DNA of 64,000 bases, from NCBI RefSeq assembly GCF_003435375.1, contig NZ_QWGL01000010.1, positions 1 to 64,000 of the forward strand. Reading direction: 5' to 3'. Positions within the stretch are counted from its first letter, which is position 1. Each line of letters opens with the position of its first letter. This DNA is from Clostridium sp. AM34-11AC. GTDB taxonomy: Bacteria > Bacillota > Clostridia > Lachnospirales > Lachnospiraceae. The position numbers were made by a program, and so were the translations under genes. Of the stretch, positions 1 through 64,000 are shown piece after piece. Under the pieces are notes generated by a model, which saw only the letters and a list, made by a program, of their open reading frames with translations, searched no databases and was not told the origin of the DNA.

Positions 1-81
1 TATCCAGGAAGGTCTGGTTGGTTGATGAAACGGTGAAGATGGATTTCAATATGTGGTTTTGAAGGTATGTTCCTTCAGTAT

Positions 82-154
82 TCCTCGATAGCTCAGTCGG
101 TAGAGCACGCGGCTGTTAACCGCGCTGTCGTAGGTTCGAGTCCTACTCGGGGAG
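82..154 (+). tRNA. tRNA-Asn (GTT)
   Basis: A full cloverleaf folds. The acceptor arms TCCTCGA (82-88) and TCGGGGA (147-153) pair over seven positions, the anticodon loop reads CTGTTAA with anticodon GTT at 115-117, and the T arm contains GGTTCGAGTCC. The 3' CCA is not encoded. A run of T follows directly, so it may end its own transcript. It is first of three tRNA genes on this strand. Confidence 0.97.
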
Positions 155-202
155 CTTTTTTCGTACTATCCGATGAACCTGATGACTGGTAATACTACCC
201 GG

Positions 203-231
203 TTGACAGAGGCATGTAAATATGGTAGTAT
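203..231 (+). promoter_or_regulatory. sigma-A promoter for tRNA-Glu/tRNA-Cys
   Basis: TTGACA at 203-208 and TAGTAT at 226-231 are separated by 17 bases. The predicted start lies just before tRNA-Glu at 240, consistent with a short processed leader. Confidence 0.75.
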
Positions 232-239
232 ATATTTAA

Positions 240-311
240 GGCCCCATGGTCAAGCGGTTAAGACATCGCCCTTTCACGGCGGTAACACGAGTTCGAACCT
301 CGTTGGGGTCA
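240..311 (+). tRNA. tRNA-Glu (TTC)
   Basis: Acceptor arms GGCCCCA (240-246) and TGGGGTC (304-310) pair, the anticodon loop is CTTTCAC giving anticodon TTC, and the T arm has GAGTTCGAACCTC. CCA is not encoded. It lies 13 bases ahead of tRNA-Cys and is probably cotranscribed with it. Confidence 0.97.
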
Positions 312-324
312 TTTAACTAAATAT

Positions 325-395
325 GGCGACATAGCCAAGTGGTAAGGCGTGGGTCTGCAACACCCTGATCACCAGTTCAAATCTGGTTGTCGCCT
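325..395 (+). tRNA. tRNA-Cys (GCA); island integration target
   Basis: Acceptor arms GGCGACA (325-331) and TGTCGCC (388-394) pair and the anticodon loop CTGCAAC carries GCA. CCA is not encoded. The 3' end from base 375 is duplicated at 4369, which marks this tRNA as the integration site of the adjacent island. The copy here is intact, so the tRNA should remain functional. Confidence 0.97.
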
Positions 396-445
396 CTCTT
401 ATGAGAGCCTCAGAATCCTTTATTTATAAGGGTTCTGGGGTTTTT
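375..445 (+). repeat. attL: 3' end of tRNA-Cys plus terminator
   Basis: Left copy of the 71-bp direct repeat. Bases 375-404 are identical to 4369-4398; the remaining part differs at about five positions, most in the terminator loop and stem. It overlaps the complete tRNA gene. Confidence 0.88.
411..445 (+). terminator. intrinsic terminator of the tRNA cluster
   Basis: CAGAATCCTT (411-420) pairs with AAGGGTTCTG (428-437), followed by GGG and T5. The same hairpin with compensating or neutral changes is found at 4405-4439 in the duplicated right end. Confidence 0.85.
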
Positions 446-460
446 GCCTTATAATTTTGA

Positions 461-478
461 TGTTTGCGCGTGTTTGCG
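461..478 (+). promoter_or_regulatory. candidate integrase arm sites, left end (tandem TGTTTGCG)
   Basis: Two direct copies of TGTTTGCG begin at 461 and 471, spaced 10 bases, one helical turn. Related motifs are at 586-598 (CGTTTGCGCAAGC), 713-726 and 4281-4309, clustered near the two att ends. This resembles arm-type binding sites of tyrosine integrases; binding is inferred. Confidence 0.5.
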
Positions 479-712
479 GTCTGAAAACAATGTGTTGTAT
501 GGGCAGTTATTTATCTATATTCATACAATAAATTGATTTGATCTTGAATATGGCACATTTCCAATGCATTAAAGAGACTATATATCGTTTGCGCAAGCGG
601 GCCTATCAATGGCAATGAATATTACTGATCCGCTCATACATATAAAAAATTTGCGGATCAATAAGATCCTTTGTCTCAGTTATCTCTCGTAAAAAATATT
701 TTGAAGAGTAGT

Positions 713-726
713 TGTTTGCGCAAACA
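713..726. promoter_or_regulatory. 14-bp palindrome TGTTTGCGCAAACA
   Basis: A perfect 14-bp palindrome made of two inverted TGTTTGCG half sites. It lies just past the 3' end of the truncated integrase gene, within the left arm of the island. It may be an arm site or a binding site for an accessory protein. Confidence 0.5.
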
Positions 727-773
727 GCCATTCATAACTCGCTCATTAGGTTAGTAAAATGGTCACTATACCT

Positions 774-1427
774 TTAACCAAGGATAGCGGCCATTTTATT
801 TGCAGTCTCTTCGTTGGAAGTGATATTGCATAAATAGTGTCGTGTCATGGAAAGCGTCGTATGTCCAAGCAGTTTTTGTAATTCGGTGTCTTCCATACCG
901 TTCTTATACATGATAGATGCTGTCGAGAAACGCAGCTTATGAGAGGAACGGTATTCAATCCCTAATTCGTCACAACATTTTTTCAAATGCCGATTGAAGG
1001 TAACGGTTGCCAAAGGGCTGTCGCCACGATAGAAAATAAATTCCTGATCGTCAGGCTGTAACTTCCGGACCTGGCTAAGAATCGCTTTTGTTGCAGGTGT
1101 CAGCGGCATAGAGCGAATTCCATCTGCTGTGTTGCCCTTAATGGAATTGATGACACGGTTCTTGTCATCTATAAAGCGCTGTATACGTATGAAATCCCCA
1201 TCAATGTCGGACCATTTTAATCCCTTTAGTTCTCCGATTCGCAGTACCATGTGAAAATCAAAGAGAATGGCCAGGGAGTAGAAGTCAGTCTCACCGGATA
1301 AAGGCTCAATGATCCGTAGCCGATCTGCCTCTGTGTAAGGGGTTATTTGCGTATTTACAGGCTTAAAATCGAACTGCTTATAATTAATGCTAACGGAAAT
1401 TAGCTCAAGCTTCCGGATCTGCCATTC
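774..1427 (-). pseudogene. tyrosine recombinase/integrase, N-terminus missing
   Basis: The frame is open from a TGA at 1428-1430 down to the stop at 774, encoding 217 residues of a phage-type integrase. The catalytic half is intact: first Arg in LRIGELKGLKW, the HKLR box, the LGHTTLS box and the Tyr in TRHYL. Homologous sequence continues upstream of the only ATG (1248-1250), through a stretch with TPYTEADRLRI typical of the domain linker, so that ATG is not the original start. The core-binding and arm-binding domains are absent; immediately upstream is the hairpin at 1510-1552. It lies next to attL as expected. Probably inactive. Confidence 0.85.
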
Positions 1428-1509
1428 TCAAGGCTGGATGAATCATCTCTATTTGTAGTGAAGTGCCAAATTAAAAGTTATTCTGGTGAAACCGCTCCAT
1501 TACAGAACA

Positions 1510-1552
1510 GGGGCTGTTGCCTAGCAAAAATATTTGTTAATGCAACAGCCCC
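1510..1552. repeat. hairpin repeat GGGGCTGTTGC / GCAACAGCCCC, copy 1
   Basis: An 11-bp perfect stem encloses CTAGCAAAAATATTTGTTAAT. A near-identical copy with a compensated base pair (GTTGC to GTCGC paired with GCGAC) is at 3975-4016. It lies between the broken 5' edge of the integrase and the 3' end of the membrane-protein gene and can act as a bidirectional terminator. Confidence 0.7.
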
Positions 1553-1560
1553 TATAATAT

Positions 1561-1854
1561 TCATACAAAATCTCTAAAAACAAGAATTATTAGGCTAGTT
1601 ATTATGACTATGCTCCATACTTTTTGAATATGTTGAAATTTGGTTAGCGTTTGATTATTCCCTTCTATTTTTGCAATTGTTTTTAATTTTAATCCAAACA
1701 GTAAAAATATAAGCAAACAACATATCATTAAAATTCTGGTAACCGCAAAAATAGTATCATTTAACATTATAAAGCTATTAAGCAAATATACGCTAACAGA
1801 TAGCATATAAGCAAAGGATGTTAAAGAAAAAAATATATACAATTTTTTGTTCAT
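1561..1854 (-). CDS. small integral membrane protein, unknown function
   Basis: 97 residues, with about three hydrophobic segments (near residues 5-30, 35-58 and 78-95) separated by a short basic loop. The start is preceded by AGAGGGTGA at good spacing. I do not recognise a family. It is the second gene of a short transcript from the promoter at 2022-2050, after a possible 25-codon peptide. A role as an immunity or membrane partner of that peptide is possible but only a guess from the arrangement. It is AT-rich and belongs to the island cargo. Confidence 0.6.
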   Translation of the reverse strand: MNKKLYIFFSLTSFAYMLSVSVYLLNSFIMLNDTIFAVTRILMICCLLIFLLFGLKLKTIAKIEGNNQTLTKFQHIQKVWSIVIITSLIILVFRDFV

Positions 1855-1874
1855 CAGTATTCACCCTCTTATAC

Positions 1875-1952
1875 TTATGACAATTTTGTATAAACAGGTC
1901 CCACATTCCATCCCGGAACACCGTCATTAGTAATTCCTTCAAAAAAGTTCAT
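1875..1952 (-). CDS. possible 25-residue peptide
   Basis: An ATG at 1950-1952 opens a 25-codon frame ending TAA at 1875-1877. The peptide starts MNFFEGITNDG and contains VPGWNVGPVY. Its own ribosome site is poor: the GAAAGGA upstream sits best for a three-codon frame whose TGA overlaps this ATG, so translation would need coupling. It lies 20 bases ahead of the membrane-protein gene in the same transcript. It could be a secreted or signalling peptide, or chance. Confidence 0.3.
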   Translation of the reverse strand: MNFFEGITNDGVPGWNVGPVYTKLS

Positions 1953-2021
1953 TTATTCATTGGCATCATTCCTTTCACGTTTAAATATTTCAAAATTAGG
2001 CGCATCATTTATTGTGTGTAA

Positions 2022-2050
2022 ATTTTATCATAATTATTTTGAATATGCAA
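2022..2050 (-). promoter_or_regulatory. promoter for the peptide/membrane-protein unit
   Basis: On the minus strand TTGCAT (2050-2045) and TAAAAT (2027-2022) are 17 bases apart, starting transcription near 2015 toward the frames at 1952 and 1854. The rest of 1953-2317 is AT-rich and shows no other gene. Confidence 0.55.
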
Positions 2051-2287
2051 TATTTGTAAATAAATCATAAAAACGCTGTAAGTTTTTGGCTAAAATGTAA
2101 GGGATTATTCATTTTTATATGTGTATGTAGTAATACTATTCGCTTAACTATATTGTTTGTTTTATATCTTTAGCGTTATGCATAGAGTAAAGGGGGAAAG
2201 TTTTCAAATACCTTCAGATCTGAAGTCCAGAATATCCGCATCTCAGAAAATGTTTTTTACAACCGATTTATTTTAAGCAGTTAAAGA

Positions 2288-2317
2288 AGCCGGATGATTA
2301 CGTGTAGTCATCCGGCT
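2288..2317 (-). terminator. terminator of the interrupted gene
   Basis: AGCCGGATGA and TCATCCGGCT form a 10-bp stem that abuts the stop codon of the extended frame at 2318-2320, with a T-rich tail on the minus strand. Confidence 0.65.
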
Positions 2318-2761
2318 TTAAATATTGTGGGAATCTTCGCCCGCCTGTATTTCCTCACTAAGTAAAAGCAGATTCCGGTTAATCCGCTCAATTCGTTGCA
2401 TCTGCTCTGCAACGAACTGTTCTCCCTTTTTTGTATTCCGGATTCTGGTTCTGGATTGTTGCCTGGCATCAGTTAATCCATATCTGACCTCTGACAGTGG
2501 AAGATCCTGGTGCAGTAAAATATATGCAAGTGCCGCTCAGAACGGTTCGCTGATATAAAAGCGATATGCCTGATACACGGCCGACTCCAGCTCTCCCAGT
2601 TCAGTCTCTATAAGCAACTTACATATATGATCTAATTCCTCATCTGGAATTGCAAAGCGGAATACTATCAATGCCGCTGTTTTTCGGCATTCAACAGGTA
2701 TGTTTTCCGGAAAATACTCCCGATAGCAACCGATCAGGTCCATTAAAAATTTTTCTTTCAT
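2318..2761 (-). pseudogene. unknown protein gene split by an in-frame TGA
   Basis: Translation from 2761 gives 74 residues to a TGA at 2537-2539; the same frame then stays open for 72 further codons to TAA at 2318-2320, followed at once by a terminator hairpin. The start has a near-perfect ribosome site (GAGGTGAT). The second half (beginning AALAYILLHQDLPLSEVRY) is helical and charged like the first, as expected of a single roughly 147-codon gene. I do not recognise the family. A nonsense mutation is the simplest reading; a sequencing error cannot be excluded. Confidence 0.6.
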
Positions 2762-3120
2762 CGTTGATCACCTCATGGCTTTTTTTCTGTTATATAAAGA
2801 AATCATACCATAAAAAATTTCATTAACAGGATGCATATCGGGGAGCAAATAAACATGGGAGATTTCCCCCCCCCCCTGCATGCGGAAAGCACAGCTCTTT
2901 CCAGTGCGCGCCTGGGTAACATGCGAATGCACCATTTCCGTAATAATCGCAATACAATGATACCGTACAGAATTCGAATGGCGCGATTATTTTAATTATA
3001 CGAGAAATTAAATTAAAAAAGGAAACTATTAGGTATACAGAAAAAAACATACATGTTATACTAATGTTAGGCTGCCGTTAGGCAAAAACGACAAAAGTGC
3101 TCAAGTAATATGTGAAAAAT

Positions 3121-3147
3121 CCCGGAGGTTGCAACTCCGGGGTTTTT
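3121..3147 (+). terminator. intrinsic terminator
   Basis: CCCGGAG (3121-3127) pairs with CTCCGGG (3135-3141), followed by T5. No gene is evident upstream. The 2762-3358 stretch otherwise holds an 11-base C run at 2866-2876 and no supported gene. Confidence 0.7.
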
Positions 3148-3323
3148 CTATTTTGTGGTTACAGGATGGATTGATCTCCCCGGCCTGAACCAGGCGTGGA
3201 TGCTGTCCGGGATACTGATGCTCCCAGGAACCTTCCGCACATTCGTTCATCAGATATGCTTATCAAGTAAACGGTAACTGGAAAATTTCTGAATCTTATT
3301 TTTTCTGAACTATATTTTCTTAT

Positions 3324-3352
3324 TTGACACCCATAACGTTACACGGTATAAT
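3324..3352 (+). promoter_or_regulatory. higBA promoter with palindromic operator candidate
   Basis: TTGACA (3324-3329) and TATAAT (3347-3352) are exact consensus with a 17-base spacer. The spacer contains the palindrome TAACGTTA (3334-3341), a plausible HigA operator. The expected start point, 3358-3360, coincides with the higB ATG. Confidence 0.85.
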
Positions 3353-3358
3353 ATAAAT

Positions 3359-3637
3359 ATGATTAAATCATTTGCACACAAAGGCTTAAGGGAATTTTAT
3401 GAAAGTGGTTCCAAGAAGGGAATCCAACCAGAGCATGCGCCAAAACTAGGAAGAATGCTTGATCGTCTTGATGCAAGTATAAGTCCACAGGATATGAATT
3501 TACCAGGATATCGATTACATCCTCTGAAAGGAGATAAACAGGATATGTGGGCTGTTACTGTTAATGGCAACTGGAGATTAACATTTTATTTTGAAGGACA
3601 GGATGCGTATCTCCTAGATTACCAAGATTATCATTAG
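3359..3637 (+). CDS. higB: HigB-type toxin (RelE superfamily mRNA interferase)
   Basis: 92 residues, the usual HigB length. The N-terminus (IKSFAHKGLREFYESGSKKG) and the C-terminal RLTFYFEGQDAYLLDYQDYH are characteristic of the HigB branch of ribosome-dependent mRNA endonucleases. The ATG follows the -10 box by only six bases, so the message appears leaderless; no ribosome site exists upstream and the family N-terminus matches this start. It is followed 14 bases later by higA, toxin first as usual for HigBA. It probably stabilises the island. Confidence 0.9.
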   Translation: MIKSFAHKGLREFYESGSKKGIQPEHAPKLGRMLDRLDASISPQDMNLPGYRLHPLKGDKQDMWAVTVNGNWRLTFYFEGQDAYLLDYQDYH

Positions 3638-3651
3638 AAGGAGGAACATGT

Positions 3652-3966
3652 ATGACCAATAGAAAACCAACACATCCGGGAGCTGTCCTCCTGGAAGATG
3701 TTATAAAGCCGCTGGGTCTTACCATCACAGAGGCTGCCAAAATGCTTGGGGTCAGTCGAAAGACATTGTCAGAGTTTGTAAATGAAAAAGCAATGCTAAG
3801 CCCTGATATGGCAATTCGCATCGCGAAAGCAACGAATACTTCTCCAGAGAGCTGGATGAATATGCAACAGAAATTGACACTATGGGAAGCTGAACAGCAT
3901 CTTCCAGAAAATGTCATTCCATTTCCATCCGTGCACTCTGAAGAGGCCGCTACATTACAAATGTAA
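3652..3966 (+). CDS. higA: HigA-type antitoxin (XRE helix-turn-helix)
   Basis: 104 residues. The N-terminus RKPTHPGAVLLEDVIKPLGL and the HTH ITEAAKMLGVSRKTLSEFVN (about residues 24-43) are typical of HigA, which binds and neutralises HigB and represses the operon. AGGAGG precedes the start. It probably binds the palindrome between -35 and -10 of the upstream promoter. The reading frame is complete, so the module is likely active. A hairpin repeat at 3975-4016 follows and may terminate transcription. Confidence 0.92.
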   Translation: MTNRKPTHPGAVLLEDVIKPLGLTITEAAKMLGVSRKTLSEFVNEKAMLSPDMAIRIAKATNTSPESWMNMQQKLTLWEAEQHLPENVIPFPSVHSEEAATLQM

Positions 3967-3974
3967 TAATAAAT

Positions 3975-4016
3975 GGGGCTGTCGCCTAGCAAAAATATTG
4001 CTAATGCGACAGCCTC
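3975..4016. repeat. hairpin repeat GGGGCTGTCGC / GCGACAGCCTC, copy 2
   Basis: Second copy of the repeat at 1510-1552, sharing the loop core CCTAGCAAAAATATT. One stem pair is changed on both sides, keeping the stem. It sits nine bases after the higA stop and probably terminates higBA. Confidence 0.7.
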
Positions 4017-4280
4017 GTTGTATTTGGTCCATAAAATGGGTTGCAAGTTTTGCTAGAAATATGCCCTGTACAAAATGTCCGCTTAGATATCCGTCTCAAG
4101 CAGCACCGTCTAATTGCGCAACATGGCAGGCGGTTTGCCCCTCTGCGTAGGGACTGTGACCCTCCGATTACATAAATTTATATCTTTTTGAGACATTTTT
4201 ATAAACAACGCACCATTACAATGTACCGGTATATTAAATCAGAAAAAATGAACTTAGAGCCAGAAAAGGTGAGATTTATG

Positions 4281-4309
4281 TGTTTGCGCACTGTTTGCGC
4301 CCGCAAACA
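4281..4309. promoter_or_regulatory. candidate integrase arm sites, right end
   Basis: TGTTTGCG at 4281 and 4292 (11 bases apart) is followed by the inverted copy CGCAAACA at 4302-4309. The cluster lies about 60 bases inside the right attachment repeat, mirroring the left end. The 3967-4794 interval otherwise contains no supported gene. Confidence 0.5.
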
Positions 4310-4368
4310 CAAGCATCAATCGGCATGTAAACTCCTTTCTTTATCTGGGTTTCGAGAGATGACAGGAG

Positions 4369-4439
4369 GTTCAAATCTGGTTGTCGCCTCTCTTATGAAA
4401 GTCTCAGAATCCTTTGTTTATAAGGACTCTGGGGTTTTT
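4369..4439 (+). repeat. attR: duplicated 3' end of tRNA-Cys plus terminator
   Basis: Right copy of the island-flanking direct repeat. It contains only the last 27 bases of the tRNA-Cys gene sequence and the terminator, not a full tRNA, so it marks the distal junction. Confidence 0.88.
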
Positions 4440-4527
4440 GTTTTACCAGAAAAAGTATGCAAAATATATGCGGGCAAGCGGATTGAGGAAGGAGCATCGA
4501 AAAAAAGAAATATAGAGACATAAGTAC

Positions 4528-4556
4528 TTGAAGTCCTAAAAAAAGTGTACTATAAT
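4528..4556 (+). promoter_or_regulatory. promoter directly followed by a hairpin
   Basis: TTGAAG (4528-4533) and TATAAT (4551-4556) have a 17-base spacer. Transcription should begin near 4562, at the first base of the hairpin at 4561-4602. It may supply aroF if the hairpin is read through. Confidence 0.6.
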
Positions 4557-4560
4557 AATA

Positions 4561-4602
4561 AATGTCCCGCACTGACATATGTGTAGCGCGGGACATTTTT
4601 AG
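4561..4602 (+). terminator. hairpin with T tail at the transcript 5' end
   Basis: AATGTCCCGC (4561-4570) pairs perfectly with GCGGGACATT (4588-4597), followed by T residues. No gene lies between it and attR, so it is either a leader element or the terminator of a very short RNA. Confidence 0.7.
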
Positions 4603-4794
4603 AAATGGACACATCAGCAGTTAAAAGCGATAAAGTGCTTAAAAATAAAATACGTGCTTAAAAGGTGATGATTTGGTTTTGCCAGCATTTGGATATTGAA
4701 TGATGCAGTCTGGAACAGTTTGTTCGCGGTTCATATTCGATATAGAAAGGCAGGGCTGAATCTACATGAAAATAATATTTTGGGGGAGAAAATT

Positions 4795-5826
4795 ATGTCA
4801 TTCAATTACAAAAGTTTACTTCCGACACCGGCGCAGATCAAGGCGGAATTTCCGCTGACACCGGAGTGCGTGGAGTTAAAAGCGGCAAGAGATAAAGAGG
4901 TTGCGGATGTTATCACGGGAAAGAGCAAAAAGTTCCTCGTGATCATTGGACCGTGCTCCGCGGACCGCGAGGACGCTGTATGTGAGTACATGAGCCGTCT
5001 CGCCAAGGTAAATGAGCAGGTTAAGGATAAGCTGGTTATCGTACCGCGTGTATACACAAATAAGCCGCGTACCACAGGCGGCGGATACAAGGGAATGCTT
5101 CATCAGCCGGATCCAGAGAAGAAGCCGAATATGTACGAAGGACTTGTAGCGATCCGTAAGCTTCATATGCGCGTGATCGAGGATTATGGATTCACGACAG
5201 CCGATGAGATGCTGTATCCGGAAAACTACAGCTACCTTTCCGATGTACTTTCCTATGTCGCGATCGGTGCGCGTTCTGTTGAGAACCAGCAGCACCGCCT
5301 TGTATCCAGCGGTATGGACGTTCCGGTTGGAATGAAGAACCCGACCAGCGGCGACCTCGGTGTTATGTTAAATGCCGTTTACGCTGCACAGCATGGTCAT
5401 GATTTTATCTACCGCACATGGGAAGTTGAGACAAAGGGTAATCCGCTGGCGCACACGATCTTAAGAGGCGCAGTCAGCAAGCACGGTCAGTGCCTGCCGA
5501 ACTACCATTATGAGGATCTGGAGCTTCTCTACAGCCTGTATCAGGAGCGGGAGCTGTTGAATCCGGCCTGCATTGTTGACGCTAACCACTCCAACTCCAA
5601 CAAGCGTTACATGGAGCAGATCCGTATCGTGAAGGAAGTTCTTCACAGCCGCCGTCACTCGGAGGAGATCCACAACTTCATCAAGGGCGTTATGGTTGAG
5701 AGCTACTTAGAGCCGGGCAGTCAGAAGATCGGCGAGCATATTTACGGAAAATCCATCACGGATCCATGTCTTGGATGGGATGATACGGAGAAGCTGATCT
5801 ATGACATTGCGGATGAGATCAAATAA
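4795..5826 (+). CDS. 3-deoxy-7-phosphoheptulonate synthase, class I
   Basis: 343 residues, close to the roughly 350 of AroF/AroG/AroH. It condenses phosphoenolpyruvate with erythrose 4-phosphate, the first shikimate-pathway step. Family motifs include IIGPCSADRED, KPRTTGGGYKGML, KNPTSGDLG and VDANHSNSNKRY. The ATG at 4795 is chosen because GGGGGAG lies seven bases upstream; an earlier ATG in frame has no ribosome site and would add 33 non-family residues. It is monocistronic, with a strong terminator at 5891. Which feedback type (Phe, Tyr or Trp) cannot be told. Confidence 0.95.
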   Translation: MSFNYKSLLPTPAQIKAEFPLTPECVELKAARDKEVADVITGKSKKFLVIIGPCSADREDAVCEYMSRLAKVNEQVKDKLVIVPRVYTNKPRTTGGGYKGMLHQPDPEKKPNMYEGLVAIRKLHMRVIEDYGFTTADEMLYPENYSYLSDVLSYVAIGARSVENQQHRLVSSGMDVPVGMKNPTSGDLGVMLNAVYAAQHGHDFIYRTWEVETKGNPLAHTILRGAVSKHGQCLPNYHYEDLELLYSLYQERELLNPACIVDANHSNSNKRYMEQIRIVKEVLHSRRHSEEIHNFIKGVMVESYLEPGSQKIGEHIYGKSITDPCLGWDDTEKLIYDIADEIK

Positions 5827-5890
5827 GAGATAGAAATTGCCGGTGCCGGCACATGAAATGTGTGCTGGAACGGGAAATAGAGTAAATATT

Positions 5891-5935
5891 AAGCCATCGG
5901 GATGAAAGTGAAAATTATCATTCCGGTGGCTTTTT
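5891..5935 (+). terminator. terminator after the DAHP synthase gene
   Basis: AAGCCATCGGGATGA pairs with TCATTCCGGTGGCTT, followed by T residues. Confidence 0.85.
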
Positions 5936-5973
5936 ATAGTCGTGCATCTGGAAGAAGCTGCCGGCAGCAGGTC

Positions 5974-6870
5974 CTAGACGTTAGCAGTCTGGGCTGCTTT
6001 TGATGAGAACTCTCTCTCATAAAAGAAGATATACTGCTGCAGCACACCGGCGAACCCCGGATATTTCGAGAAATTTTCTTCGATCAGCGCCTCGCAGAGC
6101 CGTGATTCGGGAACATGACTGGTGCAGCGGCTTTTCGGGGCATACTCCCGCAGCAGGATCTTTTTGATCCAGGTGTCCACCGGGAAGGCACCGATATGGT
6201 GCAGACCGAAGAGGCAGATGCAGTTGGCAACTTTGACGCCTATTCCGTAGCAGGAGAGAAGAGCTTCCATGGAGTCGGAGTAATTCAGTCCCCGCAGACG
6301 GTCAAGATCCATCTTTCCGGAGCAGACGTCTTCGCAGGTCCGCTTGATATACTTGGCACGGTAACCGAGTTTTAAGGCGAGGAGATCATCCAGGGAGGCG
6401 TGGTTTAACTCTTCAGGAGTTGGAAACGCATAATAATATCCGGAAGACAACTCATACCGTGTTCCATATTTCTCACTCAGCGCCTCCACTAGCGCTCGGA
6501 TCGCCGGAATTGTCTTTTGTTGTGAGATAATAAAGGTGATGATCATCTCCCAGAGATCCTGGTTCAGGATCCGTATTCCACTGCCGAAAGCCGCCGCTTT
6601 TGAAAGATATTCATCCGCAGGGTCAACAGAGCGGATATAAGCACCATAATCCGTCCCAAGATCAAAATAATGATTCCAGAATGCAGACTCGTCATCGGGA
6701 CAGTGAAAAATCACCTCATCCCTATTCTGCTCCACAATAAGAAAATGTCCGCTGCTGATGACCCGGTAAGCTGTCTGCGGATCATTCGGGGCACAGGGAA
6801 TCATACGGAAACACTGACCGGAGTCGGCGATCTGGCGGAGGTTGAAGTCCTTTAAGTTTTTTGAAATCAT
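5974..6870 (-). CDS. 8-oxoguanine DNA glycosylase/AP lyase, OGG1 type
   Basis: 298 residues. It resembles bifunctional OGG1-like enzymes that excise oxidised guanine: an N-terminal OGG domain (about 1-105) and an HhH-GPD domain (about 106-290). The hairpin CYGIGVKVANCICLFGL carries the expected catalytic Lys (K213) and VDTWIKK the catalytic Asp (D232). AGGAGG precedes the start. It is 18 bases downstream of the HTH gene on the same strand and probably cotranscribed with it. The family call rests on the residue positions and is good; preferred lesion is inferred. Confidence 0.88.
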   Translation of the reverse strand: MISKNLKDFNLRQIADSGQCFRMIPCAPNDPQTAYRVISSGHFLIVEQNRDEVIFHCPDDESAFWNHYFDLGTDYGAYIRSVDPADEYLSKAAAFGSGIRILNQDLWEMIITFIISQQKTIPAIRALVEALSEKYGTRYELSSGYYYAFPTPEELNHASLDDLLALKLGYRAKYIKRTCEDVCSGKMDLDRLRGLNYSDSMEALLSCYGIGVKVANCICLFGLHHIGAFPVDTWIKKILLREYAPKSRCTSHVPESRLCEALIEENFSKYPGFAGVLQQYIFFYEREFSSKAAQTANV

Positions 6871-6888
6871 AGAGTACCTCCTGACTGG

Positions 6889-7173
6889 TCAGCGGGTCTG
6901 CCTAGGAACAAAAGAAATTTTTAAAGTCATTCCCATTCCTTCGGCAAGGCGCTGAAGCAGTTTGATGGATGGATTTCGACTTCCATTTTCCAGACGGCTG
7001 ATCTCAGTCTGGTTGATTCCTGTTCTTTCGGAAAGTTCTTTTTGCGTCATGTTCTGACTGATTCTGGCATCGATAATTGCCCGGATGATATCCATTTCCG
7101 GTTGAATCTCGTCATATGCGGCGGAAAAATCTGGATTTTGCATTTTCTGTTTTTTATATTCCTGAAGTGTCAT
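6889..7173 (-). CDS. XRE-family HTH regulator (antitoxin-like)
   Basis: 94 residues from an ATG at 7173 with AGGAGA upstream; a longer frame to 7221 lacks a ribosome site. The HTH MTQKELSERTGINQTEISRLE is a textbook XRE fold (about residues 43-63). The N-terminal tail and overall length resemble the HigA/phage Gp49-type antitoxins that follow a RelE-like toxin, but no toxin gene is present upstream in 7174-7450. It is therefore an orphan antitoxin-like regulator or a regulator of the glycosylase gene behind it. Confidence 0.8.
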   Translation of the reverse strand: MTLQEYKKQKMQNPDFSAAYDEIQPEMDIIRAIIDARISQNMTQKELSERTGINQTEISRLENGSRNPSIKLLQRLAEGMGMTLKISFVPRQTR

Positions 7174-7404
7174 GCATGTTCTCCTCTGAATATAGTTTCT
7201 TTTTCTCAAAAGTGTGGTCAATAATTCTTTCTTTGGAATTTTGTGTGTCTCCTTATATGATATGAGATATATCTCAATAAGTCAATAGAATTGTAATTTA
7301 GAAATAAAAAAGGTTAATAAATCATGAATCAAAAGATTTGATAAAGATTAAAAGAACCAGATTAAAACGAATTGAACATCAGAAGAATATTTATGAAATA
7401 AAAA

Positions 7405-7444
7405 AGAAAGCTGTCTCCCGCCAAATTTAGAGATGGCGGGAGAC
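7405..7444 (-). terminator. terminator of the thioesterase gene
   Basis: GTCTCCCGCCA (7413-7423) and TGGCGGGAGAC (7434-7444) form an 11-bp stem; on the minus strand a T-rich tract follows. Confidence 0.8.
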
Positions 7445-7450
7445 AAAAAA

Positions 7451-7843
7451 TTATTCAGCAAGTGCCTTCTTGTTCGCTTTCGCCTGGAACTTTTCGTTCT
7501 GGATAATAAAGCGCTCGTGGCGGCCTCCGCCGATCTTTCCTTTGGCGTCGTAAGCGGCAACATCGAATACGAGACGACGTCCGTCTACCTCGACAAGTTC
7601 AGTCTCGCACCATACGGTCATTCCAAGCGGTGTCGGTGCGTCGTGTGTTACGTTTAAGAGTGTACCCACAGTACCACAGCCCTCGTCGAGCTGATCAGCA
7701 ACGCTCATCCAGGCGGTCTTTTCCATTAAAGCGGTCATAGCCGGTGTCGCGAACACGTCGAGTGTGCCGCTTCCCATTGTTTTTGCGGAGTTTGCGTCAG
7801 AGACAACAACCTCCTGTCTTCCTTTTATTCCAGTTTCCAGCAT
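7451..7843 (-). CDS. FlK-like thioesterase (hot-dog fold)
   Basis: 130 residues from the ATG at 7843, which has GGAGGAC nine bases upstream; longer in-frame starts overlap that site. The catalytic triad spacing of fluoroacetyl-CoA thioesterase FlK is preserved exactly: T33, E41 and H67 here match T42, E50 and H76 there. The motifs FATPAMTALMEKTAW and VTHDAPTPLG are typical. The true acyl-CoA substrate is unknown; many gut clostridia carry such genes without fluoroacetate metabolism. It is monocistronic with its own terminator. Confidence 0.85.
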   Translation of the reverse strand: MLETGIKGRQEVVVSDANSAKTMGSGTLDVFATPAMTALMEKTAWMSVADQLDEGCGTVGTLLNVTHDAPTPLGMTVWCETELVEVDGRRLVFDVAAYDAKGKIGGGRHERFIIQNEKFQAKANKKALAE

Positions 7844-7873
7844 AAGTTTGTCCTCCATGATTAAATGAATACC

Positions 7874-8002
7874 GTAACTGTTCAGTACCCTCACAGTTAC
7901 GCGCAAAAATCCATTCTAAATCGGCTGTACCGATATGATTTTTGCCTTCTAGTCTAAGTTTTCTTACGGTCAGCGCAGTAAATGCGCAGACCTACTGAAT
8001 AG
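7874..8002 (-). repeat. dispersed structured repeat A, copy 1
   Basis: About 129 bp matching the reverse complement of 21595-21719 at more than 90 percent by eye. It contains successive inverted repeats: GTAACTG/CAGTTAC, AAAAATC/GATTTTT around ATCGG/CCGAT, and GCGCA/TGCGC. It lies upstream of the thioesterase gene. Partial copies occur at 40575-40613 and, more degenerate, 28746-28793. Confidence 0.8.
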
Positions 8003-8157
8003 TTACTGAATACCACAGTTTACAATACCGGAGATCCTGACAGTGACAGCAAAGATCCGGGATTTAAACCGGGGAAGTGTGATCAGCGCGGCGTTTTCCC
8101 GCCTGACACTGACATATAAAGTATAGAATACTCGTACACGAATTGCAAGAAAAAGAC

Positions 8158-8397
8158 TTACTGGTCTGTGATCATTTTTTTCAGATTCTCAAAAAGTTCC
8201 AGATCGGATTTGGTCACGCGGATGTTGGAGGCGAGTTCTTTGCCGTCCGGTTCTGTAACCTTAAATTCGATGATCATGTTTTCCTGAATGCCATGTTTGT
8301 AGACCGCACGCCAGAAAGCCGGGAATTTCGGGTGGTTTCTTGTAAAGGTCTGCCAGGAGTTTTTGAACTGCAGAAACATCATTGGGTTTATACTCAA
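8158..8397 (-). CDS. small hypothetical protein, TTG start
   Basis: 79 residues. The start is taken as TTG at 8395-8397 because AGAGGA lies seven bases upstream; a longer frame begins at another TTG (8478) with no ribosome site. The protein is soluble and mixed in character, containing FLQFKNSWQTFTRNHPKFP, then an alternating segment (IIEFKVTEPDGKEL) that looks like beta strands, then a C-terminal helix. I do not recognise a domain with certainty. It faces the LUD gene divergently, across 300 bases with a 35-bp repeat at 8595-8629. Confidence 0.65.
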   Translation of the reverse strand: MSINPMMFLQFKNSWQTFTRNHPKFPAFWRAVYKHGIQENMIIEFKVTEPDGKELASNIRVTKSDLELFENLKKMITDQ

Positions 8398-8594
8398 AAT
8401 ATTTTCCTCTTTTATAAAATTGTGTTTCAGGTAGTTGCGCAGCGGGTCGGATGGACGCCGATGCCACTGTTTGCGCAAGGCACGAACAGTAACATGCTGA
8501 TGGATTCCAGTATAAAATATTTGAGCAGGAATTGCAAGATATGGGAATAGTATGCTACAATTAGCACTGAGAAAGTGGTTACTGTATACGAATC

Positions 8595-8629
8595 GAAATT
8601 TTCTGAACTGAAAATTCCGTACAATACAG
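8595..8629 (+). repeat. 35-bp repeat C, copy 1
   Basis: Matches 41265-41299 at 32 of 35 positions. It holds an inverted repeat (TTTTC..GAAAA) followed by GTACAATACAG. Both copies lie in the spacer upstream of a minus-strand gene (8397 and luxS at 41213). Confidence 0.65.
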
Positions 8630-8705
8630 TGGTGGTAGATTTTACCGATTTGGAATGCGAAGCATCGGGAAAACGATGGTCAGGCAGTTGTAAAGGAGAG
8701 ATACG

Positions 8706-9335
8706 ATGTTGGAGGACGCAAAAAAACGGATGGCAGAAAATGTCATTTGTAATTTGAAAAAAAGAAATATGGAGGGAATCTATTGCCGGGATAAGAAAGA
8801 GGCAGTGGAAACGGTACTCTCGCTGATCGAACCCGGTGCTTCCATCGGCTGGGGCGGCTCGGCATCGGTCCGGGAGCTGGGGATTCTGGCTGAATTGGAG
8901 AAATCCGGACATGAGATGCGGGATTATCCGATGAAAGATAAAGAGACGATGGGAAATCCTTCATATCTCGGCTCCTGCAGTGCGGACTGTTTCCTTATGG
9001 GAACGAATGCGATCACCGTAAAAGGCGAACTGGTCAATATTGACGGTGCGGGAAACCGTGTGGCCTGTCTGATCCATGGACCCAGACAGGTGATCATTGT
9101 TGTCGGAATGAATAAGATAGTGCGGAGTATTGAAGATGGGATCGACCGGATCCAGACGCAGGCTTGTCCGATCATTGCAGATGCTACCGGCCGGAAAACG
9201 CCATGTGGTGTAAAGGGAGTCTGCATGGATTGTCAGTCCCCGGACTGCATGTGCTGCTCGATTGTTGTCACACGGAGATCCCGATATGACGGACGGATCA
9301 AGGTTGTGATCGTTGGGGAAAATTTAGGCTACTAA
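8706..9335 (+). CDS. LUD-domain protein (lactate-utilisation superfamily)
   Basis: 209 residues; the start has AAAGGAGAG upstream. The protein matches the LUD/DUF162 fold found in LutB/LutC and in free-standing anaerobe proteins: IEPGASIGWGGSASVRELGI, a central MGTNAITVKGELVNIDGAGNRVA, and VVGMNKIV. The C-terminal region has a Cys cluster (CGVKGVCMDCQSPDCMCC, about residues 172-189) that could bind metal or an Fe-S centre. No lutA or lutB neighbour is present, so a direct role in lactate oxidation is uncertain. It heads a possible unit with the next two genes. Confidence 0.88.
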   Translation: MLEDAKKRMAENVICNLKKRNMEGIYCRDKKEAVETVLSLIEPGASIGWGGSASVRELGILAELEKSGHEMRDYPMKDKETMGNPSYLGSCSADCFLMGTNAITVKGELVNIDGAGNRVACLIHGPRQVIIVVGMNKIVRSIEDGIDRIQTQACPIIADATGRKTPCGVKGVCMDCQSPDCMCCSIVVTRRSRYDGRIKVVIVGENLGY

Positions 9336-9358
9336 AATAAGATTACTGGAGGAACCCA

Positions 9359-9748
9359 ATGTTTTTTATTGGCGGAATTACTCAGGGGACAAAAGAGCTG
9401 GTTTATAACGCGGCGGCGATGATCTGTGGCCGCTGCGGGAGATATGGACGGTATCAGGTGTTTATGACCTATATGTGCCTGTCCTTTTTCTTTATTCCGA
9501 TCTTTAAATGGGGACGGAAATATTATGTGAAGACAAGCTGCTGCGGGACTGTCTACCAGCTGAATGAGGAAGTCGGAAAGCGGATCGCCGCGGGAGAGGA
9601 TGTTTCGATCCGGGAGGAAGATCTGACGCTCGTCTCAGAGGGACATGATGCCCCGGCCTGGGATGTGCCGTTGAAGCGGTGTTCGAACTGCGGTTATGAG
9701 ACGAAGGAAAACTTTGAATACTGCCCGAAGTGCGGAAAGAGGTTTTAA
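9359..9748 (+). CDS. zinc-ribbon protein
   Basis: 129 residues. Two Cys-pair knuckles near the N-terminus (CGRCG at 23-27 and SCCG at about 60) and a C-terminal zinc ribbon (CSNCGYETKENFEYCPKCGKRF split as CSNCG and CPKCG) are visible. A single hydrophobic patch lies near FMTYMCLSFFFIPIF, suggesting membrane contact. GGAGG precedes the start. It lies 23 bases after the LUD gene and 3 bases before the MBL gene, implying one transcript. Function unknown. Confidence 0.8.
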   Translation: MFFIGGITQGTKELVYNAAAMICGRCGRYGRYQVFMTYMCLSFFFIPIFKWGRKYYVKTSCCGTVYQLNEEVGKRIAAGEDVSIREEDLTLVSEGHDAPAWDVPLKRCSNCGYETKENFEYCPKCGKRF

Positions 9749-9751
9749 GAC

Positions 9752-10447
9752 ATGAAGATCACATACATTCATCACAGCGCGTTTCTCGTGGAGACGGAGT
9801 CGGCGTACCTGCTGTTTGACTATTTCCAGGGGAAGCTGCCGGAGTTTTCGGAGGAAAAACCGCTCTATGTGTTTGCAAGCCACAGGCATCCGGACCACTT
9901 TTCGAAGGTGATCTTTGATCTGGAGGAAAAACATCCGAATATCCATTATATTCTGGCATTTGATATCTGGAGTAAGCGGGTGCCGGAATCTTGTAAAGGA
10001 AAGACAGAATTTTTAAATCCGGGACAGATCCTGAAGGATGGGACACTGAAGGTCGAGGGATTTAAGTCTACAGATGAGGGCGTCGCGTTCTGGTGCAGTG
10101 TGGATGGTCTGGAGATTTACCATGCAGGCGACCTGAATCACTGGTATTGGGATGGGGAAGATCCGCAGTGGAATAAGAACATGGCGAAAGCGTACCAGGA
10201 AGAGATCTCGAAGATGCACGGGCGGACAGCGGATATTGCGTTCCTGCCGCTGGATCCGAGACTCGGTGAATATTTTTACCTGGGAATCGATGATTTCGTG
10301 AGGGAAGTCGACACAAAACTTATTTTCCCGATGCATTTCTGGGGAGAATATGATGTGGCAGAGCGGTTGAAACAGCTGCCGTGTTCAGCGGGGTACCGCG
10401 AGAAAGTCATGGAGATCCATGAAGAAAGTGAAAGCTGGGAGATCTGA
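9752..10447 (+). CDS. MBL-fold metal-dependent hydrolase
   Basis: 231 residues. The metallo-beta-lactamase signature appears as ASHRHPDHF (about residues 43-51), with further metal ligands in HAGDLNHW and FPMHFWGEY. The short form with HH at the N-terminus (YIHHSAFLVE) resembles UlaG-like hydrolases. The start is three bases after the previous stop with AGAGG in the end of that gene, suggesting translational coupling. Substrate cannot be inferred. Confidence 0.88.
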   Translation: MKITYIHHSAFLVETESAYLLFDYFQGKLPEFSEEKPLYVFASHRHPDHFSKVIFDLEEKHPNIHYILAFDIWSKRVPESCKGKTEFLNPGQILKDGTLKVEGFKSTDEGVAFWCSVDGLEIYHAGDLNHWYWDGEDPQWNKNMAKAYQEEISKMHGRTADIAFLPLDPRLGEYFYLGIDDFVREVDTKLIFPMHFWGEYDVAERLKQLPCSAGYREKVMEIHEESESWEI

Positions 10448-10591
10448 CCGGCGATCAGAGTGCCGGAAAAGCTCTCTTTGAAAAAGCAAGTGTAAAGCTT
10501 AGGACGCGGCGAGACCGGGATTGAGGCTCAAAAAGAGTCGGAGAATCAGAAGCTGTTGATTATATAAAAAATGAATGGAGAGGAGCACGTT

Positions 10592-10966
10592 ATGAAATTC
10601 ACATTCGCGCACAACAATTTTAATGTAACAGATCTTGACAAATCCTTAAAATTCTATGAGGAAGCTCTTGGATTAAAGGAAGTAAGAAGAAAAGAAGCGC
10701 CGGACGGGAGCTTTATCCTGGTTTACCTCGGAGACGGTGTGACACCGCACCAGCTGGAGCTCACATGGCTCAGGGACTGGGAGAAGGATCACTATGATCT
10801 TGGAGACAATGAGTTCCATTTGGCATTCCGTGTGGATGATTTTGAGGCGGCCCATGCGAAGCACAAGGAGATGGGATGTATCTGCTTTGAGAATGAGAAG
10901 ATGGGAATTTACTTTATCACAGATCCGGATAATTACTGGCTGGAGATCGTGCCGACAAGAAAGTGA
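10592..10966 (+). CDS. glyoxalase I-like VOC-family protein
   Basis: 124 residues from an ATG with GGAGAGGAG upstream. Metal ligands of lactoylglutathione lyase are visible in order: His in AHNNFNVTD, Glu in HQLELTW, His in NEFHLAF and Glu in YWLEIVP. The length and the KLG-like spacing fit GloA, which detoxifies methylglyoxal adducts. Clostridia usually lack glutathione, so the thiol cosubstrate is open. It precedes pyrC by 135 bases on the same strand. Confidence 0.88.
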   Translation: MKFTFAHNNFNVTDLDKSLKFYEEALGLKEVRRKEAPDGSFILVYLGDGVTPHQLELTWLRDWEKDHYDLGDNEFHLAFRVDDFEAAHAKHKEMGCICFENEKMGIYFITDPDNYWLEIVPTRK

Positions 10967-11101
10967 TAAAAGGTTCGACAGCCAGATATATAAAAATTCA
11001 CACATCAGGCAGAGAGGAAGGAAAACATTCTCGCTGAAAAGAAAAATAGCAGCTGGTCAGAGATAGGAAACATAGAAACAGATAAAACAGGAGGAACTAA
11101 G

Positions 11102-12376
11102 ATGATTCTGATTAAAAATGGACGTGTGGTAGACGCAAAGAGCAATACAGACGAGATCCTGGATGTTGTTATTGATGGCGGGAAGATAAAGACCATCGGA
11201 AAAGTGGAAGATGACGGAAGCTATGAGCAGGTGATCGACGCAGACGGCTGTGTCGTAGCACCGGGCCTCATTGATGTCCACGTTCACTTCCGCGATCCGG
11301 GACTTACATACAAAGAGGATATCCAGACAGGCTCCGCCGCGGCGAAAAAGGGCGGATACACAACGGTTGTCACCATGGCAAATACAAAACCGCCGGTAGA
11401 CAATGTGGAGACCGTAAAATATATCATCGAAGAAGGAAAGAAGACAGGCATCAATGTTCTTCCGGCCGCATGCGTTTCTGTTGGAATGAAGGGTCAGGAG
11501 CTCACGGATATGGACGCTTTAAAGGCAGCAGGAGCCGTTGGATTCACAGACGATGGAATCCCGCTGATGAACGAGAAACTCGTCTACGAGGCCATGAAGA
11601 AGGCGAAAGAGCTAAATGTACCGCTGAGCTTCCATGAGGAAGACCCGGCATTCATCTCCGAGAACGGAATCAACGCAGGTGCAGTCGCAAAAGAGCTTGG
11701 AATCACAGGTTCCCCGGCACTTGCTGAGGATTCTCTCGTGGCCCGTGACTGCATGATCGCCCTGCACACAGGCGCGTCAGTCAATATCCAGCATATCAGC
11801 TCCGCCACATCCGTAAAGGCTGTGAAGCTTGCGAAAGAGCTTGGAGCAAACGTGACAGCGGAGGTCACACCTCACCATTTCACATTAGATGAGACTGCTG
11901 TTTTAGAACATGGCGCAATGGCGAAGATGAACCCGCCCCTTAGAACCGCGAAGGACCGCGAGGGCATTATCGAGGGAATCAAGGACGGTTCCATCGACAT
12001 GATCGCCACAGACCATGCACCGCACAGCATGGAGGAAAAGGCAGTTCTCCCGGTATGGAAAGCGCCGAGCGGAATCATCGGTCTTGAGACCGCTCTCGGA
12101 CTTGCTGTGACAGAGCTTGTGAAGAAAGGCCATCTGACCACCATGCAGCTTGTCGAGAAGATGTGCGTAAACCCGGCGAAGTTGTATCACTTTGATAAAG
12201 GATACCTCGCAGAGGGCGGGGATGCCGATATCGTGATCTTCAACGAGGACGAGGAGTGGACCGTCACAGACGATGAGATCGCATCCAGGTCCCACAATAC
12301 ACCGTTTATCGGAAGAACGCTTTTCGGACGCGTGAAGTATACGATCTGCGGCGGAAATATTGTATACAAGGATTAA
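11102..12376 (+). CDS. pyrC: dihydroorotase, type I
   Basis: 424 residues. It closes carbamoyl-aspartate to dihydroorotate in pyrimidine synthesis. The HVHFRDPG zinc motif (about residues 59-66), GFTDDGIPL, the metal-binding HHFTLDE and IATDHAPHS are all present, as in the class I bacterial enzymes. AGGAGG precedes the ATG. No other pyr genes are adjacent. An imperfect inverted repeat (ATCGGACCA/TGGTCCGAT) follows at about 12397-12441. Confidence 0.96.
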   Translation: MILIKNGRVVDAKSNTDEILDVVIDGGKIKTIGKVEDDGSYEQVIDADGCVVAPGLIDVHVHFRDPGLTYKEDIQTGSAAAKKGGYTTVVTMANTKPPVDNVETVKYIIEEGKKTGINVLPAACVSVGMKGQELTDMDALKAAGAVGFTDDGIPLMNEKLVYEAMKKAKELNVPLSFHEEDPAFISENGINAGAVAKELGITGSPALAEDSLVARDCMIALHTGASVNIQHISSATSVKAVKLAKELGANVTAEVTPHHFTLDETAVLEHGAMAKMNPPLRTAKDREGIIEGIKDGSIDMIATDHAPHSMEEKAVLPVWKAPSGIIGLETALGLAVTELVKKGHLTTMQLVEKMCVNPAKLYHFDKGYLAEGGDADIVIFNEDEEWTVTDDEIASRSHNTPFIGRTLFGRVKYTICGGNIVYKD

Positions 12377-12524
12377 AAAAATACAGCAGAATTCCCTGGC
12401 ATCGGACCAATAAGTTCCACGCAGTCGGGACTGGTCCGATGGACGGGCAGTACAGATATTTTCAGTATGAGAGAGCAGATAGAACTGAAAATTGCAAGAA
12501 ACAAAGAACAGGAGAAAATAAGTC

Positions 12525-13211
12525 ATGAAAAAATACCAGGTGCTTCTTTTTGATGTGGATGGAACACTTCTGGATTTCGACAAGGCGGAGAGGATCGGCA
12601 TCGAGCGGGTGCTTATCCACTTCGGCGTGCCAGCCACCGGGGAGAATATACAGAAATACCACCATCTGAATAAAAGCTACTGGCAGAAGTTAGAGCGCGG
12701 GGAGATCACGAGAGAGCAGGTTTTAAGCCTGAGATTCGAAGATTTCTTCAGTGACTTCGGGATTAAGGTAAATGGCGCTGAGGTCGACGGTCTGTATCGT
12801 CAGACATTAAATGAGAGCGCGTTCCTTTTGGACGGTGTTATGGACCTTCTTGGCGGCTTAAAGGAGCGTTATGAGCTTCATATCGTCACAAACGGCGTCG
12901 CGGAGACCCAGTATAAACGCCTTGCGGCAGCAGGCCTGGACAAGCTGTTTAAGGGAATCTACGTCTCCGAGGAATCCGGTTTCCAGAAGCCGCAGCAGGA
13001 GTACTTCGATTACTGCTTTAAAAAGATGGGAAGAAACGATGTGGAGAACATGCTGATCATCGGTGATTCCCTGACATCCGATATCCGCGGCGGAAATAAC
13101 GCGGGGATCGACACGCTGTGGTATAATCCGCACCACCAGGAGAATATGGCCGGGGTGCATGTGGATTATGAGGCGGATACGCTGGAGAAGATCGGTGAGA
13201 TGTTAAGCTGA
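12525..13211 (+). CDS. YjjG-type HAD phosphatase (pyrimidine 5'-nucleotidase)
   Basis: 228 residues. HAD motif I is FDVDGTLLDFD, motif II VTNG, motif III lysine in SGFQKPQQEYF and motif IV IGDSLTSDIRGG. The family of noncanonical pyrimidine nucleotidases (YjjG/YfnB) fits the cap region and length. Its position after pyrC is consistent with a pyrimidine role. AGGAG precedes the start. Other HAD substrates remain possible. Confidence 0.87.
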   Translation: MKKYQVLLFDVDGTLLDFDKAERIGIERVLIHFGVPATGENIQKYHHLNKSYWQKLERGEITREQVLSLRFEDFFSDFGIKVNGAEVDGLYRQTLNESAFLLDGVMDLLGGLKERYELHIVTNGVAETQYKRLAAAGLDKLFKGIYVSEESGFQKPQQEYFDYCFKKMGRNDVENMLIIGDSLTSDIRGGNNAGIDTLWYNPHHQENMAGVHVDYEADTLEKIGEMLS

Positions 13212-13296
13212 TTACAGAATGGCAGCAGCAGTTGACCTTTCACAGCAAAGTTATGTGAACTAAAAGAACCTAGAACGAGAAATATTGTCAGACATC

Positions 13297-13325
13297 TTGA
13301 CAAATACGAAGATTTTTCTTATAAT
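13297..13325 (+). promoter_or_regulatory. promoter for the CdaR-like regulator
   Basis: TTGACA (13297-13302) and TATAAT (13320-13325), exact consensus, 17-base spacer, about 95 bases before the start codon. Confidence 0.85.
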
Positions 13326-13419
13326 TATGCTTTCCCGGAAGGCATTGTCCGCCGCATACGGATCCGGTGAAGGGACAGAAAGAGCGGCGGCGAATATATA
13401 GAAATGAGGGGTGTATTTC

Positions 13420-14244
13420 ATGAACAAGAACACGACAGATATCACATTATCGGCTTATTTTAATGACATCGTAATCGGATACTACGAGGACGAGGATCTG
13501 GTAAAACAGTTTGGAAGACAGCTTGGTTTCGACGTGGATATGGACACCTTTATGGCGGTATCTTTCCAGTATCCGTCTGATATGAATGTAAAACCGGAAG
13601 ACCGTGAGAAGCTCACAGACGCGGCAAACGCGATCATCGCTCTCTCCGATATCAACAAGAAGATCGGTGGAAAGCAGATTATCACCTGCGACAGCGGCGT
13701 ATGCGTGATCCTGATCATGAACGACAAATCCGCAATGCGTGACCTGATCCCGCAGATCAAGGAGACAGCCCTTGAGCAGGTAGAAAAGATCAATTCTGAC
13801 AGAAAGATCCGCGTCGGCATCGGTACGATCGAGAGCGGAATCAAGGGAATCAAGCATACATACATCAATGCCCAGGATGCGGTAAAGGCCGGCGAGATCT
13901 TCAAGAAAGACCGTGTGATCCTTGAATACATGGGTATGGAGATTTACAGCAGCATCAACCAGATGGTTGTAAACTTCGGTGACCGCCTTACCAGAACCGT
14001 TTTAAAACAGCTCGGTGAGACTGAGAAGCGGGTTCTCGCGAAATACTACAAATGCAAAGAGGACATCGCTGAGACTGCAAGACAGCTCGGAATGTCTGAG
14101 GATGATGTAAAGACAAGCTTAAATATGGTCCGCATCAATACCGGACTTGACGTAAACGATACAGAGGATAACTTCAAGCTCCACTTTATCATGATCGCGA
14201 AGAAAGTCCTTGAAAACGACGAGAGAATCAAGAAGAATCGTTAA
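13420..14244 (+). CDS. PucR/CdaR-like regulator with C-terminal HTH
   Basis: 274 residues from the ATG preceded by GAGGGG at eight bases. The central region (about 35-170) matches the GGDEF-like domain of CdaR-type regulators, with IRVGIGTIESGIKGIKHTY. The C-terminal 60 residues contain a helix-turn-helix (CKEDIAETARQLGMSEDDVK) of the PucR C-terminal type. No periplasmic or sugar diacid sensor domain is present. It precedes malQ by about 190 bases and might control it; that is inference from position. Confidence 0.8.
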   Translation: MNKNTTDITLSAYFNDIVIGYYEDEDLVKQFGRQLGFDVDMDTFMAVSFQYPSDMNVKPEDREKLTDAANAIIALSDINKKIGGKQIITCDSGVCVILIMNDKSAMRDLIPQIKETALEQVEKINSDRKIRVGIGTIESGIKGIKHTYINAQDAVKAGEIFKKDRVILEYMGMEIYSSINQMVVNFGDRLTRTVLKQLGETEKRVLAKYYKCKEDIAETARQLGMSEDDVKTSLNMVRINTGLDVNDTEDNFKLHFIMIAKKVLENDERIKKNR

Positions 14245-14435
14245 TTCACCAGAAAGTTTCTGTTGCTGTCTGCCAATGGCATGAACAGCGGAGTGTAGAA
14301 GGTGGACGATACAGAAGAAATCAGCAACAGCCCTGCGCATAATATGTGCCGGGCTGTGAGCCGTTATGGATGGTAAAATGCTGAATGGTAAAAGATAAAC
14401 AGGCGGGGATCTGCCGGACAGAAGGGGATACAAAT

Positions 14436-15935
14436 ATGAAGACAATGCTGGAGCGCGGAGCCGGAATTCTGATGCCGGTGTCAAGCCTGCCGTCACCATA
14501 CGGAATCGGTACATTTGGCAGTGCGGCCTATGATTTCGTGGACTTCTTAAAGAAAGCAAGACAGAAATACTGGCAGGTTCTGCCGGTGGGACCGACAAGC
14601 TACGGGGACAGCCCGTACCAGTCATTTTCCGCTTTTGCGGGAAATCCGTACTTTATCGATCTGGATACCCTGGTGAAGGAGGGACTTCTCACACAGGACG
14701 AGATCAACGCCTGTTACTGGGGGGATAATCCGACCCAGGTGGCGTACGACGCGGTGTTCTGGTACCGGTTTCCACTGTTGAAAAAGGCGTACGCGAGAAG
14801 TGAGTACCGCGAGGAACAGGGCTACGAGAAGTTCTGTATGGACAGCTGGTTCTGGCTGAATGATTACGCATTTTACATGGCGTTAAAGTTCCATTTTGAT
14901 AATAAAGAATGGCTGGCATGGCCGGAAGATATCCGGTTCCGGAAGAAAGAAGCGGTGGAGTCCTACCGCGAGGAATTGAAGGACGAGATCGACTTCTGGA
15001 AGTTTTTACAGTATAAATTCTACCAGCAGTGGGGAAAGCTCCGCGCATATGCGAATGAGCAGGGAATCTCCATCATCGGTGATATTCCGATCTACGTGGC
15101 ACTTGACAGCGCGGATGTCTGGACCCACCCAGAGTTATTCCTTTTGGATGAGGAGAACCTGACTCCGATCAAGGTTGCCGGAGTTCCGCCGGACGCATTC
15201 AGCGAGACGGGACAGCTCTGGGGCAATCCGCTTTACCGCTGGGATGTTCAGGAAAAGACCGATTTCGCATGGTGGAAGGAGCGCATGAAAGCGTCTGCCC
15301 GCCTGTATGACGTGGTCCGTATCGACCACTTTATCGGTGTAACCCAGTACTACGCGATTCCGGCGGGTTCCGAGGACGGAAAGACAGGCGAGTGGTTAAA
15401 GGGACCTGGAAAGAAGCTCACAGATGCCATCAACATGGTCATCGGTGACACGAAGATCATCGCGGAGGATCTTGGAATCTTTGTTCCGGAGGTCAAGGAG
15501 CTTCTTGAGGAGACAGGATATCCGGGAATGAAGATCATCGAGTTCGCCTTCAGCGGCGACCGCTTCAACGAGCACCTGCCGCATATGTACTCCCCGAATT
15601 CCGTCGTTTACGGCGGAACCCATGACAACGAGACTCTGGTGGGCTACTTTAAGCCGGAGGCGCGCCAGTGGTGGGAGTTGCAGTATATCGCAGACTACAT
15701 GGGTGTCTCCCATCAGCATGAGGTCGTAGACAAGGTCTTAAAGACCGCCTACGCGTCTGTAGCCAGCGTCGTGATCTTCCAGGCGCAGGATATCTTAAAG
15801 CTCGATAGCTGGGCGAGAATGAACACGCCGGGTACGGTGGGGAATAACTGGAGATGGAGAATGAAACCGGGAGAGCTGACGCAGGATCATATCAACCATC
15901 TTTCATGGCTGGTCGATACATTTGGACGGTTTTAG
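14436..15935 (+). CDS. malQ: 4-alpha-glucanotransferase (GH77)
   Basis: 499 residues, standard amylomaltase length. It transfers maltooligosaccharide segments in starch and maltodextrin use. Catalytic residues are in place: nucleophile Asp in VVRIDHFIGV, acid/base Glu in IIAEDLGIF and stabilising Asp in GGTHDNETLVG. The start at 14436 follows AGAAGGGG; earlier in-frame codons lack a ribosome site and family homology. A terminator follows at 16042. Confidence 0.96.
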   Translation: MKTMLERGAGILMPVSSLPSPYGIGTFGSAAYDFVDFLKKARQKYWQVLPVGPTSYGDSPYQSFSAFAGNPYFIDLDTLVKEGLLTQDEINACYWGDNPTQVAYDAVFWYRFPLLKKAYARSEYREEQGYEKFCMDSWFWLNDYAFYMALKFHFDNKEWLAWPEDIRFRKKEAVESYREELKDEIDFWKFLQYKFYQQWGKLRAYANEQGISIIGDIPIYVALDSADVWTHPELFLLDEENLTPIKVAGVPPDAFSETGQLWGNPLYRWDVQEKTDFAWWKERMKASARLYDVVRIDHFIGVTQYYAIPAGSEDGKTGEWLKGPGKKLTDAINMVIGDTKIIAEDLGIFVPEVKELLEETGYPGMKIIEFAFSGDRFNEHLPHMYSPNSVVYGGTHDNETLVGYFKPEARQWWELQYIADYMGVSHQHEVVDKVLKTAYASVASVVIFQAQDILKLDSWARMNTPGTVGNNWRWRMKPGELTQDHINHLSWLVDTFGRF

Positions 15936-16041
15936 ATTGAAAAAAATGCAAAAATCACGGCAGAATTACCGAAGGGAAAAGTCAATTTTTGTCGAGAAAA
16001 ACAGATGTTTGCGGTACGCGGTACAGTGCCGAGAAATAAGG

Positions 16042-16084
16042 AAAAACGGGCGGTTCGTAAGGATAAAACAGACCGCCCGTTTCT
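16042..16084 (+). terminator. terminator downstream of malQ
   Basis: ACGGGCGGT (16046-16054) pairs with ACCGCCCGT (16072-16080), with A-rich 5' and T-rich 3' flanks. Confidence 0.75.
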
Positions 16085-16095
16085 TGGAAATTCGA

Positions 16096-16124
16096 TTGAC
16101 ACAAGACCAGAAGTGTGATATTGT
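16096..16124 (+). promoter_or_regulatory. promoter of the cold-shock gene leader
   Basis: TTGACA (16096-16101) and TATTGT (16119-16124), 17-base spacer. It gives a leader of about 160 bases ahead of the cold-shock ORF. Confidence 0.75.
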
Positions 16125-16148
16125 TAAGTTAATTCCGATGCACTATTG

Positions 16149-16212
16149 AACTCACATGTTTTTGTAAGTCATTTGCGCGATACGATGAATTACAAAAGCA
16201 TGTGAGTTTTTT
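16149..16212 (+). promoter_or_regulatory. long hairpin with T tail in the cold-shock leader
   Basis: A 19-base arm (16149-16167, beginning AACTCACATG) pairs with 16190-16208 with a single G-T wobble, followed by T6. It lies about 20 bases after the expected transcription start and 80 bases before the cold-shock start codon, so it could be a conditional terminator. Confidence 0.75.
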
Positions 16213-16293
16213 GAAATAAAGACCAACAGCGATGTGTGGGGATTTCCAATAGTCTTAGTACGGAAAAATTCAATTTTTTATGGAGGTACCAAA

Positions 16294-16506
16294 ATGAACA
16301 ACGGTACAGTTAAGTGGTTCAATTCTGAGAAAGGCTACGGATTCATCTCCAACGATAATGGCGGCGACGACGTATTCGTACACTTTTCCGCAATCGTAGG
16401 CGACGGCTTCAAGACTCTTGAAGAGGGCCAGAAGGTTACTTTCGACACAGAGCAGGATCCGAAGAACAGCAAGAAGCTTCGCGCTGTTAACGTAGTTAAA
16501 CTCTAA
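16294..16506 (+). CDS. cold-shock protein (CspA family)
   Basis: 70 residues, the usual length. A single OB fold with RNA-binding motifs KGYGFI (RNP1) and VFVHF (RNP2) binds single-stranded RNA and DNA. The start follows GGAGG at seven bases; an upstream in-frame ATG at 16234 lacks homology. The gene has its own promoter, an unusual hairpin leader and a terminator. It may be regulated by temperature through its leader, as in other csp genes. Confidence 0.97.
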
Positions 16507-16528
16507 TTCGAATAGAAGAGAAACTAAG

Positions 16529-16571
16529 AGAACTGCCGTTCCGAGTTGTACTTGGAGCGGCAGTTCTTTTG
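16529..16571 (+). terminator. terminator after the cold-shock gene
   Basis: AGAACTGCCG and CGGCAGTTCT form the stem, followed by TTTT. Confidence 0.88.
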
Positions 16572-16815
16572 TTGGATAGGATTTTTCCTTGAAAAACAGG
16601 CTTTTTTCGCGAAAAGCCTTGCAAAAACTTGTGTTCTTTAATAGAATAAGAAGGACTTTGATAACTGACCGGCAGGCTAGAGACATTTGCGGAAGGTTAT
16701 CGTTTTAAGTTCTGCCAGGGTTTAGATCCGAGGCAGGCTGTTTGTGCCCGGCGCGGGGGATGCGCTAAGGCGCATTTCACAGATACCCCTTGTCAGTTAA
16801 AAGGAGATTTAGAAA

Positions 16816-18453
16816 ATGATTAGTGCAAATAATGTGACACTCCGTGTCGGTAAAAAAGCTTTATTTGAAGACGTAAACATTAAATTTACAGAAGGAAACT
16901 GTTATGGTCTGATCGGTGCCAACGGTGCTGGAAAGTCCACATTCTTAAAGATCTTATCCGGTCAGCTCGAGCCGACAAACGGTGAGGTTGCGATCACTCC
17001 GGGTCAGCGTCTTTCCTTCTTACAGCAGGACCACTTTAAATACGACGAGTACACAGTTCTCGATACCGTTATCATGGGAAATAAGCGCCTTTATGACATT
17101 ATGAAGGAAAAAGACGCGATCTACATGAAGGAAGAGTTCACAGACGAGGATGGAATCAAGGCTGCAGAGCTCGAAGGCGAGTTCGCAACCATGAACGGAT
17201 GGGAAGCGGAGTCCGACGCTGAGAACCTGTTAAACGGTCTTGGTATTGAGACAGAGCTTCACTATAAAACAATGAAAGACCTTCTCGGACCGCAGAAGGT
17301 TAAAGTTCTCCTCGCCCAGGCATTATTTGGAAACCCGGATATCCTGCTCCTCGATGAGCCGACGAACCATCTGGATCTCGACGCGATCGCATGGCTTGAG
17401 GAGTTCCTGATCAACTTTGAGAATACTGTTATCGTGGTATCCCATGACCGTTATTTCTTAAATAAAGTCTGCACGCAGATCGCTGATATCGACTACGGCA
17501 AGATCCAGCTCTATGCCGGAAACTATGATTTCTGGTTCGAGTCCAGCCAGTTGATGATCAAGCAGATGAAGGAAGCAAACAGAAAGAAAGAGGAGAAGAT
17601 CAAAGAGTTGCAGGAGTTCATCCAGAGATTCTCCGCCAACGCTTCCAAGTCCAAGCAGGCGACCTCCAGAAAACGTGCCTTAGAGAAGATCGAGCTCGAC
17701 GAGATCCGTCCGTCCAGCAGAAAATACCCGTATATCGACTTCCGTCCGGCCCGTGAGATCGGAAACGAAGTTCTCTCCGTTGAGGGACTTACAAAGACCA
17801 TCGATGGCGTAAAGGTTCTCGACAATATTTCCTTTACCCTGGGAAGAGAGGACAAGGTTGCCCTTGTAGGACCGAACGAGCTTGCGAAGACCACACTCTT
17901 CAAGATCCTCTCCGGTGAAATGGAGCCGGATTCCGGAAGCTACAAATGGGGTCTCACAACGACTCAGGCGTACTTCCCGAAGGATAACAGCGCAGAGTTC
18001 AACAATGATGATACGATCGTAGACTGGCTGACCCAGTACTCCCCGGAAAAGGATGTCACATATGTCCGCGGCTTCCTCGGAAGAATGCTGTTTGCCGGTG
18101 AAGATGGCGTAAAGAAGGTAAAAGTTCTCTCCGGTGGTGAGAAGGTGCGCTGCATGCTCTCCAAGATGATGATCTCCGGCGCGAACGTGCTGATGTTCGA
18201 TGAGCCGACGGACCATCTGGACATGGAGTCCATCACAGCCCTGAACAACGGAATGAAGAAGTTCCCGGGCGTGATCATCTTCTCCTCCCGTGACCATCAG
18301 GTCGTAGAGACGACCGCAAACCGTATCATGGAGATCATCAACGGCCAGCTGATCGATAAGATCACAACCTACGACGAGTACCTTGAGAGCGATGAGATGG
18401 CGAGAAAGAGATTCACCTATACGATCACTGAGAGTGAAGAGGATGATGACTGA
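16816..18453 (+). CDS. ABC-F ATPase, YbiT/YkpA-like
   Basis: 545 residues with two nucleotide-binding domains and no membrane segments, as in ABC-F ribosome-associated factors. Domain 1 (about 1-250) has a good Walker A, GANGAGKST, and LLLDEPTNHLD, but its signature is LLGPQKVKV rather than LSGGQ. Domain 2 (about 318-530) has LSGGEKVRCM and MFDEPTDHLD, but a Walker A of GPNELAKTT, lacking the usual Gly before Lys, and SSRDHQ in the switch region. These changes look characteristic of a subfamily rather than decay. Role in translation is inferred. Confidence 0.88.
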   Translation: MISANNVTLRVGKKALFEDVNIKFTEGNCYGLIGANGAGKSTFLKILSGQLEPTNGEVAITPGQRLSFLQQDHFKYDEYTVLDTVIMGNKRLYDIMKEKDAIYMKEEFTDEDGIKAAELEGEFATMNGWEAESDAENLLNGLGIETELHYKTMKDLLGPQKVKVLLAQALFGNPDILLLDEPTNHLDLDAIAWLEEFLINFENTVIVVSHDRYFLNKVCTQIADIDYGKIQLYAGNYDFWFESSQLMIKQMKEANRKKEEKIKELQEFIQRFSANASKSKQATSRKRALEKIELDEIRPSSRKYPYIDFRPAREIGNEVLSVEGLTKTIDGVKVLDNISFTLGREDKVALVGPNELAKTTLFKILSGEMEPDSGSYKWGLTTTQAYFPKDNSAEFNNDDTIVDWLTQYSPEKDVTYVRGFLGRMLFAGEDGVKKVKVLSGGEKVRCMLSKMMISGANVLMFDEPTDHLDMESITALNNGMKKFPGVIIFSSRDHQVVETTANRIMEIINGQLIDKITTYDEYLESDEMARKRFTYTITESEEDDD

Positions 18454-18504
18454 TTCTGCCGCCTGAATTGAGATAGAAAATGGCAGTGTAAACTGCCTGC
18501 AGAA

Positions 18505-18573
18505 AAAACAGAGCATATATTCAACCATACCCTATGTAAAACATTGGCATGCGAAGATATATGCTCTGTTTTT
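18505..18573. terminator. bidirectional terminator between ABC-F and MATE genes
   Basis: AAAACAGAGCATATAT (18505-18520) and ATATATGCTCTGTTTT (18557-18572) form a long stem with A and T flanks, serving the convergent genes on either side. Confidence 0.85.
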
Positions 18574-18604
18574 GCGTATTTACACTTAGTTTTGGCGGAA
18601 CCGG

Positions 18605-19963
18605 TTAATTAGCCCCGGCTTTCGCCAGAACCTTCTTCATTGAAGTGAGATACACGATCACCGAAGCAATCGGTCCAAGGATATCAGATACCGGTTCTGC
18701 GTAAAATGCCGCTTCAGCTCCGAACATTGCGGGAAGCAGGAAAAGGGATACGAAGTATGTGCCTTTTCGGAAGAAGGAAAGCGGCAGGGCAACCTGTACC
18801 TGACCGAGGCCGGTGAAACCGTCGACGATCTCATACTGGAATGCCAGCGGAATGATCGCCAGAGTGAAGATCCGGATCGCCCGGATCGCCTCTGCGGCAA
18901 CAACCGGGTCTGCTGTAAAGAGACGGACAAACAGGCCGCCGATGGTACGCGCAAGGACGAAGAGCAGAGCGGTGTATGCCGCAGCAAGGCTAAAGATGTA
19001 CTTCTGCGCATTCTTTACGCGGTCGGTCTTTCCGGCTCCGAAATTGTAGGCAAGAACAGCCTGAGTTCCGCTGGTGATACCGCCGAGAGGCATGGTGACT
19101 ACGAGCATGAAGCTCTGGGCAATGGTCGCGCAGGTGATCAGAAGGTCTCCGCGCTCCGCACCGCCGTATTTTTGCAGGATCGCGTTCATGGTGATGATCA
19201 TGACGTTATCCATGGCGATGATGATAAATGGGGTAAAGCCGATGGTGAGCACTCTGCGGATCAGCCGCCAGCTGTAACCGCCGAAGGTGATACGCACCGG
19301 CATATTTTTTCCGAACAGTGTATTCAGGACGAAAGCGCAGCTCGCCATCTGGGAGATGACGGTTGCGACGGCGGCACCGGAGACGCCCATGTGGAGGCCG
19401 AAGATGAAGATCGGATCCAGAATGATGTTCAGCACCGCGCCGAGGACGACGGAGTACATGCCGGTCTTTGCAAAGCCCTGACAGATGATAAACTGATTCA
19501 TACCTGTGGACATCAGGGCGAATACGGTTCCAGTCAGATATATTGTAAAATATGCGTTTGCGTAGGGCAGCGTGATATCGCTGGCACCAAAATACCGCAG
19601 CATCGGAATGCGGATTGGGTAGATGCAGGCCACCATGAGGAGGGAACATACTGCCAGCATGAGGAAGCAGTTTGCAAGGATCCGCTCGGCGGCCTTTTTA
19701 TCGCCCTGTCCCATCTTCATGCTCATAAGCGGGGCACCGCCGATTCCCACGAGAAACGCGACGGAGCCGACCATAGTGACTACCGGACCGCAGACACCGG
19801 CCCCCGCCAGTGCCATGTCGCCGGAGCCGGGGATATTTCCGATATACATGCGGTCTACGATACTGTAAAGGACGCTGACAAACTGTGCCAGCATACTGGG
19901 AATTGCGATCCGGACGACGAGTTTTTTTATGTCGTCACGGCCGAGATCATTTTCAGCAGCCAT
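18605..19963 (-). CDS. MATE-family efflux transporter
   Basis: 452 residues from the ATG at 19963, preceded by AGGAGAG. About twelve hydrophobic segments in two halves are visible, with the N-terminal IAIPSMLAQFVSVLYSIVDRMYIGNIPG typical split here as IAIPSMLAQFVSVLYS and DRMYIGNIPG. Members export drugs or metabolites using Na+ or H+ gradients. A longer frame to 20080 has no ribosome site. It lies downstream of the DUF1003 gene on the same strand, separated by two hairpins that probably end the upstream transcript. Confidence 0.92.
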   Translation of the reverse strand: MAAENDLGRDDIKKLVVRIAIPSMLAQFVSVLYSIVDRMYIGNIPGSGDMALAGAGVCGPVVTMVGSVAFLVGIGGAPLMSMKMGQGDKKAAERILANCFLMLAVCSLLMVACIYPIRIPMLRYFGASDITLPYANAYFTIYLTGTVFALMSTGMNQFIICQGFAKTGMYSVVLGAVLNIILDPIFIFGLHMGVSGAAVATVISQMASCAFVLNTLFGKNMPVRITFGGYSWRLIRRVLTIGFTPFIIIAMDNVMIITMNAILQKYGGAERGDLLITCATIAQSFMLVVTMPLGGITSGTQAVLAYNFGAGKTDRVKNAQKYIFSLAAAYTALLFVLARTIGGLFVRLFTADPVVAAEAIRAIRIFTLAIIPLAFQYEIVDGFTGLGQVQVALPLSFFRKGTYFVSLFLLPAMFGAEAAFYAEPVSDILGPIASVIVYLTSMKKVLAKAGAN

Positions 19964-19986
19964 AATAAAACTCTCCTGTATAAAAT

Positions 19987-20013
19987 CCGCAGTACAGAAA
20001 AACTGTACTGCGG
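19987..20013 (-). terminator. hairpin between the DUF1003 and MATE genes
   Basis: CCGCAGTACAG and CTGTACTGCGG form a perfect 11-bp stem with a five-base loop; on the minus strand it is followed by ATTTTAT. It sits in the MATE 5' leader. Confidence 0.6.
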
Positions 20014-20045
20014 AATATTTGTGTACTTGCGTGAAGATGTAGATT

Positions 20046-20084
20046 GTCGCAAGTGACCTCGCGAATGTGCCAAGGCACATTCTT
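20046..20084. repeat. hairpin repeat B, copy 1
   Basis: GAATGTGCC/GGCACATTC (20063-20082) preceded by GTCGCAAGTGACC. The same arrangement, with nine extra bases, occurs at 35468-35515. It probably functions as a terminator for the DUF1003 gene. Confidence 0.65.
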
Positions 20085-20092
20085 ATTTTGTA

Positions 20093-20650
20093 TTAAGCAT
20101 TGTGGATAGGGGATCCGGCTTTTGGCGTGTCTATAGCCTTGCCGGTCTGTTCCAGCATATCCAGACGATGGTTGATCTTTTTCTGGTTTTCGATGATCAG
20201 ATCCATTTTTTTGTGCAGGTCATCGATAATGAGTTCGCTCTTTAAATTGACCTTAAAGTCGTTTTCCGCGCGTTGTCTGTCCTTTGCCTCCTGTCGGTTC
20301 TGGCTCATCATGATAAGGGGAGCCTGAATGGCAGCAATGCAGGAAAGTACCAGATTTAAAAGGATAAACGGGTAGGCATCAAAGGCCTTCGTTCCAAGGA
20401 TAACGTTGACAGCCATCCATCCGACCATGACAGCGATAAAGCTGAAGATAAATGCCCAGCTTCCGGCAAATTTCGCTACTGCGTCGGATGCTCTCTGGCC
20501 GAAGGACAGTTTTTCTGTCTCATTGGAATTTTCTGTGATGTTTGTCATGATCAGCTGATGGATCAGCTCTTCATCTGTAAATTCCTGATCAGTCCTGTTC
20601 AGGAGTTCCCGGATGATTTTTTTTCGTTCGTTTCCGCTTTTCATTTTCAT
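20093..20650 (-). CDS. DUF1003 membrane protein
   Basis: 185 residues from the ATG at 20650 with AAGGAG nine bases upstream. Two transmembrane helices lie near residues 60-110 (SWAFIFSFIAVMVGWMAVNV and the NLVLSCIAAIQAPLIMM segment), followed by a charged helical tail that may form a coiled coil. This is the DUF1003 pattern. Function is not known. Its transcript ends at the hairpins near 20046-20013. Confidence 0.88.
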   Translation of the reverse strand: MKMKSGNERKKIIRELLNRTDQEFTDEELIHQLIMTNITENSNETEKLSFGQRASDAVAKFAGSWAFIFSFIAVMVGWMAVNVILGTKAFDAYPFILLNLVLSCIAAIQAPLIMMSQNRQEAKDRQRAENDFKVNLKSELIIDDLHKKMDLIIENQKKINHRLDMLEQTGKAIDTPKAGSPIHNA

Positions 20651-20851
20651 AGTGAATCTCCTTATGTCCGGCATATAAAACGCGTGCAGCGCATCGGTGA
20701 TGTATGCGGACACTGTTCTATACTGATAACGGGTAACTGCTAAATTCTCCCAGTTGGCGGTGGGAGGACAAGTACATAGAGTATAGCACGTTTTTCTGGG
20801 CGGGTAAATGGCACACAGGAAGATTATAGGCAAAAAAGAAAAGGGGAAAAA

Positions 20852-20904
20852 TGTAAACCAAATAATTAAAATGGGTTGACAAATGCACGGAATCTGCGTA
20901 TGAT
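20852..20904 (+). promoter_or_regulatory. bioY promoter with predicted BirA operator
   Basis: TTGACA (20876-20881) and TATGAT (20899-20904) have a 17-base spacer. An inverted repeat, TGTAAACC (20852-20859) and GGTTGACA (20874-20881), is separated by 14 bases and overlaps the -35 box. This matches the known BirA half-site and spacing of Firmicutes, so biotin-dependent repression is likely. Confidence 0.75.
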
Positions 20905-21024
20905 AGGAAAAGAATCGATCAGAACAATTCCATTTTGTGATATGCGTACCGGAATGTAGAATTTAAGAACGATAGAATTTAAGATCCGGCGGCAGAAATG
21001 ATGGATGTTGGGAGGAAAACAAAG

Positions 21025-21579
21025 ATGGAAAAGACAACAGCAAAACACATGTCCACCGCGCAGATGACGGTGACAGCACTTATGACAGCGATTACCTGTA
21101 TCCTGGCACCGATGGCACTTCCGATTCCGATCAGCCCGGTACCGATCAGCCTGACAAACCTTGTCATCTTCTTTATGGCGTATATTCTCGGAATGAAGCT
21201 TTCCGTAGCGAGCTATGTATTATACCTGCTCTTAGGAACAGTAGGACTTCCGGTATTCTCCGGATTTAGTGGCGGTGTCGGTAAGCTTCTCGGACCGACC
21301 GGCGGCTACCTGATCGGATTTATCTTTCTGGCAGCGATCGCAGGCTTCTTCGTTGAGAAGTTCCCGGCAAAGATTTACATGCATGTAGTCGGAATGATCA
21401 TCGGAATGGCGATCTGCTATATCTTCGGAACCGCATGGCTTGCGGGACAGCTCGGAATGAGCTTCGTGGCAGCTCTCGGCGTCGGCGTTATCCCGTATCT
21501 TCCGGGCGACACAGCGAAGATCATCATTGCGATCATCGCAGGTCCGCAGATCCGCAAGGCGGTTTCCAGATTTATGTAG
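21025..21579 (+). CDS. bioY: biotin transporter substrate-binding subunit BioY
   Basis: 184 residues with about six transmembrane helices. BioY is the S-component of ECF transporters and captures biotin; the shared ECF energising module is not in this window. Diagnostic segments are PIPISPVPISLTNLVIFF and GFSGGVGKLLGPTGGYLIGF. GGAGG precedes the chosen ATG at nine bases; an earlier ATG at 20998 is upstream of that site. Expression is probably biotin-repressed through the upstream BirA site. Confidence 0.95.
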   Translation: MEKTTAKHMSTAQMTVTALMTAITCILAPMALPIPISPVPISLTNLVIFFMAYILGMKLSVASYVLYLLLGTVGLPVFSGFSGGVGKLLGPTGGYLIGFIFLAAIAGFFVEKFPAKIYMHVVGMIIGMAICYIFGTAWLAGQLGMSFVAALGVGVIPYLPGDTAKIIIAIIAGPQIRKAVSRFM

Positions 21580-21594
21580 GCTGGAAAGTAAGTG

Positions 21595-21719
21595 TTCAAT
21601 AGGTCTGCGCATTTACTGCGCTGACCGTAAGAAAACTTAGAATAGAAGGCAAAAATCCTATCGGCACAGCCGATTTGGAATGGATTTTTGCGCGTAACTG
21701 TGAGGTACTGAACAGTTAC
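21595..21719 (+). repeat. dispersed structured repeat A, copy 2
   Basis: Matches the reverse complement of 7874-8002 with only scattered differences, including paired changes in stems. It begins 15 bases after the bioY stop. It holds no open frame of note and can fold into several stacked hairpins. Confidence 0.8.
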
Positions 21720-21764
21720 GCTGGAAAATATTAATCAGGTATTTCATAAAAACTCATACATCCT

Positions 21765-21820
21765 AAATAAAGATTCACAGCGAAGATCATAGAAAATGAT
21801 TTGCTGTGAATTTTTATTTA
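21765..21820 (+). terminator. terminator downstream of bioY
   Basis: AAATAAAGATTCACAGC (21765-21781) pairs with GCTGTGAATTTTTATTT (21803-21819). The rest of 21820-22020 is AT-rich, with a short inverted repeat AGTACAAA/TTTGTACT at 21957-21979 and no gene. Confidence 0.75.
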
Positions 21821-22022
21821 TGTTGAAAAACGTACGATGCTGGCTTCTTATAGCTGATGCGGTGAATGACCCAAATAAGTGTTTACATGGAATCCCGATG
21901 TTGATAAAGCATAGTATGTTGACATTTATTAGCATATGAACAAATTATTTATAAGCAGTACAAATATATATTTTGTACTACGGAACAAAAGCCTAAAACT
22001 GTCAAAAAAACATAGAAAAATC

Positions 22023-22052
22023 TTGACATTTGCCTATAAAACTCGTTATGAT
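22023..22052 (+). promoter_or_regulatory. promoter of the nucleoside-uptake operon
   Basis: TTGACA (22023-22028) and TATGAT (22047-22052) with an 18-base spacer. It begins a leader of about 165 bases before the M20 amidohydrolase gene. Confidence 0.75.
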
Positions 22053-22058
22053 ATTTTC

Positions 22059-22126
22059 TGCACTATACTGACTCATTAGTTGCCTGAGTAACCCGTAAAA
22101 AAGTCTGCATTTGCAGACCTTTTTTG
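22059..22126 (+). promoter_or_regulatory. leader element with terminator hairpin, type unknown
   Basis: About 40 bases holding the inverted repeat ACTCA/TGAGT precede a compact terminator, GTCTGC-ATTT-GCAGAC with A6 and T6 flanks (22097-22125). This layout suggests transcription attenuation by a small aptamer or leader-binding protein. It does not match the purine riboswitch consensus that I know. Confidence 0.5.
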
Positions 22127-22225
22127 TGTAATGGGGAATTTCCGGGAACTCCCAGAAATTTCAGGCAGACTGTCGTGAAGGGCTCTGCATCCGGCCCGCA
22201 CAGGTATAGTGAAGGAGGAAACACC

Positions 22226-23542
22226 ATGAAATCAGTTCATGAAGCATTAGATCAGATCCTTCCGGAGATCATCGCAATGAGCGAAGATATTTACTGTCAT
22301 CCGGAGCTTGGATTTAAGGAATTCAGAACAAGAAAAAAGGCGATCGAGGCACTCGACAAGGCGGGGATTCCGCATGAGGATGTCGCGTACACGGGAATCC
22401 GGGCAGTCTTAGATTCCGGAAAGCCGGGGCCGAATATCGGCCTGATCACGGAATTCGACGCGGTTCCGACCTTCGGACATCCGTATGCCAGTGAGGACAG
22501 CTGCGCAGCCCATACCTGCGGCCACTACGGTCAGCTTGGCGTTATGATGAGCTTATTTTTAGCCATCAGGGAATCCGGTATGTTAAAGGATCTCTGCGGA
22601 AAGGTCACACTTCTCGTGACGCCGGCGGAGGAGTTCTGCGATATGGATTACCGGAAGGGACTTATTAAGGAAGGAAAGATCTCCCACCCGTCAGGAAAAC
22701 AGGAGATGATCGCAACAGGTATTTTTGACGATGTGGACATCATGTTATCCTGCCACGCTATGGGGATCGATATGACAAAGTATCATGCGGAGATCGGTTC
22801 CAGCTTAAACGGCTTTATCATGAAGCGGGCAATCTTTACAGGAAAGGCGTCCCACGCAGGAGCGAACCCGGAAGGCGGCGTAAACGCGCTCAACGCGGTA
22901 AACCTTGCCATGACAGGGATCAATTTCCTGAGGGAGACCTTCCGCGCAGATGACGCGATCCGCGTCCATTTCTATGTGCCGGAAGGTGGCCAGTCTGTCA
23001 ATACGGTTCCGGGAAGAACACAGCTTGAGATGTATGTCCGGGCGAAGACAGTTCCGGCGATCTTTGAGACAAACGCGAAAGTGACCCGTGCGATCCGCGC
23101 CGGAGCACTTGCGATCAACTGTGATCTTGAGATTCAGGATACACCGGGTTATTTCCCACTCCATCAGGACGAGAATCTGACAGAGCTTGTGAAGAAACAC
23201 ATTTTAGATTATATCGACGAGAGCATGGTCGCTCAGGGAACTCACGGCTTCGCTTCCGGAGATATGGGAGACTTATCCCTCATGTGGCCGATCGTTGAGA
23301 TCGGTGTTGCCGGATTTGAGGGCAGTATCCACGGAAAAGATTTTAAGACGGCGGATCCGGAGCAGGCATACTGTGTCCCGGCTCATTATTTCGCAGATAC
23401 CGTGGCAGATCTCTTATCCGATGGCGGTGCGTCCGCGTGGAAGATCAAAGAGGCGTTCAAGCCGGTGATGAACAAGAAAAATTATCTGGAAACTCTGGAT
23501 AGTTTGAATAAATCAACTTTTTACGAAAAGGAGAACAACTAA
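22226..23542 (+). CDS. M20-family amidohydrolase (AbgB/peptidase type)
   Basis: 438 residues from the ATG preceded by AAGGAGG. Metal-dependent M20 features are visible: HPELGFKEFRT near the N-terminus, AHTCGHYGQLG, the catalytic PAEEFCD, SCHAMG and THGFASGDMGD. The AbgB-like subfamily hydrolyses N-acyl or aminobenzoyl-glutamate amides, but the substrate here is unknown. The BMP lipoprotein starts two bases after it, so the two are cotranscribed, tying it to nucleoside uptake by context only. Confidence 0.85.
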   Translation: MKSVHEALDQILPEIIAMSEDIYCHPELGFKEFRTRKKAIEALDKAGIPHEDVAYTGIRAVLDSGKPGPNIGLITEFDAVPTFGHPYASEDSCAAHTCGHYGQLGVMMSLFLAIRESGMLKDLCGKVTLLVTPAEEFCDMDYRKGLIKEGKISHPSGKQEMIATGIFDDVDIMLSCHAMGIDMTKYHAEIGSSLNGFIMKRAIFTGKASHAGANPEGGVNALNAVNLAMTGINFLRETFRADDAIRVHFYVPEGGQSVNTVPGRTQLEMYVRAKTVPAIFETNAKVTRAIRAGALAINCDLEIQDTPGYFPLHQDENLTELVKKHILDYIDESMVAQGTHGFASGDMGDLSLMWPIVEIGVAGFEGSIHGKDFKTADPEQAYCVPAHYFADTVADLLSDGGASAWKIKEAFKPVMNKKNYLETLDSLNKSTFYEKENN

Positions 23543-23544
23543 TT

Positions 23545-24720
23545 ATGAAAAAGAAATTCTTATGTAGCACACTTGCAATGGCGATGGCAGCTTCCATGCT
23601 GTTCGGATGCGCAAGCGAGAGCAAGAACGAGACAACCGCAGCAGCAGGCGAGACAACCGCAGCGGCTGCTGAGACAACTGCAGAGGCAGCAAAGGCTGAG
23701 ACAAACGGCGAGAAGTTAAAAGTAACACTTCTTGTTACCGGCTCCTTCGGCGATAAGGCATTCAACGACTCCGCACAGGCCGGTATGGAAAAGCTTGAGG
23801 CTGAGCTTGGCGATAAGGTTGAAGTAAACATGGTCGAGATGGGCAGCGACAAGACAAAGTTTGAAGGTTCCATGTTAGACGCTTGTGAGTCCGATGCAGA
23901 CCTTATTATCACAGGTCTCTGGGACATGAAGGAGATCACAGAGAAGGTTGCTCAGGAGTTCCCGGAGAAGAAGTTCATCATCTTTGATACAGATGTTGAC
24001 TACACGCTTGGTGATTTAAGCAACGTATATTCCATGAGCTACAAGCAGAACGAGGGCGCATTCCTTGCAGGCGTTCTTGCAGCAAGTGCGACAAAGTCCG
24101 ATATGGAATACGCAAACGAGGACAACGTGATCGGTTTCGTAGGCGCAAAGGATACAGCAGCCGTTATCAACGACTCTGCAGTCGGCTTCATCGAGGGCGC
24201 TCAGTTCGTAGATCCGGATGTGAAGGTACTTGTTTCCTACGTTGGTTCCTATGTTGACTCCGCAACAGCAAAAGAGCTTGCGATCACTCAGTACTCCAAC
24301 GGCGCTGACGTTGTATTCGTAGCAGCAGGTCCGGCATCCGTAGGTGTTATCGAGGCAGCAGCAGAAAGTAAGAAGTACTGCATCGGTGTTGACTCCGACC
24401 AGGCACTTGCTTACGAGGGCAAGGACGAGGCAAACTTCATCATCTCTTCCGCGATCAAGGGCGTTGGCGACAGCATCTACAATGCAGTTGAGAAGGCAGT
24501 TGACGGAACACTTCCGTACGGTGAGTACCAGATCCTTGGAATCGAGGACGGCGTTGTAGGTCTTGCTGACAACGATATTTACCAGTCTGTTGTTTCCGAT
24601 GATGCGAAGAAGGCTGTCGAGGATGCAAAAGAGAAGCTGCTCGCAGGCGAGGTTACCGTTGATTCCGCTTATGGTATGGATGAGGCAACTCTGAAGGGAA
24701 TCATCAACGGAGCTCAGTAA
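23545..24720 (+). CDS. BMP-family nucleoside-binding lipoprotein
   Basis: 391 residues. A lipoprotein signal (lipobox LFGC, Cys near residue 22) is followed by a Thr/Ala/Glu-rich linker to about residue 50, then a BMP/PnrA-type binding domain with VTGSFGDKAFNDSAQAG. Members bind purine and other nucleosides at the outer membrane face and feed an ATPase/permease set, which follows. AAAGGAG precedes the start. It is separated from the ATPase by 346 bases with a strong stem-loop, which may keep binding-protein mRNA more abundant. Confidence 0.92.
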   Translation: MKKKFLCSTLAMAMAASMLFGCASESKNETTAAAGETTAAAAETTAEAAKAETNGEKLKVTLLVTGSFGDKAFNDSAQAGMEKLEAELGDKVEVNMVEMGSDKTKFEGSMLDACESDADLIITGLWDMKEITEKVAQEFPEKKFIIFDTDVDYTLGDLSNVYSMSYKQNEGAFLAGVLAASATKSDMEYANEDNVIGFVGAKDTAAVINDSAVGFIEGAQFVDPDVKVLVSYVGSYVDSATAKELAITQYSNGADVVFVAAGPASVGVIEAAAESKKYCIGVDSDQALAYEGKDEANFIISSAIKGVGDSIYNAVEKAVDGTLPYGEYQILGIEDGVVGLADNDIYQSVVSDDAKKAVEDAKEKLLAGEVTVDSAYGMDEATLKGIINGAQ

Positions 24721-24755
24721 AACCCATCTCCAGTTGAGACATGCATCGGATCGGG

Positions 24756-24798
24756 CGTAGAAAGGTGTTGCAAGCTTGCTTGCATAAGCCTTTTTACG
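24756..24798 (+). terminator. stem-loop after the binding-protein gene
   Basis: The arm beginning CGTAGAAAGG pairs with the arm ending CCTTTTTACG over about 17 positions. It likely terminates part of the transcripts or protects the lipoprotein mRNA. A GCGGGC/GCCCGC hairpin follows at 24961-24982; the rest of 24721-25066 shows no gene. Confidence 0.65.
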
Positions 24799-25066
24799 AT
24801 CGGGTTGGTATATGGGCATGTCGGAGCAGCGAGTCTTTGTCTCCTGTATTCATGCGGAGAAAACCGAGATATGGTGTTTTTGCCCGGTTCCCGGAACATC
24901 TGGGGATGGGCAGGATACCGTATCGCGGCTCCGCGAATCGCAGGAGATTTTTACATTTACGCGGGCGTAGCCCAATGCCCGCATTTGCATTATATTTGCG
25001 ATTCAGGCAGTTACGAACAGGAACCACTTTCACAGGCAGACAAAGATGCCTTACTTGGAGGAAACA

Positions 25067-26623
25067 ATGGAGCAGGAGATCATTTTAGAGGCCCGGAACA
25101 TCACAAAAGTCTATCCGGGCGGCGTTGTGGCAAACCATAATGTCAATCTGCAGATCAAAAAGGGTGAGATCCATGCCCTCGTCGGCGAAAACGGCGCGGG
25201 AAAATCTACCTTAATGAAGATGCTGTTTGGTATGCTGGCACCGACGGAGGGCCAGATCTTCGTGGATGGAAAAGAGGTACATTTCTCATCATCCAGCGAC
25301 GCGATCGCGGCCGGACTCGGCATGGTACACCAGCATTTCATGCAGGTCCCGTCCATGACTGTGGCGGAGAACCTGATTCTCGGCGCAGAGACAGGAACTG
25401 CATTTAAAGTAGACCGGAAAGAGGCGGTGCGGATCACTACGGAGCTTTCCGACAAATATAATCTGAAAGTAGAGGCAAAGGAAAAGGTCGAGGACATTTC
25501 TCTTGCCATGCGTCAGAAGCTTGAGATCTTAAAGGCACTCTACCGGGGTGCCCATATTCTGATCCTGGACGAGCCGACAGCCGTGCTGACACCACAGGAA
25601 ACAGAAGAATTATTTGAACAGTTAAAACTTTTAAGAGAAAACGGCCACACGATCATCTTTATCTCCCACAAATTAAACGAAGTCAAGGCACTCTGCAACC
25701 GTATGACGATCCTCCGGGACGGAAAGACCATGGGAACATACGAGATCTCCGATCTTGATGAACAGGAGATCTCCCGCCTGATGGTCGGCCGCGATGTCAG
25801 CCTGAATATTGAGAAAGAGGAGATGGAGTTCGGAAAGAACGTATTCTCCGTCAAAGACCTTGTCTACGTAGACCAGTTTGGAAAGACGAGACTGGACCAT
25901 GTTTCCTTCACGATCAAAGAAGGACAGATCTTAGGTATCGCCGGAATTGACGGAAACGGCCAGTCGGAGCTCGTCGAGGCCATCGTCGGAACCTTAAAGC
26001 AGCAGCAGGGAACCATCACCATGAACGGAAAGGATATCTCCAATGCCCCGGTGCTTGCGCGTCAGGAGACGGGAATCTCCCACGTTTCCGAGGACCGTAT
26101 GAAATTCGGTACGGCACCGAAGCTTTCCCTGGAGGACAACGCGATCTCCAAGGTCTACTATACCGATAAATTAAAGACCCACGGACTCCTGGACAGTAAA
26201 AAGATCAGCGAGTTTACGAACCGGATCTTAAAAGAGTTCCTTGTAAAATTCGATAACTCCAAGCAGTCCATCGCGGAGCTTTCCGGCGGTAACGTCCAGA
26301 AGGTAGTTGTCGGTCGTGAATTTGACTATGAGCCGGATCTTCTGATCATGAACCAGCCGACCAGAGGTATCGACGTCGGAGCCATCGAGTTTATCCGTAA
26401 GAAGATCGTGGACATGAGAAGCAGAAAGAAAGCGATCCTGCTTGTATCCGCGGACTTAAGCGAGATCCTTTCCTTAAGTGATACGATCCTTGTCATGCAT
26501 GAGGGCCGCATCGTCGGACATATCTCCGATGTGAAGAATACGTCAGAGAACGAGCTTGGTCTTTATATGCTGGGTGTAAAAGAAGATTCCAAGGAGCAGA
26601 TCGGAGGTGCTTACTGTGAATAA
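25067..26623 (+). CDS. nucleoside ABC transporter ATPase (two NBDs)
   Basis: 518 residues with tandem nucleotide-binding domains, as in NupA/RbsA-like importers. Domain 1 has GENGAGKSTLMK and ILDEPTAVLTPQE; domain 2 has the degenerate GIDGNGQSELVE and LSGGNVQKVVVGRE with MNQPTRGIDVG, the usual asymmetry of this class. The start at 25067 follows GGAGG; a further upstream ATG at 25046 is weaker. It overlaps the permease gene by eight bases. With the BMP lipoprotein and two permeases it forms a complete importer. Confidence 0.93.
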   Translation: MEQEIILEARNITKVYPGGVVANHNVNLQIKKGEIHALVGENGAGKSTLMKMLFGMLAPTEGQIFVDGKEVHFSSSSDAIAAGLGMVHQHFMQVPSMTVAENLILGAETGTAFKVDRKEAVRITTELSDKYNLKVEAKEKVEDISLAMRQKLEILKALYRGAHILILDEPTAVLTPQETEELFEQLKLLRENGHTIIFISHKLNEVKALCNRMTILRDGKTMGTYEISDLDEQEISRLMVGRDVSLNIEKEEMEFGKNVFSVKDLVYVDQFGKTRLDHVSFTIKEGQILGIAGIDGNGQSELVEAIVGTLKQQQGTITMNGKDISNAPVLARQETGISHVSEDRMKFGTAPKLSLEDNAISKVYYTDKLKTHGLLDSKKISEFTNRILKEFLVKFDNSKQSIAELSGGNVQKVVVGREFDYEPDLLIMNQPTRGIDVGAIEFIRKKIVDMRSRKKAILLVSADLSEILSLSDTILVMHEGRIVGHISDVKNTSENELGLYMLGVKEDSKEQIGGAYCE

Positions 26624-27662
26624 AAAATTTACGATCGTAAGACTTCTCTGCGCGTTTGCCATTGCCATCGCCTTGTCGGTAGCGGTGATCTTCGCAGTCA
26701 GTGAGGAGCCGGTGACCGCGATCTATAACCTGTTTTTAGGACCGCTGCAGTCCAAACGTCACTTTTTTGAAGTGTTTGCCAGCAGCGTGCCGTTGATCTT
26801 TACGGGACTTGCCCTGGGACTTGTATTCAAGTCCGGCAACTTCTCCATGATCGCGGACGCATGTCTCTACACGGGCGCTGTTGTGACAGCGGCTCTCGCC
26901 ATCAAGACATCCCTGCCGTTCGCAGTACACCCGATCGTGATCATGATCGCGGCTGCGGCTGTGGGTGGGCTGATCGGAAGTATCCCGGCGCTCTTAAAGG
27001 TGTATTTCCACACGAATGAGCTGGTAACTTCCTTAATGTTCAACTATGTGTTCTTTTACCTTGGGATCTACAACGTGACAAAGTTCCTTGCTGACCGTGA
27101 GGCGGGAACCTTTGCATCGAAGAAATATCAGGCAACAGCATCTCTCGGAAAGCTGATCTCCGGAACGAACTTCCATGTGGGATATCTCATCGCCATTGCA
27201 GCGGTGATCCTGTTATATATTCTTGTATACAAGACGAAGTTTGGTTATGAGGTGCGCATTTCAGGAAGCAACCCGGAGTTCGCGAAGTATTCCGGAATCC
27301 GTACCAGCCGTGTCATCATCATGACCCAGGTCATTGCGGGTGCCGTTGCGGGGCTTGGCGGTGCAGTCGAGCAGATGGGAATGTACCAGCGTTTTAACTG
27401 GCAGGATTCTCCGTCCTACGCTTGGGATGGTGTTATTATCGCGATCCTGTCCGGCAATAATCCGAAGATGGTACCGTTCGCGGCATTTTTCCTGGCATAC
27501 ATCCGTGTCGGCGCGGACCTGATGTCCAGACGTTCCGATGTCCAGAACGAGCTGGTATCCATCATCCAGGCGGTTCTGATCCTGTTTGTGACGGCCGAGC
27601 GGTTCATGGCAGGCTGGAAACAGCGCGAGGAAGCGAAAAAAGCACTGAAAGGGGAGGCGTAA
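26616..27662 (+). CDS. nucleoside ABC transporter permease 1
   Basis: 348 residues. GTG at 26616 is the start because GGAGG ends eight bases upstream, inside the end of the ATPase gene. About nine hydrophobic segments are seen, with the branched-chain-type permease pattern of NupB/YufP (for example FTGLALGLVFKSGNFSMIAD). It partners with the next permease to form the channel for nucleosides. Confidence 0.92.
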   Translation: MNKKFTIVRLLCAFAIAIALSVAVIFAVSEEPVTAIYNLFLGPLQSKRHFFEVFASSVPLIFTGLALGLVFKSGNFSMIADACLYTGAVVTAALAIKTSLPFAVHPIVIMIAAAAVGGLIGSIPALLKVYFHTNELVTSLMFNYVFFYLGIYNVTKFLADREAGTFASKKYQATASLGKLISGTNFHVGYLIAIAAVILLYILVYKTKFGYEVRISGSNPEFAKYSGIRTSRVIIMTQVIAGAVAGLGGAVEQMGMYQRFNWQDSPSYAWDGVIIAILSGNNPKMVPFAAFFLAYIRVGADLMSRRSDVQNELVSIIQAVLILFVTAERFMAGWKQREEAKKALKGEA

Positions 27663-27665
27663 CAG

Positions 27666-28616
27666 ATGGGAATCTTACAGGAAATTTTAAAAACATTGAG
27701 TCTCCCGGAGTTCTATTTCGCAATGTTTCGAAGCGCGACACCGGTGCTTTTAACGACACTGGGGGCTATGATCTCCTCGAGATCCGGAACCAGCAACATC
27801 GCCCTTGAGGGAACGATGCTGATCTCCGCCTTTGTGGGCGTTGTTGTCAGTGCGTTCTCCCAGAGCGCCTGGATCGGATTTTTGGGCGCGGTGCTTGCAG
27901 GCTTTATCGTCAGCAACATCCTCGCCTACTTTATCCTGAAATTAAACTCCAACGCGGTCATCTCGGGTATCGCGTTAAACACCTTCGCCTCCGGCGGAAC
28001 GATCTTTGTCCTGTACCTGATCACAGGCGAAAAGGGTGCGTCCACATCCCTGTCGTCCTTAAAGCTCCCGAGTGTGACGATCCCGGTCGTCAAGGATATC
28101 CCGGTGATCGGCACGGTGCTTTCCGGCCATCATGTGCTGACCTACGCGGCGCTGATCCTGGTGGCAGTTGTGTGGTACATGTTTAAGTATACAAGACTCG
28201 GCATGCATATCCGTGCCGTCGGTGAGTCCCCGGATGCGGCGGAATCCGTCGGAATTCCGGTAAAGAGGATCAAGTACATCGCCCTCTGCTTAAGCGGAAT
28301 GATGACCGGTATGGCTGGCGCGTTCCTGTCCATGGGATATGTGGGACTCTTCTCCTCCGGTATGACAGCGGGGCGTGGTTACATCGCTCTGGCAACTCAG
28401 GCCATCGCGGCGGGAAATGCCGTGATCGGCATGCTGGCATCTCTGTTATTCGGATTCTGCCAGAGTCTTGCGAACTATCTCCAGAACTCTTCGATCCCGC
28501 TGCAGTTTATCCAGATGATGCCGTATCTGATCATTATTATCGCGTATACGGTTTACTGCGCGATGGTGGAGCACAATAAGAAGAAAAAACAGATGAAGGC
28601 GGCGGCCGGGAAATAA
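27666..28616 (+). CDS. nucleoside ABC transporter permease 2
   Basis: 316 residues with about eight membrane segments, starting three bases after permease 1. LTTLGAMISSRSGTSNIALEG and AVGESPDAAESVGI are typical of the NupC/YufQ partner. It completes the importer. A hairpin and possible terminator follow at 28630-28734. Confidence 0.92.
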   Translation: MGILQEILKTLSLPEFYFAMFRSATPVLLTTLGAMISSRSGTSNIALEGTMLISAFVGVVVSAFSQSAWIGFLGAVLAGFIVSNILAYFILKLNSNAVISGIALNTFASGGTIFVLYLITGEKGASTSLSSLKLPSVTIPVVKDIPVIGTVLSGHHVLTYAALILVAVVWYMFKYTRLGMHIRAVGESPDAAESVGIPVKRIKYIALCLSGMMTGMAGAFLSMGYVGLFSSGMTAGRGYIALATQAIAAGNAVIGMLASLLFGFCQSLANYLQNSSIPLQFIQMMPYLIIIIAYTVYCAMVEHNKKKKQMKAAAGK

Positions 28617-28705
28617 ATTTGCTATTACTCACCACCTAAAGAGGTGGGAGGCTTCTCGACTGAGATAAAAAACGGCAGCAGAGTGCGGTCGGAAAGAATT
28701 GATGC

Positions 28706-28734
28706 AAGCAGCTCCTGACATAGGGGCTGCTTTG
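28706..28734 (+). terminator. terminator after the nucleoside permease
   Basis: AAGCAGC (28706-28712) and GCTGCTT (28726-28732) with additional CCT/AGG pairing, then TTG. A separate small hairpin CCACCT/AGGTGG is at 28632-28647. Confidence 0.55.
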
Positions 28735-28745
28735 TAGTAAATTAG

Positions 28746-28793
28746 AAGATCTGTGCAGCGATTGTGCTGACTGTACGAAAACACAACATAGAA
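28746..28793 (+). repeat. degenerate partial copy of repeat A
   Basis: The order ATCTGTGC..GTGCTGACTGTACGAAAAC..ATAGAAG parallels the first part of 21595-21719 at roughly 70 percent identity. It lies upstream of the adenosine deaminase gene. Confidence 0.4.
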
Positions 28794-28835
28794 GACACAA
28801 TATAGAAGACACTGAATAGTTTAGAAGGGAGAATA

Positions 28836-29795
28836 TTGTCAGATATGAGCCATATCGTAGAACTTCACTTACATCTGGACGGATCGCTCCGCCCGGAGAC
28901 CGTCTGGGAGCTTGCAAAAGAGCAGGGCGTGGAGCTTCCGGCAAAGAGTGCGGAGGAAGTAAAATATATGATGGAAGTCCCGGAGGACTGTAAGACTCTG
29001 GAAGAATATTTGGAACGTTTCGATCTTCCGTTACTCGTCTTACAGAAGGCAGATGCCATCGAGCGTGTGACCTTTGAGCTGGTGGAGGATCTTGCGAAAG
29101 AGGGCGTGGAGTATGCGGAGCTTCGATTTGCACCGCAGTTTTCCATCAAAGACGGACTAACTCAGGATGAGGTCGTCGAGGCAGCCATCCGCGGAGCAGA
29201 ACGCGGCATGAAGATGTATCCACAGATTCGTGTGGGTCTGATTCTCTGCTGTATGCGTGGAGCGGATAATGAGGAGCTGAACATGCAGACGGTAGAAACT
29301 GCGAAGAAATATCTTGGGGATGTGGTCTGCGCGGTGGACATCGCAGGCGCGGAAGGCCTGTTCCCGACTGAGAATTTCGCCCCGGTATTTGCGAAAGTCC
29401 GTGAGTACGGCGTTCCGATGACGCTCCATGCCGGGGAGGCGGCTGGTCCGGACAGCATGAAGACAGCGCTTTCCTTCGGAACAAAGCGGATCGGACACGG
29501 TATTGCAGCCATCGATGATCCGGAACTGATCAAGAGACTTATCGACGAGAATGTGACCCTCGAGGTCTGCGTTACCAGCAATTATCACACAAAAGTAGTT
29601 CCGGCGATCAACATGCACCCGATCCACAAGCTTCTTGAGGCAGGTGTCCATGTAACCGTAAATTCCGACAACCGCACCTGTTCGAGAACTACACTTCAGA
29701 AAGAGAAGGAAGTGCTGAAGGAGGAACTTGGTTTCACCGACGAGGAGATCGAGAAGATGCAGGAATACGCGTGGGAAGCACGTTTTTTAAAATAA
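28836..29795 (+). CDS. add: adenosine deaminase
   Basis: 319 residues. It deaminates adenosine to inosine, fitting the nucleoside importer next to it. Zinc and catalytic motifs are VELHLHLDGSLRPE, the MTLHAGEAAGP segment, KRIGHGIAA and VTVNSDNRTCS with the usual Asp-Asp changed to Ser-Asp. The start is uncertain: TTG at 28836 lies four bases after AAGGGAG, while ATG at 28845 lies thirteen after it. Family N-termini fit either. Confidence 0.92.
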   Translation: MSDMSHIVELHLHLDGSLRPETVWELAKEQGVELPAKSAEEVKYMMEVPEDCKTLEEYLERFDLPLLVLQKADAIERVTFELVEDLAKEGVEYAELRFAPQFSIKDGLTQDEVVEAAIRGAERGMKMYPQIRVGLILCCMRGADNEELNMQTVETAKKYLGDVVCAVDIAGAEGLFPTENFAPVFAKVREYGVPMTLHAGEAAGPDSMKTALSFGTKRIGHGIAAIDDPELIKRLIDENVTLEVCVTSNYHTKVVPAINMHPIHKLLEAGVHVTVNSDNRTCSRTTLQKEKEVLKEELGFTDEEIEKMQEYAWEARFLK

Positions 29796-29865
29796 CAGGA
29801 TATCGGAGCGAAAAGCATATAGCAATCCGGCATCAAAGAATCATAAGAAGGAAACGTGTGAATGT

Positions 29866-29893
29866 AAGGGGGCAGAGTATTGCCTCCTTTTTC
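29866..29893 (+). terminator. terminator after adenosine deaminase
   Basis: AAGGGGGCA and TGCCTCCTT pair around a six-base loop, followed by T5. Of the 29796-30172 interval the rest is leader and operator of the IclR gene. Confidence 0.75.
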
Positions 29894-30016
29894 CATGCCG
29901 CGGAATGACAAAAACCTGATTTTCCGCTGGCTGGAACATGTTTCCGTGAAATTATACGAAAAAAAATAGGGGAATTGTAGCATATGCCAAAACTCCGGCT
30001 CGATGTAGCAAAAGCT

Positions 30017-30045
30017 TTGCATTGAAGATTGGATAATGCTAAAAT
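30017..30045 (+). promoter_or_regulatory. promoter of the IclR/pyrimidine-transport unit
   Basis: TTGCAT (30017-30022) and TAAAAT (30040-30045), 17-base spacer; the palindromic operator is 22 bases downstream. Confidence 0.55.
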
Positions 30046-30067
30046 GAAATTGTAATATTTCGATAAA

Positions 30068-30093
30068 CGGAACAGTATTCCGATACGCGGAAT
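30068..30093. promoter_or_regulatory. overlapping palindromes, likely IclR operator
   Basis: CGGAA-N5-TTCCG (30068-30082) overlaps ATTCCG-N5-CGGAAT (30077-30093), giving three phased half sites. IclR-family regulators bind similar GGAA/TTCC palindromes. Position 80 bases before the iclR start suggests autoregulation. Confidence 0.65.
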
Positions 30094-30172
30094 AGCATAG
30101 AAACGATAACTCATTGACATAAGCCAGCCACGGATCCTGTGGCTGCGCACATTACAGAAATTGGAGGAGACT

Positions 30173-30910
30173 ATGCAATTGATCGACCGGGCATTGAATG
30201 CCCTGGAAATACTGAGCCAAAATATGAATGGAATGTCGGTGACGGATCTAGCGGAGCAGCTTGGGATCCCGGCAAGCTCCACTCACAGGATCCTTTCAAG
30301 CTTAAAGGGAAATCATTTTGTCGTTCAGGACGAACATACGAAAAAATATCGTCTTGGATATAAGATCTGCGCAATCGCTACCGGGGTCGTAAAGGGAAGT
30401 GCGCTGACGCAGGCGGCACAGATGCCTATGCGGAGACTGGCGGAAAAGATCGACCGGAATGTGGTCCTCTGCATCATGGAGCATGGAGCAGTGATGAATG
30501 TGGCATGCAGCGAACGCGGCGATTCCAATATGTATATGGTTAAGATCGGACATGAGATCCCGTTCTATTCCACGTCGGCTGGCCGTGTTTTTATGGCTTA
30601 CATGAACCGGAGCGAGGCATTGGATATTCTTGATCGTGAGAAACGCACGAAAACGACGCCGAATACGAAAACGGATCTGAAGGAGCTGAATGAAGAGCTG
30701 GACCGCATTCATAATCAGGGGTATGCGGTCATTGACGAGGAATTACAGATGGGGATCATCGGCGCAGCGTGCCCGGTATTTGACAGAAACGGAGAGCTGG
30801 CGGCTGCGATCGCGTTTACGTCCATGAAGGATGGGGATACGGAAAAAATGTTCCAGAGGATCTGTCAGCTTAAGAAATGTGCGAAAGAAATTTCCGAGGC
30901 AATCCGATAG
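30173..30910 (+). CDS. IclR-family transcriptional regulator
   Basis: 245 residues. The N-terminal winged helix (about 5-65) contains VTDLAEQLGIPASSTHRILS; the C-terminal effector-binding domain includes SERGDSNMYMVKIGHEIPFY and VIDEELQMGIIGAACPVF. The ATG at 30173 follows GGAGGA; an upstream TTG overlaps that site. It is 17 bases before the transporter ATPase and so should share its transcript and control it. The effector is unknown, possibly a pyrimidine or related compound. Confidence 0.92.
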   Translation: MQLIDRALNALEILSQNMNGMSVTDLAEQLGIPASSTHRILSSLKGNHFVVQDEHTKKYRLGYKICAIATGVVKGSALTQAAQMPMRRLAEKIDRNVVLCIMEHGAVMNVACSERGDSNMYMVKIGHEIPFYSTSAGRVFMAYMNRSEALDILDREKRTKTTPNTKTDLKELNEELDRIHNQGYAVIDEELQMGIIGAACPVFDRNGELAAAIAFTSMKDGDTEKMFQRICQLKKCAKEISEAIR

Positions 30911-30927
30911 AAAAAAGGAGATTTGTT

Positions 30928-31674
30928 ATGAGCGAGTATAGTGTAGAGTTAAAGGGCTTAAATAAGGTGTACAGTAACCTGCTAAAAGAGGATACGATCG
31001 CACTGAAGGATATCAACCTCCAGATCCGTCCGGGGGAGTTTATTTCTATCATCGGCCCGTCCGGCTGTGGAAAATCGACACTTTTGCGGATCATTGGAAA
31101 CCTTGATAAACCGACCTCCGGTACGATCGAGTATCGCGACGGGGCAGACCAGCAGATGGGATTCGTATTTCAGGATTCCGTTCTTCTCCCGTGGAAAAAT
31201 GTGAGACAGAATGCAGAATTTCCGTTAGTGATCCAGAAAAAGCAGACGAAAGAGAATGAAGAGAAACTTGACGAGCTCCTGGAACTTGCAGGGCTTTCGG
31301 AGTTTAAGACTGCGCTTCCGAGAGAGCTTTCCGGCGGTATGAAACAGCGTGTGTCCATCGTCCGGGCGCTTTCCTACGACGCTCCGTTACTTCTGATGGA
31401 TGAGCCCTTCGGAGCTTTGGATGCCCTGACCCGTGACCACTTAAATGAGGAGCTTTTAAAGATCTGGCAGAAGACGAAAAAGACGGTTATTTTCGTTACC
31501 CACAGCATCGAGGAAGCCACCTTCCTGTCGGACCGCGTTCTCGTCATGTCTGCGAGACCGGGAAGAGTCAAGGAGATGGTGGAGATCGATCTGCCGCGTC
31601 CAAGGGGAGAGGCAACGAGAAATGATCCGAAGTTCACGGAATACAATAAGTATCTGAGGGGGATCATCGGATGA
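30928..31674 (+). CDS. NitT/TauT-type ABC transporter ATPase
   Basis: 248 residues from the ATG preceded by AAAGGAG. Walker A GPSGCGKSTLL, signature LSGGMKQRVSI and Walker B LLLMDEPFGALD place it in the SsuB/TauB/ThiZ group that energises importers for sulfonates, nitrate or pyrimidine precursors. Its stop overlaps the permease start by four bases. Confidence 0.93.
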   Translation: MSEYSVELKGLNKVYSNLLKEDTIALKDINLQIRPGEFISIIGPSGCGKSTLLRIIGNLDKPTSGTIEYRDGADQQMGFVFQDSVLLPWKNVRQNAEFPLVIQKKQTKENEEKLDELLELAGLSEFKTALPRELSGGMKQRVSIVRALSYDAPLLLMDEPFGALDALTRDHLNEELLKIWQKTKKTVIFVTHSIEEATFLSDRVLVMSARPGRVKEMVEIDLPRPRGEATRNDPKFTEYNKYLRGIIG

Positions 31675-32453
31675 AAAAGAACGGAAAACTTCAGGGACTC
31701 CTGAGAACCATCGGGGAATACGCGCTTTCCGTCGGCGTGTTTATCGCGCTCTGGTGGATCTACGTTGCGGTAAAGCATGTCCCGGCGTACATCCTGCCGT
31801 CTCCGCCGAAGGTCTGGAGCAGCCTTGTCAAAATGTTTGTAAAAGGAACTGTATACGCACATCTCTGGACGACGACTTATGAGGTCATTCTCGGATTTGT
31901 GATCGGCGCCTTTTTAGGAATTGTTCTGGGATATGTGTTTATCAAGATCGATGCCTTAAAAACGATGCTGATGCCGTACCTGATCTTCCTTCAGACGGCA
32001 CCGAAGATCGCACTTGTCCCGTTATTCGTCGTATGGTTCGGAATCGGACTCGTATCAAAGGTTGTTTTGATCATATCCATGGTCCTGTTCCCGGTATTGT
32101 CGGGAATGATGCTGGGTCTGGAATCGATCCCGCCGGATGTCAGAAACCTGATGAAGATCTTAAAAGCGTCAAAATGGCAGGTGTTTTCACAGGTTGAAAT
32201 GCAGTATTCATTACCGGCGCTGTTTGCAAGTCTGAAGGTCGGTATCGTTCAGGCAGTCATCGGTGCGATCGTTGCCGAATGGATGTCCGGAAAACAGGGT
32301 CTCGGATATATCCTGACTTACGCGTCATCGACCTATGACACCCCGATGCTGCTCGCGGGCATCATCGTCACGATCATTCTGGGAATCGCGACGTATCAGG
32401 TGATCAGTGTGCTGGAGGATAAGTTCCTGTACTGGCACGAATCGAAAAATTAG
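31671..32453 (+). CDS. NitT/TauT-type ABC permease 1
   Basis: 260 residues with about six membrane helices and the cytoplasmic coupling segment of BPD-type permeases (LMKILKASKWQVFSQVEMQY). It follows the ATPase with an ATGA overlap. A second permease of the same type is at 34613, so the channel may be a heterodimer. Confidence 0.93.
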   Translation: MKKNGKLQGLLRTIGEYALSVGVFIALWWIYVAVKHVPAYILPSPPKVWSSLVKMFVKGTVYAHLWTTTYEVILGFVIGAFLGIVLGYVFIKIDALKTMLMPYLIFLQTAPKIALVPLFVVWFGIGLVSKVVLIISMVLFPVLSGMMLGLESIPPDVRNLMKILKASKWQVFSQVEMQYSLPALFASLKVGIVQAVIGAIVAEWMSGKQGLGYILTYASSTYDTPMLLAGIIVTIILGIATYQVISVLEDKFLYWHESKN

Positions 32454-32522
32454 TGCTCAGCCCGCCGCTTCTGACAAAATGCGGTGTGCTGGATGAGAGA
32501 AAGATTTTGGGAGGAAATGAGT

Positions 32523-33314
32523 GTGAATTTTACATCGGCTTCATCACCGACGATGAATGGAAAAATGCCGCATATCCAGTGTACGGCTGAGGAGATCGGA
32601 GAGATCGTACTGCTTCCGGGTGATCCGGGGCGCGTTGCCATGTTCGAGAATCTTTTAGAGGATTATAAGATCGTCAGCAACTACCGGGAATATGTGGTTG
32701 GAACCGGATATTACAACGGAATCAAAGTTACAGTGTGCTCGACTGGAATCGGTGGTCCATCAACAGAGATCGCTGTGCTCCAGCTGATCGCCCTCGGCGC
32801 GAAAGCTCTGATCCGCATCGGCGGGACCGGCGTGCTGAAAGAAGATGTACCGTGCGGGGCGATGGTCTTGAACACGGGTGCTGTCCGGAAAGGCGGTGCT
32901 TCCTGCTTCTACGCTCCGTCTGAGTATCCGGCATTAGCCTCATTTGAAGTGCTGGATTGCTTAAAGCGCGCGTGTGAGGAGAGAAAGAACGAATATTCCA
33001 TGGGAATCTGTATGTCGGTCGGTTCCTTCTATCACGGACAGGGACGTCAGATGCCGTTTGAGACAGGATATGATGAAAATGCTGTTCTGGAACAGTATGA
33101 AAAATGGAACATTCTGAACATGGAGATGGAGGCGGAGACGATCTTTACGCTGGCATCGTTAAACAATGTTCTTTCCGGAAGTATCTGTGCAGTACACTGC
33201 AACCGGATCACGGACCAGTGGCTGGTGGATTTTGAACCGGCCCAGAAGGAGATGTGCAGAACGGCTCTTGCCGCGGGAGAAAAGCTTTATAAGGAATATC
33301 TGCACAGAAAGTAA
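32523..33314 (+). CDS. nucleoside phosphorylase, uridine-phosphorylase-like
   Basis: 263 residues from GTG at 32523, eight bases after GGGAGG; the ATG at 32517 is too close to that site. It matches the NP-I family: LLPGDPGRVAMF (phosphate-binding Gly and Arg), STGIGGPSTEIAVLQL, IRIGGTG and the MEMEAETIF base-site loop. These enzymes cleave uridine or related nucleosides to base and ribose 1-phosphate. It sits between two permease genes of one transporter, implying that the transporter imports its substrate or product. Confidence 0.9.
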   Translation: MNFTSASSPTMNGKMPHIQCTAEEIGEIVLLPGDPGRVAMFENLLEDYKIVSNYREYVVGTGYYNGIKVTVCSTGIGGPSTEIAVLQLIALGAKALIRIGGTGVLKEDVPCGAMVLNTGAVRKGGASCFYAPSEYPALASFEVLDCLKRACEERKNEYSMGICMSVGSFYHGQGRQMPFETGYDENAVLEQYEKWNILNMEMEAETIFTLASLNNVLSGSICAVHCNRITDQWLVDFEPAQKEMCRTALAAGEKLYKEYLHRK

Positions 33315-33471
33315 CGGATTGTAAGGCCTGCGGGCCCGCCCGCTGACCGCAATCAAATAAAATATAGATAATGACCCGGCCAAAAATGGCGAGGGAAATT
33401 ATAGATGCCGGAAATGCAGTTCCGGTAAGACAAAGAACCAATGTATTTATAAAAAGGAGAAGGAGAGTACC

Positions 33472-34569
33472 ATGAAGAAAAAAATTCTTGCAACCGTACT
33501 GACAGCGGCAATGGCAGTGTCCATGCTCGCAGGATGCAGCTCTGAGAGCGCAAGCAAAGCAAGCGAAGCAGCAGCAACGACCGCAGAGGCAACGACAGCC
33601 GCAGAGGAGACAAAGGCTGAGGAGACAACGGCGGCAGAAGCAAAGGACACAGGCGATTTAAAGACGGTTTCCATTCAGATCGATGGTTCCGCAGTTCCGT
33701 ATTACGCACCGTTATACCTTGCGCAGGAGAACGGATATTTTGCGGAAGAGGGACTGAATGTTGAATTTTATTATGCAGCAGCCGCCGATATCGTAAAGAA
33801 CGTTGCAGCAGGCAATGTTGAGTTCGGTTTCCCGAACGCAGATGCAGTTGTAGCGGCAAAGGCACAGGGTATCCCGGTTAAAGTTGTTCATACAACCTAT
33901 CAGGAAGGTCTCGGCGCGATCATCTTCGGAAGCGATTCCGGAATCAGCACACCGGCTGACTTAAAGGGCAAAAAAGTAGCAGTTACAAGCCTTGGAAGCG
34001 CAAACTACTTCCAGCTTCAGGCAGCTATGGAGTCTGCAGGCCTTACGATCGACGATGTACAGGTTGAGATCGTTGGTACAGGCGCAATTCTGACAGCACT
34101 CACAGAGGGTCAGGTTGACGCGATCGTGTTCTCCAAACTCAGAACCATCGAGTTAAACAACTCCGGTTACGCGGCAAGCGAGATCACATGCGACCAGTTC
34201 CTTCCGTCCTTCGGCAACGTATTAGTTGCAGGCGACAAGTTAGTAGCAGAGGATCCGGAGACTGTTGACGGATTCTGCCGCGCGTTAAACAAGGCGATCG
34301 AGTACATCATCGACGGTCACGTTGAGGAAGCTGTTGATATGTCCATCGAGAAATATGCACCGACCTTCGCTGAGAAGAGAGATGTTGTTGTCCAGATCTT
34401 AAACGATGTATTCGTAAAGACCTTATGGCAGAGCGATTACACGAAGGAGAACGGAATCGGCGCGTCCAACCCGGAGAAGTGGCAGGCACTGATCGATGAG
34501 TCCAAGGAGATCGGCAATATCGACGAGACCTTCGATGCATCTGAACTCCTTTACACACCGGCAAAATAA
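33472..34569 (+). CDS. NMT1/THI5-like substrate-binding lipoprotein
   Basis: 365 residues. Lipobox LAGC (Cys near 22), a Thr/Ala/Glu-rich linker to about residue 60, then a NMT1/THI5-type binding fold (PYYAPLYLAQENGYFAEEGL, GNVEFGFPNADAVVAAKAQG, LKGKKVAVTSLGS). Relatives bind thiamine pyrimidine precursors, riboflavin, nitrate or sulfonates. With the phosphorylase in the same cluster a pyrimidine base or nucleoside is the best guess. AAGGAGAAGGAG precedes the start. Confidence 0.92.
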   Translation: MKKKILATVLTAAMAVSMLAGCSSESASKASEAAATTAEATTAAEETKAEETTAAEAKDTGDLKTVSIQIDGSAVPYYAPLYLAQENGYFAEEGLNVEFYYAAAADIVKNVAAGNVEFGFPNADAVVAAKAQGIPVKVVHTTYQEGLGAIIFGSDSGISTPADLKGKKVAVTSLGSANYFQLQAAMESAGLTIDDVQVEIVGTGAILTALTEGQVDAIVFSKLRTIELNNSGYAASEITCDQFLPSFGNVLVAGDKLVAEDPETVDGFCRALNKAIEYIIDGHVEEAVDMSIEKYAPTFAEKRDVVVQILNDVFVKTLWQSDYTKENGIGASNPEKWQALIDESKEIGNIDETFDASELLYTPAK

Positions 34570-34612
34570 AGAATTTTCCCCGCTTCGGACGGGAAGAGCT
34601 ATGAGGTGAGAG

Positions 34613-35392
34613 ATGTTTTACAGAAAATATAGAAAAACCATTCTTCCGGCACTGTTTCTGCCGCTGTTTCTGATCGTGTGGGAACTGTATATCCGGATCT
34701 TTCATGTACCGAACTACCTGCTTCCCGGTCCGGCAGAGCTGGCGAACTCGATGGTAAAGCTGTTTGTGAGCGGTGATGTGATGAAACATATCCGCGTTAC
34801 AATGGAAGAGATCCTGGTGGGAACGGTGATCGGTATCGTGATCGGACTGGTCCTCGGCTATATTATGGCGAAGATCCGCTTTATTGAGCGTCTGATCATG
34901 CCGTTCGTCATCATTATCCAGACAGCTCCGAAGATCTCTCTGGCACCGCTTTTCATCCTCTGGATGGGACTCGGAATCGAATCCAAGGCGGCGTTAGTTA
35001 TTCTGGTTGTATCGTTCCCGATCATGATCAATGAGGTATCGGCGATCCGCTCCATAGAGGATAATGTATACAATCTGATGAAGGTGTTAAAGGCCAGCAA
35101 ATGGCAGACCTTCTGTAAGATCGAAGTTCCGTATTCGATCGAGATGATGTTATCTGGAATTAAGCTTGCCTTAACGCAGGCGATGACAGGCGCGGTCATC
35201 GGTGAGATGATCGGAGCGAAAGCAGGTCTTGGATATCTGCTTACGCTGGGCAGTGAGACATACGATATCAAGATGATCCTGAATGCGGTCATTCTTTTAA
35301 GTGTGATCGGTTTGGCGCTTTACCTGATCTCGGAGCTGATCGAGAAGAAGGCGCTTTACTGGAAAGTGATCGATAAGAGTGTGGTAGGCTGA
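34613..35392 (+). CDS. NitT/TauT-type ABC permease 2
   Basis: 259 residues, six membrane helices, clearly related to permease 1 along its length (shared LMKVLKASKWQTF coupling helix). GAGGTGAG precedes the ATG. A terminator follows at 35399, ending the cluster. Two related permeases with one ATPase and one binding protein suggest a heterodimeric channel. Confidence 0.92.
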   Translation: MFYRKYRKTILPALFLPLFLIVWELYIRIFHVPNYLLPGPAELANSMVKLFVSGDVMKHIRVTMEEILVGTVIGIVIGLVLGYIMAKIRFIERLIMPFVIIIQTAPKISLAPLFILWMGLGIESKAALVILVVSFPIMINEVSAIRSIEDNVYNLMKVLKASKWQTFCKIEVPYSIEMMLSGIKLALTQAMTGAVIGEMIGAKAGLGYLLTLGSETYDIKMILNAVILLSVIGLALYLISELIEKKALYWKVIDKSVVG

Positions 35393-35398
35393 AAATAG

Positions 35399-35442
35399 AC
35401 AGGTCCTCATATGGCGGTATGCTGTGTGGGGACCTGTTTTTT
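35399..35442 (+). terminator. terminator of the pyrimidine-transport cluster
   Basis: ACAGGTCC (35399-35406) pairs with GGACCTGT (35430-35437), followed by T6. Confidence 0.85.
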
Positions 35443-35467
35443 GTAACAGGAAATTCCGGGGAATTTT

Positions 35468-35515
35468 GTCACAAGCGACCGGGCGAGGCGCGAGAATGTG
35501 CCAAGGCACATTCTT
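35468..35515. repeat. hairpin repeat B, copy 2
   Basis: GAATGTGCC/GGCACATTC at 35494-35513, preceded by GTCACAAGCGACC as in copy 1 at 20046-20084 with nine extra bases between. Confidence 0.65.
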
Positions 35516-35679
35516 TTAATATTATATGGGATTATTTTTTCGATGGTAAAACATTAGGAATAATGTTATACTGAACCTATATGCGGGCCACACATTTTCT
35601 GAATGTTCCGGCATTTATCGAAGAAAATCCGGAGCAGTCCGGTGGCTGAAAAAGTGCGATAGAAACGGAGAAGTTGTCT

Positions 35680-36435
35680 ATGAAAAAAATGATTTCCTGG
35701 AATGTAAACGGGCTGCGTGCCTGCCTGGGAAAGGGATTTTTAGAATATTTGAAGGAGTCGGATGCAGATATTTTCTGTATTCAGGAGAGTAAGCTGCAGG
35801 AAGGGCAGGTGGAGCTGGAGCTTCCGGGATATCACCAGTACTGGAATTACGCGGAAAAAAAGGGATATTCCGGTACGGCGATGTTTACGAAGGAAGAACC
35901 TGTCTCAGTGACCTACGGTCTTGGGATCGAGGAACATGATCATGAGGGCCGGGTGATCACGGCAGAATTTCCGGAATACTATGTGGTCACCTGCTATACC
36001 CCGAATTCCCAGGACGGCTTAAAGCGCCTCGATTACCGGATGCAGTGGGAGGACGCATTCCGGGCGTACTTAAAGGAACTGGAGACGAAGAAACCGGTAA
36101 TTTTCTGCGGTGATCTTAACGTGGCACATCAGGAGATCGACTTAAAGAATCCGAAGACGAACCGGAAGAATGCAGGTTTCTCTGATGAGGAAAGAGCGAA
36201 ATTTACGGAGCTTTTAGAGGCTGGATTTGTTGATACGTTCCGATATTTTTACCCGGATCAGGAAGGGATCTACTCCTGGTGGTCTTACCGGTTCTCGGCA
36301 AGAGCGAAGAATGCAGGGTGGAGGATCGACTACTTCTGCGTTTCAGAGAGTCTGAAGGACAGGCTTGTGGACGCGAAGATCCATACGGAAGTATTAGGAA
36401 GTGATCATTGTCCGGTGGAATTAGATATCCGGTAG
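35680..36435 (+). CDS. xth: exodeoxyribonuclease III
   Basis: 251 residues. An AP endonuclease/3'-5' exonuclease of the EEP fold for base-excision repair. Motifs: [56 protein letters not shown] and GSDHCPVEL, covering all catalytic Asn, Glu, Asp and His. ATG at 35680 has GGAGAAG upstream. Monocistronic. Confidence 0.96.
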
Positions 36436-36603
36436 AATAGATTTTGTGCAGTGATCGGCTTAAGGCAAAATTGTATATATGGGTAAAAGCCTTGTGCAGT
36501 TATCTGCACAAAAATACGTATTTTCAGATTTAGAAAATCAATGTGCCTAGAACATACCTGGTGCAGATATTAATTTTAGAAAGAGATAGTAGGTTGACAT
36601 AAC

Positions 36604-38460
36604 ATGAATTTAGTGACGGCAGAACATCTGACGAAATCATATACGGAGCGGCTGCTCTTTGACGATACCGATTTTTCCATCAACGAGGGTGACAAAATCG
36701 GTCTCATCGGAATCAACGGAACAGGAAAATCGACGTTATTGAAGCTGGTGGCGGGACTTGAGGAGCCGGACTCCGGCCGGATCGTCCGCGGACGGAATCT
36801 GGATATCCGATATCTCCCTCAGAACCCGGTATTCCATCCGGGCGAGACGGTGCTGGAGAGCGTTTTAAGGGAAAATGAGGGACATGAACATGTCTGGGAT
36901 ATCGAAAGTCAGGCAAAATCCATGTTAAACCGCCTCGGAATCCCGGATTTCAACGAGAAGGTGGAGCATTTATCCGGCGGACAGAAGAAGCGCGCGGCGT
37001 TGGCATCTGTACTTTTATCGACGGCGGAGCTTCTGATCTTAGACGAGCCGACAAACCATCTGGACAGCGAGATGGCGGACTGGCTGGAAGATTATTTAAA
37101 GAAATTCAAGGGCGCACTCCTTATGATCACCCATGACCGGTATTTCCTTGACAGCGTGACGAACCGGATCGTGGAGCTGGATAACGGAAAGCTTTACAGC
37201 TATCAGGCAAACTACGAGGGATTCCTGGAGCTGAAGGCAGAGCGCATGGATATGGAAAAGGCCTCTGAGCGCAAACGTCAGTCGATTTTGCGGACAGAAC
37301 TCGCATGGATGCAGAGAGGCGCCCGTGCCCGCTCTACAAAGCAGAAAGGCAGAATTCAGCGGTTTGAGGCACTGCGGGATAAAAAGGGACCGGTGGAGGA
37401 CGGAAAAGTCGAGATGGAGTCCATCTCCAGCCGTCTCGGCCGTACCACCATCGAGATCTCGGATCTCTGCAAATCCTACGGGGACAAGGTTCTTGTAAAG
37501 GATTACACCTACTTTTTCTTAAAGGATGACCGCATCGGCTATATTGGTCCCAACGGAAGTGGAAAATCGACGTTGATGAAGATGATCGCCGGCTGGATCA
37601 AACCGGATTCCGGAACGATCGAGATCGGACAGACCGTAAAGCTTGGATATTTTTCACAGGAAAATGAGGACATGGACACGAGCCTCAAGGTCATCGACTA
37701 TATTAAGAATGTTGCGGAGTATGTAAAGACAAAGGACGGCAGCATCAGCGCGTCCCAGATGCTGGAGCGGTTTTTATTCCCGCCGTCTGTCCAGTATACC
37801 GTGATCGAGAAGCTGTCCGGCGGCGAGAGAAGACGCCTTTATCTTTTGAAAATCCTCATGAGTGCACCGAATGTCCTGATTCTGGACGAGCCGACGAATG
37901 ACCTTGATATCCAGACGCTGATGATCCTGGAAGACTATCTTGACAGCTTTCAGGGGATCGTCATCACGGTATCCCATGACCGGTATTTCCTGGACCGCGT
38001 GGTCGGCAGGATTTTCGCCTTCGAGGGAGATGGAAAGCTTCAGCAGTACGAGGGCGGATTTACGGATTACCAGGCAGCGAAGGCGGAGCGGGAAGCGAAG
38101 CTTGCGGAGAGCGCGGCGGAGAATCCGGCGGCAGCGAAGAAGTCTGCGGATAAGGGAAATGACGCGGCTGAGACAGACAGCGCATCCCGCGGAAACGGGA
38201 AGCCGAGAGAAAAGAAGCTGAAATTCAGCTACAAAGAGCAGAGAGAGTGGGACACCATCGAGGACGATATCGCGCAGCTGGAAGAGGCGGTGGAGAACCT
38301 GGAAAAGGAGATCGAGGCGTCCGCGACAAACTTTACAAAGCTCAATGAGCTGATGAAGGAAAAAGAAGAGAAGGAAGCGCAGCTCGAGGAGAAGATGGAC
38401 CGCTGGGTATACTTAAACGATCTGGCGGAGCAGATCGAGGCGCAGAAGAACAATAAATAA
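36604..38460 (+). CDS. ABC-F ATPase, Uup/YfmR type
   Basis: 618 residues. Both nucleotide-binding domains are intact: GINGTGKST, LSGGQKKRAAL, LILDEPTNHLDSE, then GPNGSGKST, LSGGERRRLYL and LILDEPTNDLD. After a low-complexity linker (about 490-535) comes a C-terminal helical hairpin (about 540-615) typical of the Uup DNA-binding/coiled-coil domain. Such proteins act on ribosomes and in DNA stability. The ribosome site is weak (TAGGT). No membrane segments. Confidence 0.93.
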   Translation: MNLVTAEHLTKSYTERLLFDDTDFSINEGDKIGLIGINGTGKSTLLKLVAGLEEPDSGRIVRGRNLDIRYLPQNPVFHPGETVLESVLRENEGHEHVWDIESQAKSMLNRLGIPDFNEKVEHLSGGQKKRAALASVLLSTAELLILDEPTNHLDSEMADWLEDYLKKFKGALLMITHDRYFLDSVTNRIVELDNGKLYSYQANYEGFLELKAERMDMEKASERKRQSILRTELAWMQRGARARSTKQKGRIQRFEALRDKKGPVEDGKVEMESISSRLGRTTIEISDLCKSYGDKVLVKDYTYFFLKDDRIGYIGPNGSGKSTLMKMIAGWIKPDSGTIEIGQTVKLGYFSQENEDMDTSLKVIDYIKNVAEYVKTKDGSISASQMLERFLFPPSVQYTVIEKLSGGERRRLYLLKILMSAPNVLILDEPTNDLDIQTLMILEDYLDSFQGIVITVSHDRYFLDRVVGRIFAFEGDGKLQQYEGGFTDYQAAKAEREAKLAESAAENPAAAKKSADKGNDAAETDSASRGNGKPREKKLKFSYKEQREWDTIEDDIAQLEEAVENLEKEIEASATNFTKLNELMKEKEEKEAQLEEKMDRWVYLNDLAEQIEAQKNNK

Positions 38461-38562
38461 AAGACAGGATCGTCTGATTGCTGCGGCCGGAATAACTTTG
38501 AGCCTGACGGCAGGCGGAACTGGTCAAGAATAACTATGTCGGGGAAAACGGGGGATTTTAGA

Positions 38563-40569
38563 ATGGCAGAATATCGAAACAAAAACAGAATCCTGTATCC
38601 ACTTGGTGTCACGCAGGAGGCAGATGGAGTTCGGATCCTGGTGCAGGGGCGTGCGAAGGAGGTTTGTCTGCTCTTATACAGACCGGGAGAAAAAACGCCA
38701 TGTGAGGAGATCCCGTTTGATCCGAAATACCAGATGGGAGATGTGTGGGAACTGGCACTGGACCGGACAGATTTTGCATCATTTGAATATAATTTCATGA
38801 TAGATGGGAAAATTGTGACAGATCCTCATGCGCGGATCATCACAGGCCGGGAGAAATGGGCAGACTGCAAACGTGCCGGAAAGCCGGTGCATGGACGGGT
38901 GCTGTCAGAGGAGTTTGACTGGGAGGATGATGTAAACCCGGAAACCCCTTATGCAGAAACGATCCTCTACAAACTCCATGTCAGGGGATTTACGGCACAT
39001 GCGTCCTCCGGGGTATCTGCCCGTGGAACGTATGCCGGTGTCGTTGAGAAGATTCCATATTTAAAGGATCTTGGGATCACAGCGGTGGAGCTGATGCCGG
39101 TGACGGAGTTTGATGAGATTATGATGTCAGCCTCCGGGAGCGGATTCCACGACGCGAAGCCGGAACCAACAGGATACTTAAACTACTGGGGGTATGGCCC
39201 GTCCTACCTCTATGCAGTAAAGTCGGCGTACGCGTCCCATGGGGAGATGTCGGCGGAGTGTGAGTTTAAGACACTGGTAAAAGAATTACATAAGGCCGGG
39301 ATCGAGTGCATCCCGGAGATCTATTTTACCGGAAAAGAGCTTCCGGGGGAGATATTGTCTGTACTCCGGTACTGGGCGGAAGAGTACCATGTGGACGGCT
39401 TTCACCTGTCAGGATTCCCGGATCTCTCCCTGGCTGCGGAGGATCCGTTCTTAAGGCGGACGAAGCTCTTTGCGGAAAATTGGAATGAGGTCATGAACCG
39501 CCGCCCGAAGCAGGGCTATATTACGCCGGGGGACGGCGTGGTTTCCGTGGAGGAGAAGAACCTCGCGGAGTACAACATGCAGTTCATGGAGGACATGCGC
39601 CGGTTCTTAAAGGGCGATGAGGGAATGTTGTCGGCCTTTGAGTTCCGGAACCGCAGAAACCCGGCGGAGTATGCTGTGATCAACTACATGGCGAACACCA
39701 ATGGATTTACGCTGATGGACGCTGTCTCCTATGACAGGAAGCACAACGAGAAGAACGGCGAGGAGAACCGGGACGGAAGCGATTACAATTATTCCTGGAA
39801 CTGCGGCGCGGAAGGTCCGACGAGAAAGAAAAAGATCGTGGAGCTGAGGAAACAGCTCTTAAAGAATGCGTATCTGCTCCTGTTTTTAAGTCAGGGTGTT
39901 CCGCTTCTCATGGCGGGCGACGAGTTCGGGAACAGTCAGGACGGAAACAACAATGCCTACTGTCAGGACAATGCGGTTTCCTGGTTAAACTGGAAGCTTT
40001 TGGAGCCCCACAAGGATCAGGTGGAATTCGTAAAACGTCTCATTGCGTTCCGGAAAGCCCACAAGATGTTCCACATGGACCGGGAACCGCGGATCATGGA
40101 CTACAAGTCCTGCGGAAGACCGGATGTGTCCTACCACGGGGAAAATGCCTGGAAGCCGGAATTTGAGAACTTCCGCCGCCAGTTCGGCATCCTCTACTGG
40201 GGCGCCTACGCAAAACGCCCGGACGGAACCGATGATGCGAACTTCTATGTTGCCTACAACATGCACTGGGAACCTCATATGTTCGGACTGCCGCATCTGC
40301 CGAAAGGCGCGAGATGGCGCGTGATCTGCAGCACCGCGGATCCGGATGTGGAAGATATTCCGGCAGACGGAACCAGTGAGACGTTGAAAAACCAGATGAT
40401 GCTAGCGGTGCCGCCGCGGGGGATCATGATCCTCGAGAGCTTTGCGGATCCGGACGGGGAGAAGGAAGCAAAGCACAGTAAAGGAAAAAAAGAGAAAATG
40501 GAAAAGACTGAAAAAGCGGGCGCTGCAGAGGCAAAGAAGTTATCGCAAGAACCTGAACGAAAAGAATAG
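38563..40569 (+). CDS. GH13 debranching-enzyme homologue lacking catalytic residues
   Basis: 668 residues from the ATG preceded by GGGGGA. N-terminal CBM48-like domain (about 1-120), then a GH13 barrel of the isoamylase/GlgX type. All but one catalytic regions are altered: region I reads PEIYFTG instead of DVVYNHT; region II VDGFHLSGF, lacking the Asp nucleophile of DGFRFD; region IV NYMANTNGFTL where NYVTCHDGFTL is usual. Only region III Glu (KLFAENWN) remains. Surrounding sequence is well kept (for example YNYSWNCGAEGPTRKK), so this is not random decay. Probably a non-catalytic glycan-binding or regulatory protein. A charged tail ends the protein. Confidence 0.85.
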   Translation: MAEYRNKNRILYPLGVTQEADGVRILVQGRAKEVCLLLYRPGEKTPCEEIPFDPKYQMGDVWELALDRTDFASFEYNFMIDGKIVTDPHARIITGREKWADCKRAGKPVHGRVLSEEFDWEDDVNPETPYAETILYKLHVRGFTAHASSGVSARGTYAGVVEKIPYLKDLGITAVELMPVTEFDEIMMSASGSGFHDAKPEPTGYLNYWGYGPSYLYAVKSAYASHGEMSAECEFKTLVKELHKAGIECIPEIYFTGKELPGEILSVLRYWAEEYHVDGFHLSGFPDLSLAAEDPFLRRTKLFAENWNEVMNRRPKQGYITPGDGVVSVEEKNLAEYNMQFMEDMRRFLKGDEGMLSAFEFRNRRNPAEYAVINYMANTNGFTLMDAVSYDRKHNEKNGEENRDGSDYNYSWNCGAEGPTRKKKIVELRKQLLKNAYLLLFLSQGVPLLMAGDEFGNSQDGNNNAYCQDNAVSWLNWKLLEPHKDQVEFVKRLIAFRKAHKMFHMDREPRIMDYKSCGRPDVSYHGENAWKPEFENFRRQFGILYWGAYAKRPDGTDDANFYVAYNMHWEPHMFGLPHLPKGARWRVICSTADPDVEDIPADGTSETLKNQMMLAVPPRGIMILESFADPDGEKEAKHSKGKKEKMEKTEKAGAAEAKKLSQEPERKE

Positions 40570-40574
40570 AATTC

Positions 40575-40613
40575 GTAACTATTCAGTACCTTCATAGTTA
40601 CACGCAAAAATCC
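40575..40613 (+). repeat. partial copy of repeat A (first hairpin)
   Basis: GTAACTATTCAGTACC..CATAGTTACACGCAAAAATCC corresponds to the first hairpin and following bases of 7874-8002, then joins a different hairpin. Confidence 0.6.
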
Positions 40614-40683
40614 CTGTCACCAGGACAAATAATAGTCTGTTTGTAAAACGCTATTATATGCCAACCTGGGTGACAGGGATTTT
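40607..40683. terminator. strong bidirectional terminator
   Basis: AAAATCCCTGTCACC (40607-40621) is perfectly complementary to GGTGACAGGGATTTT (40669-40683). It lies between the convergent GH13-like and luxS genes. Confidence 0.85.
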
Positions 40684-40733
40684 ATATAATAATGGATTCA
40701 CTCAGAACCCGGCATGTTTGCAGTCTGCTCTAT

Positions 40734-41213
40734 TTATTCCGGATAAACAAGCTGTTCGTCGCGGATGTCTTCAAGCACCTCATCATAGAACTTTCCAGCA
40801 AGATATTTTGCCATCGGGAGGTTCATATCGAGGTAGTTTCCACAGTCGCGGGCAGCGGCACCCGGAACTTCGCCCTCGTAGTCACGGATGAAGAGGAACA
40901 TCTCCTGGAGAAGCGGGATGATGTCCGCAGACTCATAATCGCCAGCGAGAAGCAGATAGAATCCGGTGCGACATCCCATCGGGCCGAAGTAGAGCACTTT
41001 ATCTTTGTAAATACGGTGGTTTCTTAAGAAGGTTGCGCCGAGATGTTCGATCGTATGGACCTCTGCAGTGTTCATAACCGGCTCAAAGTTCGGACGGGTC
41101 ATACGGATATCGAAGGTCGTAACATGGCTGTCTCCGGCGACATCCCTGCGGGAAACGTAAACGCCGGGAATCAGTTTCAGATGATTGACAGTGAAGCTTG
41201 TGATCTTTTCCAT
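40734..41213 (-). CDS. luxS: S-ribosylhomocysteine lyase (AI-2 synthase)
   Basis: 159 residues. It cleaves S-ribosylhomocysteine to homocysteine and the AI-2 precursor, in the activated methyl cycle. Metal ligands H53, H57 and C124 with base E56 (HTIEH) and catalytic C81 (GPMGCRTGF) match LuxS exactly. The start is set by family length; AAAGGG lies upstream. Longer frame codons to 41417 cross repeat C and lack homology. No pfs gene is in the window. Confidence 0.96.
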   Translation of the reverse strand: MEKITSFTVNHLKLIPGVYVSRRDVAGDSHVTTFDIRMTRPNFEPVMNTAEVHTIEHLGATFLRNHRIYKDKVLYFGPMGCRTGFYLLLAGDYESADIIPLLQEMFLFIRDYEGEVPGAAARDCGNYLDMNLPMAKYLAGKFYDEVLEDIRDEQLVYPE

Positions 41214-41264
41214 AATCAGATACACCCTTTCGTGAGTTTTGCTGTTTGTTGTTGTACACAGGTT

Positions 41265-41299
41265 GGAATTTTCCGAACTGAAAATTCTGTACAATACAG
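41265..41299 (+). repeat. 35-bp repeat C, copy 2
   Basis: Differs from 8595-8629 at three positions. It lies about 50 bases upstream of the luxS start, where promoter elements would be. Confidence 0.65.
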
Positions 41300-41502
41300 A
41301 GGCAGATGCCGTCTGACTGTACCAACTTTTATTATAAAGGGGAGACCGTGTGGTTACAAGATGGAATTTGTAAATTGTCAGTACCTGTTCAGCAGATCTG
41401 CTCCCTTCAATTGTCAATTTATTCTTGTCTCACTTTCTGATTTGTACTATAATAACGTGTAACGGGATTTTTGAACTGAAACATATCCCATAAGGAGTGG
41501 CT

Positions 41503-42396
41503 ATGAAATTACTGGCATATGAAGTAGACAAAAGATCTTTTTTAGGTGTATTGAATGAGGATGAAACCTGGGTTTATCCGGTTTCTGCTGCGGGAATGGA
41601 ATATCGGTCCATGAAGGATCTGATCCGCGAAGCGGGACCGTCTGAGATGGAAATGCTGGATTATATTTCAAAGAAGATGCCGGGAGATGTGACCGGTGCG
41701 GCATCGGTGGAAGAGATCAAGGTCGTATCTCCGATCGCGGAGCCGGATCAGGACATTATCTGCCTGGGAATCAACTATATGGATCATGCGAAAGAGTCTG
41801 CGAGATTCCAGAAAGAGGAATTCTCAAAGCCGGAGAAAGCAATTTATTTCTCCAAGCGCGTAAATCGCACAAATGATCCGGACGGAATCATTCCGGCACA
41901 TAAAAACCTGACAAACCAGCTGGATTATGAGGCAGAGCTTGCCGTTATCATCAAGAAAGACGCGAAGGACGTAAAGCCTGGAGAGGTAAAAGATTATATT
42001 TTCGGTTACACGATCATGAACGACGTCAGCGCCAGAGAGGTGCAGACGGAACATAAACAGTGGTATTTCGGAAAGAGCCTGGATGGATTTACACCGCTCG
42101 GTCCGTGTATCATGACCGCGGATTCCACTGCGTTTCCGCCGGTGTTAAAGATTCAGTCTAAGGTAAACGGAGAACTCCGCCAGAATTCTAATACAGGGCT
42201 CTTTATCCATGGAATTGAGGAAGTGATCTGTGAACTCACACAGGGCATGACCTTAAAAGCAGGAACGATCATCGCGACAGGAACGCCGGCAGGAGTCGGC
42301 ATGGGATTCGTTCCGCCGAAATTCCTTGAGACCGGGGATGTTGTGGAGTGTATTATTGAAGGAATCGGTACGCTTAGAAATACGGTCGGTGAATAA
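41503..42396 (+). CDS. fumarylacetoacetate hydrolase (FAH)-family protein
   Basis: 297 residues from the ATG preceded by AAGGAG. C-terminal FAH fold: ICLGINYMDHAKE, LDYEAELAVII (metal-binding Glu-x-Glu), FGYTIMNDVSAREVQ and KSLDGFTPLGPC. Members are hydratases, decarboxylases or acylpyruvases such as 2-hydroxyhepta-dienedioate isomerases. The substrate is not evident and the neighbours give no pathway. Confidence 0.92.
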   Translation: MKLLAYEVDKRSFLGVLNEDETWVYPVSAAGMEYRSMKDLIREAGPSEMEMLDYISKKMPGDVTGAASVEEIKVVSPIAEPDQDIICLGINYMDHAKESARFQKEEFSKPEKAIYFSKRVNRTNDPDGIIPAHKNLTNQLDYEAELAVIIKKDAKDVKPGEVKDYIFGYTIMNDVSAREVQTEHKQWYFGKSLDGFTPLGPCIMTADSTAFPPVLKIQSKVNGELRQNSNTGLFIHGIEEVICELTQGMTLKAGTIIATGTPAGVGMGFVPPKFLETGDVVECIIEGIGTLRNTVGE

Positions 42397-42672
42397 ATAA
42401 TCAGACGGTATGCGATACAGGATATAGACATGGAAGAGCCATGCCGCAAAAATAAGATAAGATCAGCATAGCTGCCATGAAGGGAGCAGGAAGCCGGTCA
42501 GGATGACGGGCTGCTCTTTTCATGGCTTTTTGTTGCCGTGTGCCGTGCACCTGGAAGCCAGGGAAGCTTTCAGCGGCTGTATCTGCGCGAAAATTCAGAT
42601 GGCGGAAGACGGCTGCGCCGGTGCGGACATGAGCAGCAGAACTTTTTGGAAAAAGGAGAAATTCTATTATAC

Positions 42673-43458
42673 ATGGAAGATATACGCGAAATGTTGAAAA
42701 AGGTGGCGGCAGGCGAGCTGTCTGTGGATAACGCTGTCCTGGAACTGAAGAAAGAGCCGTTTACGGCAGCAGGATACGATGACCTGGGATTCGCGAAGCT
42801 GGATACCCACCGGAAGCTGCGTCAGGGAGCGGCGGAGGTGATCTACGGAGCGGGGAAAACACCGCAGCAGATCGCCGGAATTGTGGAAGCGATGAAAAAA
42901 AGCGGACAGGAGACGATCCTGATCACCCGCGTGGATGAGGAGAAGAGCCGGGAGACAGAGAAACTTCTCGCTGGAAAGTACCCGGAAGGAAGCGGCTACA
43001 CATATTTTAAGGACGCAAAAGTAGCAATCTGCGGAAAATTCCCGGAAAAAGACGGCGTCGGAACCATCGTTGTTGCGACGGGCGGAACCAGTGATATTCC
43101 GGTTGCGGAGGAAGCGGCACTTACGGCAGAGGCACTTGGAAACCAGGTGGAACGCCTCTATGATGTGGGGGTTGCGGGCCTGCACCGCCTGCTGTCCCAC
43201 ATGGATTCTATTATGGATGCCCGTGTAATTATCGCCATCGCGGGGATGGAAGGCGCTCTCGCCAGCGTCATCGGCGGTCTCGCCGACTGCCCGGTGATCG
43301 CGGTGCCGACCAGCATCGGATACGGCGCGTCCTTCGGCGGTGTATCAGCGCTGCTCTCCATGCTGAATTCCTGCGCCAGCGGTGTCAGTGTGGTGAATAT
43401 CGATAATGGATTCGGCGCCGGATATCTGGCGAGCATGATGAATCATATGCGTGGATAA
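42673..43458 (+). CDS. larB: nickel-pincer cofactor carboxylase/hydrolase LarB
   Basis: 261 residues, usual LarB length. LarB carboxylates and hydrolyses nicotinic acid adenine dinucleotide to begin the nickel-pincer cofactor of lactate racemase. The PurE-like C-terminal half shows [19 protein letters not shown] and [15 protein letters not shown] at 42673 is 12 bases after AAAGGAGA, rather long spacing; the frame extends upstream without homology. larC follows by 126 bases. Confidence 0.93.
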
Positions 43459-43584
43459 GACTTCTGTTAACGTTGTCGGATCTGTCCGATCCGTAAATGA
43501 TATGGCGGAATCGTCGAATAAAGCTGTCGATTCGAATGGAATGAAAGAAAATAATTTGTACTTTTTTAATGAGGTGGAATCAAT

Positions 43585-45045
43585 ATGAAAACATTATATT
43601 TTGACTGTGGAATGGGCGCTGCCGGAGATATGCTGATGGCATCTCTCTACGAGATCTGCCCGGATAAAGAGAAATTTTTAAAGAGCATGAACGAAATGGG
43701 TCTGCCGGGACTCTCCATTGAGGCGGAACCGTCAGTAAAGTGCGGAATCACAGGAACACATATGAAGGTGACGATCCACGGGGAGGAAGAGGAGAGCGTG
43801 GATGTCGATCTGCAGGGGCATGAGCACGAGCATCATCAGGAGCATAACCATGAAGATAGTCAGCATAGCCATGCTCACGATCACCACCATGATCATGAAG
43901 ATACCCACCATGACCATAGTCACGAATCCCATCATCATGCCCACGAAATGGCAGAGTCAGCAGCAGAACAGACAGTTCACGAATGTATATATGATAAACA
44001 GGCTGATCAAAACCACGAGAATCAAAACGATCTCAATCACCCCCACACCCATGACCACGATCATAATTGCGGACATGATCATACCCACGATCATGGTCAC
44101 CCCCACCACCATCACGCCAGCATGGCAGGTATTTCCCATATCATCGAGCACTTAAACCTCCCGGAAGAGGTAAAGAACGACATCGTGGCAGTCTACCGCC
44201 TGATCGCCGAGGCCGAGTCCCACGTCCACGGAAAGACCGTCGAGGAGATCCACTTCCACGAGGTGGGCACCGCCGACGCGATCGCGGATATCGCTGGAGT
44301 CTGCCTTTTAATGCACATGATCGCCCCACAGAAGGTGATCGCATCCCCGATCCATGTCGGAAGCGGAAATGTCCGCTGCGCCCACGGGATCCTGCCGGTA
44401 CCGGCACCTGCGACAGCATTTATTTTACAGGGACTCCCAATCTACAGCGGAGATATCAGAGGTGAGCTCTGCACCCCGACCGGAGCGGCATTGTTAAAGC
44501 ACTTTGTGACAGAATTTAAGGAAATGCCGGTTATGCGGACCGCTGCCATTGGCTACGGTATGGGAAAGAAAGACTTTGAACGTGCAAACTGCGTGCGCGT
44601 CCTCTTAGGCGAGACAGAGGAGAATGGAAGTGAAGTGACAGAGCTCTCCTGTAATCTCGACGATATGACCCCGGAAGCCCTCGGCTTCGTTCAGGAGATC
44701 CTCTTTGCCGCAGGTGCCCTTGAGGTCTACACGATCCCGATCGGTATGAAGAAGAGCCGCCCGGGAATCCTTTTAACCTGCATGTGCCGCTGCAATGACA
44801 AAAAGAAGATGGTTTCCCTGCTCTTCAAACACACAACAACGCTTGGCATCCGTGAGAGTATCAGCAAACGCTACACCCTGACAAGAACGATAAAGGAACA
44901 TGAAACTCCGTATGGTGTGGTCCGGGAGAAGGTTTCCGAAGGATACGGTGTGTGCCGCGGAAAATTAGAGTACGAAGATATTGCAAAGATCGCGAGAGAG
45001 AATGGAATGTCGTTAGAGGAAGTTAAGGAATTAGTAGAGAAATAG
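43585..45045 (+). CDS. larC: nickel-pincer cofactor nickel insertase LarC, continuous
   Basis: 486 residues. LarC inserts nickel into the pincer cofactor. N-terminal YFDCGMGAAGDMLMASLYE and C-terminal NLDDMTPEALGFVQEIL are characteristic. Between about residues 80 and 175 lies a His/Asp/Glu-rich insert with dozens of His, likely a nickel store. In Lactobacillus LarC is made by programmed frameshift from larC1/larC2; here it is one open frame. The start follows GAGGTGG. Neither larA nor larE is in the window. Confidence 0.94.
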   Translation: MKTLYFDCGMGAAGDMLMASLYEICPDKEKFLKSMNEMGLPGLSIEAEPSVKCGITGTHMKVTIHGEEEESVDVDLQGHEHEHHQEHNHEDSQHSHAHDHHHDHEDTHHDHSHESHHHAHEMAESAAEQTVHECIYDKQADQNHENQNDLNHPHTHDHDHNCGHDHTHDHGHPHHHHASMAGISHIIEHLNLPEEVKNDIVAVYRLIAEAESHVHGKTVEEIHFHEVGTADAIADIAGVCLLMHMIAPQKVIASPIHVGSGNVRCAHGILPVPAPATAFILQGLPIYSGDIRGELCTPTGAALLKHFVTEFKEMPVMRTAAIGYGMGKKDFERANCVRVLLGETEENGSEVTELSCNLDDMTPEALGFVQEILFAAGALEVYTIPIGMKKSRPGILLTCMCRCNDKKKMVSLLFKHTTTLGIRESISKRYTLTRTIKEHETPYGVVREKVSEGYGVCRGKLEYEDIAKIARENGMSLEEVKELVEK

Positions 45046-45054
45046 AGAGTGAAC

Positions 45055-45100
45055 GTAAAAAGCAAGGAAGAACTTATTTTAGCTCTGCCTTGCTTTTTAC
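45055..45100 (+). terminator. terminator after larC
   Basis: GTAAAAAGCAAGG (45055-45067) pairs with CCTTGCTTTTTAC (45088-45100). Confidence 0.85.
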
Positions 45101-45108
45101 ATTGCATT

Positions 45109-45172
45109 GATAACCATAGAGACAAAAAGAACTAGCATCCTACTTCCCACGGTAAAAAGCTACTCTCTTGTA
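45109..45172 (+). pseudogene. decayed 3' copy of the holin-like toxin gene
   Basis: ATTGATAACCATAGAGAC followed by AAAAAGAACTAGCATCC matches the end of the toxin gene and terminator at 45440-45475, but the frame is broken and the partner stem arm (AAGCTACTCTCTT) is imperfect. A relic of a second module. Confidence 0.5.
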
Positions 45173-45273
45173 CATATCATAACGAATAAAACACATTTTA
45201 TCAAGTTACTCTAGTTTAAAATATGCGTTAAATTTAAAGAAAAAACAGGCGTAAAAGTGACCAAATAGTTCAA

Positions 45274-45302
45274 TCGACATCCGTCGACTTATATGGTAAA
45301 AT
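45274..45302 (+). promoter_or_regulatory. promoter of the small toxin gene
   Basis: TCGACA (45274-45279) and TAAAAT (45297-45302), 17-base spacer, leaving a leader of about 70 bases. Confidence 0.55.
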
Positions 45303-45379
45303 TATCCTGTGATGGAGCGGAAAGCGTGGATGCGTTTCTGATGTCCGGTGCCCTCTGGTTTTATAAGGAGGGATGTCAT

Positions 45380-45466
45380 ATGAATACAATGGAAGTATTG
45401 ACTCTTTTATTGGTAATATTTTCGGCGTTGACCTATATTGACCACCATAACGACAAAAAGAACTAG
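45380..45466 (+). CDS. holin-like type I toxin peptide
   Basis: 28 residues: a short polar start (MNTMEV), a hydrophobic helix (LTLLLVIFSALTYI) and a polar basic tail ending in NDKKN. This pattern is that of the putative holin-like toxins of Firmicutes (TxpA/BsrG group), which are type I toxins controlled by antisense RNA. AAGGAGG precedes the ATG by eight bases. The terminator hairpin begins within the last codons. A decayed copy lies 300 bases upstream. The antisense RNA is not visible by eye. Confidence 0.65.
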   Translation: MNTMEVLTLLLVIFSALTYIDHHNDKKN

Positions 45467-45501
45467 CATCCAACCGACCAAAGTAAAATGCTAGTTCTTT
45501 T
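45456..45501 (+). terminator. terminator of the toxin gene
   Basis: AAAAGAACTAGCAT (45456-45469) and ATGCTAGTTCTTTT (45488-45501) form a perfect 14-bp stem that overlaps the stop codon. Confidence 0.85.
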
Positions 45502-45561
45502 CACACTATAACATACTGAGGGCATCGGACGTATATCCGAGTACCTTTCTGTCTTCATTAT

Positions 45562-45604
45562 AACTGGAGCGGCTTGTTTTTTCAAGCCGCTCCAGTTTAA
45601 TTTT
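45562..45604. terminator. strong hairpin downstream of the rubrerythrin gene
   Basis: AACTGGAGCGGCTTG and CAAGCCGCTCCAGTT form a perfect 15-bp stem with a T6 loop; T-rich flanks exist mainly on the plus strand. It lies past the 3' end of the rubrerythrin gene. Confidence 0.7.
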
Positions 45605-45622
45605 AACTATTTTATTCAGAAA

Positions 45623-46165
45623 TTAGCCAAAATATCTCTTTAAGAGACCAGCAAATGCCTTGCCATGTCTAGCCTCGTCTCTTGCCATCTCGTGAACTGT
45701 ATCATGGATCGCATCAAGACCAGCGGCCTTTGCTCTCTTAGCGAGATCTGTCTTACCAGCAGTAGCGCCGTTCTCAGCCTCAACTCTCATCTCGAGGTTC
45801 TTCTTTGTGCTGTCTGTGATAACTTCACCGAGGAGCTCTGCGAACTTAGCAGCGTGCTCAGCCTCTTCGTAAGCTGCTTTCTCATAGTAAAGACCGATCT
45901 CCGGATAACCTTCTCTGTGGGCAACTCTTGCCATAGCGAGGTACATACCAACCTCAGAGCACTCACCGTTGAAGTTTGCTCTTAAGTCCTCAAGGATATC
46001 TTCGCTTACGCCCTGAGCAACACCAACTACGTGCTCAGAAGCCCAGCTCATTTCATCGCTCTGCTCAATGAACTTGGAAGCCGGTGCGTTACATACCGGA
46101 CATTTCTCCGGAGCAGCCTCACCCTCATATACATAACCACATACGGAACAGACAAATTTCTTCAT
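45623..46165 (-). CDS. reverse rubrerythrin (rubredoxin plus ferritin-like)
   Basis: 180 residues. An N-terminal rubredoxin-like domain (CSVCGY and CPVCNA, about 6-24) is fused to a diiron ferritin-like domain (about 45-180) with Glu/His ligands in [20 protein letters not shown] and [11 protein letters not shown]. Such reverse rubrerythrins reduce hydrogen peroxide and oxygen in anaerobes. The promoter at 46232-46260 carries a palindrome resembling a PerR/Fur box. The Fur-family gene lies directly upstream on the same strand. Confidence 0.93.
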
Positions 46166-46215
46166 AGCGTTTTCTCCTTTTCATTTATAAAATATTGTGT
46201 TTTGAAATCAATAAT

Positions 46216-46260
46216 AGTAACTGTTACTGATATTATATTCTAATTGACTCTGAATGTCAA
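46216..46260 (-). promoter_or_regulatory. rubrerythrin promoter with PerR/Fur-like box
   Basis: On the minus strand TTGACA (46260-46255) and TATAAT (46237-46232), exact consensus, 17-base spacer. Just downstream AGTAAC-T-GTTACT (46216-46228) is a perfect 6-1-6 palindrome within a longer AT-rich dyad. Confidence 0.8.
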
Positions 46261-46276
46261 TAGAATTTTTATTTTT

Positions 46277-46669
46277 TTAGTATTCCTTTTTCCGGCAGTC
46301 CTCACATTCGCCGTAAAAGAAAACAGTGTGGGAATCGACCCGTCCCGGAAACGGAGCGGAGAGAAGATCCGAAGTGTCACGAACCAGCTCCAGAGGCATA
46401 TCGATGATCGCTCCGCAAGTCTTGCACACAAAGTGATAATGCGGATCTGTGTTGTAATCAAAATGCTCCGATCCGTCTCCGCTGGAAAAACGCTGGATCT
46501 CGCCCATATCCGCCAGAAGCTTTAAATTGCGGTATACAGTTCCCAGGCTGATCTTCGGGTATTCTTTGCTGATCGTTACATAGACGGCGTCTGCGGTCGG
46601 ATGATCCTTGCGGTTTTTCAGGCACTCCCGGATAGATTCGCGCTGGCGGCTGAATTTTAATGCTTTCAT
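46277..46669 (-). CDS. Fur-family regulator, probably PerR
   Basis: 130 residues from the ATG at 46669 with AAAGGAGG upstream. Winged-helix N-terminus with ISLGTVYRNLKLL recognition helix, His/Asp-rich metal region (HYHFVCKTC) and structural zinc cysteines CKTC and CEDC. The linked rubrerythrin gene, and boxes in both promoters, favour peroxide sensing (PerR) over iron (Fur), but the distinguishing Asp ligand cannot be judged without alignment. Confidence 0.9.
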   Translation of the reverse strand: MKALKFSRQRESIRECLKNRKDHPTADAVYVTISKEYPKISLGTVYRNLKLLADMGEIQRFSSGDGSEHFDYNTDPHYHFVCKTCGAIIDMPLELVRDTSDLLSAPFPGRVDSHTVFFYGECEDCRKKEY

Positions 46670-46715
46670 GGTGAACCTCCTTTCTGGATTTGTAAAGACC
46701 AAACAACAATAATAA

Positions 46716-46761
46716 TGATAATTGTTATCAACATAATACCATCAGAGATATCCACTGTCAA
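46716..46761 (-). promoter_or_regulatory. Fur/PerR-gene promoter with autoregulatory box
   Basis: Minus-strand TTGACA (46761-46756) and TATTAT (46738-46733), 17-base spacer. TGATAAT-T-GTTATCA (46716-46730) matches the Fur/PerR 7-1-7 consensus at all but one position and overlaps the start point. Confidence 0.85.
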
Positions 46762-46885
46762 GTATGAAGTGATAAAATTTTTTTAAAACTGCTCAGATCA
46801 TACATGAAATCAAATTCCTTGAAAACAGCTGATCTCAGCGCCAAAACACATGTATTTAACTGCGTACAATCTGTAGGAAAATTCC

Positions 46886-46914
46886 TTGAAAACACCTTAA
46901 GAAGTGTTTATACT
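46886..46914 (+). promoter_or_regulatory. promoter of the giant fusion gene
   Basis: TTGAAA (46886-46891) and TATACT (46909-46914), 17-base spacer, giving a leader of about 135 bases. Confidence 0.6.
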
Positions 46915-47054
46915 GTTCTTATAATTGAAGGCAGCCGGAAAACTGTTCTTCAAAGCTGCTCATATTCCCTGCTTGGCACGGGAGTCCCTACGGCAGCAGG
47001 ACCAGAATTTCTGTACGATCCGTCCTCAAAACCCCACGAAACGGAGGTATATCC

Positions 47055-50000
47055 ATGTATAACAGACACATCCGCCACCTTGTGACAGAGCTTGGAAACC
47101 GTCTGTCAGACAAAGAATTTTTAAAAAAGATCGGTCTCAGCCGCCGCAGCATGCAGCAGCTCTTTGATAAAGACCGCTGGGAAGTGATCTTCGAGAAGGC
47201 ATTCCCGGTAACAAGACGTTTTTCCTGCGCGGAGATTCTGGAATTCTGCCGCGTAGATATGGAAAAACTCAGCAGTGAACCGGAGGAGGGATGGCTTTCC
47301 TTCGCTTATAAATATTCGACCCACATTCTGTACCCGGATGCGGATTTCGCTGTGTCCGCAGCTCCTTATGCGCCGTCTGCGCTCTATTTCCTGAATGTTC
47401 TCCAGTACTTCTTTGATGAAGAACGGAAGGTTCTGCCGTTCGATCCATATGATGATTTCCGCTTTCTGACAGAAGAAGAATATGCCGGTTTTGAGCGTGC
47501 CGGTGAGTATGCCCACTTTATCCGTGAGTTCCGTGATCAGTACATATACGAGATGATGCGGTTAAACCGTGAGGCGACCCCGTTCGAGACACTGGGACAT
47601 ATCGCGGGTGTCCACTATGTTGCGATGGTGGCAGCCCGAGGGCTTTATGAGGCGGGGGTGCCAATTGACCTGGCGTTGGCGTCGGGCGCAGCAGCGGGAC
47701 ATGACCTCGGAAAATTTGGCTGTAAGCCGGATGAGCGGGTTCCGTACCTTCACTATTTTTATACGAACCAGTGGTTTACCGCCTACAATATGGAAGGAAT
47801 CGGCCACATCGCCGCGAACCATTCCACCTGGGATCTGGAGCTCGACAATATCTCTGTGGAGTCCCTGGTTCTGATTTACGCCGATTTCCGCGTAAAACAG
47901 ATGCGCGGCGAGGATGGCCGCGAGATCACGAAGATCTACACGTTAAAAGATTCCTTTGATGTGATCCTGTCAAAGCTTGACAATGTGGATGAGGCAAAAC
48001 GGAACCGCTACCGCGTCGTCTACTCCCGCCTCTACGAATTCGAGCGTTACATGCGTTCCAAAGGCGTGGATGTGGATCTGACAGGAAACCCGGATCCGGC
48101 GGAGCAGCCGGTAGATATTGTCGTACAGACCGGAAAACAGGTGGTCCGCTCCTTCGTATTCTGGGGAATCGAGCATAACATCGACGTGATGCACCGCCTC
48201 GGAACCGAGCGCCAGTTCGGAAATATCCTGGAGGCGGCGAGAAGCGAAAAAGACTGGAAGAATGTCCGCGCGTACTTAAATATGTTCAACGAATATTCGA
48301 TCCACCTGAACCACCGCCAGAAAGAGCAGACCATCAGATTCCTGTATGAGCTCCTCTTAAACCGCGAGGGCGATATCCGGAGACAGGCGGCGGCGCTCAT
48401 CGGAAAAATGTTCGCAGATTTCAACGCCGGATACCGGAAAGAGCTGCCGAAAAATATGCCGGATCCGGACGCTAAGACGGCACTGACGCTCTGGGAGGAG
48501 TATCTTGGACAGCTCATATGCCCGGATTATCGCCTGACACTGCAGCAGAAGAACCGAATTCAGAATTCTCTGAAATTTGTCATGGTATCCGCCATGGAAC
48601 GGAGTTCGGAGAAGGTCCGGGAAGAGCTGTTCGAAGTCTTCATGAAGTGGTTTGACGGACACCACCGCCTTGTGGGTGATCCGGTATTCTACCTATTAGA
48701 CTGTATATTCTCCCTGCCTCTGGATCTTTGCAGCAAGGGGAGTCGTCTGGAACGTTTGATCTGCTTTGCCATCAGCCATATGGACGACCCGGATGAGAAG
48801 GTGCAGATCGCGGCCGTCCGCGTCTTAAAGGTTCTGACCCAGGCGGTGCCGCCGGAAAGCGCCTGCTACGAGATCGTCTGCGACGCGGCGCACCGGATCA
48901 ATCCGAGGACGATCACGCTGCTGTTTTTACAGTACCGGATCTATACGAACCTGCGCCTGGACACCACTGCCCAACGGGAAGTCTTATACGGACATGATGT
49001 GGTCAGCGATATCTTCCTTGAAAATTTAAAATCCGCTACTCCGTGGATCTTGAAATCCGTAAACATCAAGCTTCTGGCAGATCAGGTAGATCACGGAAAG
49101 CGGGATCACCTTCTCCATATCTGTGCCCATTTTTCCAACCTGATCAAAGTCAGCGAGCAGGTTGGTGTCCGCCATGACGCGGGCCGCGCGCTCCTGCGTC
49201 TTGCCCATTTGCTGGCAACAGACCAGAGAAACGAGATCGCGGTGGAACTCTTAAAGGGACTGGAAGTGGGAGAGTACGAGTTCTCCAAATACATTCCGGA
49301 ATACCTCGGCGAGTTCGCCTTATGGCTGCCGCCGGAACAGCTTGATGACATGATCGAGCGACTGCACATCCTGCTGGCGAACGGAAACGAACGGATCGTG
49401 TCCGTTGCCCTCGATACGTTAGGAGTCCTTTTGGAGTGCTATTCGCGGTATACCGTCCGTTTCCATGAGTCCGAGGAAGTATCGGAAGAACGCCGCATGA
49501 AGCTTCTCGGCCTGATTTTAAGCTGTCTTGCAAACTACCGGGAGCAGGTCCGTCAGGAGGCACTGCTTGTCATTGGACAGCATATTTTCGGCTCCCAGAT
49601 CCTTGCGGAGCGGGACAAGAGCAGAATGTTCTCCCTTTGCGCAAAGAAACTCCTGTTCCTGTTAAATGAGAATAAGGGCGGCGAGCTGAGTCTCTACTAC
49701 CGTGCCGCGACCCTGTCCCATATCGACCGTTTTATCGCTCACTACCAGTTGTTCGGCGGTCTGGTGGAGACCAGGACGCGGGAGAAGATCGCATTTTTCC
49801 CGGGAACCTTTGACCCGTTTACCTTATCCCACAAGGAGATCGCAAAGAAGATCCAGGAGCTCGGATTTACCGTATTTCTTGCCATTGATGAGTTTTCCTG
49901 GTCGAAGAAGACCCAGCCGCATCTGGTGCGCCGACAGATCGTAAACATGTCCATCGCGGACGAGTTTTATGTCCATTTATTCCCGGACAACACGCCGGTA

Positions 50001-51908
50001 AATATCGCGAATCCGGCGGACCTGCGGAGGCTGAAGGAGATGTTCCCGACGGAAGAACTCTATATCGTTGTGGGATCCGACGTGATCCACAACGCGAGCT
50101 CCTACAAGAAGGATCCGGAGGAGAATTCCATCCATTCCTTCAACCACATCGTCTTCCGGCGCCCTGGTGAGGCACACCCGACGGAGGTTTACGAGCAGAT
50201 CACCGGAAAAGTCGTGCAGCTGGAGCTCCCGCAGGAGCTGGAGGATATCAGCTCCACGAAGATCCGTGAAAATATTGATAACCACCGCGATATTTCCAGC
50301 CTCATCGACCCGGTAGTCCAAGAATACATTTACCACAAGGGCATGTACCTGCGCGAGCCGGAATTCAAGCCGATCTTACGGGCGAAAGCTATCGCCTTCG
50401 AGAACGCGGCGGGCAGGGACCGTGAGGTACTGGACGAGCTTGGAAACACCGTTCTCTACGGACATCCGGACGCCCAGGCGATCCTGACAAAGATCCAGGT
50501 GGAGAATGACCGCCTGCTGATCTTAAGAAATACCGTGGAAGGTGAGCGCCCGGCGGGCTTTGTGAGCTACCGGGAGATCGGAAACGAGGATCTGTTCGGC
50601 GTCTTAAAGGACATGGAGCTGGCAAACCTGGTCCGCGGAAAGAGCAGCCGGGAGATCCTTCTGATCACAGGCATCTATGCGAGAGAGGACGGCACCGGGG
50701 ACAGCGGGGTGATCCGCGATGCCCCGCAGCAGCTTCTCGTTGAAGTGCTGGCGAAAGAGTTGGAGAAAAACTACAGTTTCGCATTGTTTGTCGCGGAGCG
50801 CGGCACAGCGACGAAAGAGGTCGTGTACGTGCTGGAGAGACAGGGCTTTATCCGTCCGCATATGGCGGACGAGAACGACAAGCGGACGATCTACATGGTC
50901 GACATGCATGAGCCGTTAATGTTCCTGCATAACCTGGATACTACGATCAAGGAGCCGTTTGCCAGCAATCCGGCGGTTCTGGATGCTGTGGAGAAAAACC
51001 ACAAAAAGCTTCAGATCGCTATGACGAAGCTGTATCCGGGAAATCTTGTACTGTCCTTGTCATCCGGCATCATGTATCATCGTCTTGTGGACCGGATCAC
51101 GGCGCTCAACGATGTTCCGAGAGAGCCGCTGGTGCCGAGAAGACTCGGAAAGAACATGTGCGTTCCGTTCGGTAAGATCCTGCGTGGAAAGGTTGTGCCG
51201 AATACGGTGACGAAGACGCTGCATACCGATAAGGTCTATGAGCCGGATCTGAACAGCTTTACGATCGAGCCGTTCCCGTACTACTCACCGTTAAAAAGCC
51301 AGATCGAGACCATCAAGTCCTTCGATCGGCCGGTGATCCTGGTGGATGACCTCGTCCACACGGCGAACCGGCTCCAGGTGCTCGTTCCGCAGCTCAGGGA
51401 AGACGGGATCCCCATCAAGAAGGTCGTCGTGGGCGTCCTGTCCGGCTACGGCCGCGACCTGATGCAGTGCCTGAAGGTGCCGGTGGAGAGCATCTACTCG
51501 ATGCCGAACCTGCGCCAGTGGTTCGTGGAGTCTACACTGTATCCGTTTATCGGTGGCGATACCGTGCGCCGTGAGGAGATGAAGGTTGCGGGACTTCAGC
51601 CGTCCATCAACATGATTCTGCCCTACGCGACGCCGAGACTTTCCGGCTGCAGCCGGGAGGCGCTTGTGGAGTTCTCGGCCTGCTGTATCGAGAATTCCAG
51701 GGATCTTTTCCAGGTCCTTGAAGCGGAATACCGGAAAATGTACGCGAAAAACCTTACCCTTTCACGCCTCTCCGAGGCCGTCATCCTGCCGCTCTGCCCG
51801 GATAAGGGAAGCTGTATGGAGTATGATGAGAACCTGGCGGCGTCAGTATATCTGGAGAATGATCTGGAGACGCTGTGGAGGATGAAAGAGTTTCTGATCA
51901 AGGGATAA
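47055..51908 (+). CDS. giant multidomain protein: HD, helical repeats, NadD-like, GNAT-like, PRTase-like
   Basis: 1617 residues, GGAGG upstream. Visible in order: an HD phosphohydrolase domain (about 175-330) with H187 or H182, H216-D217 (AAGHDLGKFG), H251, H256 and D277, as in YqeK; helical HEAT/ARM-like repeats (about 350-905); a nucleotidyltransferase (about 910-1095) with FFPGTFDPFTLSH, VVGSDVIHN and ISSTKIREN, as in NadD; a GNAT-like region (about 1110-1290); and a type I phosphoribosyltransferase-like domain with the PRPP loop PVILVDDLVHTANR at about 1425. NadD and YqeK are often neighbours in Firmicutes, so a fused NAD/nucleotide-processing machine is inferred. Activity of each domain is unproved; TLSH replaces the usual TxGH. 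Confidence 0.85.
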   Translation: MYNRHIRHLVTELGNRLSDKEFLKKIGLSRRSMQQLFDKDRWEVIFEKAFPVTRRFSCAEILEFCRVDMEKLSSEPEEGWLSFAYKYSTHILYPDADFAVSAAPYAPSALYFLNVLQYFFDEERKVLPFDPYDDFRFLTEEEYAGFERAGEYAHFIREFRDQYIYEMMRLNREATPFETLGHIAGVHYVAMVAARGLYEAGVPIDLALASGAAAGHDLGKFGCKPDERVPYLHYFYTNQWFTAYNMEGIGHIAANHSTWDLELDNISVESLVLIYADFRVKQMRGEDGREITKIYTLKDSFDVILSKLDNVDEAKRNRYRVVYSRLYEFERYMRSKGVDVDLTGNPDPAEQPVDIVVQTGKQVVRSFVFWGIEHNIDVMHRLGTERQFGNILEAARSEKDWKNVRAYLNMFNEYSIHLNHRQKEQTIRFLYELLLNREGDIRRQAAALIGKMFADFNAGYRKELPKNMPDPDAKTALTLWEEYLGQLICPDYRLTLQQKNRIQNSLKFVMVSAMERSSEKVREELFEVFMKWFDGHHRLVGDPVFYLLDCIFSLPLDLCSKGSRLERLICFAISHMDDPDEKVQIAAVRVLKVLTQAVPPESACYEIVCDAAHRINPRTITLLFLQYRIYTNLRLDTTAQREVLYGHDVVSDIFLENLKSATPWILKSVNIKLLADQVDHGKRDHLLHICAHFSNLIKVSEQVGVRHDAGRALLRLAHLLATDQRNEIAVELLKGLEVGEYEFSKYIPEYLGEFALWLPPEQLDDMIERLHILLANGNERIVSVALDTLGVLLECYSRYTVRFHESEEVSEERRMKLLGLILSCLANYREQVRQEALLVIGQHIFGSQILAERDKSRMFSLCAKKLLFLLNENKGGELSLYYRAATLSHIDRFIAHYQLFGGLVETRTREKIAFFPGTFDPFTLSHKEIAKKIQELGFTVFLAIDEFSWSKKTQPHLVRRQIVNMSIADEFYVHLFPDNTPVNIANPADLRRLKEMFPTEELYIVVGSDVIHNASSYKKDPEENSIHSFNHIVFRRPGEAHPTEVYEQITGKVVQLELPQELEDISSTKIRENIDNHRDISSLIDPVVQEYIYHKGMYLREPEFKPILRAKAIAFENAAGRDREVLDELGNTVLYGHPDAQAILTKIQVENDRLLILRNTVEGERPAGFVSYREIGNEDLFGVLKDMELANLVRGKSSREILLITGIYAREDGTGDSGVIRDAPQQLLVEVLAKELEKNYSFALFVAERGTATKEVVYVLERQGFIRPHMADENDKRTIYMVDMHEPLMFLHNLDTTIKEPFASNPAVLDAVEKNHKKLQIAMTKLYPGNLVLSLSSGIMYHRLVDRITALNDVPREPLVPRRLGKNMCVPFGKILRGKVVPNTVTKTLHTDKVYEPDLNSFTIEPFPYYSPLKSQIETIKSFDRPVILVDDLVHTANRLQVLVPQLREDGIPIKKVVVGVLSGYGRDLMQCLKVPVESIYSMPNLRQWFVESTLYPFIGGDTVRREEMKVAGLQPSINMILPYATPRLSGCSREALVEFSACCIENSRDLFQVLEAEYRKMYAKNLTLSRLSEAVILPLCPDKGSCMEYDENLAASVYLENDLETLWRMKEFLIKG

Positions 51909-52060
51909 AATGCTGAACGCCGTCTGGAATTTCGAGAGGCTGAGGGCTTAAAAGGAAGATCTGCGATAATCGTGGGCTGTGTATCAAAGCCGTAAGGTCG
52001 GCAGACCTGAATGGCTTTGGTGCATGGCAGTAAAATATGGAAATCAGGGGGAATGAAATT

Positions 52061-53323
52061 ATGGTAACCTATTATAAAATCGGAGACATGTTTTGCGCGT
52101 CCGCGCACGGTGATCTGCCATATGAGAAAACAGAGAAACCGGCAGCAGGAACAAAGCTCACCTGGCTCTTTACCGGCGGACCTGGCAGCCGCCGCGCCTC
52201 ATTTCTTGTAAACCATCCGGCAGAACTCTTCATGGAGAAAGAGGATGTCAGCTGGTTAAACACAAACAGATTAAATGCGTCCGCATACAACGGACAGACC
52301 AGGGAACTCCCGGCGGATCTCCTCGCGCAGCTCGATGCCGGAACACTCCGCGCGGTAAACGCGTCCCACCCGAAATTTGAGGAGATCCTGGCATATAAGC
52401 CGAAAGAGGGCAAAAAGCGTGTCCATGTTCTGGCGATCGGCGATGTGGGCAGCATGCTCTTAACAGGTCTCCATCTTCTCGGCGGAGATGTGATCTCCTC
52501 CATCGGAATCTGTGATATCTCCGACAAGGTGACTGCCCGCTGGGAGTTTGAGGAGAACCAGATCGCCTATCCGTGGGACTATGACGCGATGCCGGAGGTG
52601 GACGTTGTGGACCAGGATCACCTCTTTGACTGTGATGTGTTCGTATTCGTGGCCTCAAAGGGAATCCCGCCGGTCGGTTCCGGTGTCAAGGATGTCCGCA
52701 TGTACCAGTTCGAGAACAACTCAAAGATCATCGGACATTACGCGAAGATGGCGAGAGAAAAGAACTTTAAGGGCTTATTCTGCGCCGTCTCCGATCCGGT
52801 GGACCCGCTTGCGAAGACCGCGTTCCTTGAGAGCAACAAGAATGAGGCAGGAGAGTACGACTGGATGGGGCTTCTCCCGGAGCAGATACAGGGATTCGGC
52901 CTCGGTGTTATGAATGCGAGAGCTGCATATTATGCAAAACGTGATCCGAGGTTTAAGCAGTTTTTGACGGAAGGCCGTTCCTTCGGACCGCACGGACAGG
53001 ATCTCGTTATCGCGGATTCCATCGAAAACTACAACGATGAGCTCTCAAAAGAACTGACAAACCTCACCGTCACCGCAAACCTCCACATGCGCGCCATCGG
53101 CTACAAACCGTTCGTTGCCCCGGCGTTCTCATCCGGCGCGATCTCGATCCTGATGACGCTCAGAAAGCAGTGGCACTGCGGTTCCGTGTTTCTCGGCGGC
53201 GTTTACATGGGCGTGAAGAACCGCTATACAGAACAGGGCCTCGAGACGGAGGCACTGGCGCTGCCGGACGCTTTGTATGAGAGGATCGTGTTCGCGGCTG
53301 AAAATCTTGCGAAGATCGTGTAG
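52061..53323 (+). CDS. lactate/malate dehydrogenase-like protein with N-terminal extension
   Basis: 420 residues from the ATG preceded by AGGGGGA. The first 120 residues are not part of the dehydrogenase fold and I do not recognise them (contains LTWLFTGGPGSRRASFLVNH). Then a Rossmann domain (VHVLAIGDVGSMLLTGLHLL), VFVASKGIPPVG, AVSDPVDPLA, and GPHGQDLVIADS, which keeps the catalytic His of the family. It follows the giant gene by 152 bases on the same strand. NAD-linked oxidation of a hydroxyacid is inferred; substrate unknown. Confidence 0.82.
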   Translation: MVTYYKIGDMFCASAHGDLPYEKTEKPAAGTKLTWLFTGGPGSRRASFLVNHPAELFMEKEDVSWLNTNRLNASAYNGQTRELPADLLAQLDAGTLRAVNASHPKFEEILAYKPKEGKKRVHVLAIGDVGSMLLTGLHLLGGDVISSIGICDISDKVTARWEFEENQIAYPWDYDAMPEVDVVDQDHLFDCDVFVFVASKGIPPVGSGVKDVRMYQFENNSKIIGHYAKMAREKNFKGLFCAVSDPVDPLAKTAFLESNKNEAGEYDWMGLLPEQIQGFGLGVMNARAAYYAKRDPRFKQFLTEGRSFGPHGQDLVIADSIENYNDELSKELTNLTVTANLHMRAIGYKPFVAPAFSSGAISILMTLRKQWHCGSVFLGGVYMGVKNRYTEQGLETEALALPDALYERIVFAAENLAKIV

Positions 53324-53375
53324 AGGTTGTTTCTGCGGCGAAGGCTAGAATATAGAAAAATGCTGATCTGATTTG

Positions 53376-53420
53376 TCCCGGCAGGTTTCCCGTATGTCGG
53401 GGAGAACTGCCGGGATTTTT
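53376..53420 (+). terminator. terminator after the dehydrogenase-like gene
   Basis: TCCCGGCAG (53376-53384) pairs with CTGCCGGGA (53407-53415), followed by T5. Confidence 0.88.
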
Positions 53421-53516
53421 ATACGTGCCGTGTTGAGGATGGAAAGCCGTTGTTATAAAAATATCAGTGATCATGTATATTGAGTGAAGCAGATTTATCA
53501 GGGAGAGTGATACATC

Positions 53517-54614
53517 ATGGAGAGTGACAGATTGTTAGTTCTATATCCGCAAAAACGAGGCCCGGAGAAAGAACGGTCGCGTATGGACGAGGTTTTGAGG
53601 GCGGCGCTTGACGGGATCGATACCGAGATCGTGGAAGATATGGAAATTTTGGAGCAGGATCCCTTCAAATATCGTGGACGCAGACTCCTGTTTGCAGTTC
53701 CACTTGGGAGAAATGGCATCAACCGCGGTTACTACGAAGTTCTCGCCTGGCTGCGGGGCGGTGACCAGGTCCTCGCGGGGGCGACTGCTGGGATGATCAT
53801 CGACGCGGAGAGCGAATTCTACACGAAAGCGACGGCAAGAGAGCTTGCGGTGGCGGCAAACCGCGCCGGATGTGCCTTTGTCGGCCGCCCGCTGGTGGAA
53901 GGAACCGCCTCCCTCGATAACTACCTGATCCAGGCTGCCAATATGAACACCGATCGGTTCGGCGCTTATAAAAAGAGCGCTGCGATCCTGGCACATCAAA
54001 TTCTGGAAGAAACATGGCAGCCGAAAGAAGAATCGCACCTTCTGGTCCTTCACGCCTCAAACCACAGGACCTCCAATACCCTGGCGATTTGGCAGAAAGT
54101 AAAGGAGTGCCTGGATGAACGGATCAGGATTCAGGAGATCAACCTGCGAAACGGCACTCTCGTGGACTGTTCGGGATGTCCATACCAGATGTGCCTGCAC
54201 TTTGGTGAGCAGGGAAAATGCTTCTACGGCGGAGCCATGGTGGAAAATATCTACCCGGCGGTCAAGTGGGCTGACGCGATCCTGCTCCTCTGTCCAAACT
54301 ACAACGATGCCCTGTCCGCGAATATGACGGCGTTTATCAACCGCCTGACAGCCCTGTTCCGGACCACACGGTTCTACGACAAAGCCCTGTTCGGAATTAT
54401 CGTATCCGGCTATTCCGGCAGTGACCTTCTCGCTGGGCAGCTCGTAACAGCCCTCAATATGAACAAGACCTTCTACCTCCCGGGCAATTTCTGCATGATG
54501 GAGACAGCCAACAACGCCGGTGCTGCCATGAAGCTTCCGGGTATCGAAGACAGGATCAAGGAATTTAGCGAAAAAATGACGCATATACTGATAAAAGAGA
54601 CACAAAATAGCTGA
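53517..54614 (+). CDS. two-domain flavodoxin-like NAD(P)H:flavin oxidoreductase
   Basis: 365 residues. The C-terminal half (about 175-365) is an NADPH-dependent FMN reductase/flavodoxin-like fold: VLHASNHRTSNT as the FMN phosphate loop, a Cys-rich segment DCSGCPYQMCLHFGEQGKC as in iron-sulfur flavoproteins, and LLCPNYNDALSANM. The N-terminal half (about 1-165) looks like a related, degenerate alpha/beta domain (LLFAVPLGRNGINRGYYEVL). GGGAGAG lies upstream. Electron acceptor unknown. Monocistronic between the LDH-like terminator and the TAXI promoter. Confidence 0.8.
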   Translation: MESDRLLVLYPQKRGPEKERSRMDEVLRAALDGIDTEIVEDMEILEQDPFKYRGRRLLFAVPLGRNGINRGYYEVLAWLRGGDQVLAGATAGMIIDAESEFYTKATARELAVAANRAGCAFVGRPLVEGTASLDNYLIQAANMNTDRFGAYKKSAAILAHQILEETWQPKEESHLLVLHASNHRTSNTLAIWQKVKECLDERIRIQEINLRNGTLVDCSGCPYQMCLHFGEQGKCFYGGAMVENIYPAVKWADAILLLCPNYNDALSANMTAFINRLTALFRTTRFYDKALFGIIVSGYSGSDLLAGQLVTALNMNKTFYLPGNFCMMETANNAGAAMKLPGIEDRIKEFSEKMTHILIKETQNS

Positions 54615-54741
54615 TACAATTTTTGAATTTCAAGCAATTGTGCGTCAAAACTTTACATCACGGAAGTGAACAACTGCAATTATGAGAAAAGCAACGAATA
54701 GCTGAAAGATTTCAGACGTTTACAAAAATTACTAATATTTG

Positions 54742-54770
54742 TTGCAAAAGTAACAATAGAGATGTATAAT
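54742..54770 (+). promoter_or_regulatory. promoter of the TAXI-TRAP operon
   Basis: TTGCAA (54742-54747) and TATAAT (54765-54770), 17-base spacer, about 60 bases before the lipoprotein gene. Confidence 0.75.
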
Positions 54771-54833
54771 ATGTTCGTAAGCTTCCTTTGCTGAAACATT
54801 GTGCAAAGGAACAGAAAAAGGAGGTAGAAAGAT

Positions 54834-55883
54834 ATGAGAAAGAGATTTTCCGTAGCAATGGCACTCGCATTATCCTGTGCAATGGTACTGACCGCTTGTT
54901 CCGGCGGCAGCAAACCGGCAGAGACCACAGCCGCAGCAGCAGCCGACACTACCGCGGCAGCAGCTGAAACAACAGCAGCCGCAGCAGCAGCCCCGAGTGG
55001 TGATGCCCAGAAGTTAACAATGGGTACTGGCGGAACCACCGGTACATATTACGCATTCGGTGGTGTAATCGCGAATGTATTAAACAGCAAAGACATCGGA
55101 GTGAACATTAACGTTCAGTCTACTGGTGCTTCCAAAGCAAATATCTACCTTGTAAACGACGGTGAAGCAGACCTCGCGATCGTACAGAACGACGTTATGG
55201 ATTATGCTTACAACGGAACTGACCTCTTCGCAGAAGAAGGCGCAGCAAAAGATTTCACAACAGTTGCAGCCCTCTACGCTGAGGTTTGCCAGATCGTATC
55301 CTCCGGCGATATCAAATCTGTCGCTGACTTAAAGGGCAAGAGAGTATCCGTTGGTGACGCAGGCTCTGGTGTTGAGTTCAACGCACGTCAGATCCTCGAG
55401 GCTTATGACATCTCCTTCGATGATATCCAGGTCAACAACCTCGGATTCGGTGATTCCGCAGATGCGTTAAAAGACGGCAAGATCGATGCTTTCTTCTGTA
55501 CAGCAGGCGCACCGACAACAGCGATCGTAGAGCTCGCTACAACAAACGCGATCAACCTTCTTGAGATCGATGACGAGCATGCGAAGAAGCTTGCGGATGC
55601 ACATCCGTTCTACACAACATACGCAATCCCGGGCGGCTCCTATAAGGGCGTTGACGATGATGTTCAGACAGTTGCTATCAAAGCTACTCTGATCGCATCC
55701 CCGAAGCTTTCCGAAGAAACAGTTTATAACCTCACAAAGGCTATTTTCGATAACAAAGATGAGATCGCTTCCACACATGCAAAGGGCGAAGAGCTTGATC
55801 TCGAATATGCGGTTTCCGGTATTTCTGTTCCGTTCCATCCGGGTGCTGAGAAGTACTTCAAGGAAGTAGGAGCAATCAAGTAA
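54834..55883 (+). CDS. TAXI-family TRAP transporter binding lipoprotein
   Basis: 349 residues. Lipobox LTAC (Cys near 22), Ala/Thr-rich linker to about residue 58, then a TAXI-type binding domain: MGTGGTTGTYYAFGG, VQSTGASKANIYLV and LKGKRVSVGDAGSGVEFNAR. TAXI proteins deliver glutamate, other organic acids or unknown solutes to a TRAP permease. AGGAGG precedes the ATG. The DUF1850 gene and fused permease follow. Confidence 0.94.
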   Translation: MRKRFSVAMALALSCAMVLTACSGGSKPAETTAAAAADTTAAAAETTAAAAAAPSGDAQKLTMGTGGTTGTYYAFGGVIANVLNSKDIGVNINVQSTGASKANIYLVNDGEADLAIVQNDVMDYAYNGTDLFAEEGAAKDFTTVAALYAEVCQIVSSGDIKSVADLKGKRVSVGDAGSGVEFNARQILEAYDISFDDIQVNNLGFGDSADALKDGKIDAFFCTAGAPTTAIVELATTNAINLLEIDDEHAKKLADAHPFYTTYAIPGGSYKGVDDDVQTVAIKATLIASPKLSEETVYNLTKAIFDNKDEIASTHAKGEELDLEYAVSGISVPFHPGAEKYFKEVGAIK

Positions 55884-55888
55884 TTACC

Positions 55889-56380
55889 TTGAAAAACAGG
55901 AAAGTAAGATTCTTTACAGTGGCAGCAATAATCACGGCAATTATTGCTGCCACTCTTGCCTATACCTTACGAAGCGGAGACTATCTGGTCCTGAGGAACG
56001 GAGACACAAACGCAGAATATGCCCGCTTCCGGGTAAAAGAGGGGGATGAGTTTTCTGTAACGTTCATCCACTCGGTAAATAAGTATCCGTTGACGGACGT
56101 TTACGAGATCCGCGACCACAAGATCTACGTGATCCGCACGATCTACAATAATTTCGGTGCGGGCGTGCAGACAGAGATCGAGGATGGGCAGACGCTTACG
56201 TATGATGAAAACGGGGAGATGGTTGTTTCCGGGTTTGACAAGGAAATGCCGTATCTCTCATATATTGTGGGTACGGTCTCGGACCACACACTCACACTTC
56301 ACGGAAAAGAAATCAGTTTGAGGGATCTCTGCGGACGAAACAGCAAAGTAGAGTTCTCCTGTGAACATAAAGGATTCTAA
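55889..56380 (+). CDS. DUF1850 protein of the TAXI-TRAP operon
   Basis: 163 residues from TTG, five bases after the preceding stop, with no good ribosome site, so translation is probably coupled. One N-terminal membrane anchor (about 8-25, VAAIITAIIAATLAYTL) is followed by an extracytoplasmic domain with VTFIHSVNKYPLTDVYEI, the DUF1850 core. Genes of this family regularly sit between TAXI binding proteins and TRAP permeases; role unknown. Confidence 0.85.
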   Translation: MKNRKVRFFTVAAIITAIIAATLAYTLRSGDYLVLRNGDTNAEYARFRVKEGDEFSVTFIHSVNKYPLTDVYEIRDHKIYVIRTIYNNFGAGVQTEIEDGQTLTYDENGEMVVSGFDKEMPYLSYIVGTVSDHTLTLHGKEISLRDLCGRNSKVEFSCEHKGF

Positions 56381-56472
56381 GCGTTAAAAGAGTTTCGGAC
56401 ATATCCGGCGCCTGTTTGTATAGGGGGTATACAGGGGCAGCGCCGGAAACGAAATATAAAGGAGGGATTGGT

Positions 56473-58446
56473 ATGGCAGAGAAAGACAACATGAAAGTCA
56501 ACACATCTCCGGTGGCTGATGTGGAGACCGGTACCGCCGAAGATGTCGAAGCCATCATGAAAAAGTACGACCGTGAATCGAATACCCGAATCTGGGAAGG
56601 CACCCCGAAGCAGGTCATTCGTTTCCTTCTGGCAGCGTTTTCAGTTTTAATGCTCTATATGAACCTGTTTGCAAACTGGGATGAGCGTGTAAGACGTTCC
56701 CTGTTTGTCGGTTTTGTAATTATCCTTTCATTCCTGGTATATCCGATGAAAAAGGGAAGCTCAAAAAAGAATTCCGTTCCGATCTACGATATTATCCTTA
56801 TGGTACTCGGAGCCGGTGCTTACTTCTATTTCGTATTTAACTTTAAAACAATTATCGGCCACGCGACACGAATCAGCCAGACAGAGGTTATCGTTGGCGT
56901 GATCGGTATCCTGATCTTAGCAGAAACATGCCGCCGCGTTGTAGGTATTCCGATCCTCTGTGTGGCGACATTCTTTGTGGGTTACGCGTTTTATAACGGA
57001 CTTGGACAGGGCAGAGCCTTCGCGGTAGTCTTAAAGTCCATCGTTTACAACCTGTTCTATACGACGAGTGGTGTTATCGGTACTCCGATTGGTGTCTGCT
57101 CCACGTATATCGCACTGTTTATCCTGTTCGGCGCTTTCCTTGAGGCGACCGGTATTTCTGAATTCTTTATCCAGCTGGCAAACTCTCTGGCAGGCGCTTC
57201 CACAGGCGGACCGGCAAAGGTAGCGGTTATCTCCTCTGCTCTCTGCGGTATGGTATCCGGAAGCTCCGTTGGTAATACAGTAACGACCGGTTCCGTAACG
57301 ATCCCGTTAATGAAGAAGACCGGTTATCAGGGTGAATTCGCAGGTGCCGTTGAGGCAGCTTCCTCCACCGGTGGACAGATCATGCCGCCGATCATGGGCG
57401 CCGCCGCATTCTTAATGGCTGAGATGGTAGGCGTTCAGTACGGCGAGATCGCGATGAGAGCGATCTTCCCGGCACTCCTCTACTTCACAGGTATCTTCAT
57501 TACTGTACACCTTGAGGCAAAGAGACTTGGCTTAAAGGGTATCCCGAAGGATGAGCTTCCGAAATTCGGACCGTTATTTGTCCGTCAGGGTTATCTTCTT
57601 ATTCCGTTAGTTGCCCTTGTTGCAATGGTTATGATGGGCTACACGATGTCCCGTGCAGCGATCATCGCTACCGCCCTTGCAATCCTTGTCAGCATGCCGA
57701 ATAAAGAAACAAGAATGAACCCGACAAGATTCATCAACGCGTTGGAGGCAGGCGGTAAGAATACACTTTCCGTAGCTGTTGCCTGCGGCGTTGCCGGAAT
57801 CATCGCCGGTGTCGTAACAATGACCGGTCTTGGACAGCTCCTGATCTCCGCAATTGTCGGCGTTGCCGGTGACCGCGTGATCGTAGCATTATTCCTTACT
57901 ATGTTAACCTGTATCGTTCTTGGTATGGGCGTTCCGACAACTGCAAACTACATCATTATGGCTACCACATGTGCACCGATCCTCGTAAACGGTATGGGAA
58001 TCAACAAGATCGCTGCCAACATGTTCGTATTCTACTTCGGTATCGTAGCAGATATCACACCGCCGGTTGCTCTTGCAGCTTACGCAGGATCCGCGATCGC
58101 GAAATCCAACCCGATGAAGACCGCGTTAAACGCATCCCGTCTTGCGATCGCAGCGTTCATCGTACCGTATATCTTCGCGTTTAACCCGGCAATGTTATTT
58201 ATCGATACAGGCGTTCTCGGTGTTGTAACGATCATCGTAACATCCCTGATCGGTCTGTTCGGCGTTGCAGCCGGTCTTGAAGGCTATATGTTCGCGAACC
58301 TGAATGTGATCGAGAGACTCTTATCCATCGTCGGAGGTCTCTGCCTGATCATTCCGGGAACCGTGACAGACATTGTCGGTATCGTTCTTGTCGGAATTTC
58401 AGCGGCGCTGCAGATCATGAAAAAGAAGAAAGCGGCTGTGGCATAG
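56473..58446 (+). CDS. TRAP transporter fused permease (TAXI type)
   Basis: 657 residues from the ATG preceded by AAAGGAGGG. It fuses the small (DctQ-like) and large (DctM-like) permease subunits, with roughly 16-18 membrane helices. Conserved segments include GMVSGSSVGNTVTTGSVTIP, GQIMPPIMGAAAFLMAE and GMGVPTTANYIIMATTCAP. It uses ion gradients to import the solute captured by the TAXI lipoprotein. A bidirectional terminator is at 58550. Confidence 0.95.
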   Translation: MAEKDNMKVNTSPVADVETGTAEDVEAIMKKYDRESNTRIWEGTPKQVIRFLLAAFSVLMLYMNLFANWDERVRRSLFVGFVIILSFLVYPMKKGSSKKNSVPIYDIILMVLGAGAYFYFVFNFKTIIGHATRISQTEVIVGVIGILILAETCRRVVGIPILCVATFFVGYAFYNGLGQGRAFAVVLKSIVYNLFYTTSGVIGTPIGVCSTYIALFILFGAFLEATGISEFFIQLANSLAGASTGGPAKVAVISSALCGMVSGSSVGNTVTTGSVTIPLMKKTGYQGEFAGAVEAASSTGGQIMPPIMGAAAFLMAEMVGVQYGEIAMRAIFPALLYFTGIFITVHLEAKRLGLKGIPKDELPKFGPLFVRQGYLLIPLVALVAMVMMGYTMSRAAIIATALAILVSMPNKETRMNPTRFINALEAGGKNTLSVAVACGVAGIIAGVVTMTGLGQLLISAIVGVAGDRVIVALFLTMLTCIVLGMGVPTTANYIIMATTCAPILVNGMGINKIAANMFVFYFGIVADITPPVALAAYAGSAIAKSNPMKTALNASRLAIAAFIVPYIFAFNPAMLFIDTGVLGVVTIIVTSLIGLFGVAAGLEGYMFANLNVIERLLSIVGGLCLIIPGTVTDIVGIVLVGISAALQIMKKKKAAVA

Positions 58447-58549
58447 AAGAAATGGATGAAAGTTATATCGGAGTATATTGCAAAGGAAATTTGCATATGA
58501 TATAATGGCTAAGAAAGAAATAGAACATAGTTCAAATTTACACAAAATG

Positions 58550-58586
58550 AAACCCCTCAGAGCGGCATCTCTGAGGGGTTTCTTCT
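58550..58586. terminator. bidirectional terminator
   Basis: AAACCCCTCAGAG (58550-58562) and CTCTGAGGGGTTT (58569-58581) form a perfect 13-bp stem. It serves the TRAP operon and the small minus-strand gene at 58618. Confidence 0.88.
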
Positions 58587-58617
58587 CGTTTTATGTAGTT
58601 GAGCATCTACAGGTTAG

Positions 58618-58710
58618 TTACCGATCCAGTTTACTGTCTAACCATTTGATGATGTAGTGACACACCACACCAGCCATGACAGCAACTATAAAAGAAAAAA
58701 CATAATCCAA
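58618..58710 (-). CDS. 30-residue hydrophobic peptide, TTG start
   Basis: TTG at 58708-58710 has an excellent ribosome site, AAAGGAGGTGT, seven bases upstream. The peptide has a single membrane helix (YVFSFIVAVMAGVVCHYII) and a basic tail (KWLDSKLDR). A bidirectional terminator follows the stop. The pattern is that of small type I toxin-like or small membrane proteins common in Clostridia, but I cannot name the family. No antisense RNA is evident in 58711-58951. Confidence 0.6.
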   Translation of the reverse strand: MDYVFSFIVAVMAGVVCHYIIKWLDSKLDR

Positions 58711-58873
58711 ATTTACACCTCCTTTCTGTCACCAGATTGGAGTGGGTAACGAGACGAGTATATCATAGGCAGGAGAAAATTGATAGTTACTCCAGTATAA
58801 AACAGAGATAAAAAATAGACTTTTGTGAGGAATATTTGTGTATGAGGAGATCCCTGTTTTCATTGATTTTATC

Positions 58874-58902
58874 TTGCAAGCGACATTAAAGTATGCTACA
58901 CT
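58874..58902 (+). promoter_or_regulatory. promoter of the threonine synthase gene
   Basis: TTGCAA (58874-58879) and TACACT (58897-58902), 17-base spacer, about 43 bases before the start codon. Confidence 0.65.
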
Positions 58903-58951
58903 TTCCGTAAAGTTTACCACTGTATCTGCGTAAAGAGAGGAAGGAAAAACG

Positions 58952-60439
58952 ATGGAATTATTATATGGAAGTACCCGCGGCGGGGAGACTGGCGTGACAG
59001 CATCCCAGGCAGTGTTAAAAGGACTTGCAGATGACGGCGGTCTCTACGTTCCGGAGCGCATCCCGACGTTGGACGTGACGATGGACGAGCTTGCCGGAAT
59101 GACATATCAGGAGACGGCATACGCAGTTATGAAACAGTTCCTGACCGATTACACGGAAGAAGAACTGAAATACTGTATTTCCCATGCATACGATGAGAAA
59201 TTCGACACAGAGGAGATTGCACCGCTCGCAAAGGCGGACGGCATGTATTTCCTGGAGCTGTTCCACGGAAAGACGATCGCTTTCAAGGATATGGCACTCT
59301 CCATTCTGCCGTACCTTATGACAACGGCTGCAAAGAAGAACCATGCGAAGAACGAAATCGTGATCCTGACCGCTACATCCGGAGATACCGGAAAGGCAGC
59401 TATGGCCGGATTCGCTGACGTTCCGGGAACAAGAATCATCGTCTTCTATCCGAAGAACGGAGTAAGCCGTGTTCAGGAGCTTCAGATGCTGACCCAGAAG
59501 GGCGCAAACACATCTGTAGTCGGAATCGAAGGAAACTTTGATGATGCCCAGACAGGTGTAAAGAAGATCTTTGGCGATAAAGAATTCGCGAAAGAACTGG
59601 ATGCTATGGGATTCCAGCTTTCCTCTGCAAATTCCATAAACATCGGCCGCCTTGTTCCACAGGTCGTTTACTATGTATACGCCTACGCGAAGCTTCTCGC
59701 AAACGGTGAGATCGAAAAAAATGAGAAGGTCAACGTCGTAGTTCCGACCGGAAACTTCGGAAACATCCTGGCAGCGTACTTCGCAAAACAGATGGGTGTT
59801 CCGTTCGGTAAGCTGATCTGCGCGTCCAATGACAATAAGGTCCTGTATGACTTCTTCCGGACAGGCACATACGATAAGAACCGTGAGTTCATCCTGACCA
59901 CATCCCCGTCCATGGACATCCTCGTCTCCAGCAACTTAGAGCGCCTGCTCTACTTAAGCTGCGGAAGAGATGCCGCAAAGACAAAGGCGATGATGGAGCA
60001 GCTCTCCACAAACGGAAAATACGAGATCACTGAGGACATGAAGGAATTCATGAAGGACTTTGCCGCAGGCTACGCAGATATGGAAGAGAATGCGAAGGAG
60101 ATCCGGAAAGTGTTCGATGATACCGGATACCTGATCGACACCCATACAGGCGTTGCAGCAGCCGTCTACGAGCAGTATAAGGCGAAGACCGGCGATACCA
60201 CAAAGACTGTGATCGCGTCCACAGCAAGCCCGTACAAGTTCTCCAGAAGCGTTATGGAGGCAGTCCTCGGAAAGAAAGAGGATGCCGATGAGTTCGCCCT
60301 GATCGATGAGATGGAGCGCATTTCCGGCGTGAAGATCCCGCAGGCCATCGAGGAGATCCGCGACGCGAAGATCCTCCACAACCGTCAGTGCAAGCCGGAG
60401 GAAATGGAAGAAACTGTGAAACAAACCTTTTCAAAGTAG
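58952..60439 (+). CDS. thrC: threonine synthase
   Basis: 495 residues, the long form. PLP-dependent conversion of phosphohomoserine to threonine. The PLP lysine is K112 in FHGKTIAFKDMAL; the phosphate-binding loop is TATSGDTGKAA; YYVYAYAKLL and VPTGNFGNILAAYFAKQMG follow. AGGAAGG lies upstream. It is followed 143 bases later by the aldolase gene on the same strand. Confidence 0.96.
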   Translation: MELLYGSTRGGETGVTASQAVLKGLADDGGLYVPERIPTLDVTMDELAGMTYQETAYAVMKQFLTDYTEEELKYCISHAYDEKFDTEEIAPLAKADGMYFLELFHGKTIAFKDMALSILPYLMTTAAKKNHAKNEIVILTATSGDTGKAAMAGFADVPGTRIIVFYPKNGVSRVQELQMLTQKGANTSVVGIEGNFDDAQTGVKKIFGDKEFAKELDAMGFQLSSANSINIGRLVPQVVYYVYAYAKLLANGEIEKNEKVNVVVPTGNFGNILAAYFAKQMGVPFGKLICASNDNKVLYDFFRTGTYDKNREFILTTSPSMDILVSSNLERLLYLSCGRDAAKTKAMMEQLSTNGKYEITEDMKEFMKDFAAGYADMEENAKEIRKVFDDTGYLIDTHTGVAAAVYEQYKAKTGDTTKTVIASTASPYKFSRSVMEAVLGKKEDADEFALIDEMERISGVKIPQAIEEIRDAKILHNRQCKPEEMEETVKQTFSK

Positions 60440-60582
60440 GGTAAATCGGTTATAATAAAATTATCATGACAACAGTACCTGTTGGGAATAGATGGCGTCT
60501 GCTCCGCATATAAATGGAAACAGACGGCAGATCCGGCGGGACAGGCTGTTCTGTCAAAATAACGATTCAAATGGAGGCCTAT

Positions 60583-61449
60583 ATGTTAGTAACAGCGAAA
60601 GAAATGCTTGAGAAAGCAAGAGACGGCAAGTACGCAGTAGGACATTTCAACATCAACAACCTTGAGTGGACAAAAGCGATCCTGCAGACAGCAGAGGAAC
60701 TGAGATCCCCGGTTATCCTGGGTGTTTCAGAGGGCGCAGGAAAATACATGACAGGCTTTAAGACCGTAGTAGGTATGGTAAACGGTATGCTGGAAGAGAT
60801 GAAGATCACTGTTCCGGTAGCTCTTCACTTAGACCATGGTACCTACGAGGGATGCCTAAAGTGCATCGATGCTGGATTCTCCTCCATCATGTTCGACGGT
60901 TCTCACTACCCGATCGAAGAGAACGTTGAGAAGACAAAAGAACTGATCCGTATCTGCCGTGAAAAGGGAATGTCCCTCGAGGCAGAGGTTGGAGCGATCG
61001 GCGGCGAGGAAGATGGCGTTATCGGTATGGGCGAGTGTGCAGACCCGAACGAGTGCAAGATGATCGCTGACCTCGGAGTTGATATGTTAGCAGCAGGTAT
61101 TGGAAATATCCATGGAAAATATCCGGCAAACTGGAAGGGCTTAAGCTTTGAGACACTTGCAGCTGTCAAAGAGGCTGTAGGCGATATGCCGCTCGTTCTC
61201 CACGGCGGTACCGGTATTCCGGAAGACATGATCAAGAAAGCGATCTCCCTCGGCGTAGCAAAGATCAATGTTAACACCGAGTGCCAGCTCGCGTTCGCAG
61301 ACGCTACAAGAAAGTACATCGAAGCAGGAAAAGACCTTGAAGGAAAGGGATTCGACCCGAGAAAACTCCTTGCGCCGGGTGCAGAAGCGATCAAGGCGAC
61401 CGTAAAGACAAAAATGGAGTTATTCGGTTCTGTCGGCAAAGCTGACTAA
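60583..61449 (+). CDS. class II fructose-bisphosphate aldolase
   Basis: 288 residues from the ATG after ATGGAGG. Zinc-dependent aldolase of glycolysis or a related sugar-bisphosphate aldolase: HLDHGTYEGC (catalytic Asp and zinc His), EAEVGAIGGEEDGV, GIGNIHGKYP and LHGGTGIPEDMI. The length and motifs also fit tagatose-bisphosphate aldolases of the GatY/KbaY group, so exact substrate is not settled. Confidence 0.94.
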   Translation: MLVTAKEMLEKARDGKYAVGHFNINNLEWTKAILQTAEELRSPVILGVSEGAGKYMTGFKTVVGMVNGMLEEMKITVPVALHLDHGTYEGCLKCIDAGFSSIMFDGSHYPIEENVEKTKELIRICREKGMSLEAEVGAIGGEEDGVIGMGECADPNECKMIADLGVDMLAAGIGNIHGKYPANWKGLSFETLAAVKEAVGDMPLVLHGGTGIPEDMIKKAISLGVAKINVNTECQLAFADATRKYIEAGKDLEGKGFDPRKLLAPGAEAIKATVKTKMELFGSVGKAD

Positions 61450-61480
61450 GCCGTTTAGCTTGCATTATCATGCAGTTAAA

Positions 61481-61516
61481 AATGTTCTCCCTAGTATCAG
61501 GGAGAACATTTTTTCA
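61481..61516 (+). terminator. terminator after the aldolase gene
   Basis: AATGTTCTCCCT (61481-61492) pairs with AGGGAGAACATT around a six-base loop, followed by T6. Confidence 0.92.
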
Positions 61517-61661
61517 AGCTAAAATTGAAATTCAGCCGAAATACCCTGGCAGACCATGATTGGAACAGGCTGAATATTTACAGGTAATTCTCATACTTTT
61601 TAAAGTACGATTTCACCCCATGCCATAACGGGCAGCTTATACAGAATTGAGGAGGAAAACT

Positions 61662-63779
61662 ATGAGCGAAACTATCAATGTGGAGGCAATCTTCGGAGAG
61701 AATGTCTTTAATGACTCCGTGATGAAGGAACGCCTTCCGAAAAGCGTCTACAAGAAATTAAAGCAGACCATCGAGGATGGCAGCGAGCTGGATCCGACGA
61801 TCGCGGACGTGGTTGCCCATGCGATGAAAGACTGGGCAGTCGACAACGGCGCGACCCACTATACCCACTGGTTCCAGCCCCTTACCGGTGTGACCGCTGA
61901 GAAACATGATTCCTTTATCGGAAATTTTGATTCTCAGGGAAAAGTTTTAATGGATCTCTCCGGAAAAGAGCTGATCAAGGGTGAGACCGACGGTTCTTCT
62001 TTCCCGTCCGGCGGCCTGCGCGCGACCTTCGAGGCCCGCGGATATACCGCTTGGGACTGCACTTCCGCGGCATTCTTAAAGAAAGATGCAACCGGCGTAA
62101 CACTCTGTATCCCAACCGCCTTCTGTTCCTACAGAGGCGAAGCCCTCGATAAAAAGACCCCGCTTCTCCGCTCCATGCAGGCCATCGACAAAGAGGCGAC
62201 AAGAATCTTCCACCTTTTCGGACACACAGAAGTAAAGCGTGTTACCCCGTCCGTAGGACCGGAGCAGGAGTACTTCCTGATCGATCGCGACAAATATTTA
62301 AAGAGAAAAGACCTGATCTACACCGGACGTACCTTATTCGGCGCGATGCCGCCGAAGGGACAGGAGATGGATGACCACTATTACGGTGTTATCCGCGAGC
62401 GGATCGGTTCCTATATGAAAGAATTAAATGAAGAACTCTGGAAGCTGGGCGTTACCGCAAAGACCCAGCACAACGAGGTCGCTCCGGCACAGCACGAGCT
62501 GGCAACGATCTACACAAAGGCAAACCTTGCCGTTGACCACAACCAGATCGTTATGGAGACAATGAAAAAGGTTGCAAGCCGTCACGGAATGGCGTGCCTG
62601 CTCCATGAAAAACCGTTCCAGGGCGTCAATGGTTCCGGTAAACATAACAACTGGTCCCTGGCTTCCGACACCGGTATCAATATGCTTGATCCGGGTGTTA
62701 CACCGCATGAGAATATCCAGTTCCTTCTGGTCCTTGCCTGCATTATGAAAGCGGTTGACCGCCATGCGGATCTGCTCCGCCAGTCCGCGGCTGTTCCGGG
62801 AAATGACTTCCGCCTTGGCGCTCAGGAGGCACCGCCTGCGATCATCTCCATCTTCGTAGGTGAGCAGCTTGAGGATGTGATCGACCAGCTGATCTCTACA
62901 GGCTCCGCGACCCACTCCAAGACCGGTGGTACATTAAAGACAGGTGTTACCACACTTCCGGACTTCGATAAGGACGCAACCGACAGAAACCGTACCTCAC
63001 CGTTCGCGTTCACCGGAAATAAGTTCGAGTTCCGTATGGTCGGTTCCTCCGATTCTGTTTCATCTGCAAACGTTGTATTAAATACCATCGTTGCTGAGGC
63101 GTTCAAAGAGGCGGCTGATGAGCTTGAAAAGGCAGACGATTTTGATCTCGCTGTCCATGATATGATCAAGAAACTTCTTGCTGATCACCGCCGTATCATC
63201 TTCAACGGCAACGGCTACAGCGAGGCGTGGGTAGAAGAGGCAGAGCGCCGTGGACTTCCGAACTTAAAGTGCATGGTAGACGCGATCCCGTCCCTCGTTA
63301 CCGAGAAAGCGTTCAAGCTGTTCGGTGACTTTGGTGTATACACGAAGGAAGAGCTGGTGGCAAGAGCGGAGATCGAGTATGAGTCCTACGCGAAATCCGT
63401 AAATATCGAGGCGAAGGCGATGATCAATATCGCAGGAAAGCAGCTGATCCCGGCTGTTGTCCGCTACACAACCGTTCTCGCTCAGTCCTTAAGCGCTGTG
63501 AAGGCTGCATGCCCGGAAGCTGACAACAGTGTCCAGACAGAGCTTCTCATCGAAGTTTCAGATCTTCTCTCCGACATGAAGGTTGCCCGCGCGAAGCTCG
63601 AAGACCTGGTAGAAGAGTATCAGCACATCGACAGCATGGAAAGGCGCGCCCACTTCTGCTACGACGAGATCATCCCGGCGATGCAGGCTCTGCGTGACCC
63701 GGCAGACCAGCTTGAAATGATCGTAGACAAGGAATACTGGCCGATTCCGAGCTATGGGGATATGATCTTTGAGGTGTAA
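61662..63779 (+). CDS. glnN: glutamine synthetase type III
   Basis: 705 residues, typical of the large GSIII class. It makes glutamine from glutamate, ammonium and ATP. Motifs include [30 protein letters not shown] (metal-binding Glu), [25 protein letters not shown] and [26 protein letters not shown] precedes the ATG at 61662; codons further upstream lack a site. The 210-base leader shows no element that I recognise. Confidence 0.96.
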
Positions 63780-63817
63780 GAGACCTCTAAATAAGAATAC
63801 ATAGTATGACAATAAAA

Positions 63818-63858
63818 GCGCCGCCCTGCGGGAGAAGATCCTGCGGGGCGGCGTGTTT
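63818..63858. terminator. bidirectional GC-rich terminator
   Basis: CGCCGCCCTGCGGGA and TCCTGCGGGGCGGCG pair, with A-rich and T-rich flanks, between the convergent glnN and the partial gene at the right edge. Confidence 0.88.
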
Positions 63859-64000
63859 TAAATCTGTAAACTTTGGGCATATTTGAAGGAAATTACGTCC
63901 CGTGGTGCAGTTTGGGTATAGGACTGCTCTTTGTGCATAAAGTCAATAATTTCATTTTTACTCATATACCCAAGCTTTTGGATTACCATATCCAGAATTT
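63858..64000 (-). CDS. C-terminal part of a Panacea/SocA-like protein (partial)
   Basis: The minus frame is open from the window edge to TAA at 63858-63860, giving 46 residues. The ending, with IQKLGYMSKNEIIDFMHKEQ, SYTQT and FKYAQSL, resembles the C-terminal helices of the Panacea (DUF4065/SocA-like) domain found in toxin-antitoxin and phage-linked proteins. The N-terminus lies outside the window, so family and role are tentative. Confidence 0.55.
   Translation of the reverse strand, partial: ILDMVIQKLGYMSKNEIIDFMHKEQSYTQTAPRDVISFKYAQSLQI

Follow-up and report, generated by a model that had tools for sequence, protein, structure and literature searches.

Our analysis provides evidence for a three-protein system in Clostridia, consisting of a giant fusion protein and two redox-type proteins (here called P2 and P3), whose genes keep their order across loci and tend to be present or absent together. 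In the window, i.e. the whole stretch of 64,000 nucleotides from contig NZ_QWGL01000010.1 of Clostridium sp. AM34-11AC that was analyzed, all three genes lie on the forward strand. From the anatomy, conservation, gene order and co-occurrence of this trio we infer its activities and mechanism: with a probability of roughly 40%, the giant makes and removes a dedicated dinucleotide that its two partners use or sense, and this molecule would be a NAD-like cofactor or a redox signal beside NAD.

The giant is encoded at 47055..51908 (+) by a single intact reading frame of 1617 residues, and comparison by domain with profiles and structures bears out the five parts and their order as given in a preliminary description of this DNA. 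An N-terminal helical segment (residues 1-136, 47055..47462, +), seen in the AlphaFold2 model, is followed by an HD hydrolase domain (residues ~137-345, 47463..48089, +) recognized by invariant residues, Pfam HD and HD structures, and by HEAT-type helical repeats (residues ~360-905, 48132..49769, +) of presumed extent, based on Pfam HEAT and structure matches over ~375-480. The second half holds a NadD/NMNAT-like nucleotidyltransferase domain (residues ~907-1101, 49773..50357, +; Pfam PF01467 and NCBIfam NadD models), a GNAT-fold domain (residues ~1110-1290, 50382..50924, +), a class I phosphoribosyltransferase (PRTase) fold domain with a variant PRPP loop at 1427-1439 (residues ~1305-1520, 50967..51614, +) and a mostly helical C-terminal part (residues 1534-1617, 51654..51905, +). 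This domain order supports the earlier idea of a nucleotide-processing fusion on a repeat scaffold. Homology to HD, nucleotidyltransferase and PRTase profiles was found, and the HD and nucleotidyltransferase residues are kept in 57/57 homologues; the HD motif (216-217) as well as the nucleotidyltransferase start (PGTFDPFTLSH) and end (ISSTKIREN), all read by eye beforehand, contain such residues.

Of 7996 candidates scored in a search with the whole giant, 7411 matched at E <= 1e-3, and a search from the far relative in locus L021 matched 1056 of 7990 candidates. Among the best 120 of each search the homologues are mostly about 1600 residues long, with some shorter pieces among the best 120 of the 7411. 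The matches listed include Lachnospiraceae, Clostridiaceae, Peptococcus simiae, Anaerotignum, Sinanaerobacter, Chakrabartyella and Anaerovoracaceae, and the databases call them ‘cytidyltransferase-related domain protein’, NadD, ‘hypothetical protein’ or the like. Conservation was scored in 57 members, obtained from 236 proteins of 1540-1725 aa plus seven loci by filtering to <70% mutual identity, a rule that removed L017 and L021; for the giants of the far loci the identity is 35-51%. One giant from a metagenome-assembled genome (L003:501-5345) carries a single in-frame stop at position 749, within the presumed HEAT region. When separate forms of the C-terminal half were sought by protein search, the best 120 of 267 matches were mostly shorter, nameless pieces. 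Two axonemal chains (9e5c_5d and 8j07_d0), which Foldseek superimposed over ~500 columns at an rmsd of 21-22, were disregarded as relatives of the giant.

Within the HD domain H182, H216, D217, K220, H233, H256 and D277 are identical in 57/57 members, so that the H...HD...H...D metal ligands of the HD superfamily are complete, and the fold matches HD structures; Pfam HD was found in 11/29 members, and Foldseek with residues 1-480 gave no significant match. The YqeK model TIGR00488 did not match the domain, and hhalign against a profile of four YqeK sequences gave a probability of 3.7% (E 0.011, 36 columns). By model and profile, the domain is not YqeK and shares only the general HD core with it.

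The nucleotidyltransferase domain shows identical P916, G917, D920, H926, D1009, S1066, I1070 and R1071 in 57/57 members. Both nucleotide motifs, T/HxGH and ISSTxIR, are present, with H926 in 57/57 and S or T at 923 in 56/57. D920, H926 and D1009 correspond in 57/57 members to D13, H19 and D109 of E. coli NadD, residues shown to be important in passages of PMC1249556. The pyridine side differs. The pyridine pocket of E. coli NadD is formed by H45, W117 and Y118, and docking has the residue after the Trp recognizing the pyridine nucleotide by its carboxyl or amide group, as passages of PMC8035330 describe. In an alignment with the separate NadD proteins of four relatives’ genomes, PPHK and TYTAxTL are missing from the giant; the stacking Trp is a Tyr (Y1017) in 57/57 and the next residue, at the position of Y118, is K/R in 47/57, both counted ungapped from D1009, so that the acceptor pocket would be changed but conserved. 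The pyridine-pocket loop has no conserved His, its alignment is ambiguous, and the Tyr might still provide ring stacking. As judged from these residues, the nucleoside-triphosphate side of the domain is kept and its acceptor side is altered but conserved.

The usual 5'-phosphate loop of class I PRTases reads T-G-x-T. The PRTase domain of the giant has the class I fold and the hydrophobic stretch with acidic pair typical of the PRPP loop, D1431 in 56/57 and, at 1432, D or E in 57/57; the 5'-phosphate motif is replaced by a K-G-Y-R consensus (T-A-N-R in the window). The PRPP-type loop noted earlier near 1425 keeps its acidic pair and lacks T-G-x-T, so that the domain may only bind. N1383-T1384-V1385-T1386 are invariant, and Pfam PRTase models matched in only 5/29 members (best E 3.6e-3). 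NaMN is made by class II PRTases, the class to which the PRTases of NAD synthesis belong (passages of PMC10380321); the domain of the giant has the class I fold, that of the purine and pyrimidine enzymes. Of the GNAT-like part the fold stood, over ~1110-1290, and the acetyl-CoA loop did not. GNAT acetyltransferases bind acetyl-CoA by an R/Q-x-x-G-x-G/A loop, and in the giant this loop is lost, being gapped and variable in a region weakly conserved across the family. The helical-repeat part is supported by Pfam HEAT in 18/29 members and by PP2A-A and catenin-type structure matches over residues ~375-480.

The two genes that follow the giant were absent from the preliminary description and are added here. 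P2 (52037..53323, +; the true start may be 52061) is a 428 aa protein of the LDH/MDH fold. PF00056 was found in 13/13 members with E values no higher than 0.1, the best being 5.6e-9, the window copy remaining under the cut-off (16.9 of 27 bits). Compared with the PDB, the P2 profile matched MGS-M5 (4q3n, 2.2e-7) and L-lactate dehydrogenases (from 5.8e-7). LDH/MDH enzymes use a catalytic Asp-His pair and a substrate Arg. P2 retains G-D-V-G, the Asp that follows strand 2 (D160) and the residues found in LDH as Arg and His (15/15); the position of the catalytic Asp is a Met in 15/15, so that the Asp-His pair of LDH/MDH is broken. Because the former are kept and the catalytic Asp is a Met, P2 probably binds a dinucleotide-type ligand and is unlikely to perform ordinary LDH chemistry; it may be non-catalytic. 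About 120 N-terminal residues of the window P2 lie outside the LDH match. P3 (53517..54614, +; 365 aa) has an FMN_red domain at 175-331 (PF03358, 68.5 bits, cut-off 24) and four cysteines (218, 221, 226 and 235), invariant in 14/14 and spaced C-x2-C-x4-C-x8-C in the window, which could hold an iron-sulfur cluster. Its N-terminal half gave no Pfam match, and no sequence relative of P3 was found in the PDB at E 0.1. PADLOC gave 0 families for giant, P2 and P3 at E 0.01, and a known defence or phage system was rejected on the grounds that PADLOC and PHROGs both gave 0 families for the trio.

Gene order and distribution tie the three proteins together. In the window P2 and P3 lie downstream of the giant on the same strand. 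By tblastn, they come directly after it in 8/8 near loci (L001-L008) and in 6/7 far loci (L016, L018-L022); with the window the order giant-P2-P3 is found in 15/16 loci. In the remaining genome (G334) P2 and P3 adjoin each other on a contig other than that of the giant. When the 96 ORFs of at least 90 aa in the seven far loci were compared, each of the 51 cross-locus matches (E 1e-5) joined giants, P2s or P3s, and no other shared neighbour was detected. A full-length giant occurs in 8/398 genomes of the phylum, P2 in the same eight (E <= 1e-8) and P3 in nine, the ninth (G219) showing a partial match to the FMN_red part only (residues 175-305, E 3.8e-9). A further 160 phylum genomes match the giant at E <= 1e-3, among the matches listed only over residues ~874-1194, mainly the NadD-like domain. 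In the family sample each of the three is found in the same 4/150 genomes at E <= 1e-30. Save for the weak partial match in G219, no genome with only one or two members of the trio was found among these 398 and 150. Some of the genome matches behind these counts contain internal TGA, TAG or TAA. G002, the centre of both samples and counted in both, had been chosen for its giant, and three of the four family carriers (G002-G004) were known beforehand, G452 being a fresh find; the new agreement therefore rests on the seven other phylum genomes and on G452. Independent draws would give identical sets of 8/398 with a chance of 7e-17 (centre included), a value that is too strong because the carriers share descent. 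Part of the co-occurrence does reflect such descent; a distribution this patchy (2-3%), even inside a single family, argues for gain or loss of the three genes together.

Upstream of the giant a putative sigma-A promoter was found at 46886..46914 (+), with TTGAAA at 46886-46891, a 17 bp spacer and TATACT at 46909-46914; CTTGAAAA and TTATACT are identical across all six aligned upstream regions. A Fur-box-like site at 46716-46730 lies beside a divergent fur gene, ~155 bp from the -35 element of the giant, and was not taken to control it. That gene and one for rubrerythrin occupy 45623-46702 (-), and matches to both are found upstream of the giant in L002, L004, L006 and L008 among L001-L008. 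On the other side, right after the trio, a cassette of TAXI-type receptor, DUF1850 and DctM permease genes (54834-58446) is matched completely in L002, L003, L004, L005 and L008 and by none of the seven far loci. The fur/rubrerythrin genes and the TRAP-type transporter were rejected as members of the unit, being matched in near loci only. Genes like larB and larC for nickel insertion lie at 42538-45045 in the window, at L001:4153-6088 and at L004:6701-8594; larC is one frame in the window, and in L001 and L004 it seems to be split between two overlapping frames, an arrangement reminiscent of programmed frameshifting. A link of the trio to a nickel-pincer cofactor through these genes was likewise rejected, as they accompany it in the near loci L001, L004, L005 and L008 only and in none of the flanks fetched for the seven far loci. 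At 58537-58750 (-), in the gap that separates the TRAP permease gene from that for threonine synthase, Rfam SpF66_sRNA matches with 60 bits (gathering score 42). In L019:3268-5051 an AAA-type ATPase (374 aa) and a 220-aa protein, by eye a defence-type pair, stand beside the trio.

In the mechanism that we propose, the PRTase domain would bind PRPP and, going by its class I fold, might ribosylate a base; it would supply or recycle an acceptor via PRPP, or else act as a PRPP-gated regulator. The NadD-like domain, whose ATP-side residues are invariant, would transfer AMP from ATP to a phosphorylated acceptor other than NaMN and so form a dinucleotide, both donor and acceptor of this transfer being assumed. 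The HD domain may hydrolyse the dinucleotide or faulty products, as suggested by its ligands and by the NadD-YqeK precedent in passages of PMC9426524; with this hydrolysis on the same chain, one protein would set the dinucleotide level. The HEAT repeats and the degenerate GNAT domain could hold the active sites together and dock the partners, and P2 (of a dinucleotide-binding LDH fold that lacks the catalytic Asp) and P3 (of four-cysteine flavoprotein type) would bind, reduce or sense the dinucleotide. In the boldest version of this scenario the trio would produce and use a natural dinucleotide that resembles NAD without being NAD or FAD, a redox cofactor orthogonal to these in Clostridia, built by the class I PRTase and the NadD-like adenylyltransferase, policed by the HD domain on the same chain and used by the LDH-fold protein and the flavoprotein; we regard it as conceivable and still rather doubtful.

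The preliminary description had seen in the giant an all-in-one machine for processing pyridine nucleotides or dinucleotides; in the pyridine reading, one enzyme would synthesize, salvage or recycle NAD. The nucleotidyltransferase of the giant is indeed closest to NadD models, and YqeK-type HD hydrolases are neighbours or fusion partners of NadD in passages of PMC9426524. This role is nevertheless very improbable, given the altered pyridine pocket, the class I PRTase fold, an HD domain that by model and profile is not YqeK, and NadD scores of 61.8 of 150 bits (NF000840) and 53.7 of 112.45 bits (TIGR00482); giants from 15 genomes all match the NadD models, and 0/15 exceed a cut-off. A look for stand-alone nadD and yqeK, run in relatives’ genomes, also went against it. 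A separate NadD above cut-off is present in 14/15 genomes with a giant (the exception, G007, matched solely via its giant), YqeK in 7/8 genomes tested (again except G007), the class II nicotinate PRTase in 14/15 (missing in G385) and NadC above cut-off in 5/15; frames matching TIGR01513 or TIGR00078 in the 15 genomes are all of 280-542 aa, with no giant among them. We thus reject the giant as the NadD of the cell (scores far below the cut-offs, separate NadD in 14/15), as its YqeK (no TIGR00488 match, weak profile similarity, separate YqeK in 7/8) and as a NaMN-forming PRTase (class I fold, separate nicotinate PRTase in 14/15).

A tentative alternative, which we hold to be possible and still unlikely, is a signal enzyme in which the nucleotidyltransferase makes and the HD domain destroys an alarmone, an Ap4A- or NAD-like messenger, with P2 and P3 as sensors that set the balance and not as cofactor users. 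A synthase and a hydrolase on one chain are typical of signal turnover, and the Met at the LDH catalytic Asp of P2 (15/15), the altered ligand loops of the GNAT and PRTase domains and the patchy presence (8/398 and 4/150) would fit; against it, the neighbourhood of the trio in the seven far loci offers no conserved separate effector protein, and P3 resembles a redox enzyme. That the HEAT solenoid grips a protein or RNA, which the nucleotidyltransferase adenylylates and from which the HD domain removes the mark, is improbable: ~545 residues of presumed repeats and protein N-acetyltransferases among the best VIA rows for the GNAT fold would agree with such a machine, whereas the nucleotidyltransferase is of the small-molecule NadD/NMNAT type and the partners resemble cofactor-type redox proteins. 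It is just as hard to believe as the NAD role that the giant is a scaffold of dead enzyme domains which only bind nucleotides and partners; the lost acetyl-CoA loop, the altered PRPP loop and the missing catalytic Asp of P2 would be in line with decay, but the HD and nucleotidyltransferase residues are invariant in 57/57 members.

Among the papers listed by searches of the open-licence PMC literature none is on the giant, its architecture or the trio, in keeping with the earlier remark that no characterised protein is known with this order of domains. All the folds involved are known; those searches turned up neither their combination nor the co-inherited trio nor the altered acceptor pocket, and we regard the trio as new as a system. 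Once an activity is demonstrated, it could turn out to be a variant of a known cofactor pathway. To our knowledge, dinucleotide redox cofactors and alarmones are few. Synthase-, hydrolase- and PRPP-type domains co-inherited on one chain with two redox-type proteins, in genomes that make NAD anyway, would suggest that another cofactor or signal exists. Even without a new cofactor, entries named ‘cytidyltransferase-related domain protein’ or ‘nicotinate-nucleotide adenylyltransferase’ would be mislabelled.

Among known systems, the NadD-YqeK fusion of mycoplasma, whose HD domain hydrolyses NaAD and analogues (passages of PMC9426524), shares a nucleotidyltransferase and an HD hydrolase on one chain and offers a model of make-and-check chemistry; in the giant, by contrast, the HD domain comes first, is not YqeK-like by model or profile, and is accompanied by further parts of the chain (HEAT, GNAT, PRTase) as well as by the partners P2 and P3. 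NadD itself (TIGR00482, NF000840) shares family resemblance and the ATP-side residues with residues 907-1101, whereas the domain of the giant scores below the cut-offs, is altered on the pyridine side and sits within a chain of 1617 residues. Class I phosphoribosyltransferases (B. subtilis XPRT 1y0b, UPRT 6wn8/1xtt) have the same fold and acidic PRPP-loop pair, but the giant has K-G-Y-R in place of T-G-x-T and adds the invariant N-T-V-T at 1383-1386. The GNAT acyltransferases NAA60, GCN5 and RimI resemble residues ~1110-1290 in fold and, unlike these, possess the R/Q-x-x-G-x-G/A loop. P2 shares the dinucleotide-binding half, DPVD and the Arg and His positions with L-lactate/malate dehydrogenases (PF00056) and departs from them by the Met for the catalytic Asp in 15/15 and by the ~120 extra N-terminal residues. 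P3, finally, resembles the NADPH-dependent FMN reductase family (PF03358) over residues 175-331 and differs from it by the C-x2-C-x4-C-x8-C cysteines and by an N-terminal half outside the Pfam matches.
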